Part shown: positions 1 through 64,000 of the stretch, piece by piece
Layout of the letters: each line of letters opens with the position of its first letter
Position numbering within the stretch: position 1 is the stretch's first letter
Assembly (NCBI GenBank): GCA_907165275.2
Contig: OU015659.1
Location: forward strand, 2,088,501 to 2,152,500
Length of the DNA stretch: 64,000 bases
Reading direction: 5' to 3'
Origin: Zygaena filipendulae
Lineage: Eukaryota; Arthropoda; Insecta; Lepidoptera; Zygaenidae
Position numbers and translations under genes: made by a program
Notes under the pieces: model-generated
Seen by the model: only the letters and a program-made list of their open reading frames with translations
The model's database searches: none
Told to the model about the DNA's origin: nothing

Positions 1-345
1 AAATTGACAATTTTACCAGGCCTTCAATGTCCCTGCCTCTATAAAGAGGTAGATAGTTTGGCAGCTTGTGGAGAAATGGTGAGAATTAAGACAGTTGAAG
101 AGGTGTTCAATAGATAAATAGTGCTGTATTAGTGATTGTAAGAATAACATGAAATAATTGAAATCACTAACACTGGAAAAAAAAGGAAAGGAATACAATG
201 GGATTATAATGATTGGCTTTTAAAATATGTAGAATAACTGTTTATGTGATGATTGATTGTGTATGCAAATAATTGCATTGATGGCAATGACAAAATCAAT
301 TTAATTAACCATATACATTTGAAAATTATGTTTTTATACATAATA
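1..345. other. Noncoding sequence left of Tc1 element, probably Vps18 intron
   Basis: No exon is recognisable on either strand. If the Vps18 gene continues leftward, this stretch and the Tc1 element lie in its second intron. The TA at 344-345 is the left target-site copy of the Tc1 insertion. Confidence 0.4.
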
Positions 346-1902
346 CACACATCAAAAGTGTCTAGGGATCAAGCATTTTTATGCGGATTTCTTGAGATTG
401 AGATGTGGCTTTGTAATAAATTTATGATTTTATAAATTTATATGGATCCTTTTTGGTGCATTACATAATTTGAATCAGGAACTGTCAATCAAATTCGAGT
501 AAAAGATGAAAATCAGCTGTCAATATTTTCCCTATAAAAACTTCAACGCATTGAAGACATTATTAGTGCTACTGTTTCCCTACTACTGATTAAAACCAAC
601 GTTATTATGGAGCGGCGACGTCATTTAAGCAGGGAAGAAATGCTCAGAGCCGTGGGAATGATAGAAGCTGGTTCCCGGCAACGTACTGTGGCTTTAGCTC
701 TGAATACAAGTCAGAGTGTTATCAGTCGACTTTGGACACGTTACCGAAGCACTGGTACCGTGGCTGAGCGCCATGGAGGACGGTATCACTGCACCACACG
801 GAGACAAGACCGATACATTCAAATCTTAACTCGAAAGGGCTCCAACAATAACCGCCATGATGTTAGCCGTGAGGCTTCATCACTCTTCAGGGAACTTAAT
901 TAGCGACCAAACAGTCAGAAACCGCTTGTATGAAGTGAACCTTCATTCCCGAAGACCGCTACGGGTACCACCTATAGCAATGCACAATCGTAGGATTCGA
1001 TATCAATGGGCTCTTGAACACAGAAATTGGGCAGAAGAACAATGGCGTTTCGTGTGCTTTTCTGATGAGTCTCGTTTTGGTATGAGACCGGATACAAGAC
1101 GTATACGACACTGGAGAACCCCTGGACGCCAACAGCGATTAAAATCCTGCCAGGAAGTCCATCCTTATAGTGGTGGAACCATCATGGTATGGGCGGGTAT
1201 TTGGATCGGCGGAAGAACTGAGTTGATTTGGATCAGAGGCAACCTCAACGCTCAAATTTATGCTGAGACGATTGTATCAGACGTCATCGCTCCTCTACAA
1301 GTGCAAATCGGTCCCTTATTTCAGTTAATGCATGATAATGCACGACCGCACACCGCAAGAGTTGTAAGACAGACTCTCGCCGCAGCTAACATCAATGTCC
1401 TGCCCCGGCCTGCTCAGTCGCCAGACTTGAACCCGATTGAGCATGCATGGGATATGCTACAGAGAAGAGCTCTGCCGAATATGGAGGGTATCCAGTCGCA
1501 AGAAGACCTAATTTTGTTGTTGCAACGAACATGGGCGGCCATTCCACAGCGTGATTTGGATGAACTCATTTTGAGTATGCCAAACCGATGTTCTTGTGTT
1601 GTTAGTGTTCGCGGTAGAAACACGGATTATTAATTGTTTAAGTTACCCAATAAAATTTTAAAGAAAACTGTTATTTCAGTCTTTTTTTCGAACTTTTATG
1701 TTAGTGGTTCAAATGTCAAAAATCCCTTTATTAGGAAAATGGCAAATTTCTTTATTAATGCAAAGGTGACTTGGTTTATCGTTACTGTGACAAACGAAAA
1801 CACTTTATTTGATGAATCCTTAAAGAAAATTTTAATTAATATCAATCAGGAGAAAAGTTATTGCAAAAATATATGTTGATCCCTAGACACTTTTGATGTG
1901 TG
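346..1902 (+). mobile_element. Tc1/mariner (DD34E) DNA transposon, frameshifted
   Basis: A Tc1-family cut-and-paste transposon of about 1.56 kb. It is flanked by TA at 344-345 and 1903-1904, and perfect terminal inverted repeats of about 27 bp begin CACACATCAAAAGTG at 346 and end at 1902. It carries one transposase gene (next entry). The TIRs are short and perfect, suggesting fairly recent insertion, but the coding frame is broken. It lies in the presumed second intron of Vps18, in the opposite orientation. Confidence 0.9.
607..1633 (+). pseudogene. Tc1 transposase, broken by one frameshift
   Basis: Transposase that would bind the TIRs and catalyse excision and integration. The first part (607-903, 98 aa) carries the N-terminal helix-turn-helix region, beginning MERRRHLSREEMLRA. 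The second part (857-1633) is one base out of frame and carries the DDE catalytic core: CFSDESRFG (first D), MHDNARPHTARV (second D) and SPDLNPIEHAWD (E). Exactly 34 residues separate the second D from the E, so it is DD34E as in Tc1. Similarity passes from frame 1 to frame 2 near 890-903, which points to a single one-base indel. The protein is otherwise undamaged. The frame change and the motifs are seen directly; family assignment is from established motifs. Confidence 0.88.
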
Positions 1903-2066
1903 TATTTACTCTTACTATAACTAATGAAGTTGGTACAAAATTGTGGCTGCCATTGGCTGTCATAATCCAAACTATCATTCACATACACAATAATTAATCT
2001 TTATTAATAAAAACTTAATTAGAATTTTCTTAAAAAGAACAATAGTAAAAGGAGATTGTCTCTCAC

Positions 2067-4447
2067 CTGTCTCCAATACTGTTGGTTAGCTGTGAACATC
2101 TTATCACTATCACCTTCCAACTCAGTCTCCAGTAGCAGGCCCTGCCCAGTACCCAACAGTATTGGTCCGGTCGAAACCTCAGATTTGTTCTCATAGTTCC
2201 AACCAACTTCTGTGACTTCACAGTTACTGCATTTAGTCACAGGCTTCAATTTAAAACTCTTACGGTGAAGGTAATAAAGTTCAGGGTGACCTTCCTTGCT
2301 CCGGGCAGCGAAAGCAAGGAGGAGATGATAGCCAAGGGGGTCTAGGAAGATCCCAGTCAACTTTGAATTGGGTTGTACATAATTTGTGTATTTTATTTCT
2401 GAAAATTTAAATACCTGCTTTATTGTGTTTTGTAAGATAAAGTTGGCAAAGCTAAAACTTTCAAAAAGTCAATTATCACTCACTGAGTGAGTCATCCAAA
2501 AGACTGGACTGAACTCATCACAAAATCTCAGTAACCAATAAAAATGATTTCAAGGTACATAGTGTACTTTTTCCCAGAATTCCTACAAGAAATCTTGAAA
2601 TTAATGCAGGTAAATCTACAAAAAACTATATAACTTGGACCTAGACTTTTAACACTGACATTTTATTTACGAGCCATATTATTTTAATCTTTTTTAGTGA
2701 CCATAATATTAACCATGCCAAAGTACCTATCATATTGACTTTTGGAAAATCTTTTCTTAATGCTGCTTGCATCATATAAAAAGCTTTATGGAAACTTTAA
2801 AGTTCTTTATTTTGTGGTTTGGACTATGGATTGATATCTCAATCTTTCAGTCAGTTCCTTCTTTTACAGATAGTGCAGGACGATATTAACCCGGTGTGCG
2901 TAAGGTTGGGTGTAATACCCTCAGACTCTAATAAATCATTCAATATTTCAAAAGCAAGTTATTTAAATGTGTTGTGCGTGTGAGTAGCTGCCCGGGGGAA
3001 GGTAAGTAAGTGATGAGTGTCAACACTAGGTCGACCACTGACTGTTGAGGAGTTTAGATGGAGTCAAAGTTGCTGCAGGGTAAGTCACACCCACCTTACG
3101 CTCCGTATTATTTTTAATTTTAACTGAATACTTTTCGTGTTTATTTAATTTAATTTAGCTTTTTTTTTTGTAATTACATGCTGAATATTGAAAATTCTTA
3201 CTTAGAAGAACAAAAAAGGTTATTATGTAGTGAATTTGATGAAGCCGAAAGTGATTCTCCTGTTGATTCCGACAGTGTCATTGAAATTCAGTGTAAATCA
3301 AAGAAGCTATGAAAGTGAAACAAAATAGGAGTTAGATGCACAAGAACGTAAATAAATATTATGGAACCATAATTTTTTATTTAATTTTATCCAATTATTT
3401 CTTTTAAAAATTCAAAATTATTATTTAAAAACGGAAATAATAATGATCTATATCATTGATTCCCAAAGTGGTCCAGGTGGACCCCCAGGGGTCTACGCCT
3501 GCATGAAAAAAAAATGGGGGTCCACAACTGTTGGATGAAGACGCTTTTAGACTGGCCTTGAAACTTAGCTTAAATGATATCCACTCACAGCATAATCAAA
3601 GCAATATAAATTCTCACCCTTTTTTGGAAAACTTTTAACTCATAGTTGATTGAAAAATAGCCACAACACAGATTGCCATAGACATATACTTTTTTTGGGT
3701 TTCAGAAGTAAGTTTGTAAATCTAATAGCTGCAGGGGGTCCACCGGATCCAGCAAAATGTTTAAAGTGGTCTATGAGAAAAAAAGTATGGGAACCTCTGA
3801 TCTATATGATAATCCTACTAATATTATAAATGTGAAAGTGTGGATGTTTAGATGTTTGTTGCTCAATCACGCAAAAACGGCTGAACGGATTTGGATGAAA
3901 TTTGGCATGCACGTTGTCAGGGGTACAGAGAAGGACATAGGGTACTTTTTATCCCGGAATTCCCACGGGAACTCAGAAATTACCGCGGGTGAAACCGCGG
4001 GGCACAGCTAGTGATCTATATGATAATGATCTATATGGTGTTGAAATGATCAATCAATTATATGGGTTTGTCACACCCACCTTACGCTCCGTGTTACAAC
4101 TTTTAACCTTACGCACGCTGGGTTAAGATACAAAGATAAATAATGTAATGATTAAACTGCGGTACCAGAAAATAAATACCTTCGTTAAGGTCTGGCCTCT
4201 CCAAATCCATCCTGACGAGCCATCCATTGGCCATAGCTAGAACCAGATAGTTGTTGGCAACGGCTACGTGGGTTATGGAGTCCGAAGGGTTCATATTCAT
4301 TTTCTTTTTAGCAAATATCGGCGTGTTATCTTCCAGTTGCATGTTGATGTATCCTGATGAAGTCATCGTGTCGGAAACAGCGTTAACACGCGACCCCTGC
4401 GACGCTTGCTCGTACTGGTCGAATATTGAAGTCATACTGGATAACAC
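2067..4447 (-). CDS. Vps18: Vps18 (deep orange) N-terminal exons, partial
   Basis: Vps18 is a core subunit of the HOPS and CORVET tethering complexes that act on late endosomes and lysosomes. Two coding exons are visible. Exon 1 is 4180-4447; the likely start is the ATG at 4435 (MTSIFDQYEQ), with an in-frame alternative at 4447. Its donor is GAAG/GTATTT. Exon 2 is 2067-2398, with acceptor ttaaattttcag and donor ACAG/GTGAGA. The exons join in phase 1, and exon 2 ends in phase 0. The protein matches the Vps18 N-terminal beta-propeller: SGYINMQLEDNTPIF, then IFLDPLGYHLLLAF and TGPILLGTGQGLL. Later exons, including the clathrin-repeat and RING parts, lie left of the window. Intron 1 holds a nest of three transposons. 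Gene identity is from remembered family similarity; the exon structure is read from the sequence. Confidence 0.85.
3178..3312 (+). pseudogene. Remnant N-terminus of piggyBac-type transposase
   Basis: A 44-codon ORF beginning MLNIENSYLEEQKR and ending with a stop at 3310-3312. The acidic, Ser/Asp-rich stretch (DEAESDSPVDSDS) is typical of piggyBac-type transposase N-termini. No catalytic Asp motifs follow. Its position just inside the left end of a TTAA-flanked element supports the assignment, but it is too short to be sure. Confidence 0.45.
3454..3799 (+). mobile_element. Nonautonomous hAT-like element nested in piggyBac-like element
   Basis: A 346-bp element bounded by an exact 8-bp duplication, ATCTATAT (3446-3453 and 3800-3807), the hallmark of hAT. 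The ends start CA and finish TG. The left end reads CATTGATTCCCAAAGTGG, and the right end read inward CAGAGGTTCCCATACTTT, the imperfect hAT-type TIR. It has no ORF. It interrupts the piggyBac-like element, so it inserted later. Confidence 0.75.
3813..4011 (+). mobile_element. Lep1-like nonautonomous Helitron (complete)
   Basis: Starts TCCTACTAATATTATAAATG right after an A, and ends with the hairpin CCGCGGGTGAAACCGCGG followed by CTAG before a T. These are Helitron ends and the A/T insertion preference. It is 199 bp long, nearly identical in plan to the copy at 12463-12660, and has no coding capacity. It lies beside the hAT duplication inside the piggyBac-like element. Confidence 0.8.
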
Positions 4448-4713
4448 TATTATGCGTACCTATGTGTTTATTACTGATAACAAAATATTATCAACAAACA
4501 TTGACGATTGATTGTTTGCACTAATAGGACTCTGATCCAAAATCACATTAATCTTAGCAGTTTGGTTTGGTGGTAAATAGGTATATCAACGTAAAAGTGG
4601 ACGAATTAATGTAACGAAATTGCACAAATTCACAGCATCTGTGTTTTGCCAGTAATTATTTGCTCAGTGTGTTTTACAAAAATCTCCAAAACCCGATTCT
4701 GATTTCTGCGAGT

Positions 4714-4820
4714 CCCTGTATTGTACAACACCGGAAAAGGCGACACCGGAATGCACGACACGAGATTGTACGACACCGGAATGTACAGCACCGGAATTGG
4801 CGACACCGGATTTCATGGCC
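4714..4820 (+). repeat. 15-bp tandem repeat array (left arm)
   Basis: About seven degenerate head-to-tail copies of a 15-bp unit close to CGACACCGGAATGTA. The same unit occurs in inverted orientation at 5715-5806, so the two arrays face each other about 900 bp apart, like the subterminal repeats of a foldback-type element. Confidence 0.7.
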
Positions 4821-5714
4821 TAGCCGACTTCGTGCTCCGTTTAGTAGTATTCAATACAATGCAGGTAGTAGGTAGTTAGTAGTTACTGTCTCAAAATCTG
4901 ATGGAAATTCAAATAACAAGTCCAAGTGTAATATTTAGTAACGTAATTATTATTTTTCACTTTAATGAATTGTTACAACTTGTTATATTCTTTTTTTTTG
5001 CATAATATATCGAAACTTCGTGGTCACACCTAAGAATTAATCAAATAAATGTCACCTTATTTTGTCTTTAGCGCATCGCCGGCCGCTACCGCGGCACGCT
5101 CGCTACGCTCGCTCGGCTCGCGAGACCTGGTCATCAGTAAGAACCTAACCTAATAAAGAATGTCGGGTATACTACTTTGAAATCTGTTTATGATGTGGCC
5201 CCGATAGTAATGTTCTCATTACTTTTTACTTATTTCAATAAATAGCTTATACTGACATCATCGCCACACTAGTACCTACTATAGGATAGGTGTAGGAAAG
5301 GTGACATAAATCAGGCGAAGCTAACCGCTCGCCAGTCGTTTCCCGTTCGCCAGTTAATACAGTTTTGGTTCCTTTCTTTTCGTAACTTTTATAATCTGTA
5401 TAATCTGTATAGGGCACATAGCTCGTGGAAATAATAATTATAAGGTGTAAACTAAGGGACCAGATTTAGTGTATTGTACTCTAAGTCTATACAGTAAAAT
5501 ATATAGAGTGGTCCATTGTTTGATTATCCTGCCTATAGACTGTAACATAATAACGTAATGGGCATAAACACTAACATAAAACCTAATAATCATCACCAAA
5601 AAATCTAACATAAAATATATGTGCCGTATTTGACAATAACTTGACCCAGTACTTAGGTAAGTAACGTAAACAAGCACAAAGAAAGGAGGCGTGATTTCAT
5701 CGACCAATAGGAGC

Positions 5715-5806
5715 GGTGTCACCAATTCCGGTGCTGTACATTCCGGTATCGTACAATCCAGTGTCGCGCATTCCAGTGCTGTACATTCCAGTGTCGTACA
5801 TTATCG
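5715..5806 (-). repeat. 15-bp tandem repeat array (right, inverted arm)
   Basis: Six degenerate copies of the unit at 4714-4820, read on the minus strand (TACATTCCGGTGTCG-like on plus). The spacer between the arrays holds no transposase ORF. Confidence 0.7.
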
Positions 5807-6131
5807 TGTTGTGAATTCCTGGTTCCCATTTCTGCGGTCTGCCAGGTTGTTTTGTTTGTATTATCTATGTTTGTCAAGCTGCAAGTGCCAACTACGTGCC
5901 AACTGCTATGTCTGGTGAGATTTGTCAACTCCAAGGAAGTTATAAGTACTATGTACGTAGCAGTGATTATAATATGATCTTTGGTACGTAGTACTTACGT
6001 AGATGGAGAATGAATAGATGAGGCGATTTCCTTCTCTTTCGAATAGTAAGCGAGACAGTGTTATGGCTAAGTTCTTAAGAGTGAAAGAGATTTCCAATTA
6101 TCTTTTGTCCTTATCTAGCGTATAGGTTTTT

Positions 6132-6164
6132 TTTGTTGGGCAAAGTTATAGTTTGCCCAACAAA
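6132..6164. other. Perfect 13-bp hairpin
   Basis: TTTGTTGGGCAAA and its exact reverse complement are separated by 7 bases. On the plus strand it is followed by no poly-T and no gene end, so there is no reason to call a terminator; its role is unknown. Confidence 0.6.
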
Positions 6165-6659
6165 GCGAAGTGCTCTTTGTTTATTTTGATAAAAAACGTT
6201 GTTTTTTTCAATTATTGAAAGCTAAATAGAACTTCATATCGTGTTTAAAGTGTATGTTTTTGTTGTAGACATAGTGATATGTTGTATTTTAGGCTGTAAG
6301 AGCCGTAATGAAAGGAAAACGGAGCATGTAACATTTCATCGGTAGGTATGTAATGATTTACTTTCATGTAAATGTGTTTTGTTTGTTCAAAATAGCAAAT
6401 ATATTCATAATAACAGTTTTGTGGTATAAATCGTAGAAATATAACAAAAAAATCAACATTAATTTGCCTTCTTATTTTAATGTATAATCTTGCCAAATTA
6501 CGTAGTCCTTATTCCATAATGGCGACTATGTCCTTACCACGTCGTTACTATGCCTTCCGTAATATGTCGGGTTATACTACGACAAAGGTTGCTAGCTTAC
6601 CCAGATTAATTTCCCAATTTTTTATAATATTAGTAGGTACCTATGAGGTGTAACAAAAT

Positions 6660-7233
6660 AGGGTACTTGCATGAAATTTATTATAAGAAATTGTGTCAAT
6701 ATGTCAAAAATAGAGCCTTAGAAAAGCGTTATCGTGAAAGATTTACTAAAAAAAAATTAAGTTTCTAAAATATTCAACTTTTAATTTTGTGAAACGGAAC
6801 GTTGCAACGAAACACCAATCACAGCCACGCTTAACAGATTACGTCATTTTTATTTTTTTATGAAACATTTACCTCTTTCAGAGAAGGCAAAAGAAACTAA
6901 GTGCATACAGTCAACGCATATTTTTAATTTTCTGAACTCGACACAGTTCAACCTTAATTTCGCTTTTGGATATTGAAGTTATCTGTCTGTCAGTGTCACA
7001 TGACCCGACAGTGACATTTCTATCACAGGTTAATAAGGCGTAATTTTGAACTAGTGACGTCATTCCGCGTTTCGGCGGTAAAGTCAAAAGTAGGAACTTT
7101 GAAACGCTCTATTTAATTAATTTATGCGTATATTTTTTTTCTTTTTCTTGCTTTATTTAAGTAGGCCATACATATATCTTTAAAATAGACTGGAATTTTT
7201 TTTTATCTCTACCAAGTTTCATGCCAAGTGCCA
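6660..7233 (+). repeat. MITE family A, degenerate copy
   Basis: About 570 bp, very similar in direct orientation to 18226-18852. It starts AGGGTACTTGCATGAAATTT; its right end is decayed. Internal sequence is shared almost base for base over long stretches (for example the segment around AAACGGAACGTTGCAACGAA). It contains a TGACGTCA-type site near 7056. It has no ORF. Confidence 0.75.
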
Positions 7234-8594
7234 ATCGTTTCCATCATTTGTTTTTTTTTTTCAACGTGGGATAAAATACTGAAAGATTCTAGTCAACTAT
7301 GTCTCAGACGCTGTATTTTAAAACTTCAGTATCGAATCGAATAAGTTCAATTTGACCGTCAACAGAATCACGTGTACTGTACCCTTCGCGTGTAAGACTG
7401 GCTGAAAATCTTGCATGCTCTTGACTGTATGAGTAGTATATGAAATAAACAATTTTAGATTCGATTTGGAAATTTTAGAATATTGGGCCTGATAAATACA
7501 TTGTCCACGTCAAATATTTTTTAATTTTTTATGTTAATACAGTGTGTATTCTATATTTTTTTTCTTTTTCAGATTTCCTTTTAAATTGGTTACTCTTATT
7601 AACTGGATAGCAAGCACTGGTCGTGTAAATTGGAAAACAAATAGCTATTCAAGGATTCGTTTCAAGCATTTCCCAAGCAGTTTCTTTCGAAAAACTAAAC
7701 TTAATTACAAAGAGTGCAGCTGGCGCGAACCAATAGCAAGCAATAATAATAATCGTTTCAAAAACCATAAGCCAAGCGCGCAACTTTTATGATGCCCTGA
7801 CGAGAAATAAGCTGGTTTGCTCATCCGTGCCGTGCGCTAAGTAACTTAAGTTCCAATAAAACGTTATTTGCACCTACATAGTATTCATTTCACTTGCCCC
7901 GCTTCACTACATAGTATAAAATAAAGTCGCTTTCTCTGTCCCTATATCCCTATGTATGCTTAAATCTTTAAACTACCCAACGGATTTTGATTCGATTTTC
8001 ACCAATAGATAGAGTTATTCATGAGGAAGGTTTGTAACTATATTTTATCCTGGAATTCCCGCGGGAACTCCGAAATTACCACGGGTGAAACCGCGCGGGT
8101 CAGCCAGTACATTATAAATCCCTTCGACACCATCAGGGATCGATGATTTATAGTTTATATACAAAACAACCTATCCTATAAAACTACATTTTACTTCCTA
8201 TAGCTTTTTCATCACCAAACAAGCTAAAACTCCTTGGAAATTGGAAATAAGTTATTTAGTGGCAATACTGGTAGTTTACATGTGTGCATAGGAAGAATAT
8301 CACTTTCTCTTACGCTATACGCGAATGCCTCGTCTAGTTCATTCTCCGTCTACGAGTACTTATAACTTCCTTGGTCAACAAAATGACTTTTATAATTTTT
8401 TTATCATTTATGACATTGTTGCCAATGTCACAATAATTTATTTTTGTTTACTCCTTTCGAAAAAAGCAAAAGAATCCAAGTCCATACAGCCTAGTCAGAT
8501 GTTTTCTTTTTGAAGTTATTTTAATGCATCGCGTCGGTGGGATGTATTTCAATGCTTTAATGGGACTTCTAGCAGTACTGGTCAGAGTTGAACT
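7234..8594. other. Noncoding repeats left of LTR palindrome
   Basis: No gene is seen. It includes one Helitron-type copy (7904-8107), a roughly 80-bp stretch at 8290-8372 that is an inverted copy of part of 5926-6070, and a scattered-repeat segment (8460-8594) related to 18460-18590, into which the LTR palindrome inserted. Confidence 0.5.
7904..8107 (+). mobile_element. Helitron-type repeat, second subfamily
   Basis: Starts TCACTACATAGTATAAAATA and ends in the shared CGCGGGAACTCCGAAATTAC plus hairpin block; the terminal CTAG is mutated to CCAG. The 5' half differs from the 3813-4011 subfamily and matches 57300-57485. Confidence 0.65.
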
Positions 8595-9022
8595 TGTGGC
8601 GTCCGCCACTCGTATTTTGTATATTTGTATGTACATATATTTCTCGTGTAATTCATTCGTCATCCGTTTTCATTGTTACTGTACATCCAAGCGGTACAAT
8701 GGAAACGGACCATTGTAAATAACACCATCTCTTTACCATAGTAACGCTTCAACTACGCATGTCCGGACAGTTCAGGCATGCGCAGTTGCCTAATGTCAGT
8801 TAGGTTTAAAAAACTCATCTCTGGTTATATCTTTGTTACCTTTCTATCCAAAATTTCAATTATCTTAATGTTTATATGTAGAGCGTGTTAGTGTGAATAC
8901 TTAGTTAAAATAATCTTCTTCTCCTCCTTCTGTACATAATTTGGTGAACAATTAGGTGTAAGAACTTTTGTGAATAAATTTTCCTCTGTACATTAAATAT
9001 CGTTTTGTGAATTTGTTATTCC

Positions 9023-9040
9023 ATCACGTCGGGGTCACCA
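9023..9040 (-). promoter_or_regulatory. Primer-binding site matching tRNA-Trp 3' end
   Basis: On plus it reads ATCACGTCGGGGTCACCA, the 3' terminal 18 nt of eukaryotic cytosolic tRNA-Trp including CCA (positions 59-76, stopping just before methylated A58). On minus it is the primer-binding site next to the LTR. Its last six bases also form the first six base pairs of the palindrome. Confidence 0.85.
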
Positions 9041-9276
9041 GTTTGGTGGATGAGGATTAGTGTCGTCCGTTCGTGATGGAATAACAAATTCACAAAACGA
9101 TATTTAATGTACAGAGGAAAATTTATTCACAAAAGTTCTTACACCTAATTGTTCACCAAATTATGTACAGAAGGAGGAGAAGAAGATTATTTTAACTAAG
9201 TATTCACACTAACACGCTCTACATATAAACATTAAGATAATTGAAATTTTGGATAGAAAGGTAACAAAGATATAAC

Positions 9277-10653
9277 CAGTCTAACGCAACTAGGAACAAA
9301 TTAAATTTTGTTCGTGTTTAGCACTCATTTTTCTTTTTAATTTTTTTTTTCCATGGCATCAAAGATGGCCTCACATGCTATTTCAGTCTTTTATCTCTGA
9401 ATCTTTCTTACAATCTGTCATCTGTTTGTCATGGCGACGCATGTTGTTATTTGGGAAAATAATTGTGTGATTTTTAAAAATTTTGTGTGATTTACGCTTT
9501 GAAAAGTGCAGTGTGACTATTAAAAACTATTTTCTTGTGATTGGGTAGTGAAATAGCACCGATTAGACGGTGTAGTACGTATGTAATTTGTAGAAAAAGA
9601 TAGAGTCGACAAAATTTAAATAAAAGGAAATTTATCACGAAATTTCCTATAGATGAAGACCGGTAAGTACAACTTGAGTAAAGTAATAAAGTATTTTGTT
9701 CTCTTCAGCTATCAGCAAGACTAAAATAATACACTATCTTTTTGAAATGAGAAAAAATATTTGCATGTTTGTAAACCATAGTGATGTAAATCTTTACTAT
9801 CGATAAAGTGAGTCGATAAACTTTAATGAATGATGCTGTTATAGTGAATATTTTGGAATATTTTTGTATAGCTGCTGCTGCGTATACTTTTTTCATTACT
9901 TACTGCAGTTTTCATTAAGTATTATGATCGTATTGTAATAAAGTGAACCTCGTCTTCTGTATAAAGAACTATATTATACTCTATCTTGTTTCTAAGTGTA
10001 CTTGCATGATTGATAGATATTTTAATTTCAGATGTCGACAATGGGTAAAAAATATTGGAAGTGATGACTTAGCTTACATTCCAATCGAAAAACTTCACGA
10101 TATAAAATATGTCTGTGGAGATGTAAGGAACGAATGTCGGAAGATAAACGAAAGTTTTTCGCTTTCGGAGGATATTTCTACCGATAATTTAAACAAGGCT
10201 CAACAAGGAGGCACTGCGAAGTAAATCATTTACTTTCCCAAATAGGTTATTTAATTTTGACATAAAATGTAAATGTAATTTTTAAAGAGAAAATAAATAT
10301 CTATCTATCTAATAACATCATCATCATGACCAACTAAAATATTGGAATAATAATAAATAAATAAAAATAATAATTTATTGTTTCAATTTTACGACAAATG
10401 TTTTCCCCCGTTGTAGATTTAATTCACCTGGTATGAAGCCCACGATGCTCTAATGATAATTTATCGATATCGATTTAATCAGGAACTACATGTGGCCATC
10501 CCTATTGTTCTCGTTGATGTTGGTACCCATGAGTTATGAAGTATTTTGACATTTAAATTTTCGCTGTGTTGGTATTTCTGGGTCTGCTAAATGGATTCCA
10601 AAACAAAGTAAGGAAGTCCCGTCTCTTAAAACGTAGTGATTACCTTCTCTCTG
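9277..10653 (+). mobile_element. P-element-like insertion with THAP relic
   Basis: A 1377-bp insertion in the right arm of the LTR palindrome, flanked by exact 8-bp copies of GATATAAC (9269-9276 and 10654-10661), the duplication length of P elements. The ends begin CA and finish TG (left CAGTCTAACGC, right TTACCTTCTCTCTG). It contains a two-exon THAP-like relic and no recognisable catalytic domain. The last 22 bases of its right end recur three times around 60.38-60.67 kb. Confidence 0.7.
9627..10224 (+). pseudogene. THAP zinc-finger fragment, two exons, degenerate
   Basis: THAP domains are DNA-binding zinc fingers found in P-element transposases and host proteins. The first piece ends ...KFPIDEDR at 9661 with donor CCG/GTAAGT. 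The acceptor tttcag at 10026-10031 opens CRQWVKNIGSDDLAYIPI, the conserved THAP core (FPxD, then CxxW), and the ORF runs to a stop at 10224. Upstream of KFPIDEDR the frame has a stop and no clean zinc-binding CxxC, so this is a broken fragment. No RNase-H transposase core follows. It is probably an internal deletion derivative of a P-like element; a captured host exon is the alternative. Confidence 0.55.
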
Positions 10654-10890
10654 GATATAACCAGAGATGAGTTTTTTAAACCTAACTGACATTAGGCAAC
10701 TGCGCATGCCTGAACTGTCCGGACATGCGTAGTTGAAGCGTTACTATGGTAAAGAGATGGTGTTATTTACAATGGTCCGTTTCCATTGTACCGCTTGGAT
10801 GTACAGTAACAATGAAAACGGATGACGAATGAATTACACGAGAAATATATGTACATACAAATATACAAAATACGAGTGGCGGACGCCACA

Positions 10891-11372
10891 AACTGTTGAT
10901 CCCAATAAGACGCTTTATGAGACGTATAGGAAAACGACAAATTCAAGGAAAAGCAAAAGAAGCTAAGTAAACAAAGTCAAGAAAGTAAGGTATATTTTCA
11001 GTTTCCAAAAACTTTAAACAAACTCGTAGTTTACGACTCAAGAAGGAAAAGTAAAGCCCGGAACACACTATTGTACTGGTGTATCGTGTACATCGTGATT
11101 TGTGTTGCGCCTGGAACCGATAGCGTGTAATGTATGCGGTGTAGTACATGCAAGGTTTCTATAAAAAAAAGGAATTTATTGAATAAAAAAATGACAATCA
11201 ACATTTAATATTATTACATATTTTACAAACAAAAAATAAAACATCAAAATTAATAATATGATATTTGAAATTAATCAGTTACAATTACTTATATACTACG
11301 TTGTTTAGAAAAAAAAAAGAACTAGATAAAAAAAACAATCACTAATTATTTTTCTCACACGATTGCTATCTC
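10891..11372. other. Noncoding, downstream of MYSM1-like gene
   Basis: No gene is seen. The left part is the continuation of the scattered repeat split by the LTR palindrome; the right part, 11160-11372, is AT-rich and includes what must be the 3' UTR of the MYSM1-like gene. A minus-strand AATAAA candidate (TTTATT on plus) lies near 11168-11173. Confidence 0.45.
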
Positions 11373-14300
11373 TTATCTAAATACATCCGAGACGCCTTGA
11401 ATGAGTTTCTTCACTACTACATCATCGTCCGCGTAGCCCGCCGACCGCATGTGATGAGATATACTGGATATACACTGGCCAGAGAAAAAGACTCAGAATT
11501 AATTTTTATTGTTTATACTTATGTTTCCGTAGACTGGATTCCGACAGTAGGTACTCGAAAGACGAAACTAGAGTCAGACTCGACTTCAATAAAATAAAAG
11601 TACCTACGACATCAATGCACTTAAAGCATTAATATACAGAATTAAGTATTCCTCGCGGTAATTTCAGAGATCCCGCGGGAATTCCAGGACAAACGTACCC
11701 TATATCCTTTTCTGTACCCGTGACGAGTCGTAGGTATGCAAACTTTTATGCAGTTTCACCCGTATTGAATACCGTAGTTCCCGCAGGTATTCCGGGATAA
11801 AAAGTACCCTATATCCTTCTCTGTACTCCTGACAACGTGTATACGAAATTTCATGATGATCGGTTGAGCCGTCTAGGCGTGAAAGCGTAACAGACAGACA
11901 GAGTTACTTTCACGTTTACAATATTAGAAGAAAGATGTTAACAAAATATAGCTATACATTTTGTACTTACTGTCTGCATCCCCGCGACTTCAGAAAGTAT
12001 TGACTTAAAAAATTACAAATACAAGGAAAAAATAATAGCTTCATAACCTATTATCCTAACATATTATAAAACAAAGTCGTCCGCCGCGTCTTTCTGCTCG
12101 CGATAAACTCAAAAACTACTGAACGGATTTCTAACCGCGGGTGAAACCGCAGGAGCAGCCACTTAACTATAAAATAAAACCTATATAGAACCTAGATTAG
12201 AGCAAATAATTTGCTAAATACACAGTTATTTTTGCTAGTAAAAAAAACAGATACCGAAATTTCGTTCCAATAATATTATTTTATTTAAAATATTTTTATG
12301 TTTATTACCAAAAAGAAAGATATATCTGTTGGTGCCCACACTAGGAAAATCCTGTGTTGTGGGTGCCAGTTTAGAATTAACAATATTTATGTTTTACAGA
12401 TGTCGCTCGGTTGTCATGGGAAGAATGATACTAAACCAGCATGCATTTAAGAAAATATAATACTAGCTGTGCCCCGGGGTTTCACCCGCGGTAATTTCGG
12501 AGTTCCCGCGGGAATTCCGGGATAAAAGTACCCTATGTCCTTCTCTGTACGCCTGACAACGTGCATGCCAAATTTCATCCAAATCCGTTTAGCCGTTTTT
12601 GCGTGATTGAGTTACAAACATCCAAACATCCACACTTTCACATTTATAATATTAGTAGGATAATAATAATAATAATCCACTTCACAACTACTACTATAAT
12701 GTAGTATAGAATGGATATGTGGACTACTTTTGAAAATCAAAATTAATTAGTCCGTCAGTTAGAAAATAAAAAAACAATAGACACGTATTTTTTCCTTTTT
12801 TATAAAATTAAAATATAGAGATAAAGCGCATTAAAGTTTATGGTGAGTGGGTCGTGACGTCACTAACCGCTAAAACCGCCATACAAACTGTCAGAATAGT
12901 GACGTCACGCAGAATTTCAACTCAATATATCGCCGTTATTTTTTGATTTCGTAAAAACAAAATACGTGTCCAATATTTTTTAATAATCTACAAGACGGAC
13001 TAAAAAATTAGTCAACATGCCCATTACCTTGTGAAGATAGGTGCGCCCCGCCTGCGGGCAAACGTCTCTCAGCATGTCCACGCTGTGCTCGTCCGGGCGG
13101 GCGGCGGGCGCGCGCAGCTCGGCGCGCAGCTCGCGCAGGAAGCGCGGCAGGTTGGCCTCCGTGAGGTCCGGCTCCAGCCGCACGCTGAACTGGTAGCCCA
13201 CCGGAGTGTCCTCGCCGTCCGTCTCCGAGCCCGCGTCCTCCTCCACACGGATACAACTGAAGTAGTATAGAGTAACAAATTTGGGTTTGAATACCTACCT
13301 GTAATTTTGAACGAAGGTCTTCTTACTCTTATTCACCGTTCATGCCTACATGAAATTCATATAAAGGGGAAAGATTTGATTTTTTGTTTATCTGATTTAA
13401 CTCAAAAATTACTGGACCGATTTCAAAAAAATCAGTAATCATTAGAATGCTTACATTATCCCGGAGTAACACAGGCTTGTATTATGACCTGGAAATCCCC
13501 CAAGAACCCTAAAATCACCGCGGGGAATGGCTAGTGTTAAAATATAAATAATTCCCGCCCCCGCCCGCTTTGGCAACAAAACACGTCTATCTTTCAGAAA
13601 AAATACTGGGTATATTTAAAAAAAAAGTCGGTAGACAACTCTCTCACCGGTACTGCGAGGCGGTGCGGCCGGTGGGCCAGCGCTGCGAGGTGATGAGCGC
13701 CAGGAAGGGCGCCGCGCCGCGCTCCAGCGCCGCCTGCAGCGCGCGCTGCGAGCGCAGGTCGGTGCGCGACGGCGCCGCCGCGAACTGCGGGTGCGAGTGG
13801 TGCCAGCCCGCCACCGCCAGCCCCAGCGCGCGCAGCCGCTCCGCCGCCAGCGCCTGCGACACTGCCCGCGGAGGACATAGTTACTAATATTGTGTGAATG
13901 TAGTGGATTTTGCATAATAGTGATGATCAAGGTGCGGAAACAGTGAAAAACGATGAAATGGGGCGTCTTAACTGGCTGTATGAACTAAGTTTCCTTTGCC
14001 TTCCCCGAAACAGGGTGAACACGATGTGTAGCGACTAGCGACAGTTACCGGGGTCCATGTCGCAGTGCGTGCGCGCGGCGGCGGCGGCGGCGCGGCGGTA
14101 GGCCCGCAGCTCGACGCGCGGCGCCCCGCCCGCGCCCGCGCCCACAGCGCCGCCCACCAGCCCCATCACCTCGCCGCGCGACGTGTGCGCGTGCGCGTCC
14201 ATCGCTATCAGCGCCGACACGTACATGTGCACCTCGTACGGCGCCTGGTATCGAACATTATCCGGTTACAAAAATGATAATTAATTTAATTAATCATTAT

Positions 14301-17300
14301 AAGGTAAGGTAGGGTAAGATAGGGTAATGATTCTAAAGTAAAGTAACTTTTTCTAACGATTTTTAAATTATCATATTTTTACAATTACCCGCGTTTAAAA
14401 CAACACAATTCTCATTAAGAAATTTTGGTTTATTTGGGAAAATTGAAATTAATGAGAGCAAGCAATAAGTACGAAGCGATACTAAGAATACGAGTTTAGC
14501 CAAAAAGAATGATCATTCTCAGTTCAATAGCACAGGATGTTTGAAAACCTAGTCTCTTGTCATAGTGACCAAGACAAATACAAATACTGGTAATGGATAT
14601 ATGGATGTAATATTCATATAGCATTTTAAATTCATCATCCCTCACCGGTCTCTCTGCGTTGTACACTCGGCACTGTATGAGGTGCACAGGCTGTTTCTTG
14701 GGCGGCCTCTCCTTGCGCGGCTCGCTCGCCATCTCATACAAATCCCCAGATTCTGTGTGCATAATGGTGTAGCCACCGCCGCCGTCCTATAGAGATGAGC
14801 AGTATTCACTGTAACTCTATGCCTGTTAGGATTGTTACTAATTTTTTTGTATTTTTATAGCAACTGGTTTTCAGAATAAAAAAATATTCATTACCTACCT
14901 TTTGTAGTTATAGATATTGAAATTATGGTCATAAATTGGACTAGCTACCTACAATGTTTTACTTGCCACACCTAGACCATGGAAATATACGAATTTTTCG
15001 CAGTAAACTTCGTTTATGTCTAATTGAACTTACTAAATTTATTTTTCTCTGCCTCTTCCGCATTGGTTCAAACTTTCTCATGGGAGGAGGCTCCTCTACA
15101 CTTTTTTGTACATATTTTCCAACTGTATCATCCTTATTGGAGTTATCGATTTCATTTTCACTGTCTATGTCTACATCTATATCGCTCTCTGGCTCTGAAT
15201 CTTTTTTCTTTTCGATTTTGATCTGTAAAGTTATAACAAAATTAATATACACTACTATGTTTCTATTATTTGATTTATCCTTCTCAGTAAGGTGATACAC
15301 AAACCTTGAATGTTCTTAATGTATAATAATTTTATTAATCTATGTATTAATATTACTAATATTATAAGAGGTAAAGTTTGAGGGGTTGTAGAGGGTAATC
15401 TCTGGATCTACTGAACCGATTATGAAAATTCTTTTACCAATAGAAAACGTTTTTATGAGTGTCTTACCGCCGCACTCAGTCGACTTTAATGATTACTTAG
15501 TTAAGTATAGATTTTTAAAACAAAACTGCCGCATTCAGACAAGTTTAATAAATTAATGTTAATTTGCATTTAACTTATTAAGTTACATCTCATTAAATGC
15601 CAATTAACATTAATTTACTGAGCGTCTCTGATTGCGGCAATTTTGTTTTAAAAATCTATACTTAACTAAGTAATCATTAAAGTCGACTCTGAGTGCGGCC
15701 GTTAGCCTATATTGGAACCCGAAACTTCCGCGGGAACTCCGAAATTACCGCGCGGAGCAGCTAGTTTATTATATACTAGCCATTACCTGTTCCCTGCATT
15801 TTCACCCGTGTGGCTCAAGACTAGGGACTGCAGCTTCCTATCAATAAGGGGATTTTTAGAATCCATTCGGTAGTTCTAAAGATTACCCCTACAACAAACT
15901 CCAAAATCACAAACTTTGCTTTCTATAAAATATTAGTGCAGACAAGCTGTTGTTTCCAACTCCATTTATGTTTGGAATTGAGCTAATGTTACTGTTAGGC
16001 TTATAGTACTTAATGCTTTTAGTTTCATTCAAATATTACACTATCCTTACATATTATAAAACAAAGCCCTCCACCACATCTGTTGGTCTGTTTGTTCACG
16101 ATAAACTCAAAAACTACGGAATGGATTTTCATGTGGTTTTCACCAATAGTTTATCCCGGAATTCCCGCGGGAATTCCGAAATTAACGCGGATAAAACCGC
16201 GGGGAACAGCTAGCACTTTAATAAGAACAATAAAACAAGCTAAAATGTGAAAACCCTATTCAATTCAGTTCAGTAGTTTGAGTGATCTACTTACAGACTG
16301 ATCCATAAATCATTTTATACCTTCAATCTACTGACCTCTAGGTACATTCCTATGTATTGACTATATTTAATTATTCATAAGCAATACTTCACAAACTGAC
16401 CACTTGTTCCCCTTCAGAAACCTGCAGTGCTTGCCCGGATCCTAATACTATTTGCAGCTTAGGACTCTGCAAATCTTCCTCAGATAAACCCAAATCTTTT
16501 TTTTGGTGCTTTTGAGGAGAATTTGAGAGATCTTTACTCTTATTTCTTGGCCTAGGATGAATGGTCCTTGTTGCTTTTCGTCTATGATTACCAATTTTCT
16601 TATCAGTTTTAGCCATCTCATGTTTAACTAAGTTCTTTGCCACAATATCAGTTGAATCTACATCACTCCCTATTGACTCTGTGGACCCTATAACCAAATC
16701 ATCTTCATAGAGTATTTCAGATGGCTTTGTAAGTTCACTCTGTATGTTATTGCATATTATACTATTTTTAAATTTTAAATTGCACGTTTTCTGTCTACGT
16801 GAATGGTTTGGAACATTGACTGTTGGTGATCCAGTTGCAACCAAATCAAGAATATTGTTAATATGAGTTTCATCCGCAACTATTTCTTCTTGTACTACAG
16901 CTGGGACATCTTCCTGTTCATTGAGGAAACCAAAACATGGTGTATCAAGGTGCACTCCAAACTCAGCTAATATGTAAGCTTGGATCTCATCTTCACTTTT
17001 AGTTTTCACTGTCTGTGCTAACCTTTTTATGTCACGTCCATATTTCTTCTGAAAGTTACAATACTTGCATTTGATTCATGTATTTGACTATCAAGACTAT
17101 AAAGCAGTAAGTATAAATAATAGAGACAATGATATTATGTGAGTTTTATGCAACTGTCACTAGGTACTTATTGTGCTTACTGAAATAAGACAATTACTGT
17201 GCTCCTCCCTCCTGGTACTCTCTTTATTTATGGCCCATGCCATATGGCCCTATGGTTTCACCCATGCTAATTTCAGAGATTCCCAGGGAATTCTACCATA

Positions 17301-18069
17301 AAAGTACCCTACATCCTTTTCTGTACTCCTGACGACAAACAAACAAACAAATCCACTTTCACATTTCAAATTGGACATTAATTGCTTGAAGTGGTTTGAA
17401 GGAGTTACAACATCAGTTGGCAGTTAATTCAGATAAATTATGTACCTATTATAGTGTAATTTTTTTATAGATTTTGAGTGGATTATTCACAAAAGCTTAT
17501 GAGTAAATAGATAGAATATACTTACTAATTCAATTGCAAGCAATTCTCTTTCTGCCTTACTCCACAATATATGAGTATTCTGTGATTTTACTTTAGAACC
17601 AGTTCCAAAGTACTTTTTCAATGTACCTTTGGTTGGAAAAGATTTGTAGTTCCTGTAAGTTGGAAAATAAAAGGTTCATATAAACAGCTATTTTTTGTCG
17701 TTTCTACTAGAGCGTGCAGGTGGAAGAAGCAGGTAGGTACCTGTTGGATTTTTCTTCTTTTTTATCATACCAATTGTTAACCGTAGAGTCTAATAGCCAT
17801 TGGGGATGTATGGTATCTTCGCGGTCCGAACATGAAGGTCTAAAATTAAAAGAATAAGTCGAGAAACTGTCGAGTTTTGATAACAAAGACAGTAAATATT
17901 TTTTCTTGTTTGTAAATAATAAATCAAACAAATTGACAAAAGGGCTATCTAGAATATTTCAGGCTCAAGCGGCTTATGCAAACAGAACTTACATTCCTTG
18001 ATTATTTTGAGCAAAACAAGAATTAAAAGAAAATTCTCCCAAAATATCAATTTCATCATCATCCGCCAT
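11373..18069 (-). CDS. MYSM1-like JAMM/MPN+ histone H2A deubiquitinase
   Basis: Ten exons rebuilt with consistent phases: 17993-18069, 17741-17839, 17526-17652, 16401-17048, 15034-15222, 14646-14786, 14049-14244, 13648-13861, 13028-13256 and 11373-11474, giving 2022 nt and 673 aa. It starts MADDDEIDILGEFSFNS and stops TAA at 11373-11375. A SANT/Myb-like region (about residues 70-120) contains ILWSKAERELLAIEL and KKYGRDIKRLAQT. The C-terminal MPN domain has Glu in SRGEVMGLVGG (about 452) and the JAMM zinc site WHHSHPQFAAAPSRTD (His 514, His 516, Asp 527), so the metalloprotease looks active. I see no SWIRM domain, which vertebrate MYSM1 has between SANT and MPN. Family role: removes ubiquitin from histone H2A in the nucleus. 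The exon 4 donor (GTG/GTCAGT) is the least certain junction. The MPN exons are strikingly GC-rich. Confidence 0.88.
11650..11935 (-). repeat. Helitron-type repeat fragments (two partial copies)
   Basis: Contains CGCGGTAATTTCAGAGATCC and the conserved block for GGGTACNTTTTATCCCGG read on minus, twice in succession, the second with TGATCGGTTGAGCC. Upstream of MYSM1-like exon 10, in its last intron. Confidence 0.6.
12054..12162 (+). repeat. Helitron-type repeat, internally deleted
   Basis: Starts TCCTAACATATTATAAAACA and jumps to the 3' hairpin AACCGCGGGTGAAACCGC. Terminal CTAG is degenerate. Confidence 0.55.
12463..12660 (-). mobile_element. Lep1-like nonautonomous Helitron (complete)
   Basis: 198 bp on the minus strand from TCCTACTAATATTATAAATG to CTAG, inserted between A and T (plus 12462 and 12661). 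Same subfamily and length as 3813-4011. It lies in the last intron of the MYSM1-like gene. Confidence 0.8.
12719..13020 (+). repeat. MITE family B carrying two TGACGTCA sites
   Basis: About 300 bp with imperfect terminal inverted repeats (ATGTGGACTACTTTT against ATGTTGACTAATTTT). Palindromic CRE-type sites TGACGTCA lie at 12855-12862 and 12900-12907. Other copies are at 41050-41370 (inverted) and 54078-54345. Its right end lies only a few bases inside the intron following MYSM1-like exon 9. Confidence 0.75.
13360..13534 (+). repeat. Helitron-type repeat, degenerate
   Basis: Contains AACTCAAAAATTACTGGACC, the middle of another Helitron subfamily, and ends CACCGCGGGGAATGGCTAGT with CTAG. In a MYSM1-like intron. 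Confidence 0.55.
13878..14020 (+). repeat. Interspersed repeat shared with 26090-26400
   Basis: The segment with GTGGATTTTGCATAATAGTG and ATGAAATGGGGCGT also occurs at 26105-26185, followed in both places by GGACTAAGTTTCCxTTGCC-type sequence. An unclassified repeat with no ORF. Confidence 0.5.
15339..15764 (+). mobile_element. Helitron-type repeat split by a foldback MITE
   Basis: Begins near TCTATGTATTAATATTACTA and ends GAAATTACCGCGCGGAGCAG then CTAG at 15761-15764. The foldback MITE at 15464-15704 sits inside it, so the Helitron is older. Confidence 0.6.
15464..15704. repeat. Foldback MITE family C, copy 1
   Basis: About 240 bp with inverted repeats of about 70 bp starting CCGCCGCACTCAG and including ACTTTAATGATTACTTAG. 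A second, better preserved copy is at 50271-50514. It has no ORF. Confidence 0.75.
16044..16213 (+). mobile_element. Helitron-type repeat (second subfamily)
   Basis: TCCTTACATATTATAAAACA after an A, ending in AAACCGCGGGGAACAG then CTAG. In intron 4 of the MYSM1-like gene. Confidence 0.65.
17245..17375 (-). repeat. Helitron-type repeat, 3' part
   Basis: Minus-strand remnant: GGTTTCACCCATGCTAATTT, then AGTACCCTACATCCTTTTCT. Truncated on both sides, in a MYSM1-like intron. Confidence 0.5.
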
Positions 18070-18225
18070 TTTCGATATTTTGTTTTGATTTTGAGTTTTA
18101 ATTTTTTTTTTACTTGACCTTGATTTTTTTATTATTTACTCCAATAGGAAAGGCAAAGGAAGTAAGTTCATACAGCCAATTCAGTAGTATTCTTCTTGAG
18201 GCTTACTATGAGCTCTTTAAGCAGG

Positions 18226-18852
18226 AGGGTACTTGCATGAAATTTATAATAAGAAATTGTGTCAATATTTCAAAAATAGAGCATTAGAAAAGCGTTATCG
18301 TGAAAGATTTACTAAAAAATTTTCAATAGTTTCCAAAATATTCAACTTTTAATTTTGTGAAACGGAACGTTGCAACGAAACACCAATCACAGCCAAGCTT
18401 GACACATGACGTCACTTTTATTTTTTTAGGAAACATTTACCTCTTTCAGAGAAGACAAAAGAAACTAAATGCATACAGTCAACGCATATTTTCCATTTTC
18501 TGAAGTTTTTTTGCTTTAAAATGCATCGGTAAGATGCATTTCGATTCTTTACTGGAACTTTTGGAAGTAAATCGACACAGTTCAACCTTAATTTCGCTTT
18601 TGGATATTGAAGTTATCTGTCTGTCAGTGTCACATGACCCTGTCATTACGACAGTGACATTTCTATCACAGATTAATAAGTCGTAATTTTGAACAAGTGA
18701 CGTCATTCCGCGTTTTGGCGGTAAGGTCTAAAGTAGGAAGGAAACGCTCTATTTAATTAATTTATGCATATATTTTTTTCTTTTTCTTGCTTTGCTCAAG
18801 TGGGCCATATATCTTTAAAATAGACTGAAAACCAAATTCATGCAAGTACCCT
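18226..18852 (+). repeat. MITE family A, intact copy
   Basis: 627 bp with terminal inverted repeats of about 19 bp (AGGGTACTTGCATGAA at the left, TTCATGCAAGTACCCT at the right). Direct-repeat partner of 6660-7233. Contains TGACGTCA near 18408 and TGACGTCAT near 18697. It lies about 160 bp upstream of the MYSM1-like start codon. Confidence 0.8.
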
Positions 18853-19869
18853 ATTGAATTGCTCTGCTTTATTGTACTATCACCACATTTTAGCAGGCCT
18901 GCTACCCTCTAAGTAGTTTGTGCTGCTACCGGTGTGCGTTCCGTGGGTTTGGGCTCAGTTGTTCAGTTAAAATTTCACTCGTTTGAGTTGCAATCAAGCC
19001 ACAGAACGATCGAGTTGTTTTTATAACCTCAAAATATTTGAAATTTCAGGCGCCATTTGTTTTCTCTCAATTTACATTGCAAATAAGACTGTTTTACATC
19101 CAACTATAAACTTTTTGTGACTACGACACCTCCCCTTTGTTCGTAAGAACTCCGATTAATTTCTTTTTCAACGAATCCGGTTTTTGGCGCAAACTTTGAT
19201 ACTTCTTAAACAATACATAGCTGTCAGAGTGAAAATTAACCTGCTTCGGAGATGGTTGTTTGGTTGCTGCACTCGGAGCCACGGAACGGGTGAAACTACG
19301 CTCTAACCGTGGACGGAGAATCCGTCTACGGCTCTAACAGTTGTCAGAGTAAAATTTCACCAAGCCACAGAACGGGTTCAGAGCGCGCTCGAGCGCGTTC
19401 GAGTGCATTCGTGCGAAGCCACGGAACGCACACATGGAACGCGCCTCCGGCAATGACTAAGAAGCATGGAATTAATAGGTACTTCGTACAACTGGAAAGC
19501 TTACTGTGCATCGAAACACGCACCGAGCGAGAGGTCATTAATCTTGGTCCGTCTCTTTCAAACTAGTGTAACCATTCTTTTTCCTCATAGGAAATTTTTT
19601 AAAGAAAATCGCTCAATTACGAGGCTCAGTTTAATATCAATTATTGAAATTAAATAATAAAATGAAGCAGAAACGCACAGTATTTTATTGAAATAGGTAG
19701 ATAGTAATTATATCTACTCTGTTTTTATAGAAAGACTCGTAAGATCCTAGTCCATCGAAGTAAACTTTTGATGATTGTTTGTACGTAATGCTAGCTACCA
19801 AAGTTATATACACTAGCACACACCGCTATTGCGCATCATCCTCTAATAAACAATAGGTATACTTACTTA

Positions 19870-20163
19870 TTTTATATAAAAAAAATGAATCATCAAATGT
19901 GTTGGTAAGCGCATAACTTCCAAACGACTGCACCAAATTGGAAAATCGTTTTTTTTGTTCGTTATTGTCAGGACAAGGTTTATATAAAAGAAGTTTGGAG
20001 TTCCTGCGGGAATTCTGAAACTCACGCGGGTGAATCTCCGAAACGGTTGGACCGATATTGACGGGACTTTCACTGCTAATTAGCTGTTGTTCTAAGGAGT
20101 AAATTATACTGCATTGGAGTTCCTGCGGGAACTCGCGCGGGTGAAACCGGGGGGCACAGCTAG
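19870..20163 (+). repeat. Helitron-type repeat fragments (two 3' ends)
   Basis: Two successive conserved 3' blocks (around GGAGTTCCTGCGGGAATTC and again around 20117), the second ending in CTAG at 20160-20163. Confidence 0.55.
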
Positions 20164-20226
20164 TAATAAATAAAACACTTCTAAATACCTAGTTAATATT
20201 GTATTTTTATTGTTGACATTTTAAAA

Positions 20227-20559
20227 TTAAACATTACTGAACAATATTGTTTTGTGCAATTTATGGCGTAAAGTAGCTCGAGATGTGCCAATGACCTTTA
20301 ATGTTTTATCTTTTCCATAAGTTGACATTCTCATTGTGAGATATTTGTTAACAATGAATTTTAAAAGAACAATTTCATGTCTGGTTTCACAATTGAAAGA
20401 ATTAACTGGATGCGCCGGAACAATCAGGGAATCTAATTTATCAAAAAAGTGCTGCAGAATTAGAATCATAATTTTATGCCTGTTGGTTTTCAATAGAGAA
20501 TCTTTTGCCAATGTTATAAACACTTTTTCCGTGTATTGAACAATAATAAAAATTTCCAA
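20227..20559 (-). CDS. Possible C-terminal exon of a THAP-type protein
   Basis: An ORF of about 110 codons ending at a stop at 20227-20229. The segment HEIVLLKFIVNKYLTMRM followed by a basic stretch (TSRATLRHKLHKTI) resembles the C-terminal end of THAP/P-transposase-derived proteins. The frame is open back to about 20580, but no splice acceptor is visible there, so the link to the THAP-type exon at 20646-20719 is unproven. It could be a decayed remnant. No zinc-binding residues are in this part. Confidence 0.35.
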   Translation of the reverse strand: MEIFIIVQYTEKVFITLAKDSLLKTNRHKIMILILQHFFDKLDSLIVPAHPVNSFNCETRHEIVLLKFIVNKYLTMRMSTYGKDKTLKVIGTSRATLRHKLHKTILFSNV

Positions 20560-20645
20560 GGTATTTAGTGATACAATAAATTTAAATTAAGTACAGAAGT
20601 AGTTTCAAGTGTAGTCACCCTAGTTCACACTGATATCAAACTTAC

Positions 20646-20719
20646 CTGTGAAAAGATAATCCACAACCAGGATATGATTCTTTCCCACACCCACTTACAG
20701 CACATATATTGTTCACCAT
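20646..20719 (-). CDS. THAP-type N-terminal coding exon
   Basis: ATG at 20719, then MVNNICAVSGCGKESYPG and SFHR, ending at a good donor (ACAG/GTAAGT) in phase 2. C-x4-C followed by SFHR is how THAP zinc-finger domains begin. The next THAP exon, expected to carry the FPxD and CxxW motifs, is not found between here and 20227, so the gene is either broken or has lost its middle. It is divergently arranged with SQOR copy 1; the two start codons are 818 bp apart. Confidence 0.5.
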
Positions 20720-21537
20720 TTTGCAATCAAATACACAATCAAAAGCACTTTTTCAACTAAGAAAACACATAAAGTTGCAACAAAGTAGACGCCATATTGT
20801 TTTTGTAGTGCCGTTGCCGGATGCTACCATTGTACCTAGTGTTGCCTCACGGAAAGTAATAAAACTTTCCCATAATATTGAAATGTCGTGAAATGCGTGA
20901 AATATACAGCCTGGCCCTACATACTTTTGCATTTATTGATAGTATACTTTCGAATTATTTACAAACATGTCGTATATTATAATATTTATGCCTTAAATTT
21001 ATTGTTTTTTGCGAAAAAAGCTTTTTGAATTTACTACCATTGTACTATTATATATTTCACATGGCAACTGTGCGAAAGGGACACACCAAGAAAAAAGAGT
21101 TTTCGCTCAGGCTCACTTCTATAAGGAGATATTGGTTAATTAAAAAAATACTTTATTTACATGTACGTAAGGTTTATTTTAATATGTCAAAATGATTGAA
21201 GTAAGCTTTCCAGTTGTACGAAGTACCTATTAATTCCATGCTAAGAAGATATTTGACAGATGTTTGACAGTTAACGGTCAGTCAGCCGTCAAACACCCCG
21301 CACCCGGCACCCCGCCTGAAAAACAACATTCAACAACTGTACCGAATGTACCGTTACCTATAAAAAGATTAATCATCCAATAAGGCCAGATAATTTAACT
21401 AATCAGTGGGAGGTGATTGTTTCGTGAGCAAGCAACACGACGTATCGTGAAGTGCATGAGGTGCATGCATTGATTCGTTACGTAAATTCGCCGTGATATA
21501 ACGTGTCAGCCCGGTCGGCACCTCAGCGAATCACGAA
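20720..21537. promoter_or_regulatory. Divergent intergenic region THAP-like / SQOR copy 1
   Basis: 818 bp between start codons. It probably holds the promoters and 5' UTRs of both genes. The last 250 bp before SQOR is richer in GC (GCACCCGGCACCCCGCC at 21299). No TATA box can be assigned with confidence. Confidence 0.4.
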
Positions 21538-27571
<6,034 letters not shown>

Positions 27572-27790
27572 CGCCGCAACGGACGATTCAAGTAACGCCG
27601 CTACAAATAACGTTACACGTTGTAATATATAAATAACGGTTCTAGTGATACAGCAACTAATTACTGACGGTTCTAGTAACGCCGTAACGAAAAAAAGGCG
27701 GTTCTAGTAACGACGTGACGAATAACCGATGGGTTCTAGTAACACCGTAATAATTAAAGGGACGGTTCTAATAACACGCATATAAAATTA
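27572..27790 (+). repeat. GGTTCTAGTAAC repeat array in SQOR copy 1 3' UTR
   Basis: Directly after the stop codon come about six spaced, degenerate copies of ACGGTTCTAGTAACGCCGTA at roughly 35-45-bp intervals. It lies in the presumed 3' UTR. Confidence 0.65.
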
Positions 27791-29285
27791 CGATAAAACC
27801 TAGTTTTATAAGTGATACTCCTGTGCTATACTGGTTATGTTGTAAAAATAGTTCTTTGAGTTGAATTCCATGGCTTTTTCTGTGTTATGTTATAACGGAT
27901 ACATATACAAAGTCGATCCCGGCTATGGCAGCGGCTGGCAATTATTTAAGGCATAGATGCTCATTTACTTATTAAGTCTTGAGCTCAAACGAAGAGATAA
28001 GTTACGATAGAAAATATTTCAAATTACTAATATGTTTGAATAACGTATGAGAAAGTATGTTTTTAAGAGTTTTTTTTTTTTATTTTACTACTCCTCTGTA
28101 ACTTTTTTTTCTTAATTTTTATTATTTCACTGTAATATTTTATAAGTTGTTTGTAACACACTCGTTTACTCGATGCAAATTGAGGGGATTTTTATGTAAA
28201 TAAAAGGCTGGTAGTTTCGGATAAAGTATTTCTGTGATAACGTGTTGTTATTTCCAACCTTATTGGTGTAGAATATAGGGTCTATGTTTGTGTTAATAGA
28301 TCACTTGTTTTGTACAGTAGCCAGCAGCAGAAATTTTTGACGCTTGTTGAATCTTACTGCAATAGTAATAAAGTTCTATTACTGGCGAAAGTTTTTACAT
28401 ATGTAACAATGACAACAGATGTAACAATAACAGTAACAATGAGCTTGAGCTGTCGGTGAAGGAGAACATCGTGAGGAAACCATAGCATGGTGGTAGGGCG
28501 CTTTCTAGTGCCCGGCTGGCTAGCTACTACCTTCAAGTTGCAAATCTGCCGCCGAGCACCTAACGGTGTGTTCCGGCAGCCCCACTTGAAAGCCAGTTCC
28601 CATCCCCATTCCAGGTCGGCAACGCACCTGCATGCCTTCTGGTGTTGCAGATGTCTATGGGCGGAGGTAATCACTTACCATCAGGTGTACCACTTGCCCG
28701 TTTGCCCTCTATGACATAAAAAAACATATTTTTGCTGATGATTGTACACAATGTGTGATGTGATTAAGTATGTTCCAAATGTAACACGAATAAAAAAGGG
28801 GTTTATATTTTCTCGCTAGAGTATTAATGGCGAATTTTAGAAGGATTTTATGCAAGTAAATAAAAAATTGTGCACGTTTTATTTGTTATTATTGTTACTA
28901 ATTTTATACTTAAAGTCTATGTTTATTGTTTACTATGATATACACAAATATATAAGAAATATTGTTTAATTCAACCTGGTTTTTATTTTCCAACTTCTGA
29001 ATAATGAGAAATATGAAAAAATGGTCAAACGAGTTTCGAAGCTGATTATGTATACTTACTCAGATTTTTTTAGATTTCGGGAAGTAATGGCGAATAGCGA
29101 ATTACGAAAAGCAACCTGCTCTCAAGAAATTGGGAGTCAGTTTATAGTGTTAGTGATTAAAAAAAAATAATACACAATACTTCAAGTTCATAATCTAGTT
29201 GGCCTCGTCAAAAAACTTGAACAATATCAAAAAAAATTACTTTCTTTTGTAAAAGCAAACAACAAAATTTTTGTGTTGCAATGAA
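27791..29285. other. SQOR copy 1 3' UTR and intergenic region
   Basis: A candidate polyadenylation signal AATAAA lies at 28199-28204. A retroposon 3' end follows (28440-28725). The rest, up to the SQOR copy 2 start, is AT-rich without a gene. Confidence 0.5.
28440..28725 (+). mobile_element. Non-LTR retrotransposon 3' end (RTE-like) fragment
   Basis: Contains GGAGGTAATCACTTACCATC, then AGGTGTACCACTTGCCCGTT and a run of A after ACATAAAAAA. This sequence style is very common as the 3' tail of lepidopteran RTE-type LINEs. It is 5'-truncated and carries no reverse transcriptase. Family assignment is from memory of lepidopteran repeats. Confidence 0.5.
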
Positions 29286-32200
29286 ATGGGTGTTATTTTT
29301 AGGAAATTATGTGGTTTTACTGCCCAAGTGACCCGGTACTACAGTCAGTCATCAACCTGCAGAGAACATCAGTGAGTGAATATATTTTTTTAGTAAGAGA
29401 ATATAGAAATCTTGTTTGTATCGATTTTATCTCTGGAACTACTTTACAATCTATTTCTATTAGAAAGTCTAAGGTCTAATAGTACATAATAAAAAGCGTA
29501 ATTCTGAGTGAAAAATATAGGTATTCATGTCCTCGATAATAATTTATACAGAAAGAAAAGTTATGTTATATTGAAACTTAAGAGCACTTTCAAAAACCGC
29601 GCCAGTGAGCTTCGAGCAACAGCAGTTACCTACATGATTATCGTAGTTATTTTCTGATTTGTATCTATTGTATTCAAATATCTATTGTATTGGAAAGTTT
29701 GCAATATTGTATGAGTTTGGACACGACTTTGTTGAAGGTGTAAGCTGCTGGTCGTGGGTGGAGGAACGGGCGGCTGCAGCATCGCCTGGCGGTTCTCCAG
29801 GAAGCTCAATCCTGCTGACATTATTGTATTGGAACCCTCCGAGGTGAATAATTCAAACATCTTTGTTCATACTTTTATCGTACCTTCATAATTAATTATT
29901 ACATCAGTCGAGGAACATCGACTCCTTATTCTTTTGGAAGGAGTCCTCGAAATATCTCATCCAGCTGACTGGAAGAAGTCTCCAAAGGGTCTCGTTCAGC
30001 CGGGACCTGCAATCTTCACCAGACGTCGGTATCTTGTGGGAGTCTGATTACAACGCTTCTTCCAATCTCGTTAGGTGGATGGGCTGGAAGGGGGTAAACC
30101 AAAATCTTTACAGAGCCTCTTATATACTACATTGTCCTGTAATCTACCTACCAGGTTGGCCACTATCAATATGCGTCTAAAAATACCACAGATCTTAGCC
30201 ATTGATTTAAGCTACTGAATACGAGTATACGAGCTAGTATAGTAGTTATTTTATAACATATAAATAAATGCGACATCCGTAAATTTTTCTCCAACTTAGA
30301 TATGTTATTATATTATGTAAGACTAGCTGTTCACACGCGGTAATTTCGGAGTTCCCGCGAGAATTTCCGGTTACTCAGCCTGTGTTACTCAAGGATAATG
30401 TAGCATTATAATGGTAAAAGAATTTTTGAAATTGGTCTAGTGGATTTTGAGTTAAATCGTAACCAACAAAAACAAAAATAGAAATTTTTCCTTATCAGTA
30501 GTTGCACCCAGTATACGTTATCTTCCAGTTCCACTACTACCAGCCGCTGTTCACACTAGTCGCGGCGGGGATAAAGAAGTTCGAGCTGAGCCGGAGGCCG
30601 CTGCGGGCGGTGCTGCCGCCGCGCGTGCCGTGGCTGCGCGACCACGCCGACACCTTCGACCCGTGCCGCAACCTGGTCCACACCCGGTGCGGCCACAGAA
30701 TCAAGTACGACTACATGGTGGTCGCCGTGGGCATGACGAATGATTACGATAAGGTTATTTGAATTTTATTCACATGGACTCGGAGGTTATTTTTCAGCGG
30801 GCTTAGCTCTATTTCGTAGCTATGCGATTTTTACTTTTAAGAATAAAGACTGTTGAATTGATCTGCTATCTAGGTAATTATGGAAGTGAAAAGTCACTCA
30901 CTGAGTAAACACAAAAAATCTAAATTTACTTGACTTGTAAAGCCGTTTGGCAGGTAGATAGTTTATAGGAAGGAGACGTCGGAGAGCTAAGAATAGATTT
31001 CATAGAGTTTCCGCGGAGATTCCCTTAACGTGAGTGGAACCCCAGGTAACAGCTAGTTATCTATACTAATATTATAAAGAGCAAAAGTTTGTGAGTTTGT
31101 GACGTTGTAGGGGGTAATCTCTGGATCTACTCAACCGATTTTGAAAATTCTTTCACTTATAGCAAGCTACAGTGATCCTGAGCGTCATAGGGTACTTTTT
31201 ATTTCGGAATTCCCGCAGGAACTCGGAAATTACTGTCACAGAATGCTGCAAGGCATTATTTCGCGATTTGTACTTTTTTGAGCAAGAAGATTAAATAAAT
31301 AAATTACCGCGGGGGTCCGCTAGTTATTTATATAGGTAGACAAGGTCTTCTTCGTATTTGCGAAAGACGAAGGTATGTATGACGTCATAATGTTAACTAC
31401 GGTTCGCAATCGTAATGCGATCGAGCTCGTTACACTATACTCAACGTGAACGAAAAAAGAGCATAATAAATATATGAGAAAACAACGCCCCGTCCGTCAT
31501 ATTGTCATTCTTTGTGACCACGTGACATGACATTAACTTCCCTCTTTACTTTTGATTCTTACGCTTATACCTGAAGGTTGAATGGCAGAGAATGCCACTG
31601 TGGCATTAAGTCCGCCTTTTGTACCATGATATGCATAGAGTTTACATAAATAAATAAATTATAGATTGTCAACTGGGCTAAGGCGGTTGGTGTGTGATTA
31701 GATTCCGGGCCTGAAGCGCGCGCTGGACGACCCGGCGAGCGGCGTGTGCACGATATACGCGGCGCAGTACTGCGCGCGCGCGTGGCGCTGCGTGCGGCGC
31801 GCGCGCGCCGGCCACGCCGTGTTCACGTACACGCGCCGCGCCGGCAAGTGCTCCGGCGCCGCGCAGAAGATCATGTACCTGGCCGACGATTATTTTAGAC
31901 AGGTAAGGTCGTAAGGTCATCGGAGGAATGTAAAACTAGCTGTCCCGCGCGGTTTCACCCGCGGTATTTTCGAAGTTCCCGCGGGAATCCGGGATAAAAA
32001 GTAGGGAAAACAAAAAATAAACTCACGTTCGTCTTTAAGGATGAACGTGCGTGATCTGGAACGCGATATATTATGCTTTTAAGCTGTAAAAGTGTCATCA
32101 TAATTGATTTAATAGTTCAGATGTTGTGATCTGCAACAAGTTTTCGAATGGCCGTGCTCACAACCTTTTTTGGTGCTGGCTCCACGCCTGCATATATTAC

Positions 32201-35200
32201 TATTACTCTTTGATAGCTTGACAGATAGATAACTCTTTATTGTACACCAAACTAAAAAAAGTGTTCTTAAATTGAACTTAAAAGGTTGCCCTTGTACTTT
32301 TATTTGCCCTATTAATTTCCAGAACAAGGTCCGCAATTTGATAGATATAACGTACAACACGGGCGGCGACGCCATGTTCGGCGTGGACAAGTACGCCAAG
32401 GCGCTGGCCGCGGTGGCGAGCGCCAGGGGCGTCGCCGTCAACTGCCAGGTCGAACTGGAGGAGGTGGCCGCGCGCTGCGCCGTGTTCCGGGCCGCGGGGG
32501 GAGAGGTGAGCATGGCGTGCAAATAAGCGGGGGGCGAGAGATCAAAGGAAAACTAAAAACCAGTTTGATATTTTTTTTTAAATTTTCTGTTTGAGTGGAA
32601 CATGGACCAGGTCCATGGAGTGGAAATAAGTGGAATATAGTGGAATAAGTGGAGAAAGTGGAATATAGGCAGGCACGCAGCTTATATCCTGCGTTATTAT
32701 AACAAAACAACAAAGTGTTCCCGGCTGGAGGAGGTGGCCGCGCGCAGAATTGAGGATGGGGGTATAAATAAACGGGAATGGGTGAGGGGGGGGGAGGGTT
32801 AAAAGAAAGACAATCGGAACCATTCCGATAGTAATTTTTGAAAAAAATTCTATTTGAGTGTGTGATCTCGTCTCGAAAGTGGAATATAGGCAGCTTATAC
32901 TCAAATCGGTAGTTTATTTAGGGATTTATGCATGTCGTGCGCTAACCCCGCTCCCCTCCCTCCCCACGTGCTTTCTGTCGCCGATTATTATTCTTTTATT
33001 ATATGCAATGCTGATGATTTACGGACAATTAACACATCTCTCTTCTGCCACCACCTCCGACTCCGACTCTGTCCGACTTCGACAAACCAAATTAAATAAC
33101 TCCGACTCCGAGTTCAGCTCCGACAAACTACCTCCGTAACATCCCTAATTCAAACCATATATATTTTATTGATTTTTTTGTATAATTTGCCTTTTATCTA
33201 TACATATAAATAAAATTGAAGTGTCTGTTTGTAATTCCAAATCAACAGCTTTGCATTAAATCCATATGAAAGTATGTAGGTTTTTTTTAAATCTATGTGT
33301 ATTTCGTTATTCCGGCTAATCTCTGAAATGGTTGGGCCTATTTCGACGGGACTTTCACTGGCGGATAGCCGATGTTATAAAAAATAACTTAGGTTGTCTG
33401 GAAGAGAAAGGTTGTCTGGAAGAGATCGCTAGTAAAACGATAAAATCGCCTTTATATGCCTTTATTTATAAGTTCTTGTTTTTGTTAACACACTCTAACA
33501 TTATTTTGGTGTACAATAAAGTGTCAATAAAGTATTCTATTCTATACTACTTTTAATTTGGGAAAACAATCGTTCCTGCGGGAATTCCGAAACTCACGCG
33601 GGCAAAACGGAGGGGCTCAGCTATATAGTGCCAAATGATTTTTGTATGTTTGTTTGCCCCCGCAGCCGGTGAGGGTGCCGTTCTCGCTGCTGCACGTGAC
33701 GCCGCCCATGTCCCCGGCGGCGTGCGTGGCCGCCAGCCGCGAGCTGGCGCCGCGCGGCGCGCTGGCCGTGGACGCGCGCTCGCTGCGGCACGTCGCCTTC
33801 GAGAACGTGTTCGGGCTCGGCGACTGCACCGACACGCCCAACAGCAAGACCGCCGCCGCCGTCGGTCGGTATCGCAGGGGTCGTTATTAATCATGTGATG
33901 TATTTTGAAAACTGTTTTAAACCCCTTGTAATATGTGAGGTTTTAGATTACCCTCCCCCCCCCCCATACCCAAAATCGTGTGATTTTTTTATAATACAAA
34001 AATATTGAAATTTTCAGAATATTATCGGTAGATCCGAGGTGTAATCTCATTAAATTATGTCAAATTAAGCACCGTCGTCCATCGTCAAAGCCACGCTGTT
34101 TGGTTCAGAATTATATCCCCCCCCGCCCCCTTTTGATATACGAGCCTCACGTGATTAATGGACGAAAATACAGAGAAAATACACTAACTAGACATCTCAA
34201 GTAATTTTCTACAATATTGCCAAACCTGTGAGTTTTGGAAACAAAAACTAAGTAAAAACGCAATCAAAAAGTGTTTAGTGAATTTCTTTACGTTCTGTGC
34301 CGTCTGTATACTATGGTCATTGGTCAGTACAAGAGACTTAGAAACACTCACATCCATACTTTTATGTAGTATAAAACAAAGTCGCTTCCCGCCGTCTGTT
34401 CGCGTTGATCTTAATTTAAACTGCGCAACGGATTTTAATGTGGTTTTCATCGATAGAACAGGAAGGTTTATACGTATAGTTCCTGAAACTCCGAAATTAA
34501 CGCGGGTGAAGCCGCAGAGGACAGCTATAGATAGATTAGTGTCGTCACTCGTTCCTTCCCCGCACTCCAGCGCAGCAGAGCCACGTGGTGGAGCGCAACT
34601 TGCTGAGCGCGATGTACGGCAAGCCGGCGCCCGCGCGGTACGACGGGTACGGCGCCTGCCCCATCCTCACGTCGTACAAGCGGGGGATACTCGCCGAGTC
34701 CCTCTACGACAAGCAGCCGTGCGAGACGTTCCCCTTCGACCAGGTGAGCGGTTATTCGCTACGACTTCTAAGTTCTACATAGCTAGTGTCATGGAGTAAC
34801 ATAGGGACATAGATAAGCAATAGTGTGTTAACCCACACTGGAGAAATTTTGAGTATATCGTGTTTTAAAAGTATAGCGCCATTTTGTGTCAACATTTTTT
34901 ATGTTAAATATTTAGTTACATATTTAAGCAATGTAATATGGTAAACACATAATTAAAAAACGTTCCCTAACTCTCAATAAATCGTTCTGAATCAATAACT
35001 TAATTTTGTGGGTTAACATGTTATTGCTTATCTGCGTCCATAGGGCTTTTTGTTATTACCGTAGGTACGAAAAATTCCTCAAGAAATTTAAAAATTCAAG
35101 TGTGTGGTGCCGCGTTTTTTTATAAATGGTTTTATCTTTCGCAATTTTCGTTTAAACTTTTTGTTTTAAAGTCTAAAGACTGCCGCACTATTGTTTAAAA

Positions 35201-35373
35201 TAGGGCTGGCCTTTGTTATGTTTTCCTATTACACGTTGCAGAGCAAAGAGAGTCGCTTCGTCTACTATTTGAAGAGAGATTACTTCCCGTACCTGTATTG
35301 GAACAAACTCATCAAAGGCAAGTGGAACGGCCCCGCCAAGTTCCGCAAAGTCATCAATCCGTTTGGTAGATAA
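29286..35373 (+). CDS. Sulfide:quinone oxidoreductase, mitochondrial (copy 2)
   Basis: Eight exons: 29286-29371, 29738-29843, 30529-30753, 31702-31902, 32323-32505, 33666-33864, 34571-34743 and 35242-35373 (1305 nt, 434 aa). Exons 2, 3, 4, 6, 7 and 8 have exactly the lengths of copy 1; exon 1 is 3 nt and exon 5 12 nt shorter. I chose the ATG at 29286 because it opens a frame (MGVIFRKLCGF...) that splices in phase 2 to the FAD-motif exon and looks like a mitochondrial presequence. LLVVGGGTGGCSIA, the cysteines in AAQYCARAW (about 163) and YDGYGACPIL (about 363), and [17 protein letters not shown] are all kept, so it should be active. Exons 4-6 are extremely GC-rich and Arg/Ala-rich compared with copy 1. 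A candidate AATAAA lies at 35391. The exon 2 acceptor (gttgaag) has a poor pyrimidine tract. Confidence 0.93.
30330..30480 (-). repeat. Helitron-type repeat
   Basis: Starts CTAGCTGTTCACACGCGGTA (CTAG at 30333-30336) and runs through GGAGTTCCCGCGAGAATTTC to the TTGAGTTAAATCGTAAC block. In SQOR copy 2 intron 2. Confidence 0.6.
31060..31323 (+). mobile_element. Helitron-type repeat next to the tail of another
   Basis: Starts TCTATACTAATATTATAAAG and ends in CTAG at 31320-31323. The CTAG of a preceding truncated copy lies at 31053-31056, so two Helitrons sit side by side, as when insertion occurs next to an existing end. Confidence 0.6.
31930..32045 (-). repeat. Helitron-type repeat, 3' half
   Basis: CTAGCTGTCCCGCGCGGTTT and the GAAGTTCCCGCGGGAATCC block on minus; the 5' half is missing. 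In SQOR copy 2 intron 4. Confidence 0.6.
32455..32905 (+). repeat. Intronic tandem duplication with exon 5 fragment
   Basis: CTGGAGGAGGTGGCCGCGCG, the end of SQOR copy 2 exon 5 (32455), recurs at 32725 in intron 5. Matching downstream sequence follows each copy (TTTGAGTGxG and GTGGAATATAGGCAG near 32590/32853 and 32658/32879). It is a diverged duplication of about 270 bp; the second copy lacks the splice donor. Confidence 0.65.
34368..34530 (+). repeat. Helitron-type repeat (second subfamily)
   Basis: AGTATAAAACAAAGTCGCTT to the hairpin block AACGCGGGTGAAGCCGCAG; the terminal CTAG is altered to CTAT. In SQOR copy 2 intron 6, ending about 35 bp before exon 7. Confidence 0.55.
34805..35039 (+). 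repeat. MITE family D, copy 1
   Basis: 235 bp with inverted ends GGACATAGATAAGCAATA and TATTGCTTATCTGCGTCC pattern, flanked by the 4-bp duplication ATAG (34801-34804 and 35040-35043). In SQOR copy 2 intron 7. Sister copies are at 37169-37403 and 38527-38761. Confidence 0.85.
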
Positions 35374-36823
35374 AGTCTGTATCATTTGTAAATAAATTTT
35401 TTATTGATTTATTTTCGAAAACAAGCAGTTTATGCTTAACTAATACTTAACGATTAACCATTTTACCCCTTAGAGGGTTAAATTTGATAAAACCTAAATG
35501 CTTCCTTACCTCATTAAAAAGGAAGTTTTGCGCTCAAGTTCAGACTTTGCGTTGTTTATCAGTCAAACTTTTTGATTTATTACAATGTTGAGGTATGTGT
35601 GGAAACGTTTGGGAATAACACTTATAAGTACATATAATAATATTATATCCGTTGCTTACCTAATTAAACTAAAATTAAATAATATAGCGGTAGAAACTTT
35701 TGTATGATTTAATAAGTAGCAAATAAACAACTATTCTTTTTGTTATAAATATTATATCACCACTTTTTTTATCTGACTTCTTAACAATCTCGATTCTATT
35801 CACGACTAGAAACATCTTAGGTATTTAAAGCATTACTCAAGGTTTTCGAAATAAAAACCATAAACTTCCATAAAAAATGTAAACGTTTCAACTCAAGGAC
35901 AAACATTGGTTGCCCTAAAACTATAAAACCCGTAACATACTGTGTTGGGGTGTGTCGTGTCACGACGGGATAGAATTGAACGACTGGCTTGCTGCTTCTC
36001 TAGCCTCTATGCTCTTCTTTAACTGACTTCAAAAAGGAGGAGGTTATTCAGGCTGCATAACTCCGTCATATACCTACAGACGGACTTGCAAAATTCTTTT
36101 TTTATTCGAAAGGAGTTTATTCATAAAGATCTGGTGATGAGTTTCGAAAACGGACAACGGAACTCTTGAAGTTTTTTTTTGTAAAATTTTGCTTCTTCTA
36201 AAACAAATTCAGACCCAACCACAAAGTTAATTAAGAATTTCCTTCCAATAAAAAAGTTACATTAACTTTGGAGGAAGCGCATGTTTTTTTTACCAGTAAA
36301 ATAATTAATCAGCGTTTCAATTTAGATATTTGAGTCGTGCCAGCACGAAATTAAATGCACACTATTCGACCAAATTGTGACTTTTAAATTGTTTTGAGAA
36401 CGCAATCATGTCATTGCATTGGCTTCAAGGCTCAAACAAAGAATAGAGATTATATAAAGAAGCGACACTCCCCGCCTTTCACCAATTTCATGCCTCCTCA
36501 TACCCCGCGAAAATGACCTTGGTAAAGACCGAAGAAAGTTTGTCACATATAGATTATGTTTTTTTCACTGACAGCTGACAGTTACTGTCAGCTCGCTGTC
36601 AATCTTACGACACGCACACGCGCACTACCCGTGTACAAGTCGGCCGTGTCTATTTGTGGGCAAGCACTTGAATCGGTTCATTCAAGGAGCGTCACCGGGC
36701 GACATAACACTCCCCAACACAACAGTATGTTTCAGATTTATTGACATTTTGATTGATTTCAAAATACCTATTTCCTATTTTATTAATACTGCACCAAACA
36801 TTGTCTATGACTAGGTGTATGCG
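35374..36823. other. Intergenic between SQOR copy 2 and LRR gene
   Basis: 3' UTRs of the two converging genes are expected here. About 36400-36720 is an inverted copy of the repeat family E seen at 50545-50850 and 54355-54890. The rest is AT-rich; no gene is found. Confidence 0.5.
36400..36720 (-). repeat. Repeat family E, copy 1
   Basis: About 320 bp related in inverted orientation to 50545-50850 and 54355-54890. The shared core includes GCTGACAGTTACTGTCAGCT (a palindrome) and GCGACACTCCCCGCC-type sequence near one end. No ORF. Confidence 0.65.
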
Positions 36824-39800
36824 TCACACTTTGTTCAGCAGAGTGGCGTGCTCTCTGTTACTGTTGATGTCGAGGCTGTTCTGCCGCCGCTTGGCTGTTT
36901 GGTCCTGTCTGCGCTTCTTCCTGTCACTAAGGATGATGATCACTAGTATTATCGCGATGATAAGCAACACGATGTTGCAGCTCAACAGAATTATGTTTTG
37001 CGTGGTCATTTTCGGGATAAGCGATGGCCCTTCGGTCGATGATGACATCTGAAAAAAGAAAAAAAAACTTATTTAGTAAATGTCAGCGGTTTCACCGCTT
37101 AAAACTCCCTTTCTGTCGTAAATCATGAAAACCAATTGAATCGAAGGCGTAATTAATTAATTGTATTTGGACATAGATAAGCAATAGTGTGTTAACCCAC
37201 ACTGGAGAAATTTTGATTAAATTAAAGTTTTAAAATTATAGCCCCATTTTGTGTCAACATTTTTATGTTCAATATTTAGTTACATATTTACTCAATGTAA
37301 TAAGGTAAACACATAATTAAAAAACGTTTTTTAACTCTCAATAAATCGTTCTGAATTAATAACTTCATTTTGTGGGTTAACATGTTATTGCTTATCTGCG
37401 TCCATTTGTAATATTGTGTATAGTTTTCATATTCACGTTTTTTTTGACAAAATCCGACTCGAAGGACCATTATTTAATTTCTTAGGGTATATTTTTTACT
37501 TTACTTTTATTAGTTACATGTGAGATTAAATTAGCTAGGGCTCAAGAATAAGTCTCGTTTCACCCCTCGGCTTCATCCACGTTAATTTCGGAGTAAAAAA
37601 AGTCCTTTTCTGTACCCTAAATGTATGCAAAATTCATGATAATCGATTGAGAGTAGTTAAGGCGCGAAAAGGTAACAGATAAATGGACAGACAGAGTAAC
37701 TTTCGCTTTTACAATATTAGTAAGGATGCACGGATACGTATACTTTCTGGTATCAGTTGTCTGGCACCTACTGCACGCTGTGGTAAGTTCGCGACAAGAT
37801 GGCGGTGTAAGTAGGTATATGATAATGTCCAAGCATTTTTACTATTATCGTTATTACTATCGCTTGTCTGAAAGCTATGTAACTACTATATATTATGGTG
37901 TACTATGTTATACTAACGGAATAGAGCGGCTCGCTGCCGGCGTAGTCGTCTGTGCACAGGTCGCGGTCCGTCCAGTTGTACCAGTGCACCATGCGCACGC
38001 CGCGCAGCGCGCGCGGGTACTCGCACCTGTGCCATAGAGAATAGAGTTAAGTAGGCACGTTGTCGGGGTGTGAACATCGGAATTCTATTTACCCCTTGGA
38101 ACACGGAGTTCCACTTTCCAGTTTTGCTTAGTTTCCAGTTTCCACGACACAAGCTTATAGCTTAGTGTGGGATGAAATAGAAATGTGTGTTGTGGAGTGT
38201 CATTATTATTTTCCTATAGAAAAAAAATGTGTGCGTGGGCGAGACTTGGTAAGGTAAGGTACCCGTGAAGTTGGCGTGGGGTGGAGTGTTCTTTGCCGTA
38301 GTGGTTAGTATTATTTGCCTGAGGTCCGCGAGCAGGCGCGGCTGCCGGCGGTACAGCAGCGGCAGCAGCTCGTCGAGCAGCCACTGCATGGCGCACGAGC
38401 AGTCCCACGGGTTGCGCTGCAGGTCCACGCCCTCGCGCAGCGCCGCCCACTGCAGCGCGGCGCGCGGCACGCGGCTCAGCTGGTTATTGCTTAAGTCCAA
38501 CTGGGAAACAATCCTTACTGTTAATTGGACGCAGATAAGCAATAACATGTTAACCCACAAAATTAAGTTATTGATTCAGAACCATTTATTGAGAGTTAGG
38601 GAACGTTTTTTAATTATGTGTTTACCTTATTACATTGCTTAAATATGTTAATAAATATTGAACATAAAAAATGTTGACACAAAATGGCGCTCCTACTTTT
38701 AAAACACGATTTACTCAAAATTTCTCCAGTGTGGGTTAACACACTATTGCTATCTATGTCCAATTATAAATGCGAAAGTGAGTTTGTTTGTTTGTTACGC
38801 TTTCACGCCTTAACGGCTTAACCGATCATTATGCAATTTTGCACACACATTGTCAGAGGTAGGTACAGAGGAGGACATAGGCTACTTTTTATCCCGGAAT
38901 CCCCACGGGAACTCCAAAATAAACGGGGCAGAAACTACATTAAATTTTGCATACTACCTATTACACGTTGTCAAGGGTAGGCACAGAAATAAATATAGGG
39001 TAGTAAGTACTTTTATCTCGGAATAACCGCGGGATCTCCGAAACTAACGTGGGTGAAACCGCGGGGAACAGCTAGTACTATTATAAATGCGAAAGTGAGT
39101 TTCTTTGTTATGCTTTTACGGCTCACCGGCTTATGCGATCATCAGGAAATTTTGCATACGTTTTTATCCCAGAATCCCCGCGGGAACTCCGAACTTAACA
39201 CGGGTGAGACCGCGGGGAACAGCTAGTATAGTTTATATACCTTAATCACTACAATTTGACACACGCTAGGTATGTCGTTGCTCGGAAATGGCGCATCATA
39301 ACCATGTCCCGCCCAAATTGTGCTTTATTTCCATGCATTTTGTATGAAAATTGAATGGAATAGAAAGCCACCCGTGCCATGTCCGCGCCCGACGCCAGTG
39401 GCCTGCGCCTACGGTTCATGTTCGGACACTCACCATGCACAATGGTGTTCCATCGAAGGCGCCAACAGACAACTCCCTCAACGTCCTCGAGTTGGACAAG
39501 TACAGAGCCAAGCAACTCTTCGAATCGCTACCTTCCTCTGGGCTTCGCCCCATCACGTTGCTGAACGCTTTCTCGTCGACCTTCACCAGATTGTTCAATT
39601 CGTTCATGTATAAATTTTTCACAGCAATTATGTTCTTAAAATAAACAATTTTAATGGGGTTGCCATCTAAACGAAGCTCCTTTAAGTTGGGAAAGTTAGA
39701 ACTGCTCAGACTCTCCGGTATCTCTTCCAGCAAATTGTAAGATACGTCCAAACTGAATAGTTTTGATAGTTTCTTTGATACGTTTAGTTCTTTGAGTTGA

Positions 39801-42800
39801 TTCCCTCCGATGTTTAATACCTGAAATAAAAAATAAATATTTAAGTAGGTAGGTAGGTACAGTAAGAATACGGGAAACTAAACACATTGTATACTAACCA
39901 GCTCAGGATTGTTTGTTCATCAAGACGTTTACTTATTGGTACCAATCACAAAAATATTATGTGGAGTAAAGGAAAACAAATTAGTAATCTGTAATTGCTT
40001 AAGAAGAAACGCGAGCTATAAGACATTGAAGAGGCCATCCAACCTTACCGGACTGATTATTCCTATGTGGTAAAATAGACGAAGAAAATAAGGTAACTAA
40101 TAAACAAAAAAAATCTCTCACCTCTAAATTGTCGTAATCAATATTTTGTGGCATAAATTTCGTTAGTCTGTTGTACGAGACATCGATATAATGTATACCG
40201 CTAGGGAACGTCGGCCAGTGGTGCATTGTGTTGATCTTAAATATGGCTATTTGAAGGGAGGGTGGCAGAGCGAAAATGAGCGTTATATTGTTCTGCGCAA
40301 GGTTCAACTCCCGTAAATTGGTACAGGCCAAGAATAGCTCCTCTTCGATGATTTCTATTAGGTTGTTGGATAAATCTAAATATTCACTGGAATAAAAATA
40401 ATTAGCTTAGTGATTATTGGAACGAAGTTCCTTATTTTAATTTATTTTTTAATTTAATGTTTCAATTATTTCGAACCATGATGAGTTATTAGTTTATTGT
40501 TCATATATAAAAACAAACATCATTTTTCGTTATAATATGGTTTCTGCAAAGTACTTACATACTATTGTTGATAGGAAAAGAATCTTTCATCACAGAACGT
40601 ATCCTGTTGCCATTCAAACTTAACCGCTTTATCCCTTTCAAGGCATCATCATCTGATCTCTTCAGCACCATATCATAGATGGCGTTTTTGCTCAAATCTA
40701 TATCTTCCAAAGCTATCATCGGCTGAAGCGCCCCTAAAGGGATCTTCTTCAACTGATTACCTTGTAAATTAAATCTTTTCACCTTGGTTAAAGACCTAAA
40801 ATCGATTGGATTGAAGTCCTCAAGTTTGTTATAGGATAAGTCTAGGTCTTCTAACAACTCAATGTTCGTGAATAGATCCGGCGTGATTTGAGTGAGCTCG
40901 TTCAGTGAGAACGATAGTTCGAGTAGACTCGGCAGGTCACTGAACGGGTCGGGCCAGTACATCCTGATTGCATTATTGGTGAATTTCAATGTCTCTACTT
41001 CAGAATTCGGTGGCAACCTGAAATGACAGTGGTAGTTCCATTAATGGGCATGTTGACTAATTTTTATTTTTTAGTCCGTCTTGTAGATTATTAAAAAATA
41101 TTAGACACGTATTTTTTCTTTTTTTACGTAATCAAAAAATAACGGCGATATATTGAGTTGAAATTTCGCGTGACGTCACTATTCTGACAGTTTGTATGGC
41201 GGTTTTGCGGTTAGTGACGTCACGACCTCCTCATCCTAAACTTTAATGCGCTTTATCTCTGTATATTTTAATTTATTTAAAAAAGCAAAAAATACTTGTC
41301 TATTGTTTTTGAATTTTCTAACTGACGGACTAATTAGAATTTTGATTTTCAAAAGTAGTCCACATCACATTTAAATAATTTAAATAATTTGGCTGGCTCC
41401 ACTGGTGTTTAAAAAGTGCGCTGGCGCAGTGTGGCCAGCTTCGACAGTATACAATATGTCCGTTCACTAGGATTAGTCACTCGGCGAGTTTCTTGGCTCT
41501 TATCAATAAGCGAAGCCCTTTGTATAGTGTGGCTTTAGCCTAATTGTTCTCAGACCACCGATGTCATTAACCGCGGCTTGAAAAAACCGCGAATTGAGTT
41601 GTGTAAACATAATTTTGCGAGTTTATTATATGATATGGTTTGATTGATGGGACGTATGTATGTACCTACCCTCGCTATATTGTTGAACATGGAAGACACT
41701 TGGCGCATTAGCCTAGTTCGAAATCTTTTATCTGTCAACTTTGCGAATATTTAATATTTATACATCTATTTATAGCCATGAACTGGCGGCACAGTTTAAA
41801 GTGATAAGGTTTCTTGGTGATATAAGAGAAATAGGTGAACATTCTACTTATATTTTGCTACGTCGGGACGATGGTTCATAGCTATTTTAGTTCTCAAGTA
41901 AATCATTAAAAATTAAGGCGTGTGAAACCGCGGGGAACAGCTAGTAAATAATAATAACAATGTATTTATGCATTGATAATGAGGGTCAATTAATTATTGG
42001 TCATGCAAAATACAATGGCACCACTCCCGCCTCGATAAGGCTCTCCCCATACATATCGATACCAGCATACTCGCATTAAGCCGAACGACCGTCGCGATAG
42101 AACGTATACGAGGGGAGACGGGGGAGACCCTTATAGATCAGCGTCGGGCCCCGGTTCCCGGCTTATGCTGAGCTGGTTGCCTTTTTGTTGCGACGCGCTG
42201 GTTGTGCTTTTTTTGTTATTGCATTATTTTGTCGTAACAAATAAAGTTCATTTCATTTCATGCAGGAGCGGCGCGGGATTTTGTGAATAGGAAACTGGCT
42301 CTGGACGGATTAGAAAGTACAGGTAGCTAAGTAGCTTATGTTAATAGAATATCAACTTTTATCCGGGTACGATAAAGAGTTCGTCACGAATCATGAAATT
42401 CGTGCAGACGAAACCGCGGACGAAATCTATATTTCTGTAGGCAAGATAATAATGGGAATGTTCGTTAGTCAAGGCCCGAGTAAGCAGTACCTACGAGTAT
42501 AAAATAATGATTATCGAGCATTGTCATACCTAGGTAGGTAATTAATTTCGTAAGATAAAGCATTAATTGATTGCTAACGACTTCCAATCTTTGAATGAAT
42601 ACCAGCTAGCTAACTACCATAAAAAAAATTTTAGTTAAACTAGTATTATAATGTCGTCTTCTTAAGAACACTTTCTTGATAGCACCTACAGCCTACACCA
42701 AGATAGACAACCGCCCCGGTGTTAAACATTTTGGGCATTTTATCAGAATTTAGTAATTAACCTTAATTGCTTATACAAATATAAGTACGACACGTAAGAG

Positions 42801-43935
42801 ATTTTATATTTTTAACCTTAAAACACAATAATGATCTAGAAAAAATCTTAATCTAAAAGGTACCAACTATCATGTACTCGTAGCTGTCCGTTAGTGCCTA
42901 AAATAAATAAAGAATTTCGCCGAATTATTCGCTAATGCATACCTACCTACGATTTAAACAGAGGTGCAACATCGGTAGGTGAAGGTGGGTACTATTAATT
43001 AGATATCAACTAGGTAGGAGTACCTATAAAATTTATCAAAATAACGATTTTATCATAGTGACTCATATACAAAGTCAACCGTTTGTACAGTGATGTCAGG
43101 AACACACATGCGAGCCCTATTGGAGAGTAGATATTAAGTATCTGTGAATATCTTCCTATCCGTTAAGACATTTAAAATTTACCTTCACATGAAGACGTAT
43201 ACGTTTGTGGTGTGGCAAATAACAGAAATCCGATTTGATCGAAAGACTATGTTACAAAAGGTAAACAAAAGTAGTGAATTTTAGGTGCTTCACTGTCTCG
43301 GACACAATCATTGAGATAGCGCAATCGTAATATGAAATATCGCGATGAGGGCAAACGACTCATAGTACTATAAAATCTTTGTAAAAACAAACAGATTAAC
43401 GAAATTGTACAAAAGATTCGTCACATGATAACGAAGGATTTCAAAGAATGCTTTGCAATGATGCGCGTTTGCAGCACAGAAGTAAATTAGCACAGAACCT
43501 ACCTGCATTAGTCAAAAAATTAGTAAAATTCAACATAAAACCACTGGGGCTTATAGTTTACCGTCAGGAATGAACCGACGTGTAAAAAATGATTTCGGGC
43601 CCTTTCTGATGATTAACAGTACTTCGAAGATATATAAGTATTTAGAAACTGTAAAATTGAACTCACTTGCTCAACGTGGACAGCGCCAGACCGGCGAAAG
43701 TCGTCGATATTTTCAACTTGTTCGGATTCTCCGGCCACTCGATTTTATTCAAATCCGGCACCCTTTTAGCGAAATCCATTTCCGAGCACAGTATGTTGAG
43801 CACTAGATGCGTTTCGTCCGTGTCCAATATCTCGCTGCACACGCATACTTCGCACAGTTTTATTGTGTTGTTTTGACTACTAATAGGTTTTAGTGTTAGG
43901 AAATAAAATATGAATATGACTGATGCGGTCCGCAT
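36824..43935 (-). CDS. Single-pass leucine-rich-repeat membrane protein
   Basis: Seven exons: 43667-43935, 40559-41017, 40122-40386, 39434-39820, 38319-38500, 37918-38026 and 36824-37048 (1896 nt, 631 aa). Phases fit throughout. The protein starts with a signal peptide (MRTASVIFIFYFLTLKPISS), then a Cys-rich LRR cap (CEVCVCS), more than ten LRRs (for example LEDLDLSYNKLEDF and LRELNLAQNNITLI), a C-terminal cap with NPWDCSCAMQWLL paired with RCEYP and LCTDDY, a transmembrane helix (about 575-597, VLLIIAIILVIIIL) and a short basic tail (SDRKKRRQ). There is no TIR or kinase domain. Intron 5 uses a GC donor (CTCAG/GCAAAT). The architecture suits a cell-surface adhesion or receptor protein. I do not recognise a specific orthologue. 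Confidence 0.85.
37169..37403 (+). repeat. MITE family D, copy 2
   Basis: 235 bp, GGACATAGATAAGCAATA to the inverted end CTGCGTCC, with a 4-bp duplication ATTT (37165-37168 and 37404-37407). In intron 6 of the LRR gene. Confidence 0.85.
37545..37725 (-). repeat. Helitron-type repeat, degenerate
   Basis: GTTTCACCCCTCGGCTTCAT through GTCCTTTTCTGTACCC to TTCGCTTTTACAATATTAGT on minus. In LRR gene intron 6. Confidence 0.5.
38115..38215 (+). repeat. SINE tail fragment
   Basis: GTTTCCACGACACAAGCTTA plus TAGCTTAGTGTGGGAT and an ATTATTATT tail match the 3' body of the SINE at 52321-52585. The tRNA-like head is missing. In LRR gene intron 5. Confidence 0.65.
38527..38761 (-). repeat. MITE family D, copy 3
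   Basis: 235 bp, inverted relative to copies 1 and 2, with a 4-bp duplication AATT (38523-38526 and 38762-38765). Its end lies only 25 bp from the acceptor of LRR exon 5, so the intron 4 branch point probably falls inside the MITE. Confidence 0.85.
38764..39226 (+). repeat. Two Helitron-type repeats in tandem
   Basis: Copy 1 ends with CTAG at 39072-39075. Copy 2 starts at once (TATTATAAATGCGAAAGTGA) and ends with CTAG at 39223-39226. Both lie in LRR gene intron 4. Confidence 0.65.
41050..41370 (-). repeat. MITE family B, inverted copy with TGACGTCA sites
   Basis: Reverse complement of 12719-13020, starting ATGTTGACTAATTTT and ending AAAAGTAGTCCACAT. Both TGACGTCA palindromes are kept (near 41171 and 41215). 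It lies about 35 bp upstream of LRR exon 2. Confidence 0.75.
41371..43666. other. LRR gene intron 1
   Basis: No exon is visible. It holds a Helitron 3' tail (41905-41944, GAAACCGCGGGGAACAG then CTAG) and a retroposon-like segment at 42005-42265 ending in AATAAAGTTCATTTCATTTC. Confidence 0.45.
42005..42265 (+). repeat. Retroposon-like fragment with TTTCA tail repeats
   Basis: A moderately GC-rich block (CGTCGGGCCCCGGTTCCCGG) followed by AATAAAG and TTCATTTCATTTCA. It looks like the 3' end of a non-LTR element; the family is not recognised. Confidence 0.35.
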
Positions 43936-44690
43936 GTTTCACTACGACACAACCGCACTCGTTCTCTAATCAATGTGGTGTGATAAGATTCTTTATCGTT
44001 GTCTCACCGTCGTCGCTATCAAGGCGTTTGGTAATGTTGCAGGCGTGTTGCTAAACTTGGCTTTATGCGAAACGACTTTACGACAGTTTATCATACCACA
44101 TAGGCAAAGATATTGAAAGAGAATAGATTGACAATACGCTCGGCCGCTAAGCTTTCCCCTTGAACCACGCAGCGGTCAAATGATCTCATGCTAACAAAAT
44201 GCCGTTGGCTAGCAGAGACTAATTGTCTATAGATACCACTTGATGGAAAGCGATGTGATTGGCTATTTGAAATGTACTTTGTGGTGACTGGTATTTGATT
44301 GCATGTGATTGATTTTAATTTTGATCATTCCCCCGCAAAAATTGGTTGACGTGAACTGCATAGTAAAAGTTTGTATTGTTCGTCTATGCTCTTATCATGT
44401 CTTTGCATATAGGCTATATGTTATCTTCCTCGATTTATATCATGCATGTTTAGCAATAAATACGATTATTTATCGATACGTTATTAGAATTAATTGGAAT
44501 CTTATAGAAAGGGAAGGAACAATTGTAATAACATGTCGGGTTAATACAAACAAGTTTGATTAAAAGTATTGATTTAATTTGTTTTTGTCGATAAATAAAT
44601 AAAATATAATAACACAATAATAAAGTTTTGTATAAATATATCGTATTTATATAATAATACCATTGTATTGTTCAATGATTGAAAGACGGC
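43936..44690. promoter_or_regulatory. Upstream region of LRR gene
   Basis: Presumed promoter and 5' UTR side of the LRR gene, AT-rich with no ORF of note. No TATA box or initiator can be assigned safely. Confidence 0.35.
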
Positions 44691-45115
44691 TTGAGGTCTG
44701 GAGGTGTTTATTTCTTACTTTGATAGTTATTAATAATTAGTACAAATTTAGGTAACACGTAGTGCGAGGTGTGTGTCCGTCTAATATGCAAGTCACAATT
44801 AATGGTGTTGCCACAGATCACACACTATGGTTTTATTAGGTACGTTACAGTGAACACAGTATAGTTGAACTGCGTTCCAATACATCATCCCCCTTTACAA
44901 TGAATTTTTCTTAATATATTTAATTTACACAGCTAAGCATTCTATTACATTTTTTCTAACTTTAGGAACCTTAATCTCTGTTACAACAATTAGTTTTATG
45001 TTCTATGAACTTGAGTATTTACCAAACAAAATAAAATCTTAATTCTTTAACAAAACAAAATATAATCTTAATTTTTTAACACAAAGAAATAAAATCTTAA
45101 TTCTTTAACTCGTCA
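44690..45115 (-). repeat. Probable 3' LTR of Ty3/gypsy element
   Basis: Downstream of pol on minus, a polypurine tract (TTAAAAGGGGA, plus 45116-45126) is followed by TGACGAGTTAAAG, the expected LTR start. AATAAA (within AAGAAATAAACACC, plus about 44712) may be its poly(A) signal. The outer border is uncertain, near 44690, because I found no second LTR to compare. Confidence 0.5.
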
Positions 45116-45278
45116 TCCCCTTTTAAGGAGAACTTTAAAGAAAACGTATACATTTAAATTATACATTAAAGTTATTCATTCAGCCAGCAGTGAGGTAGAG
45201 TAAGCATCTCTGAGGAATCATCAAGTCACGCTGGTCGAATATAGAAAGAGGTTCTTTCGTACAAAACATTATTCTTAT

Positions 45279-48086
45279 CTAATATGTTATAAGATCTATA
45301 GCCATTATATTTAATAATTTTACCTTCACGCCATACATTTTATGTACATCTTTTTTAAACCAAATGTTTTGACCAATTGCAAACCCTTTCCTATGTCTAG
45401 TTCTTTTATTATAATTAATTAAGTTACGATTTACAATCTTATTAAATTGTGACTGAGTATTAATATTTAGCTGTGGTTTTAAATACTGATATGGAACTAG
45501 CAATTTCGTTTTTAAATTTCTATTCATTAATAGTTGAGCTGGTGAAAAATCTGTACCAGAGACAGGCGAAGATCTGTATTGAAGCAATGCTAACCTAAAA
45601 TCAGTCTTGTCTTCAAAGCATTTAGTTAATATTTTCTTACTTAATTGTACAGCCCGTTCTGCCATGCCATTTGACTGTGGATATCTTGGACTCGAGAAGG
45701 TAAACTTAAATCCTAACTCAGAGGCAAATTTTTTACATTCCCTTGATTCAAAAGGCACATGGTCTGATACAATTTCACTTGGAATTCCAAAATTTGAAAA
45801 AACATCTATTAAACAGTTTATTACACAAGCAGCACTCTTATTATGCATTAATTTAATATCAACCCATTTTGAAAAATAATCCACAATTACTAAGTAGTTT
45901 TTATTTCTATATTCCATGATGTCAATTCCTAATTTAGAAAAAGGTAAATCAGGTATATCATGAGGCAACAACGGCTCTTTAATATTATTATTTTGATATG
46001 TTTGACATACAAAGCATTTTCTTAAGTAATTTTCTATATGGTCATCAATTTTAGGCCAGTAATAGAGAGTTCTTGCCAGTTGCTTCATTTTAGACATACC
46101 TAAATGACCTTCATGAAGTTTATTCATTATAGACATCCTTAACGACTTGGGTATTATTAATCTAGATTTTAAAAATACTAAACCCTCATCTGTGGTTATA
46201 TCAGCTCTAAATTTATAATAATATTTTAAATCATCAGGGACATCTTTTATAGTGTCCGGCCAACCATTAATAGTCAGCTGTATGAGTTTTAATAACTCAT
46301 CATCCTGTGAAGTTTTTAATATTAACTCACTTTTCTGCTCCTCTGTACACTGCAAGTAATGAGCGAGACCTACGCAGTGAATAACTTCATACATATACGA
46401 GTCATCTGTATCTTTAACATTCAAGGAAGAGCGAGAAAGTAAGTCAGCTATGAACATTAATTTTCCTTTTAAATATGTAAACTCAATATCATATTTTAAT
46501 AATTTTAATTTTAATCTTTGTAGTCTGGGCGATGGCACATCATGAATATGTTTCTTTAAGAGACTTTCCAATGGTTTGTGATCATTTAAAACTTTACACT
46601 TCTGACCATAGATAAAATAGTGAAATTTTTTAGTAGCCCATACTACACTTAATAATTCCTTTTCAATTTGTGAAAACTTTTGTTCTGAAGATGTGAGACT
46701 TCTAGAAGCAAAACATACAGGTTTGCCGTTTTGAAGTAGGCAACATCCTAATCCATCTTTTGATGCGTCACATTGTACTACGATAGGGAGTCTACTATTA
46801 AAATTCTGTAAAATGGGTGCCTCAGTTATCATTTGCTTAATATTATTGAACACACTTTCATGTACTGAGGTCCACAACCATGTTACATCCTTTTTTAATA
46901 ACAGGTGTAGCGGTGATGCAATATTTGCCATATTAGGAATAAATTTTCTTAAGTAATTTATCATTCCAAGAAATATCTGTAAATCTTTTTTATTAGTGGG
47001 ACTTTTAATACTGGTGATGGCATTAACCCTTTCAGGATCTATTTGCATGCCATGCTCTGAAAATATATGTCCAAAATATTTTACTTCCTTTAATTTATAT
47101 TGAAATTTTTTCTCATTAAATCGAACATTATGAATTTTTGCACGCTCAAATACTTTATTTAATATTGCATCATGCTGAATTTCTGTTTCGGCAGCTAATA
47201 ATAAATCATCGCAATAAATGATAACACCAGGTATATCTCCAAAGGCATTTTCACTATACCTTTGAAATATCTCCGGGGCTACTGATAAACCAAAAGGTAA
47301 TCTTAAAAATTTATAACATCCGAATGGACTATTAAATGTACACAAGTCAGTTGACTGCTCACTGAGCTTAATATTATAAAATCCATCGGAGAGGTCTAAA
47401 ACTGAAAAGTATTTTTTATTACATAATTTAGGTACTATCTCATCTAATGTAGGTATCAAATGATGTTCCCTTATTAATACTTTATTTAGATCTTTAGGGT
47501 CTAAACAAATTCTTAAAGAACCGTCTTTCTTTTCAATTATGACAAGGTTACTAACAAAACTAGTTGGGTGTTCGACCTTAGCGATTACTTGGTGATCCTC
47601 CAGAGACTTCAGCTTCTCTGCTAGGCGCGTCATCAGTGCGTTAGGCACTCGTCGCGGGGGCCTCACTATAGGGTCCACTCCTGGCTGAACGCGTAACACC
47701 AATGGGTTTTTAAATTCACCCACACCCTGAAAAAGTTGTGCATTCATATTAATAATCCTGCTTTTATTATTACATTCACTTTCAGTTTTGACCATATTAA
47801 TATTATTATTATTTAATAGTTTTAATTTTATTAGTGATTTTAATCCTAGGATCGGTCTGGCATTTTCTTTTATTACTAGAAATTCTGACAGAATGTTGTC
47901 ATCATCATTCCTTGAAAATACTCTTAATATGACCTTTCCAATTGGCATTAATTGCCCACCTCCGAAGACCTCAATTACTGTTTTTGCCTCAGATAATTTA
48001 ATATTTTGTTCATCATCGGCAATTTTCTTAAGATCATATAAAGAAATTACATTGACCTGCGCACCAGTGTCACACTTGAACAACAC
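45279..48086 (-). CDS. pol: Gypsy pol: protease, RT, RNase H, integrase
   Basis: An undamaged ORF of 935 codons, open back to the TGA at 48153-48155. In order: aspartic protease (CDTGAQVNVISL, residues 5-16), reverse transcriptase (FLRLPFGLSVAPEIFQR and active site IYCDDLL near residue 290), RNase H (VQCDASKDGLGCCLL), and integrase with an HHCC zinc region (HEGHLGMSKMKQL, then CFVCQTY) and a catalytic core (LGIDIMEY, VSDHVPFES, SNGMAERAV). Order RT-RNase H-integrase is that of Ty3/gypsy. There is no chromodomain and no envelope ORF after it. In the same frame as gag; see the readthrough finding. Confidence 0.92.
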   Translation of the reverse strand: MLFKCDTGAQVNVISLYDLKKIADDEQNIKLSEAKTVIEVFGGGQLMPIGKVILRVFSRNDDDNILSEFLVIKENARPILGLKSLIKLKLLNNNNINMVKTESECNNKSRIINMNAQLFQGVGEFKNPLVLRVQPGVDPIVRPPRRVPNALMTRLAEKLKSLEDHQVIAKVEHPTSFVSNLVIIEKKDGSLRICLDPKDLNKVLIREHHLIPTLDEIVPKLCNKKYFSVLDLSDGFYNIKLSEQSTDLCTFNSPFGCYKFLRLPFGLSVAPEIFQRYSENAFGDIPGVIIYCDDLLLAAETEIQHDAILNKVFERAKIHNVRFNEKKFQYKLKEVKYFGHIFSEHGMQIDPERVNAITSIKSPTNKKDLQIFLGMINYLRKFIPNMANIASPLHLLLKKDVTWLWTSVHESVFNNIKQMITEAPILQNFNSRLPIVVQCDASKDGLGCCLLQNGKPVCFASRSLTSSEQKFSQIEKELLSVVWATKKFHYFIYGQKCKVLNDHKPLESLLKKHIHDVPSPRLQRLKLKLLKYDIEFTYLKGKLMFIADLLSRSSLNVKDTDDSYMYEVIHCVGLAHYLQCTEEQKSELILKTSQDDELLKLIQLTINGWPDTIKDVPDDLKYYYKFRADITTDEGLVFLKSRLIIPKSLRMSIMNKLHEGHLGMSKMKQLARTLYYWPKIDDHIENYLRKCFVCQTYQNNNIKEPLLPHDIPDLPFSKLGIDIMEYRNKNYLVIVDYFSKWVDIKLMHNKSAACVINCLIDVFSNFGIPSEIVSDHVPFESRECKKFASELGFKFTFSSPRYPQSNGMAERAVQLSKKILTKCFEDKTDFRLALLQYRSSPVSGTDFSPAQLLMNRNLKTKLLVPYQYLKPQLNINTQSQFNKIVNRNLINYNKRTRHRKGFAIGQNIWFKKDVHKMYGVKVKLLNIMAIDLITY

Positions 48087-48152
48087 TTTTTTGTTGTTGA
48101 CTCTTAAGAGCTCAGTCCACTCATTTTTATTGAGATCTATTGAGCAGACTAG

Positions 48153-48464
48153 TCATAAATTGTTATTATTGTTGCTATTCTGAACATCAGTAATGTTATG
48201 CACATTGTTTTTAAATGTACATCCCACACTAAAATGGTTAGGTTTGTGACACCTACTACAAATTTTACCATAAGCCGGACAATTTCTTGGCCCGTGCTCG
48301 GTCTTACACTTTAGACACATATACAACTTACTATTATAAAATTTGTTACTCTGAAAATTATTAATGTTATTCTTTACATTAGGTTTTTTAAATTTTTTGT
48401 ACTTATCTTTATTACTAGTTGTGGATGGTGAACGCGACTGGCTCTGCGACTGGACTGCCATCAC
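48153..48464 (-). CDS. gag: Gypsy gag C-terminus with two CCHC zinc knuckles
   Basis: 103 codons ending in TGA at 48153-48155. Two nucleocapsid knuckles are present: CLKCKTEHGPRNC and CSRCHKPNHFSVGC. The N-terminal capsid region is missing, so this is the 3' part of gag. The TGA is followed by CTA G, and the same frame continues without a stop through all of pol. Confidence 0.8.
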   Translation of the reverse strand: MMAVQSQSQSRSPSTTSNKDKYKKFKKPNVKNNINNFQSNKFYNSKLYMCLKCKTEHGPRNCPAYGKICSRCHKPNHFSVGCTFKNNVHNITDVQNSNNNNNL

Positions 48465-49296
48465 TTCCTTGGTTATTTATTGTAATATTATCAGTATAGC
48501 ATAATACATAATTTATGTACCACTTAATTCCAAATTCTTATTCCAATGGCACGGAACTTCTAATTAAACAATAATTTGCTTTTCTTAAAAATAACAACTA
48601 ATCGTTTTAAAATTGTATGGCAGTGGTTTTGGATCAAATGTTCAGTTTTTGTTAAAAAAAAAATATATGTAGGTATATAGATTGTCATACAATGTATAAT
48701 TGTATGTACAATCTCATAACTTAGGGATTCTATTTGCAGTAAGAACGATCCTAACTTATATTAGACGTTATTGGGATTTTTCCAGTTGTCATCGCTCGTT
48801 CGTTTTAGCGCGAGACCCATTTTAGAGCGATATCATTTTTTAATCGTTTTCTCTTGAACAGACTGGAACTTGCGTTCGATGATTTATTTATTAGCTTATC
48901 TATTAGCAAAACTGTCTATCGTAATATAAAGGAATGTTTCCATCGAGTAAAGTAATAAGTACATCATAATACATAATATACAGAGTGGAAAAAAATAGTA
49001 GACTGCTTCTAAAAATTTTTCCAAAAATATTGGCTTATATACATAATATACATTTTTTAAATTATAAAAACCAAAAATTATTGCGCTATTTGCTATTTTC
49101 ATGATATCCTGCCGCAGGCTATATTTTTTTCTAGTATATTTTATGCATAAAATACGTAAGTACAAACACATCTTTATTACTATTTATAATATTTAATTAG
49201 ATGGGGAAATGCAAGCTGTTATCTGGTACCGGCCATTACAGTTACTTGATAAACTATGATAAAAAAAATAATCCCTGAAAAAAACCCTTTAAAAAA

Positions 49297-49561
49297 ATAA
49301 CAATAAATTCGAAAGTGAGTTTTGTTTGTTTCGCTTTCATGCCTTAACCGCTCAACTAATCGTTGTCAGGGGTACAGAAAGGAACATAGGGTACTTTCTA
49401 TCAAGGAATTTCCGCGGGAACTGAATTTAACACGGGTAAAACTGCATTAAATTTTGAATACTGTACGTTGTCAGGGGAACAGAAAAGGATATAGGGCTGC
49501 TTCCCAGAATTCTCTCGGGATCTCCAAAATTAATGCGAGTGAAACCGCAGGAAAAAGCTAG
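49297..49561 (+). repeat. Helitron-type repeats, merged copies
   Basis: AATAAATTCGAAAGTGAGTT to CTAG at 49558-49561, with the conserved central block present twice, as in 22037-22310. Confidence 0.55.
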
Positions 49562-50270
49562 TAAGTAATAAATTAATTTTGTTATTTTTGGAACTTCAAT
49601 AACAGGGTGTAATCATAAAAGATTTTAATATAATTGGCGAAGTATTTTTTCAAAGATCTCTGAGACAAGAGAGTGGAATATTGTATATCTTCTCTCGTTA
49701 TACATTACACCTTGTATATGCGGCTTGTAGGTATCTGCTAAAATGTTTTCGATGGCGAAGTAAAAATAGAAATTCATTGTATATAAATTTTTACTTAAGC
49801 TATAACCTGATAAGATTTACAATAATATATTAAACAATCTTACAGTATTCAATCCACTTAAAACTAGTTAACATATTTTTTAATTAAAAAAATAACTTCA
49901 ATATCTTTTTTACCATCAAAGTAGTACCAACAAAAGATTTACTGTCCCGCATCCACTAACTAACCTACAATATTGACATTACACGATTTACTGAACGCTC
50001 TAACCAAGTATCCGAAACGATAAATATTAGCTTTCGATGCAACAACTTTATACGTGTTTCGTGACACAAACAAAATCTTTCTTAACTTATTCAAATGGAG
50101 TGTATAATTGTATATGGGGAGACCCTTAGATAATAATGTAGGAGCAGGGCGATTTTGTGTTTTCCTCTAGAGTGTAGAAATTGTCTCTAAAATTCGGTTA
50201 TTCAACGCACCCGCTCGTAAAGTGGCTCTTATTGCACCGATTTTATATGTAGGTTCATAATCCAGTTTAT

Positions 50271-50514
50271 CTAACCGCCGCACTCAGAGTCGACTTTAAT
50301 GATTACTTAGTTAAGTATAGATTTTTAAAACAAAACTGCCGCAATAAGACAAGTTTAATAAATTAATGTTAATTGGCATTTAACTAATTAAGTTACATCT
50401 CATTAAATGCCAATTAACATTAATATAATGAACGTCTCTGATTGCGGCAGTTTTGTTTTAAAAGTCTATACTTAACTAAGTTATCATTAAAGTAGACTCT
50501 GAGTGCGGCGGTTA
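50271..50514. repeat. Foldback MITE family C, copy 2
   Basis: 244 bp. The ends are exact inverted repeats starting CTAACCGCCGCACTCAGAGT; the arms extend about 70 bp, and an inner inverted pair (AATGTTAATTGGCATTTAA) makes nearly the whole element fold. It has no ORF. Confidence 0.85.
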
Positions 50515-50544
50515 GACGCTTCAAATTACCACACTACTCACCAG

Positions 50545-50850
50545 TATACCAGCCCAGTGACACTCCATAAAAATGAATCGATTCAATCAAGTATTTTCCC
50601 ACAAGTAAAGACACCCGGCTTGTACGTACCTACACTTAATGTGCTTGTGCGCATGTGCGTATCGTAAGGTTGACATCAACTGACAGTAACAGTCAGCTGT
50701 CAGTGAATAAATGTCACAAGTGGATTCTGCATGTGATACAATTTCCTCGGAATTTACCAAGTAACTTTCGCGGGGTATGCGAAGGCATGAAATTGGTGGG
50801 AGGCGAAGAGTGTCGCTTCTCTATTCTGTATTCTTTGCTAGTATGGTAAT
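50545..50850 (+). repeat. Repeat family E, copy 2
   Basis: CCCAGTGACACTCCATAAAA to GCGAAGAGTGTCGCTTCTC. Inverted copy at 36400-36720, direct copy at 54355-54890. It contains the palindromic ACAGTAACAGTCAGCTGTCA-type core. Confidence 0.65.
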
Positions 50851-51029
50851 ACCACACTAGTAAATTAAAGTTTACAGTTTTTTCTTTCTTCTAACTCAAG
50901 TTTTCCCCCTAGAAAATGTGTCGAAAAACGTCGTATGAAACGAGTGAGCATTGGTCGTTAAACTCGGGGCCGGAACACGATCCGACCCGAGAATTGTATC
51001 TTAGCTAACTATCAATTGTATCATGTCCT

Positions 51030-51425
51030 AATAATATAAATACGAATTTAAGTTTGTTTGTTTGTTAAGCTTCCACACCATGACTACTCAACCGATCACC
51101 TTGAAATTTTACATACTCGACAACACAAATCTATACTTAATATTATAAAGAGAAAATATTAAAAATATTATAATTGATTTTTTGTTTGTTTTTTGCGATT
51201 TAACTCAAAAACTAATGGAGCAATTTCAAAAATTCTTTCACCATTAGAAAGCTACATTATCTCTGAGTAACATAGGCTATATTATAATCCGGAATTCCCG
51301 CGGAAACTTCGAAATCATCGCGGGTGAAACCGCGCGGGACAGCTAGTACAATACAAAAAAGACTACTTTCCATTCGGAATTCCCGCGGGAACTCCGAAAT
51401 TAACGCGGGCGGAGAACAGCTGGTA
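51030..51425 (+). repeat. Helitron-type repeats (two or three copies)
   Basis: The first starts near AATATAAATACGAATTTAAG, the second near TCTATACTTAATATTATAAA and ends with CTAG at 51343-51346. A third 3' block ends at 51421 without CTAG. Confidence 0.55.
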
Positions 51426-51678
51426 ATTAAAGATTATAGTCAACCAGGGGAATTGCGTCCATGGGGGTAATAGAGTCTATCAAAGATTACTCGAAAACTA
51501 TTAGGTTTAAAATGACTGTTTTACTCCTAGCAGTTTTTGAACAATCTTTGATAGACGCTATTACCTCCATGGAAGCAATTCCTCTGGTTTACCTTAATTA
51601 TACTATTAACTGGATGGTGTAGTCGGGCCGGGCCTCCGCCTCCGCCTCCGCCTGGGCGCGCGCAGGGCCAGGGCCGCG

Positions 51679-54600
51679 TCACAGCGCGCCGTGCTCCTTC
51701 AGCAGGTAGTGGCCGACGAGGTGCTTCTGCACGTCCGTCACGCCGCCGTATATCTGCGTGCCGCGCGCGTCCCTGCCGCAGCCCGCAGGGCACACGCGTT
51801 ACAAACGTAATGCCTCACTACCATTTTCATAATGCAACTTGACCTTGACAAGGGTACAATATACTAGGCATCCATACTCTAAATACTAATAGTGATGTGG
51901 ATCTGCGGATGTATATCCGCGGATACGGATAGGAATCTTAACTTTTTTACTCAATAGGTGTACGCGCGCGAGACCTTGAAACGGTAGTTGACGCCACTTG
52001 AGTCATGTCTCCTGTCACGCAAAGCGTCAAGTTAGGGCAGGACATGATTTTGACTTGCATTTGTTTATAAATCTGAATGGAATTTAATTGTTTTTCTATC
52101 TAATCACCTATCGTGTATTGAAAATTAACAAGGAAAAGGATCCGCCAAAAAAGGAACAGATACGGATTTTTCTTCTCCCTCGGATATCCGCGAATACGGG
52201 TACGGATATCCGGCAAATCACTATTAAATACCAATGATGCAGGTCGCCATACTATGCTATACAGGAGAGTGAACGAAGTGATCTCTCATAACATGACTGT
52301 GGTTAGATCAGCTGAATCTTTGACGACCCGATTGGCGCAATGGTCACATTGCCTGCCCGCTAATCAAGAGGTTCCGGGTTCGATTCCCGGTGGGGGTGGA
52401 CTTTGTGTGATGAACACAGGGTTCCATTTTCCAGTCTGGGTGTGTATATATATATATCTATATTATTATATATATGTAATAATATGTGTAGTATATACCA
52501 CGTGTGCTTGGTTTCCACGACACAAGCTTATAGCTTAGTGTGGGATCAAGTAGATTTGTGTGTTGTGAAGTGGATTATTATTATTAATCCGCCCTCCCTA
52601 GATAAAATCTCCAGCTACCCCAATGGCGGTAGGCGTGCAGTCACCTGTAGTGCCTCTCGGCGTCGTAGCGCACGCAGAGGCCGCGCCCGCCCAGTATCTG
52701 CACGCAGTGGTCGGCGGCGGCGGTCGCGTTGCGCCCCGCCACGTACTTGGCCATGGCGCTGTTCTTGGTGCTGACGTCGGTGGCGGCGCGGTACGTCAGC
52801 AGCCGCGCAGTCTCCACCAGCATGCACATCTCCGTCAGGCGGTCCTGGCGACACAACATTACATACATAGTACACATATTTGCCAAAGAGAAAATGATAT
52901 ATTAACTAGATAGGCGATGTAGGCGAAACAGATACGCCACGGTTACGATGGGAGTTAGAGCAAATACATATAGATAACATGTAGTAAAATTAGCTGCAAA
53001 TATTTACAGGGTTGAAAGTATACACCGTTATAGACATGTTAATTTTTATTTATTTTTTGCAAACAAAGTAATTCAATCAAAAAGAAAACAATTTGTGAAG
53101 GCGCTCGCCGCTCAATCGCTTTACACACACATCGCCGCGCGCTGGTATTTTAAGGTCAATAACCTCGATCGAACTGAACAACTGATCCATGGCTCGCTGT
53201 GTGCGTGGCGCGTGCCTTGTATATGTATAAGTGAGCTTATACGTGTATTGTGTTTGAGTTACCTTTTGAATGTAATTTCTAATGATTTTTCAGATGAATT
53301 TATTTTCCTCATATTCTGAAAAACTACCGAACTTATTTCATTTTTTTTGTTTATTCTGTTTGTTATAACGTATACTTTCAGCCCTGTAAATATTTGCAGT
53401 TAAATTTACCACATGTTATACAACGTGTTAATGAATTAACTAAAAACCTGATACACCCCATTTAAAAAATAAACAATAATATGATTAAAATATATTTTAT
53501 GTCGAAAAAATTTATACTTTAAAAGTTATTCAACATTACTTTGGAGGTGACCTATTATAGAATTATTATAGAAATTCCAAGCGCTACGCCTGCGCCTACC
53601 GGTTCGAATTTTTTGCTGCGGGCGGCGTACGCGCCTAATATTATATTATAAATAATTTAGACATGGGCTAATAGAAGTGAAAAAATATAACCTATATTAA
53701 AACATAGTGCGATCGATTCGCTAGTCGATTTTGAGCAAACTAATTTCTAGTTTTCAGTTAATTCATTAACACGTTGTATATGTATAATACAACAAAAAGT
53801 GTGGGGGGGTACGAGAAGCAAATTCAAATGAGGATCCTCTGTATTATTTATCCCATTTCCACCAACGGTTCTGATAGACAACAACGTCGTTAGAATTAAT
53901 TTTCGCAGTTCAACGTACTTTAACGGAAGGCAATCTCGTCAGGCTTTTTCCGAACGCAATTCTCTCTTTCGCGTAGTCGATCGCCGTGTCCAGCGCCGCC
54001 TGGGCGATGCCTGTGGAAATATTTGCAAATTAAAAATAGTCAGGTATTCTCCAGGGTACCAAAATCAAAATTCTAACTAGTCCGTCAGTTAGAAAATAAA
54101 AAAATAATAGACAAGTATTTTTTTATTTTCAAATTAATTAATGAAAATAAACATGGATAAAGCGCATTAAAGTTTAGGGTGGGGGATTCGTGCACCGGGT
54201 TGTGACGTCACGCGAAATTTCAACTCAATGTATCGCCGTTATTTTTTGATTAAGTACATAAAAAAAGAAAAAATACGTGTCCAATATTTTTAATGAATCT
54301 ACAGGACGGATACAGAACGGACTAAAAATAAAATAGTCAAATAGCCTATTACCAGCCCGGTGACACTCCATACAAATGAACTGATTCAAGTGCTTGCCCA
54401 CAAATTGACACGGCCGACTTGATCACATGTAGTGCGCGTATGCGTTTCGTAAGGTTGACAGCGAGCTGACAGTAACTGTCAGCCGTCAGAGAATAATTTG
54501 TCACATGAGGATTCTACATATTATCATGACAACTTTTCCAGTTGTTGACTGGTGGAGGTCGTAGCGAGTGGACTCTTGTCGCGTTATTTTTTTCGATATT

Positions 54601-57600
54601 TTCACCACCATTCAGCAGCCATTTTGTTTTCCAAGAAAGAAGCTGGTTTTCGAGAGAGAACCGTGTTTTATCTTGGAGAACAATCTAACACTGTCATTGG
54701 CGTTTCGCCATAATTACTTTAATTGCTAAAAATACGTACATTGGCAGAAATATATGCGATAAATCGCGATAGATTGCCATAATTGAAGAAGGAGACAACT
54801 TTTCCTCGGAATTTACCAAGAAATTTTCGCGAGGCATGAGGAGGCGTGAAATCGATGGGAGGCGGCGAGTGTTACTTCTTTACATCATACTAGCTGTTCC
54901 CGCGCGGTTGCACCCGCGATAATTTCGGAGTTACCGCGGGAATTCCGGATTACAATACAGCCTATGTTACTCAGAGATAATGTAGCTTTCTAATGGTGAA
55001 GGAATTTTTGAAATCGGTCCAGTAGTTTGTGAGTTAAATCGTAACAAACAAACAAATACACAAACAAACAAACAAAAAAATCAAATCTTTCCTCTTTATA
55101 ATATTAGTTATAGAAGAATCTCTACTGTCAGGCACCGACCGACGGCGTGCGCGGCGATGCCGACGCGCGCCTGGTCGAGCTGCTGCATGGCGAGCCGGAA
55201 GCCGTCCCCGGGCGCGCCCAGCAGCCAGCCCTGCGGCAGGCGCACCTCCTGCAGCGTCAGGTCGCACGCCGACGCCGCCCTGCGGCGAGCGCTTCACTTC
55301 ATAACAATCCACCTCACGAGTTATTTGCCGGGAATCAAAGATGGCGGTTCGTCATTTTTTTTTCTCTTCTTTTTCGACTCAACACTGAGTGTTATTTGCC
55401 ACTTTCATTTTTGGTATTAAGATAATAGGAAGCAAAAGTTAGGAAGCATTGTTAAAAAAAAGGAATTTTGACAGATTATTTGGATTGGATTGGATTAGGT
55501 TAGGAAAAAAAAAGAAATGGTATATTGGAATAAACATAAATAGGTCATAACTTTAGGTTTATAATATAGGTTCGTCATTTATTTTCATGTCGATAAAAAA
55601 TGGTTAAGAATGGTTATTGTTGTGTTATAAGGTGCTGTATTGGACAATAAATTTCACAGTGACGGTTTTTTATGTGCTCAAGAAGATATATGATATTTCG
55701 AGCTGATTTCTTCGGTTTCCTCCGAGAGCTCTGAGAAGTTCTTGCAAGCTATAGTACCGTGGCTTGCAATTTAAAACTGTACAACGAAGCATTTCAATAC
55801 AAAATATATTGATCTAATTAATTTTACTCGAAACTGGCTAAATGCATTATATGCGAAAGTCTAAAAAAAAGGAGAAAAAAAAAGAAAGAATCCACCTCAC
55901 TCACAACACACAGATCTACTTGATCCCACACTAAGCTGTAAGCTTGTGTCGTGGCAACCAAGCAAACGTGGTACATATTGGATATTACAACTATTGAGTG
56001 CCAAGTCATCTCATTCTCATCTGCTTACTTCTTACTGACTGATCGCAAGATAAAATTATATACATACCTACTAGCAGATCCTCGCGGTTTCACCCGAGGT
56101 AATTTTGCTAGCTATAGATCGTTATCCGATTCATTTTAAATTTGATGCATGTATTACTTTTAAGAAATTTTGTGATGCCAAATAAAGTTATGTCTATGTC
56201 TATGTCTATGTCTATGTTTCATTCACGAAGACGCGCCCCACCACTCTCCGATTGAGGGAAGCGCGGTGTGCGGGGAGTTTCTCTTGTGTAAAGTTTTCTC
56301 CTGATTGGTTCATTTATTTTAATGCGAGTGCTCTCATAGGTAATAAGTGTGTACCGATAACATTCACAGCCTAGCGGAAGCATGATTGATGATTAGCATG
56401 AAAAGTGGGGCGCGTCTTCGTGAGTGAAACGATCTATAGTAAATTTGTTTTATCCCATCCCAATGTCAGCTACTCGCCTACTCCGTGCGGTAACTTATTT
56501 CAACCAGTTAACTGTGAACTTTGAAGATTACTGTTAAATTATTTACTGTCATACTTGACTCCAATGAGTTCCTCTTTGTTCCCTCTGAAGACACCCTCAA
56601 TGTCCAGTGGAACCAGGAAACCTGAGAAACAGAACGTTGTAGATAATATAATGTTATATTGGTAACTAATTTATTTTCATACCAAATTAAATATCGACTA
56701 GTTAATTTAATGAAATAGTTCATGAACAAAACTGATTGAATATAAGCTGAATGTACTGTATTAAAATTTAATATTAATGATATGGATAATAGTAATAATG
56801 GTATATTACTTTTGAAGCTGTGGCAATGGACTGTAATTGTTACACAGCACAAATAAATAAAAACTATTTTTACAGTAGTCATATTTATTTATTTATTTAC
56901 TAATTTACAAACATTGTAACAACTTGGCAGTGCTACATAAACCTTTTTAGGTTTTTCCGTGCACCGACACACCCGTCGTTATTCGTATATAGGTATAATA
57001 TAGGTATATAGGTTTAATTATAAAATTATTCTTAGAATAGTTACGTACTCTACTACGTACGTATGTATGTAAAGTACTTTGTTGAGTACGGCCATAACGC
57101 GCGTCCCAAAACCGCATTTCCAAACGTTCTAGATGCCAAAATATTAGAAATTATTATTTTTTATGCCATAAGAAATGTTGTAAATGTATTTTTTTGGAGT
57201 AAAACTTCTTTGATTACGAGGGAAAAACAATTTTTGCGGCGTCTTATCTTGACGCGGCGGGTAATGGTCATAGTGAATAAGGGCCCAGTTTAAGTCACAT
57301 CACTACATAGTACAAAATAAAGTCGCTTCTCGCTGTCTGTCCCTATCTATGCTTAGATCTTTAAAACTACGCAACGGATTTTGATGCGGTTTCTTTAATA
57401 GATAGAGTGATTGAAGAGGAAGATAGTTGGAATTCCCGCGGGAACTCCGAAATTACAGCGGGTGAAATCGCGGGGGACAGCTAGTTAATTATATGTATAT
57501 TTTGTGTGTATCAAAAAATCTTTCTTATATTTTACCAGTTGGCTCGCGCTACGTGGCGTGGAGAGGCACGAAAGTGGTTTTTTTTTTACGAAAAACTTAG

Positions 57601-60182
57601 TGTTGTTTAGTACTCACACGCCATGCCCTTGTGCCTGAGCTCGGGGTCGACGGTGGCGAACACGGCGGCGGCGGCGCCCTCTATGGCGGACGTCACCCAG
57701 CTCTTCTTGCCGTTGAGCAGCCAGTGGTCGCCGTCGCGGGTCGCGCGCGTCGCGATGCCCGCAGCGTCGCTGCCCGCGTCTATACATCGACCGTTATTAA
57801 TGACCCTTACAGGAGCGAAACTATATCATGTAGTGAAAGAAAGAAAAGAAAGAAAGAAAGAAAATACATTTATTTCAGCACAACACACAAAAAAAAAAGA
57901 AACAAACATCAACAGTGCCTAATCTAAAGTAGTGGGCTATAATAAATATTTTTTTCTAAGATCATTCAAAAATAAATTGATCAAGGAATTTGTAGGCTAG
58001 GGTAAAGGGACGATACAATTTAAAGTTGATTTTTAAAACTTAAAACAAAAAATGCCAAAAATGGCCACCTTTGGCAGTTTTCATTTAAACTTTATTTATA
58101 TTATTTTGCAATACTGAATAATGTACCTGCAGCAGTCAGTTACGTGAATTTTGAAATAATACTAGTAGTCGACCGCGGCTTAAAAGCGCGCGGTTAAAAG
58201 TGTGTAGCCACTACCTTATGCACCTTAAATTGCACATTAATTTAAGTTTTCAATTTTAATCTAACCCCTCCCTTAAATGACTGAATACAACAAAGCCTCT
58301 ATTTAAAGTAAACATTAGAACTATGAAAGCAATGCATAACTCACCAGTCTCACTCAAAGCGAAGCATCCGATTGCTCCTTTGGTAAAATCTGTTAAAAAT
58401 TTCTCCTTCTGTTCTGGAGTACCCTTCTCATTGACCAAGTTGGCATAGAGGAAGTTATGTATTGACATCAGCATGCCGGTGCTAGCACACCCACGGGAGA
58501 TCTCCTCCACAGCCACCGCAAGAGATAGGTAATCGAGGCCTAGGCCTCCATACTCCTTGTCTACGCATGCACCCATTAGACCCATTTCTGCCAACTTCCT
58601 CATCTGTAATTTTTTTTATTATTTGTGATAGTGCTCATCCTAATTGCCACCAAGTTTAGTTTTCGAGAAATCAGTGATGTGCTAAGAAATACTTTCACAT
58701 ACCAGGATCAAGTTTTATTATCATTATCAGTCTCAGCCTGGGTTATAGTCTCATCTTAAACAAAACTGCATTGTGACTGAACCCTGTGACACCCGAGGTT
58801 TGAAAAAATATAGAAACCAGAAAGTACAAAAATTTATGAAATAACTTGGCAATTTCCATTATGCTAGCTACAGAAAAACAGTGTTAAAAATTGATAAAAA
58901 CAATTTACTACCTAATAGATAGATTGTCAGAGATAATTTGCAAAGCATCACACTTATGGTGATGATTGACTTATCATTATCAAAAGTCACAGATAAATGT
59001 TTATGGCAAAAATAAGTAGGGGTTACATAACAATAACCAAATGAGTACATGACTTATGAAAGCTACATATCACTACATAATATGAAACAAAATCCTCCGC
59101 CGCATGTCTGTTCGCAATAAAATAAAAACTACTGCACAAATTTTCATGCGTTATTCACCAGTAGATGGAGTGATTCAAAAGGAAGGTACATATTATAGTT
59201 TATCCTGGAATTCCAGCGGGAACTTCGAAATTACCACGGGTGAAACCACAGGGGACAGCTAGTTAAAATTAAACCGATAATATTATGATCTATTTACTAA
59301 AAAAGGAGTGAAAAAATATATACAAATGAAATGGAGAACAGAATCTTATTATATAATCTGTTTGTACTTCCCATCCAAGAATTTAAGAGTTGTTTTTATT
59401 TCCTACAATCTTAAAATGTAATCTCACCTGATCAAAGGGAAACCGTCCTTTGCGGTCAAGCTTTGAGGCATAAGGCTTCAAATGTTCCACAGCAAAGGCT
59501 CTTGCTTTTTCCTTCACATCTAATTGCTGCTGATTCAGCTGACTTGTGAATCTCCGCCTTTGTGTCACTAAAGTCTTGGCACATTGCACTGACGGTACTA
59601 AAGAAAAATATTTCACACTCTAAATATCTCCTCTGGGAGATAGATAAGAGAAATCAAAGCTAGCTTATATACATAAATATAGTGTTAGAGATCCCTTTGG
59701 CAAAAAGATTTCATTGTTTTATATAGCAGCTTGTAAAGTTCTCCTACATAACTACATAATAGGCTGAGCAAAACACAGGTAGCAAAGGAGTGTTGAGCAT
59801 TTGAAAGGGACTCTAAACCTACATCTAGATCGCAAATCCCCGGCAGTGAGAGAGAGAGAGCGAGTAATCACACTACACTAAATTGTACCCTAAATCGACT
59901 AGTCTAGGGTACATTTTAATGTAGTGTGATCACTCGCTCTCTCGCTCACTCACTGATACAAAATCGGAACCAATTGCACTAACTTCGATTACACCTTCCG
60001 ACTTCCTAGATTGGTGTCTGACAAATTGTAAAGTGTAATAGGCGTTTTACGTTAAAGTTGAATGAATTTACATAGACCCACTTATAATAGATCAATGAAA
60101 TTGTGTATTCTGCTAACTACTTCATGTGGTAATTAAAATACTTACATAGTTTTGATGATTTTATAATAGCACTTGTCGACAT
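51679..60182 (-). CDS. Short-chain-type acyl-CoA dehydrogenase, catalytic Glu replaced
   Basis: Nine exons with consistent phases: 60146-60182, 59428-59597, 58345-58603, 57618-57779, 56555-56621, 55140-55279, 53919-54010, 52645-52844 and 51679-51772 (1221 nt, 406 aa; human ACADS is 412). The start MSTSAIIKSSKL and following TQRRRFTSQ look like a mitochondrial presequence. Family features: MGLMGACVDKEYGGLGLDYL, EEISRGCASTGMLMSIHN, FALSETG, SWVTSA, FLVPLDIEG and ILGGRGLCVRYDAERHYRDA. The family makes enoyl-CoA from acyl-CoA with FAD in mitochondrial beta-oxidation. The catalytic base normally lies in IYEGT; here the sequence is IYGGVTDVQ (Gly at about 385). The alternative Glu of isovaleryl-CoA and long-chain dehydrogenases is also absent (QLDQARVGIA). 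It may be inactive or altered. Exon 5 donor AA/GTATGA was chosen for phase and alignment. Confidence 0.9.
52321..52585 (+). mobile_element. tRNA-derived SINE
   Basis: The head has an RNA polymerase III A box (TTGGCGCAATGG, 52331-52342) and B box (GGTTCGATTCC, 52378-52388) and looks tRNA-like. A unique body follows (TTTCCACGACACAAGCTTAT, then TAGTGTGGGAT), with an ATT-rich tail. Related body fragments are at 38115-38215 and 55885-55985. In acyl-CoA dehydrogenase intron 8. Confidence 0.75.
54078..54345 (+). repeat. MITE family B, third copy
   Basis: TAGTCCGTCAGTTAGAAAAT to ACGGACTAAAAATAAAATAG. One TGACGTCA is kept (near 54205); the segment with the second site is deleted. In acyl-CoA dehydrogenase intron 6. 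Confidence 0.7.
54355..54890 (+). repeat. Repeat family E, copy 3, with 200-bp insertion
   Basis: CCCGGTGACACTCCATACAA and GCGAGCTGACAGTAACTGTC on the left, then a segment of about 270 bp (54535-54800) not shared with copies 1 and 2, then the shared right part (TTTCCTCGGAATTTACCAAG to GGCGGCGAGTG). Confidence 0.6.
54890..55114 (-). mobile_element. Helitron-type repeat (third subfamily)
   Basis: CTAG at 54890-54893 after an A, then the shared 3' block; the 5' part reads AACTCACAAACTACTGGACC on minus, matching 31060-31323 and 51100-51346. It ends just before ACAD exon 6. Confidence 0.65.
55885..55985 (-). repeat. SINE body fragment, inverted
   Basis: Reverse complement of the SINE body at 52500-52570 (CACACTAAGCTGTAAGCTTG, then GTGTCGTGGCAACCAAGC). 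The tRNA head is missing. In ACAD intron 5. Confidence 0.65.
56190..56215 (+). repeat. (TATGTC)n microsatellite
   Basis: About four TATGTC units directly left of the MITE at 56216-56430. Confidence 0.8.
56216..56430. repeat. MITE with 27-bp GC-rich inverted ends
   Basis: 215 bp. The ends GTTTCATTCACGAAGACGCG and, inverted, GTTTCACTCACGAAGACGCG match over 27 bp with one mismatch. No ORF. In ACAD intron 5. Confidence 0.8.
57160..57285 (+). repeat. Interspersed repeat shared with 21786-21915
   Basis: Around AAACTTCTTTGATTACGAGG and GGTAATGGTCATAGTGAATA; related to the SQOR intron 1 copy. In ACAD intron 4. Confidence 0.5.
57300..57485 (+). mobile_element. Helitron-type repeat (second subfamily, complete)
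   Basis: 186 bp, from TCACTACATAGTACAAAATA after an A to CTAG (57482-57485) before a T. In ACAD intron 4. Confidence 0.75.
59070..59262 (+). mobile_element. Helitron-type repeat (second subfamily, complete)
   Basis: 193 bp, TCACTACATAATATGAAACA to CTAG (59259-59262), between A and T. In ACAD intron 2. Confidence 0.75.
59844..59955. repeat. Foldback repeat with GAGA-rich ends
   Basis: 112 bp that folds on itself: CAGTGAGAGAGAGAGAGCGA on the left, CTCGCTCACTCACTG on the right, with TCACACTACACTAAATTGTA pairing inside. In ACAD intron 1. Confidence 0.75.
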
Positions 60183-60383
60183 ATCGATGCGTTTGCTATA
60201 GCGGTACAAAACGAACGAATGACACTCGTACTCGTATATTAAATTAGTGTCGCGAACTTGCCAATGAATTACGATATGATATGACCAGATAAGATTAAAC
60301 ATTCAAGGTCAGAGAAGTGGATGTAATTTTTGCGAGTAACAACGTAATTCGTATACAACCGTTTACGCATGATATTATAATCA

Positions 60384-60672
60384 CGTAGTGATTACCTTCT
60401 CTCTGATTTTAATCATTGCGTTTACGTCTTTTTTACGATTGTTTTGCGTAAGTCAGACAGCTGACAAAAGACCACAGAATCATCGAAATATTATGTATTC
60501 CGATATGCACAGAACACACATAGGCAGAGAGAAGGTAATCACTACGCGATGGTATCATACAGAGTTATTGTTCTGAGCTCAGAAGAATAACTAAAGCAAT
60601 TGTTCTGAGTTCTGAGCTCAGAAGAATATTGTTCTGAGGTTCTGAGTAAAACGTAGTGGTTACCTTCTCTCT
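60384..60672. repeat. P-like element end motifs, three copies
   Basis: CGTAGTGATTACCTTCTC (first 18 of 22 bases) occurs at 60384-60405 and, with one change, at 60651-60672; its inverse is at 60528-60549. The same 22 bases form the right end of the P-like insertion at 10632-10653. Confidence 0.7.
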
Positions 60673-60839
60673 GGTTCTGAGGTTATACTGGACTGCGTTC
60701 CGTAACTTCGCAGTATACTAAATTGACGTCATACCTTACAGTGCTCTCAGTAATAACGGAACATACCCTCAGTCATTTTGAAGCGTGTTCGGAACCGCGC
60801 TAGTCTGACTTGCACTTGATCGGTTTTTTAATATATACT

Positions 60840-60900
60840 ACAAGCCCCGCGGTTTCACCCGCGTTGATTTGAGGAAAAAATCTCAAATTCACAGCTAGCC
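60840..60900 (-). repeat. Helitron-type repeat remnant
   Basis: GCGGTTTCACCCGCGTTGAT with CACAGCTAGC nearby; only the 3' hairpin region remains. Confidence 0.4.
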
Positions 60901-63597
60901 GTTTGTTTCCGCTGCGGAAGTTCTCAGAAAGAATAATTTTCCCGTGTTTGCAACATTTTTCATTACGGCACTCCTCCTATTGGTTGCAGCGTGATGTTAT
61001 ATTTTCCTCGGTAAATGGACTATCCAATAAAAAAATAATAATTTTCTCAAAATCCGTAGTTCCTGAGATAAGGGTGTTCAACCAAACAAACTATCTTTAT
61101 AATACTCGTACTTTCAAAAAGCTTCGCCAAGACTCATAGAAAAATGAAATATTTTGACTAATAAGGCGCCCACGTTTATTAAAATCACAATAACAAATAT
61201 GATCGAAGATGGTATAAAGAAAATCCCGAGTTATATGGCACAGTTCCAGTTTATTTTTTAAATGTTACATGTCCTCTAGTTAAAAAAATAATACAGTCCG
61301 AATTAGTTGAGTTTTATTCATTCACACATTATTATTTAATGGTCGGGCATTGCGACACGACCGGACACAGTTCAAGTAATAATTTGAAAACGTCAATATT
61401 TTATTATTACAAATCTTTTTTTTTACGTATACACTCATAAACATGGTAAACTTTATATTTTTATACAATTTAATAACAAGCAATTTTAACTTCCGACACT
61501 TTGAGCCCTTGAGGACTTTGGTACAATTTTTTTTAATTACAGTAAGGTACTCCAAAGCTACATTGTGCTGAAGTGCCTTATTAGTTACATACAATAATTA
61601 TTATAAATTTAAAAACGATATATTCAATTTATTTATACATATTGTCGTGAGACAGAAGTGTGCATACAATGATACATGATGATTTTCATACAGGACATGT
61701 TCAAAGCATAAAGATCTCCGTAAAAAATAAAATTGAGCGATAAACAATGATAGATTCGGCAGTGAAGTAGAAAATCGTTTCTATCGACACGAGTATTTAC
61801 TATTTTCGACATTAAAATAATTTCCAACTAAAATGTGCCTGAGACGTTACTATTATGGACTGGATGGCGACCGTTGCCTTCCGCCTTAGGAAATAAATTA
61901 AAAAAAAGTTTAAATAATTAAAAAATAGAGCGCTCGAATAGTGGCTGCACTAATATAATGCTATATATTTACACGTGTGTTAATTAAATTTATGTCTATT
62001 ATTACAAAGAAGCATCAACTATGAAATATTTTATCAACATTAAAAGGCACATTATTTCGCACCCGATTCTCATTTTGCGTGCATTCATTCGGTGCACTTC
62101 CCTATCGACACAGATAACGAAGAGACCAGCAGATCAAACAAGGTATTCCCGCGAGCATAGGCTGTCAGCCCAACCCAATACTTGCATACGTCTTGTTATA
62201 TGGATCGTGACGTCATCGGTTAGCTTTCACGCGAATTTTAATTGACATTGTGAATACCAAAAACTAAGCACGGAAAATTTAAACTTAGAAAACTTTTTAG
62301 AACGAAATTCTTTGTCGCACGGCACGGATGGGAGTAAAAGTTCATTTTCCGTCACGACGTCATACGGCTGCTCTGCCTGTCATTTTTTTTTTTTTAAATG
62401 AGTTTTGTATTTTTGCTATTTTTCACGCATAACGGATATAAAGAAAAATAAATATGGAAAAAAACTTCGTTCTAACCAAGTGTTCCACGACACTCATGCA
62501 TTGTTTATTTTGGTATTCGCAATATTAGAAAAAAATAGTAGTTTACAAATCCACAGAGAAGAAAATATCGATTGAAATCTGCATAAAAATTCAAAACTCA
62601 TCGTGACGATCCTCTAACATTTTTATTATAGTTTTCGATTGGCCTCTTCTGCTCTCCCTGTCCCATGCCGCTATGCTGACATTCCTATATACTTTTAACA
62701 TTGTACATAACATTCGACACAATTCGTATTATTTGTCAAGTTATAAGAGCTGTAAATGTAATCTGTGAGAGGTCAAATTGAAATTACTGTATGTAATTTT
62801 TTATTACGTTGTTTCTGACAAACAATACGCAATGCATTGAATAGTTGTTGTTACGTGGATCGGACGTGACGAGCGTTACTTACAGATAGTAGTATTTATT
62901 ATCATATTTTATTTATAAATATTATTTTACAAATTACGATAGACGAAAATAATAAGTACTGGGTGGATGACAGGTAGCTAAACTCCCCGTCGAGATAATA
63001 TTAATAACAATTTGCAATACATGTTATTTGAAATTATAGGGCAAGAAACCAAAAGTACGGAATGAGGAAGGAGTTAAGTCCATTAAGTATATATCTTTAA
63101 AGGTAAATACTTATGTACATATTATAACAAGAGATAACTAGAAATAACATGCATTGCAAAACTTATGCGGTCATTGCAAGATGCAAAACACGTTTATTAA
63201 AAAAAATATATCATCGAAAATTGAACAAAATCAGTACAAAACCCTGCCAATTACTGAGGCATTGTTTTCACACAATGTCTTATTTACATGTATTTTTTTA
63301 AGTATACAAGTAGGTACGTCTGACCCATATTACAAGCTCTCTTTAGTTTGGCACCAAGTGGCTCTGTGTGGTAATGTCCAAGCACCATTTTTTTGCATCG
63401 TTATAAAATTGCTAACAATGGTCAACACCATTGTTGCATCTGTACAATAAAGTTTCGCTTTGGTAGATTTTCATGTTCGCCACGTGCTCTGAGAAAATGA
63501 AAATAGGTAGACGGCAATTTAGAACCACACACGTACAATAAGTATCTAACACCTTTGTCAGTCTTTGAAATTTATTGCAAAAATTTATAGATCAATC

Positions 63598-63707
63598 AAC
63601 TCGGTGCTTGGGAATAACCGATAAAAGCCAGCCGTTTTCAGGTTTAAACCCGATAAAAGACCGTAAAAAGCTGGCTATTATCGGGTTTTAAACCCAAGCA
63701 CCGGGTT
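63598..63707. repeat. 110-bp inverted repeat (foldback)
   Basis: Nested pairing: AACTCGGTGCTTGGG with CCCAAGCACCGGGTT, then CCGATAAAAGCCAGC with GCTGGCTATTATCGG. No ORF; probably a tiny MITE. Confidence 0.8.
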
Positions 63708-64000
63708 AATTGCCCATCTATAAATAATTAATAGTAATTATTGCAGTACGACTGCTAATGTGAAAACATATTTTTGGCGCCAACTGTACACTGTTTTTAA
63801 TAAATACAATATATCTAAATAAAATTGCAAACACATGTAATTCAGAGTGACAAAACGCACATTCGCCAAAGTACAAAATTAAAAGAGACACTATTTCGAT
63901 GTCGATGTCGTAAATCCGATACATAACAAAACGTTAGACCGCTTACATATTCTGGTTACACGAAAATCAACCGTAAAGTTACAATTATAAAGCACACCTT

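What the first reader, a model, noticed from the sequence alone, without database searches (positions are those of the whole stretch)
8595..10890. Integrated self-primed plus-strand strong-stop DNA (LTR palindrome)
Seen: two 434-bp LTR arms head to head, a 43-bp loop, AACT on both outer sides. The tract TGGTGACCCCGACGTGAT (minus strand) is the complement of the last 18 nt of tRNA-Trp, and the palindrome starts at its final base. Known: plus-strand strong-stop synthesis copies 18 nt of the tRNA primer and stops at methylated A58. Here the tRNA copy ends exactly at position 59. Its 3' end, CGTGAT, is complementary to ATCACG inside the same LTR (9023-9028). Inference: the strong-stop strand folded back through this 6-bp match, primed on itself and copied the LTR; the resulting double-ended LTR hairpin was then opened and inserted by integrase. 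I know of no described genomic example, though self-priming of strong-stop DNA is known in vitro for retroviruses.
Basis: partly seen in the sequence, partly recalled or inferred. Interest (0 to 1): 0.92.

Follow-up and report, generated by a model that had tools for sequence, protein, structure and literature searches.

The report
Integrated self-primed strong-stop DNA fossil
Two mirror-image copies of a retrotransposon's end, joined through an 18-letter stretch that matches a host tRNA and flanked by the same four target letters, sit in this genome; they are likely a half-finished reverse-transcription product that primed on itself or on a twin strand and was then inserted by integrase, and similar remnants with tRNA-matching tails occur elsewhere in the same genome.

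Summary
Observation confirmed: two 434-bp LTR arms (identical once a 1,374-bp nested insert is set aside), 43-nt loop, AACT at both outer edges, and an 18-nt tRNA-Trp complement whose last base starts the palindrome. The parent family is in the same genome: LTR starting TGTGGCG, 4-bp target duplications, CsRn1-like gag. In 8 of 8 copies whose 5' LTR runs on into the family's internal sequence, only the first 9 nt of the tRNA complement are present (0 of 9 matches beyond), so the other 9 nt were probably copied from the tRNA: the signature of plus-strand strong-stop DNA. The 483-nt strong-stop strand is predicted to fold with its 3' CGTGAT on U5 ATCACG, exactly the joint seen. A second palindrome exists in another family (L127: TSD GGTA; 4 of 4 fetched parents with an 8-nt primer site), plus other mis-primed tRNA-tailed ends (L111, L087, L124, L132) and tails reading on to tRNA position 38. 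Two corrections: opening a hairpin gives a single LTR, so I favour two strands priming on each other; and the tail end here is fixed only to nt 12-18 (exactly 18 in L111 and L087). Against: tailed LTR L021 could reflect an 18-nt sub-lineage, and no host tRNA-Trp gene was found.

The parts
8591..8594 (+). target-site duplication AACT, left copy
   Evidence: Sequence; family copies have 4-bp duplications (read by eye)
8595..9028 (+). left palindrome arm: LTR from its first base TGTGGCG to ATCACG (lacks the last 30 nt of the LTR)
9029..9071 (-). 43-nt unpaired centre: end of U5 (AACGGACGACACTAATCCTCATCCACCAAA), one C, and the first 12 nt of the tRNA complement
   Evidence: LTR end defined from family copies with TSDs
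9023..9040 (-). 18-nt tRNA-Trp complement TGGTGACCCCGACGTGAT; 9040-9032 (TGGTGACCC) is also in the 8 parent copies read, 9031-9023 (CGACGTGAT) is not
9072..9077 (-). ATCACG in U5, the inferred annealing site for the strong-stop 3' end CGTGAT
   Evidence: sequence; predicted minimum-energy DNA fold pairs them
9072..10890 (-). right palindrome arm (434 nt of LTR), interrupted by the nested insert
9042..10890 (-). complete 464-nt LTR (TGTGGCG...CCACCAAA), not counting the nested insert
9280..10653 (.). later 1,374-bp insert in the right arm, 11-bp duplication GATATAACCAG at 9269-9279 and 10654-10664; unidentified
   Evidence: genome search for it did not complete
10891..10894 (+). target-site duplication AACT, right copy
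   Evidence: Sequence

Best explanation
This locus is an LTR palindrome with a 4-bp target duplication and an 18-nt tRNA-Trp match at its centre, and it likely arose from plus-strand strong-stop DNA of a CsRn1-like retrotransposon whose tRNA-templated 3' tail mis-primed on U5 and was extended back to the LTR start before integrase inserted it. Steps. (1) Plus-strand synthesis started at the polypurine tract, copied U3-R-U5 and ran 18 nt into the tRNA-Trp primer (inferred; the 8 family copies read into internal sequence hold only 9 of these 18 nt). (2) The displaced strand's 3' end CGTGAT annealed to ATCACG in U5, on the same strand or on a second strong-stop strand (predicted fold; 6-nt joint seen). 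(3) Reverse transcriptase copied the LTR back to its U3 end, giving a strand with a U3 terminus at both ends (sequence seen; polymerase inferred). (4) The integrated form needs two open ends; I favour two strong-stop strands that primed on each other, giving a linear duplex with a 43-nt bubble (inferred, not shown). (5) Integrase inserted both U3 ends with a 4-bp stagger (AACT seen on both sides; enzyme inferred). (6) Replication resolved the bubble (inferred), and an unrelated 1,374-bp element later entered one arm (insert seen).
For: Arms, loop, TSD and 18-nt tract. Family LTRs, 4-bp TSDs, LTR end and 9-nt primer site; 8 of 8 copies read into internal sequence match 0 of 9 beyond nt 9. Gag with PF23055 read in L007, and a 491-aa ORF before the 3' LTR in L006 and L013. 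Predicted fold of the 483-nt strand pairs 3' CGTGAT with ATCACG. Second palindrome L127 in another family: two LTR ends, TSD GGTA, 18-nt centre, 4 of 4 fetched parents with only TGGTGACC. L132: LTR, 17-nt tRNA-like tail with one mismatch, then about 64 nt of its own LTR inverted, GACC on both outer sides (TSD and tail read by eye). Tails whose continuation was found elsewhere: L111 (8-nt match before the joint) and L087, where the last tail base differs from the donor, so the tail is exactly 18 nt; L124 (GTGAT). Five tails run past nt 18, four of them to nt 39 (tRNA position 38); 2 of the 5 carry A or G opposite position 58. Background: plus-strand synthesis stops before m1A58 after 18 nt and m1A58 is in tRNA-Trp (PMC13191261, passages); tRNA-tailed strong-stop DNA is a dead end that accumulates in Ty3 particles, and tRNA sequence is not inherited in Ty1/Ty3 (PMC5371799, section 2.2); CsRn1-like elements share a tRNA-Trp primer site and 4-bp TSDs (PMC2582038, passages).
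Against: Two LTR relatives are followed by a longer tRNA match and by no element sequence: L021 (18 nt, LTR 95.9%) and the older L028 (about 15 nt with changes); a sub-lineage that encoded 18 nt could have fathered the palindrome, and the LTR tree does not place it. Other families here encode all 18 nt. At this locus the tail could end anywhere from nt 12 to 18. A 28-nt pattern meant to hit tRNA-Trp genes found only the 5 tails, so the host tRNA gene is unconfirmed; repeat searches did not complete. L127's joint has 5 extra G and no microhomology. Several supporting loci are rearranged in other ways too: only about 10 nt of U5 precede the tail in L087, and L066, L124 and L055 have inverted U5 upstream, so their tails need not be plus-strand strong-stop DNA. 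L065 and L066 lie 3.9 kb apart and may not be independent. A 6-nt match in a 483-nt strand is expected about 0.1 times by chance. The fold had no shuffled control. No reads or empty allele were available.
Confidence: 0.83

Rival explanations
1. The parent was a sub-lineage that encoded all 18 nt of the primer site; the fold-back happened during reverse transcription, but none of the 18 nt had to be copied from a tRNA in that round.
For: L021 has a 95.9% identical LTR followed by all 18 nt; its second LTR half is the closest of the 24 compared (3 substitutions, others 4 or more); 18-nt sites occur in other families.
Against: L021 has no element sequence after the 18 nt and no second LTR within 8.7 kb, so it looks like a tailed orphan itself. 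8 of 8 copies read into internal sequence have 9 nt. L127 repeats the pattern in a family where 4 of 4 fetched parents have 8 nt.
Confidence: 0.13
2. A DNA-level fold-back after integration (replication fork reversal or break repair) at a normal 5' LTR made the inverted copy.
For: Microhomology-mediated fold-back inversions are a known repair outcome (recalled); the joint has 6 nt of microhomology.
Against: Both outer ends stop exactly at the first LTR base and both carry AACT; a repair fold-back would be expected to run into flanking DNA. The 9 tRNA-only bases are not in the 8 parent copies read. L127 repeats the geometry with its own TSD.
Confidence: 0.03
3. Assembly artefact: a hairpin read or a mis-joined repeat.
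For: Palindromes are prone to assembly error, and no reads could be checked.
Against: Only one arm holds the nested insert with its own 11-bp duplication; the flanks carry a matching TSD; another palindrome exists in a different family with arms only 94% alike.
Confidence: 0.03
4. Same product, but the primer was an 18-nt 3' tRNA fragment, so the strand ran off its end instead of stopping at a methylated A58.
For: 3'-tRNA fragments target primer sites of LTR elements (PMC7472051, start of abstract in the listing); the 18-nt end fits both.
Against: Five loci have tails running past nt 18, four of them to nt 39, which needs a longer tRNA; 2 of the 5 carry A or G opposite position 58.
Confidence: 0.06
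5. Same product, but strictly intramolecular: one strand folded into a hairpin, and the two-ended form arose when the hairpin was copied after one-ended integration.
For: The predicted fold is intramolecular.
Against: A hairpin offers one LTR end; a 4-bp duplication on both sides fits two ends better. Sequence alone cannot separate this from the favoured two-strand route.
Confidence: 0.3

Closest known systems
Plus-strand strong-stop DNA of retroviruses (HIV-1 type, 18-nt tRNA copy, stop at m1A58)
   Same: U3-R-U5 plus 18 nt of tRNA complement; L111 and L087 show the 18-nt end; longer tails stop next to position 37, as a minor HIV-1 product does (PMC13191261, passages)
   Different: Here it is found integrated in a genome as a palindrome or tailed orphan, not as an intermediate
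Ty1/Ty3 dead-end plus-strand strong-stop DNA
   Same: Short encoded primer site (length in Ty1/Ty3 recalled), tRNA sequence not inherited, tRNA-tailed strand is a dead end (PMC5371799, section 2.2)
   Different: There the tail is 12 nt; here up to 18 or 39 nt, in CsRn1-like families, with the dead-end strand captured in the genome
Self-priming of minus-strand strong-stop DNA in vitro (HIV-1 TAR)
   Same: A strong-stop strand folds back and copies itself (PMC4668388, passages)
   Different: That is the minus strand, in vitro; here it is the plus strand, found in a genome
Solo LTR
   Same: LTR sequence between 4-bp duplications without coding region
   Different: Two inverted LTR copies joined through a tRNA-matching tract; a solo LTR has one copy and no tRNA sequence
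CsRn1 clade of Ty3/gypsy elements
   Same: tRNA-Trp-like primer site, 4-bp TSD, Gag with a CWYH...C...C motif
   Different: Encoded primer match of this family is only 9 nt in 8 of 8 copies read into internal sequence

Membership tests
Plus-strand strong-stop DNA | 5' end at the first base of U3 | tested here: met
   Both outer ends start TGTGGCG next to AACT; family LTRs start there too
Plus-strand strong-stop DNA | runs through U5 into a tRNA copy absent from the element | tested here: met
   18 nt here; 9 nt in 8 of 8 copies read into internal sequence. Caveat: L021 carries 18 nt
Plus-strand strong-stop DNA | tRNA copy ends at position 59 | tested here: inconclusive
   nt 12-18 at this locus; exactly 18 in L111 and L087
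Self-primed product | 3' end complementary to an inner site and inverted copy from there to the strand's 5' end | tested here: met
   CGTGAT/ATCACG, then an inverted copy to the U3 terminus; same strand or twin strand cannot be told apart
Integrase-mediated insertion | fixed-size target duplication at intact U3 ends | tested here: met
   AACT/AACT; family TSDs are 4 bp
Solo LTR | a single LTR between the duplications | tested here: not met
   two inverted copies
CsRn1 clade (parent) | tRNA-Trp primer site | tested here: inconclusive
   TGGTGACCC matches the tRNA-Trp complement for 9 nt only; the choice of tRNA-Trp rests on the 18-nt tract of the palindrome and on a recalled tRNA sequence
CsRn1 clade (parent) | 4-bp TSD | tested here: met
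   read by eye
CsRn1 clade (parent) | CHCC Gag signature | tested here: inconclusive
   Gag of L007 holds CWYHSKFGSKATKCMKPC and PF23055; the signature was compared by eye with a recalled form
CsRn1 clade (parent) | position in a Pol tree | not tested
   no Pol phylogeny was built

The most novel reading that the evidence does not exclude
This genome holds a whole class of integrated strong-stop DNAs: LTR ends that carry a primer-tRNA copy and have primed on themselves or on other element strands. Their tail lengths (18, 33, 39 nt) and misread bases record, in germline DNA, where reverse transcriptase stopped on the modified tRNA-Trp, and they reveal the primer of families whose encoded primer site is only 8-9 nt.
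Probability: 0.7. Interest if true: 0.92.

Novelty: new variant of a known kind. Interest (0 to 1): 0.85.

Why it matters
If right, an intermediate known from test tubes and particles is preserved in a chromosome. It would show that self-primed plus-strand strong-stop DNA forms in vivo, can gain two U3 ends and is accepted by integrase. It makes an old question testable from sequence alone: where plus-strand synthesis stops on the tRNA, and whether tRNA sequence is inherited in animal LTR elements with short primer sites. Tailed LTRs could also be used to read primer usage from genome assemblies. Nine of my ten text searches bear on this (open-access PubMed Central only); no listed title or abstract start reported an integrated strong-stop DNA. 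One search showed 15 of 24 hits, 12 of 13 and 8 of 22; I read passages or one section of six papers, and subscription papers were not searched.

Tried and rejected
Tried without result. Exact 18-nt scan of viral contigs: 0. Gypsy element at 45-48 kb as parent: no LTR pair found around it and its integrase region is only 28% like the parent's, so rejected. LTR tree to choose between a 9-nt and an 18-nt parent: unresolved. Pfam on a candidate exon in the nested insert: 0 families. L126: inverted pair around a 39-nt tail, but no clean TSD, so not counted as a second palindrome. Orphans L021 and L072: no matching 4-bp duplication after the tail (read by eye), so how their tail end joined is open. 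tRNA-Trp gene: ARAGORN found none in the window, the 28-nt pattern hit only tails, and ARAGORN on the fetched loci printed nothing. First thought that all 18-nt matches would be fossils: rejected, since 62 of 87 loci have a sibling with the same continuation. Post-integration fold-back and assembly error: rejected as above.

Counting limits: of 122 places 100 were listed and 22 not seen. I read flanks for all 100 listed (98 newly fetched, of which 13 lie in one array, plus this locus and L021); 36 of them with +-250 bases only, two of which (L104, L115) were widened later. Of the 87 loci entered, 25 had no fetched sibling with the same sequence after the tail: 20 with tails counted as 18 nt, 4 with 39 and 1 with 33. 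For 5 of the 25 (L048, L081, L087, L111, L124) a donor was found from the first base on. Several of the other 20 may be single-copy families. L028, L132 and this locus were not in that set. Tails shorter than 18 nt could not be seen. L127's family has 16 places, of which 4 parents, L127 and L132 were read.

Full report
What is there. At 8591-10894 two LTR arms face each other: 8595-9028 and 9072-10890, with AACT directly outside both. The right arm is split by a 1,374-bp insert with its own 11-bp duplication; otherwise the arms are identical over 434 bases. The centre is asymmetric: on the minus strand the right arm runs on through the rest of U5 and into TGGTGACCCCGACGTGAT, and the last base of that tract is the first base of the inverted copy.

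The parent family. A search with the LTR found 45 places (a lower bound). Copies with target duplications set the LTR at about 464 nt, TGTGGCG to CCACCAAA, with 4-bp TSDs such as TACC, CAGA, CAGG, ATTC, GTGT and CTCC (read by eye). Six LTR pairs about 4.5 kb apart differ by 0 or 1 substitution, so the family moved recently. In L007 the sequence after the 5' LTR encodes a Gag with PF23055; in L006 and L013 a 491-aa open frame precedes the 3' LTR, and its middle is 28% like the integrase region of the window's other gypsy element. A tRNA-Trp primer site and 4-bp TSDs are shared traits of CsRn1-like elements (PMC2582038, passages). The palindrome has 3 bases private to it among 25 aligned LTR rows, two of them within the arms and so present in both; its place in the tree is unresolved.

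The key comparison. In 8 of 8 copies whose 5' LTR runs on into the family's internal sequence (L003, L007, L008, L011, L014, L015, L017, L019) the LTR is followed by C, TGGTGACCC and then TCTGTACCGG; none of the next 9 bases matches the tRNA complement. Gag itself was translated only in L007. The palindrome instead reads CGACGTGAT, i.e. tRNA-Trp through position 59 (tRNA sequence recalled; the 18 nt also equal the primer sites of other families here). The simplest source of those 9 bases is the tRNA primer itself. That is what plus-strand strong-stop DNA holds and what the integrated element would lose in a Ty1/Ty3-like cycle (PMC5371799, section 2.2).

The joint. The tail's last 6 bases, CGTGAT, are complementary to ATCACG in U5, and after them the strand continues as the complement of the LTR back to its first base. 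The DNA fold of the 483-nt strand predicts exactly this pairing as part of its minimum-energy structure (-45.8 kcal/mol; no shuffled control was run). Because the joint can slide in CGTGAT, this locus alone limits the tail to nt 12-18. The G of ATCACG, an A in most copies, is also seen in L004, L013 and L024, so it need not be new.

Other cases in the same genome. The 18-nt tract has 122 exact places; I read flanks at the 100 listed. Of 87 loci compared, 62 have a fetched sibling with the same sequence right after the tract, as ordinary primer sites should; one family alone has 21 near-identical copies. But L127 (C22:1,787,300-1,788,900) is a second LTR palindrome: outer ends TGTAGGAGAG, TSD GGTA on both sides, 18-nt tract in the centre, arms 94% alike. 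In its family 4 of 4 fetched parents (L128-L131) have only TGGTGACC and then TTAAAT. Its tail joins, after five extra G, to the complement of gag, and the inverted copy runs back through the 8-nt site and the LTR to the U3 end. L132, about 32 kb away, has an LTR followed by TGGTGAGCCCGACGTGA (17 nt, one mismatch), about 64 nt of its own LTR inverted, some 600 nt I did not identify, and a second LTR in direct orientation, with GACC on both outer sides (tail and TSD read by eye).

Mis-primed tails. After the tail, L111 continues as the complement of a coding stretch that I read by eye as integrase in L087; the donor has CGACGTGAC before the joint where L111 has CGACGTGAT. L087 likewise keeps the tail's T where its donor has GTGAC. 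In both the last base must come from the tail, so the tail is exactly 18 nt and its end was extended across a T-G mispair (the mispair is inferred). L124 shows GTGAT at the joint. L081 and L048 join in the orientation of the donor's own primer site, as a misplaced second strand transfer would. These loci are not simple: only about 10 nt of U5 precede the tail in L087, L111's LTR lacks its middle, and L124 has inverted U5 upstream, so some tails may come from other strands that also copied into the tRNA.

Longer tails. Five loci run past nt 18: L065, L066, L097 and L115/L126 end at nt 39 (tRNA position 38), L048 at nt 33. The base opposite position 58 is T in three, A in L066 and G in L115. Reverse transcriptase stopping before m1A58, and less often at a modified base 37, is described for HIV-1 (PMC13191261, passages). 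That base 37 of this tRNA is modified is recalled and was not tested; 37/38 is also where tRNA introns sit (recalled). L065 and L066 lie 3.9 kb apart and may not be independent. Four ends at nt 39 with different sequence after them fit a common stop.

How it would integrate. A folded-back single strand has one open LTR end; opening its loop gives an ordinary single LTR. A palindrome with two U3 ends and a TSD needs a two-ended duplex. Two strong-stop strands whose 3' tails prime on each other give just that: both ends are U3 ends and only the 43-nt centres are unpaired. Ty3 particles accumulate dead-end strong-stop DNA (PMC5371799), so a second strand may be at hand. This step is inference. 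A replicated hairpin is the main alternative.

What speaks against. L021 (C28) has a 95.9% LTR followed by all 18 nt, and L028 (C4) an older LTR followed by a decayed longer match; neither showed element sequence or a second LTR downstream (8.7 kb and about 6.5 kb read). I read them as further tailed orphans, but they could be relics of a sub-lineage with an encoded 18-nt site. So of 10 family copies whose LTR is directly followed by a primer-site-like stretch, this locus left out, 8 have 9 nt and 2 have more. The host tRNA-Trp gene was not found by a 28-nt pattern that should hit it if the recalled sequence holds, and later searches did not complete. No reads, no empty allele and no second individual were available. 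On re-checking my calls I replaced 'gag-bearing copies' by what was read (8 copies into internal sequence, Gag in one), and lowered confidence slightly.

Known or new. Self-priming of minus-strand strong-stop DNA in vitro is known (PMC4668388, passages). Plus-strand strong-stop DNA with an 18-nt tRNA copy is textbook. My searches of open papers listed no integrated, self-primed strong-stop DNA (lists partly capped). I therefore call it a new variant of a known kind: an aberrant reverse-transcription product, with relatives across the genome that make it more than a curiosity.

Noticed in passing
L077 (C12:5131976-5137503): Tandem array: 13 copies of a 208- or 215-bp unit made of about 190 bases of an LTR's 3' part plus the 18-nt tRNA-Trp complement, like a satellite built from tailed LTR ends.
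   Followed up: partly
L066 (C9:5704289), L124 (C28:3950256), L055 (C5:10058512): Inverted copies of the LTR's U5 end directly upstream of U5 plus tRNA tail, as expected if minus-strand strong-stop DNA folded back and copied itself into the tRNA (read by eye).
   Followed up: partly
L110 (C22:9597095): Complement of internal sequence and of part of the primer site switches into the last 35 nt of an LTR plus the 18-nt tract (read by eye).
   Followed up: no
L126 (C24:5230000-5231800): Inverted pair of about 258-bp arms around a 39-nt tRNA tail with G opposite position 58; no clean target duplication.
   Followed up: partly
L128-L131 and the window's own family: Two families have encoded primer matches of only 8 or 9 nt, as recalled for Ty1/Ty3; the window's family also has LTR pairs with 0-1 substitution.
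   Followed up: partly
L019 (C18:1906009-1909428): Two family LTRs starting only 963 bp apart: a short derivative with a 9-nt primer site.
   Followed up: no
window 9280-10653: 1,374-bp insert with 11-bp duplication in the right arm; no Pfam family on one candidate exon.
   Followed up: partly
window 45279-48152 (-): 957-aa open frame with reverse transcriptase, RNase H and integrase domains of a different gypsy element; no LTR pair found around it.
   Followed up: partly
window 538-1633 (+): Tc1-like transposase in two overlapping frames; Pfam was run on the second.
   Followed up: no
window 38162-41040 (-): Leucine-rich-repeat coding stretches, Pfam LRR in the two frames tested.
   Followed up: no
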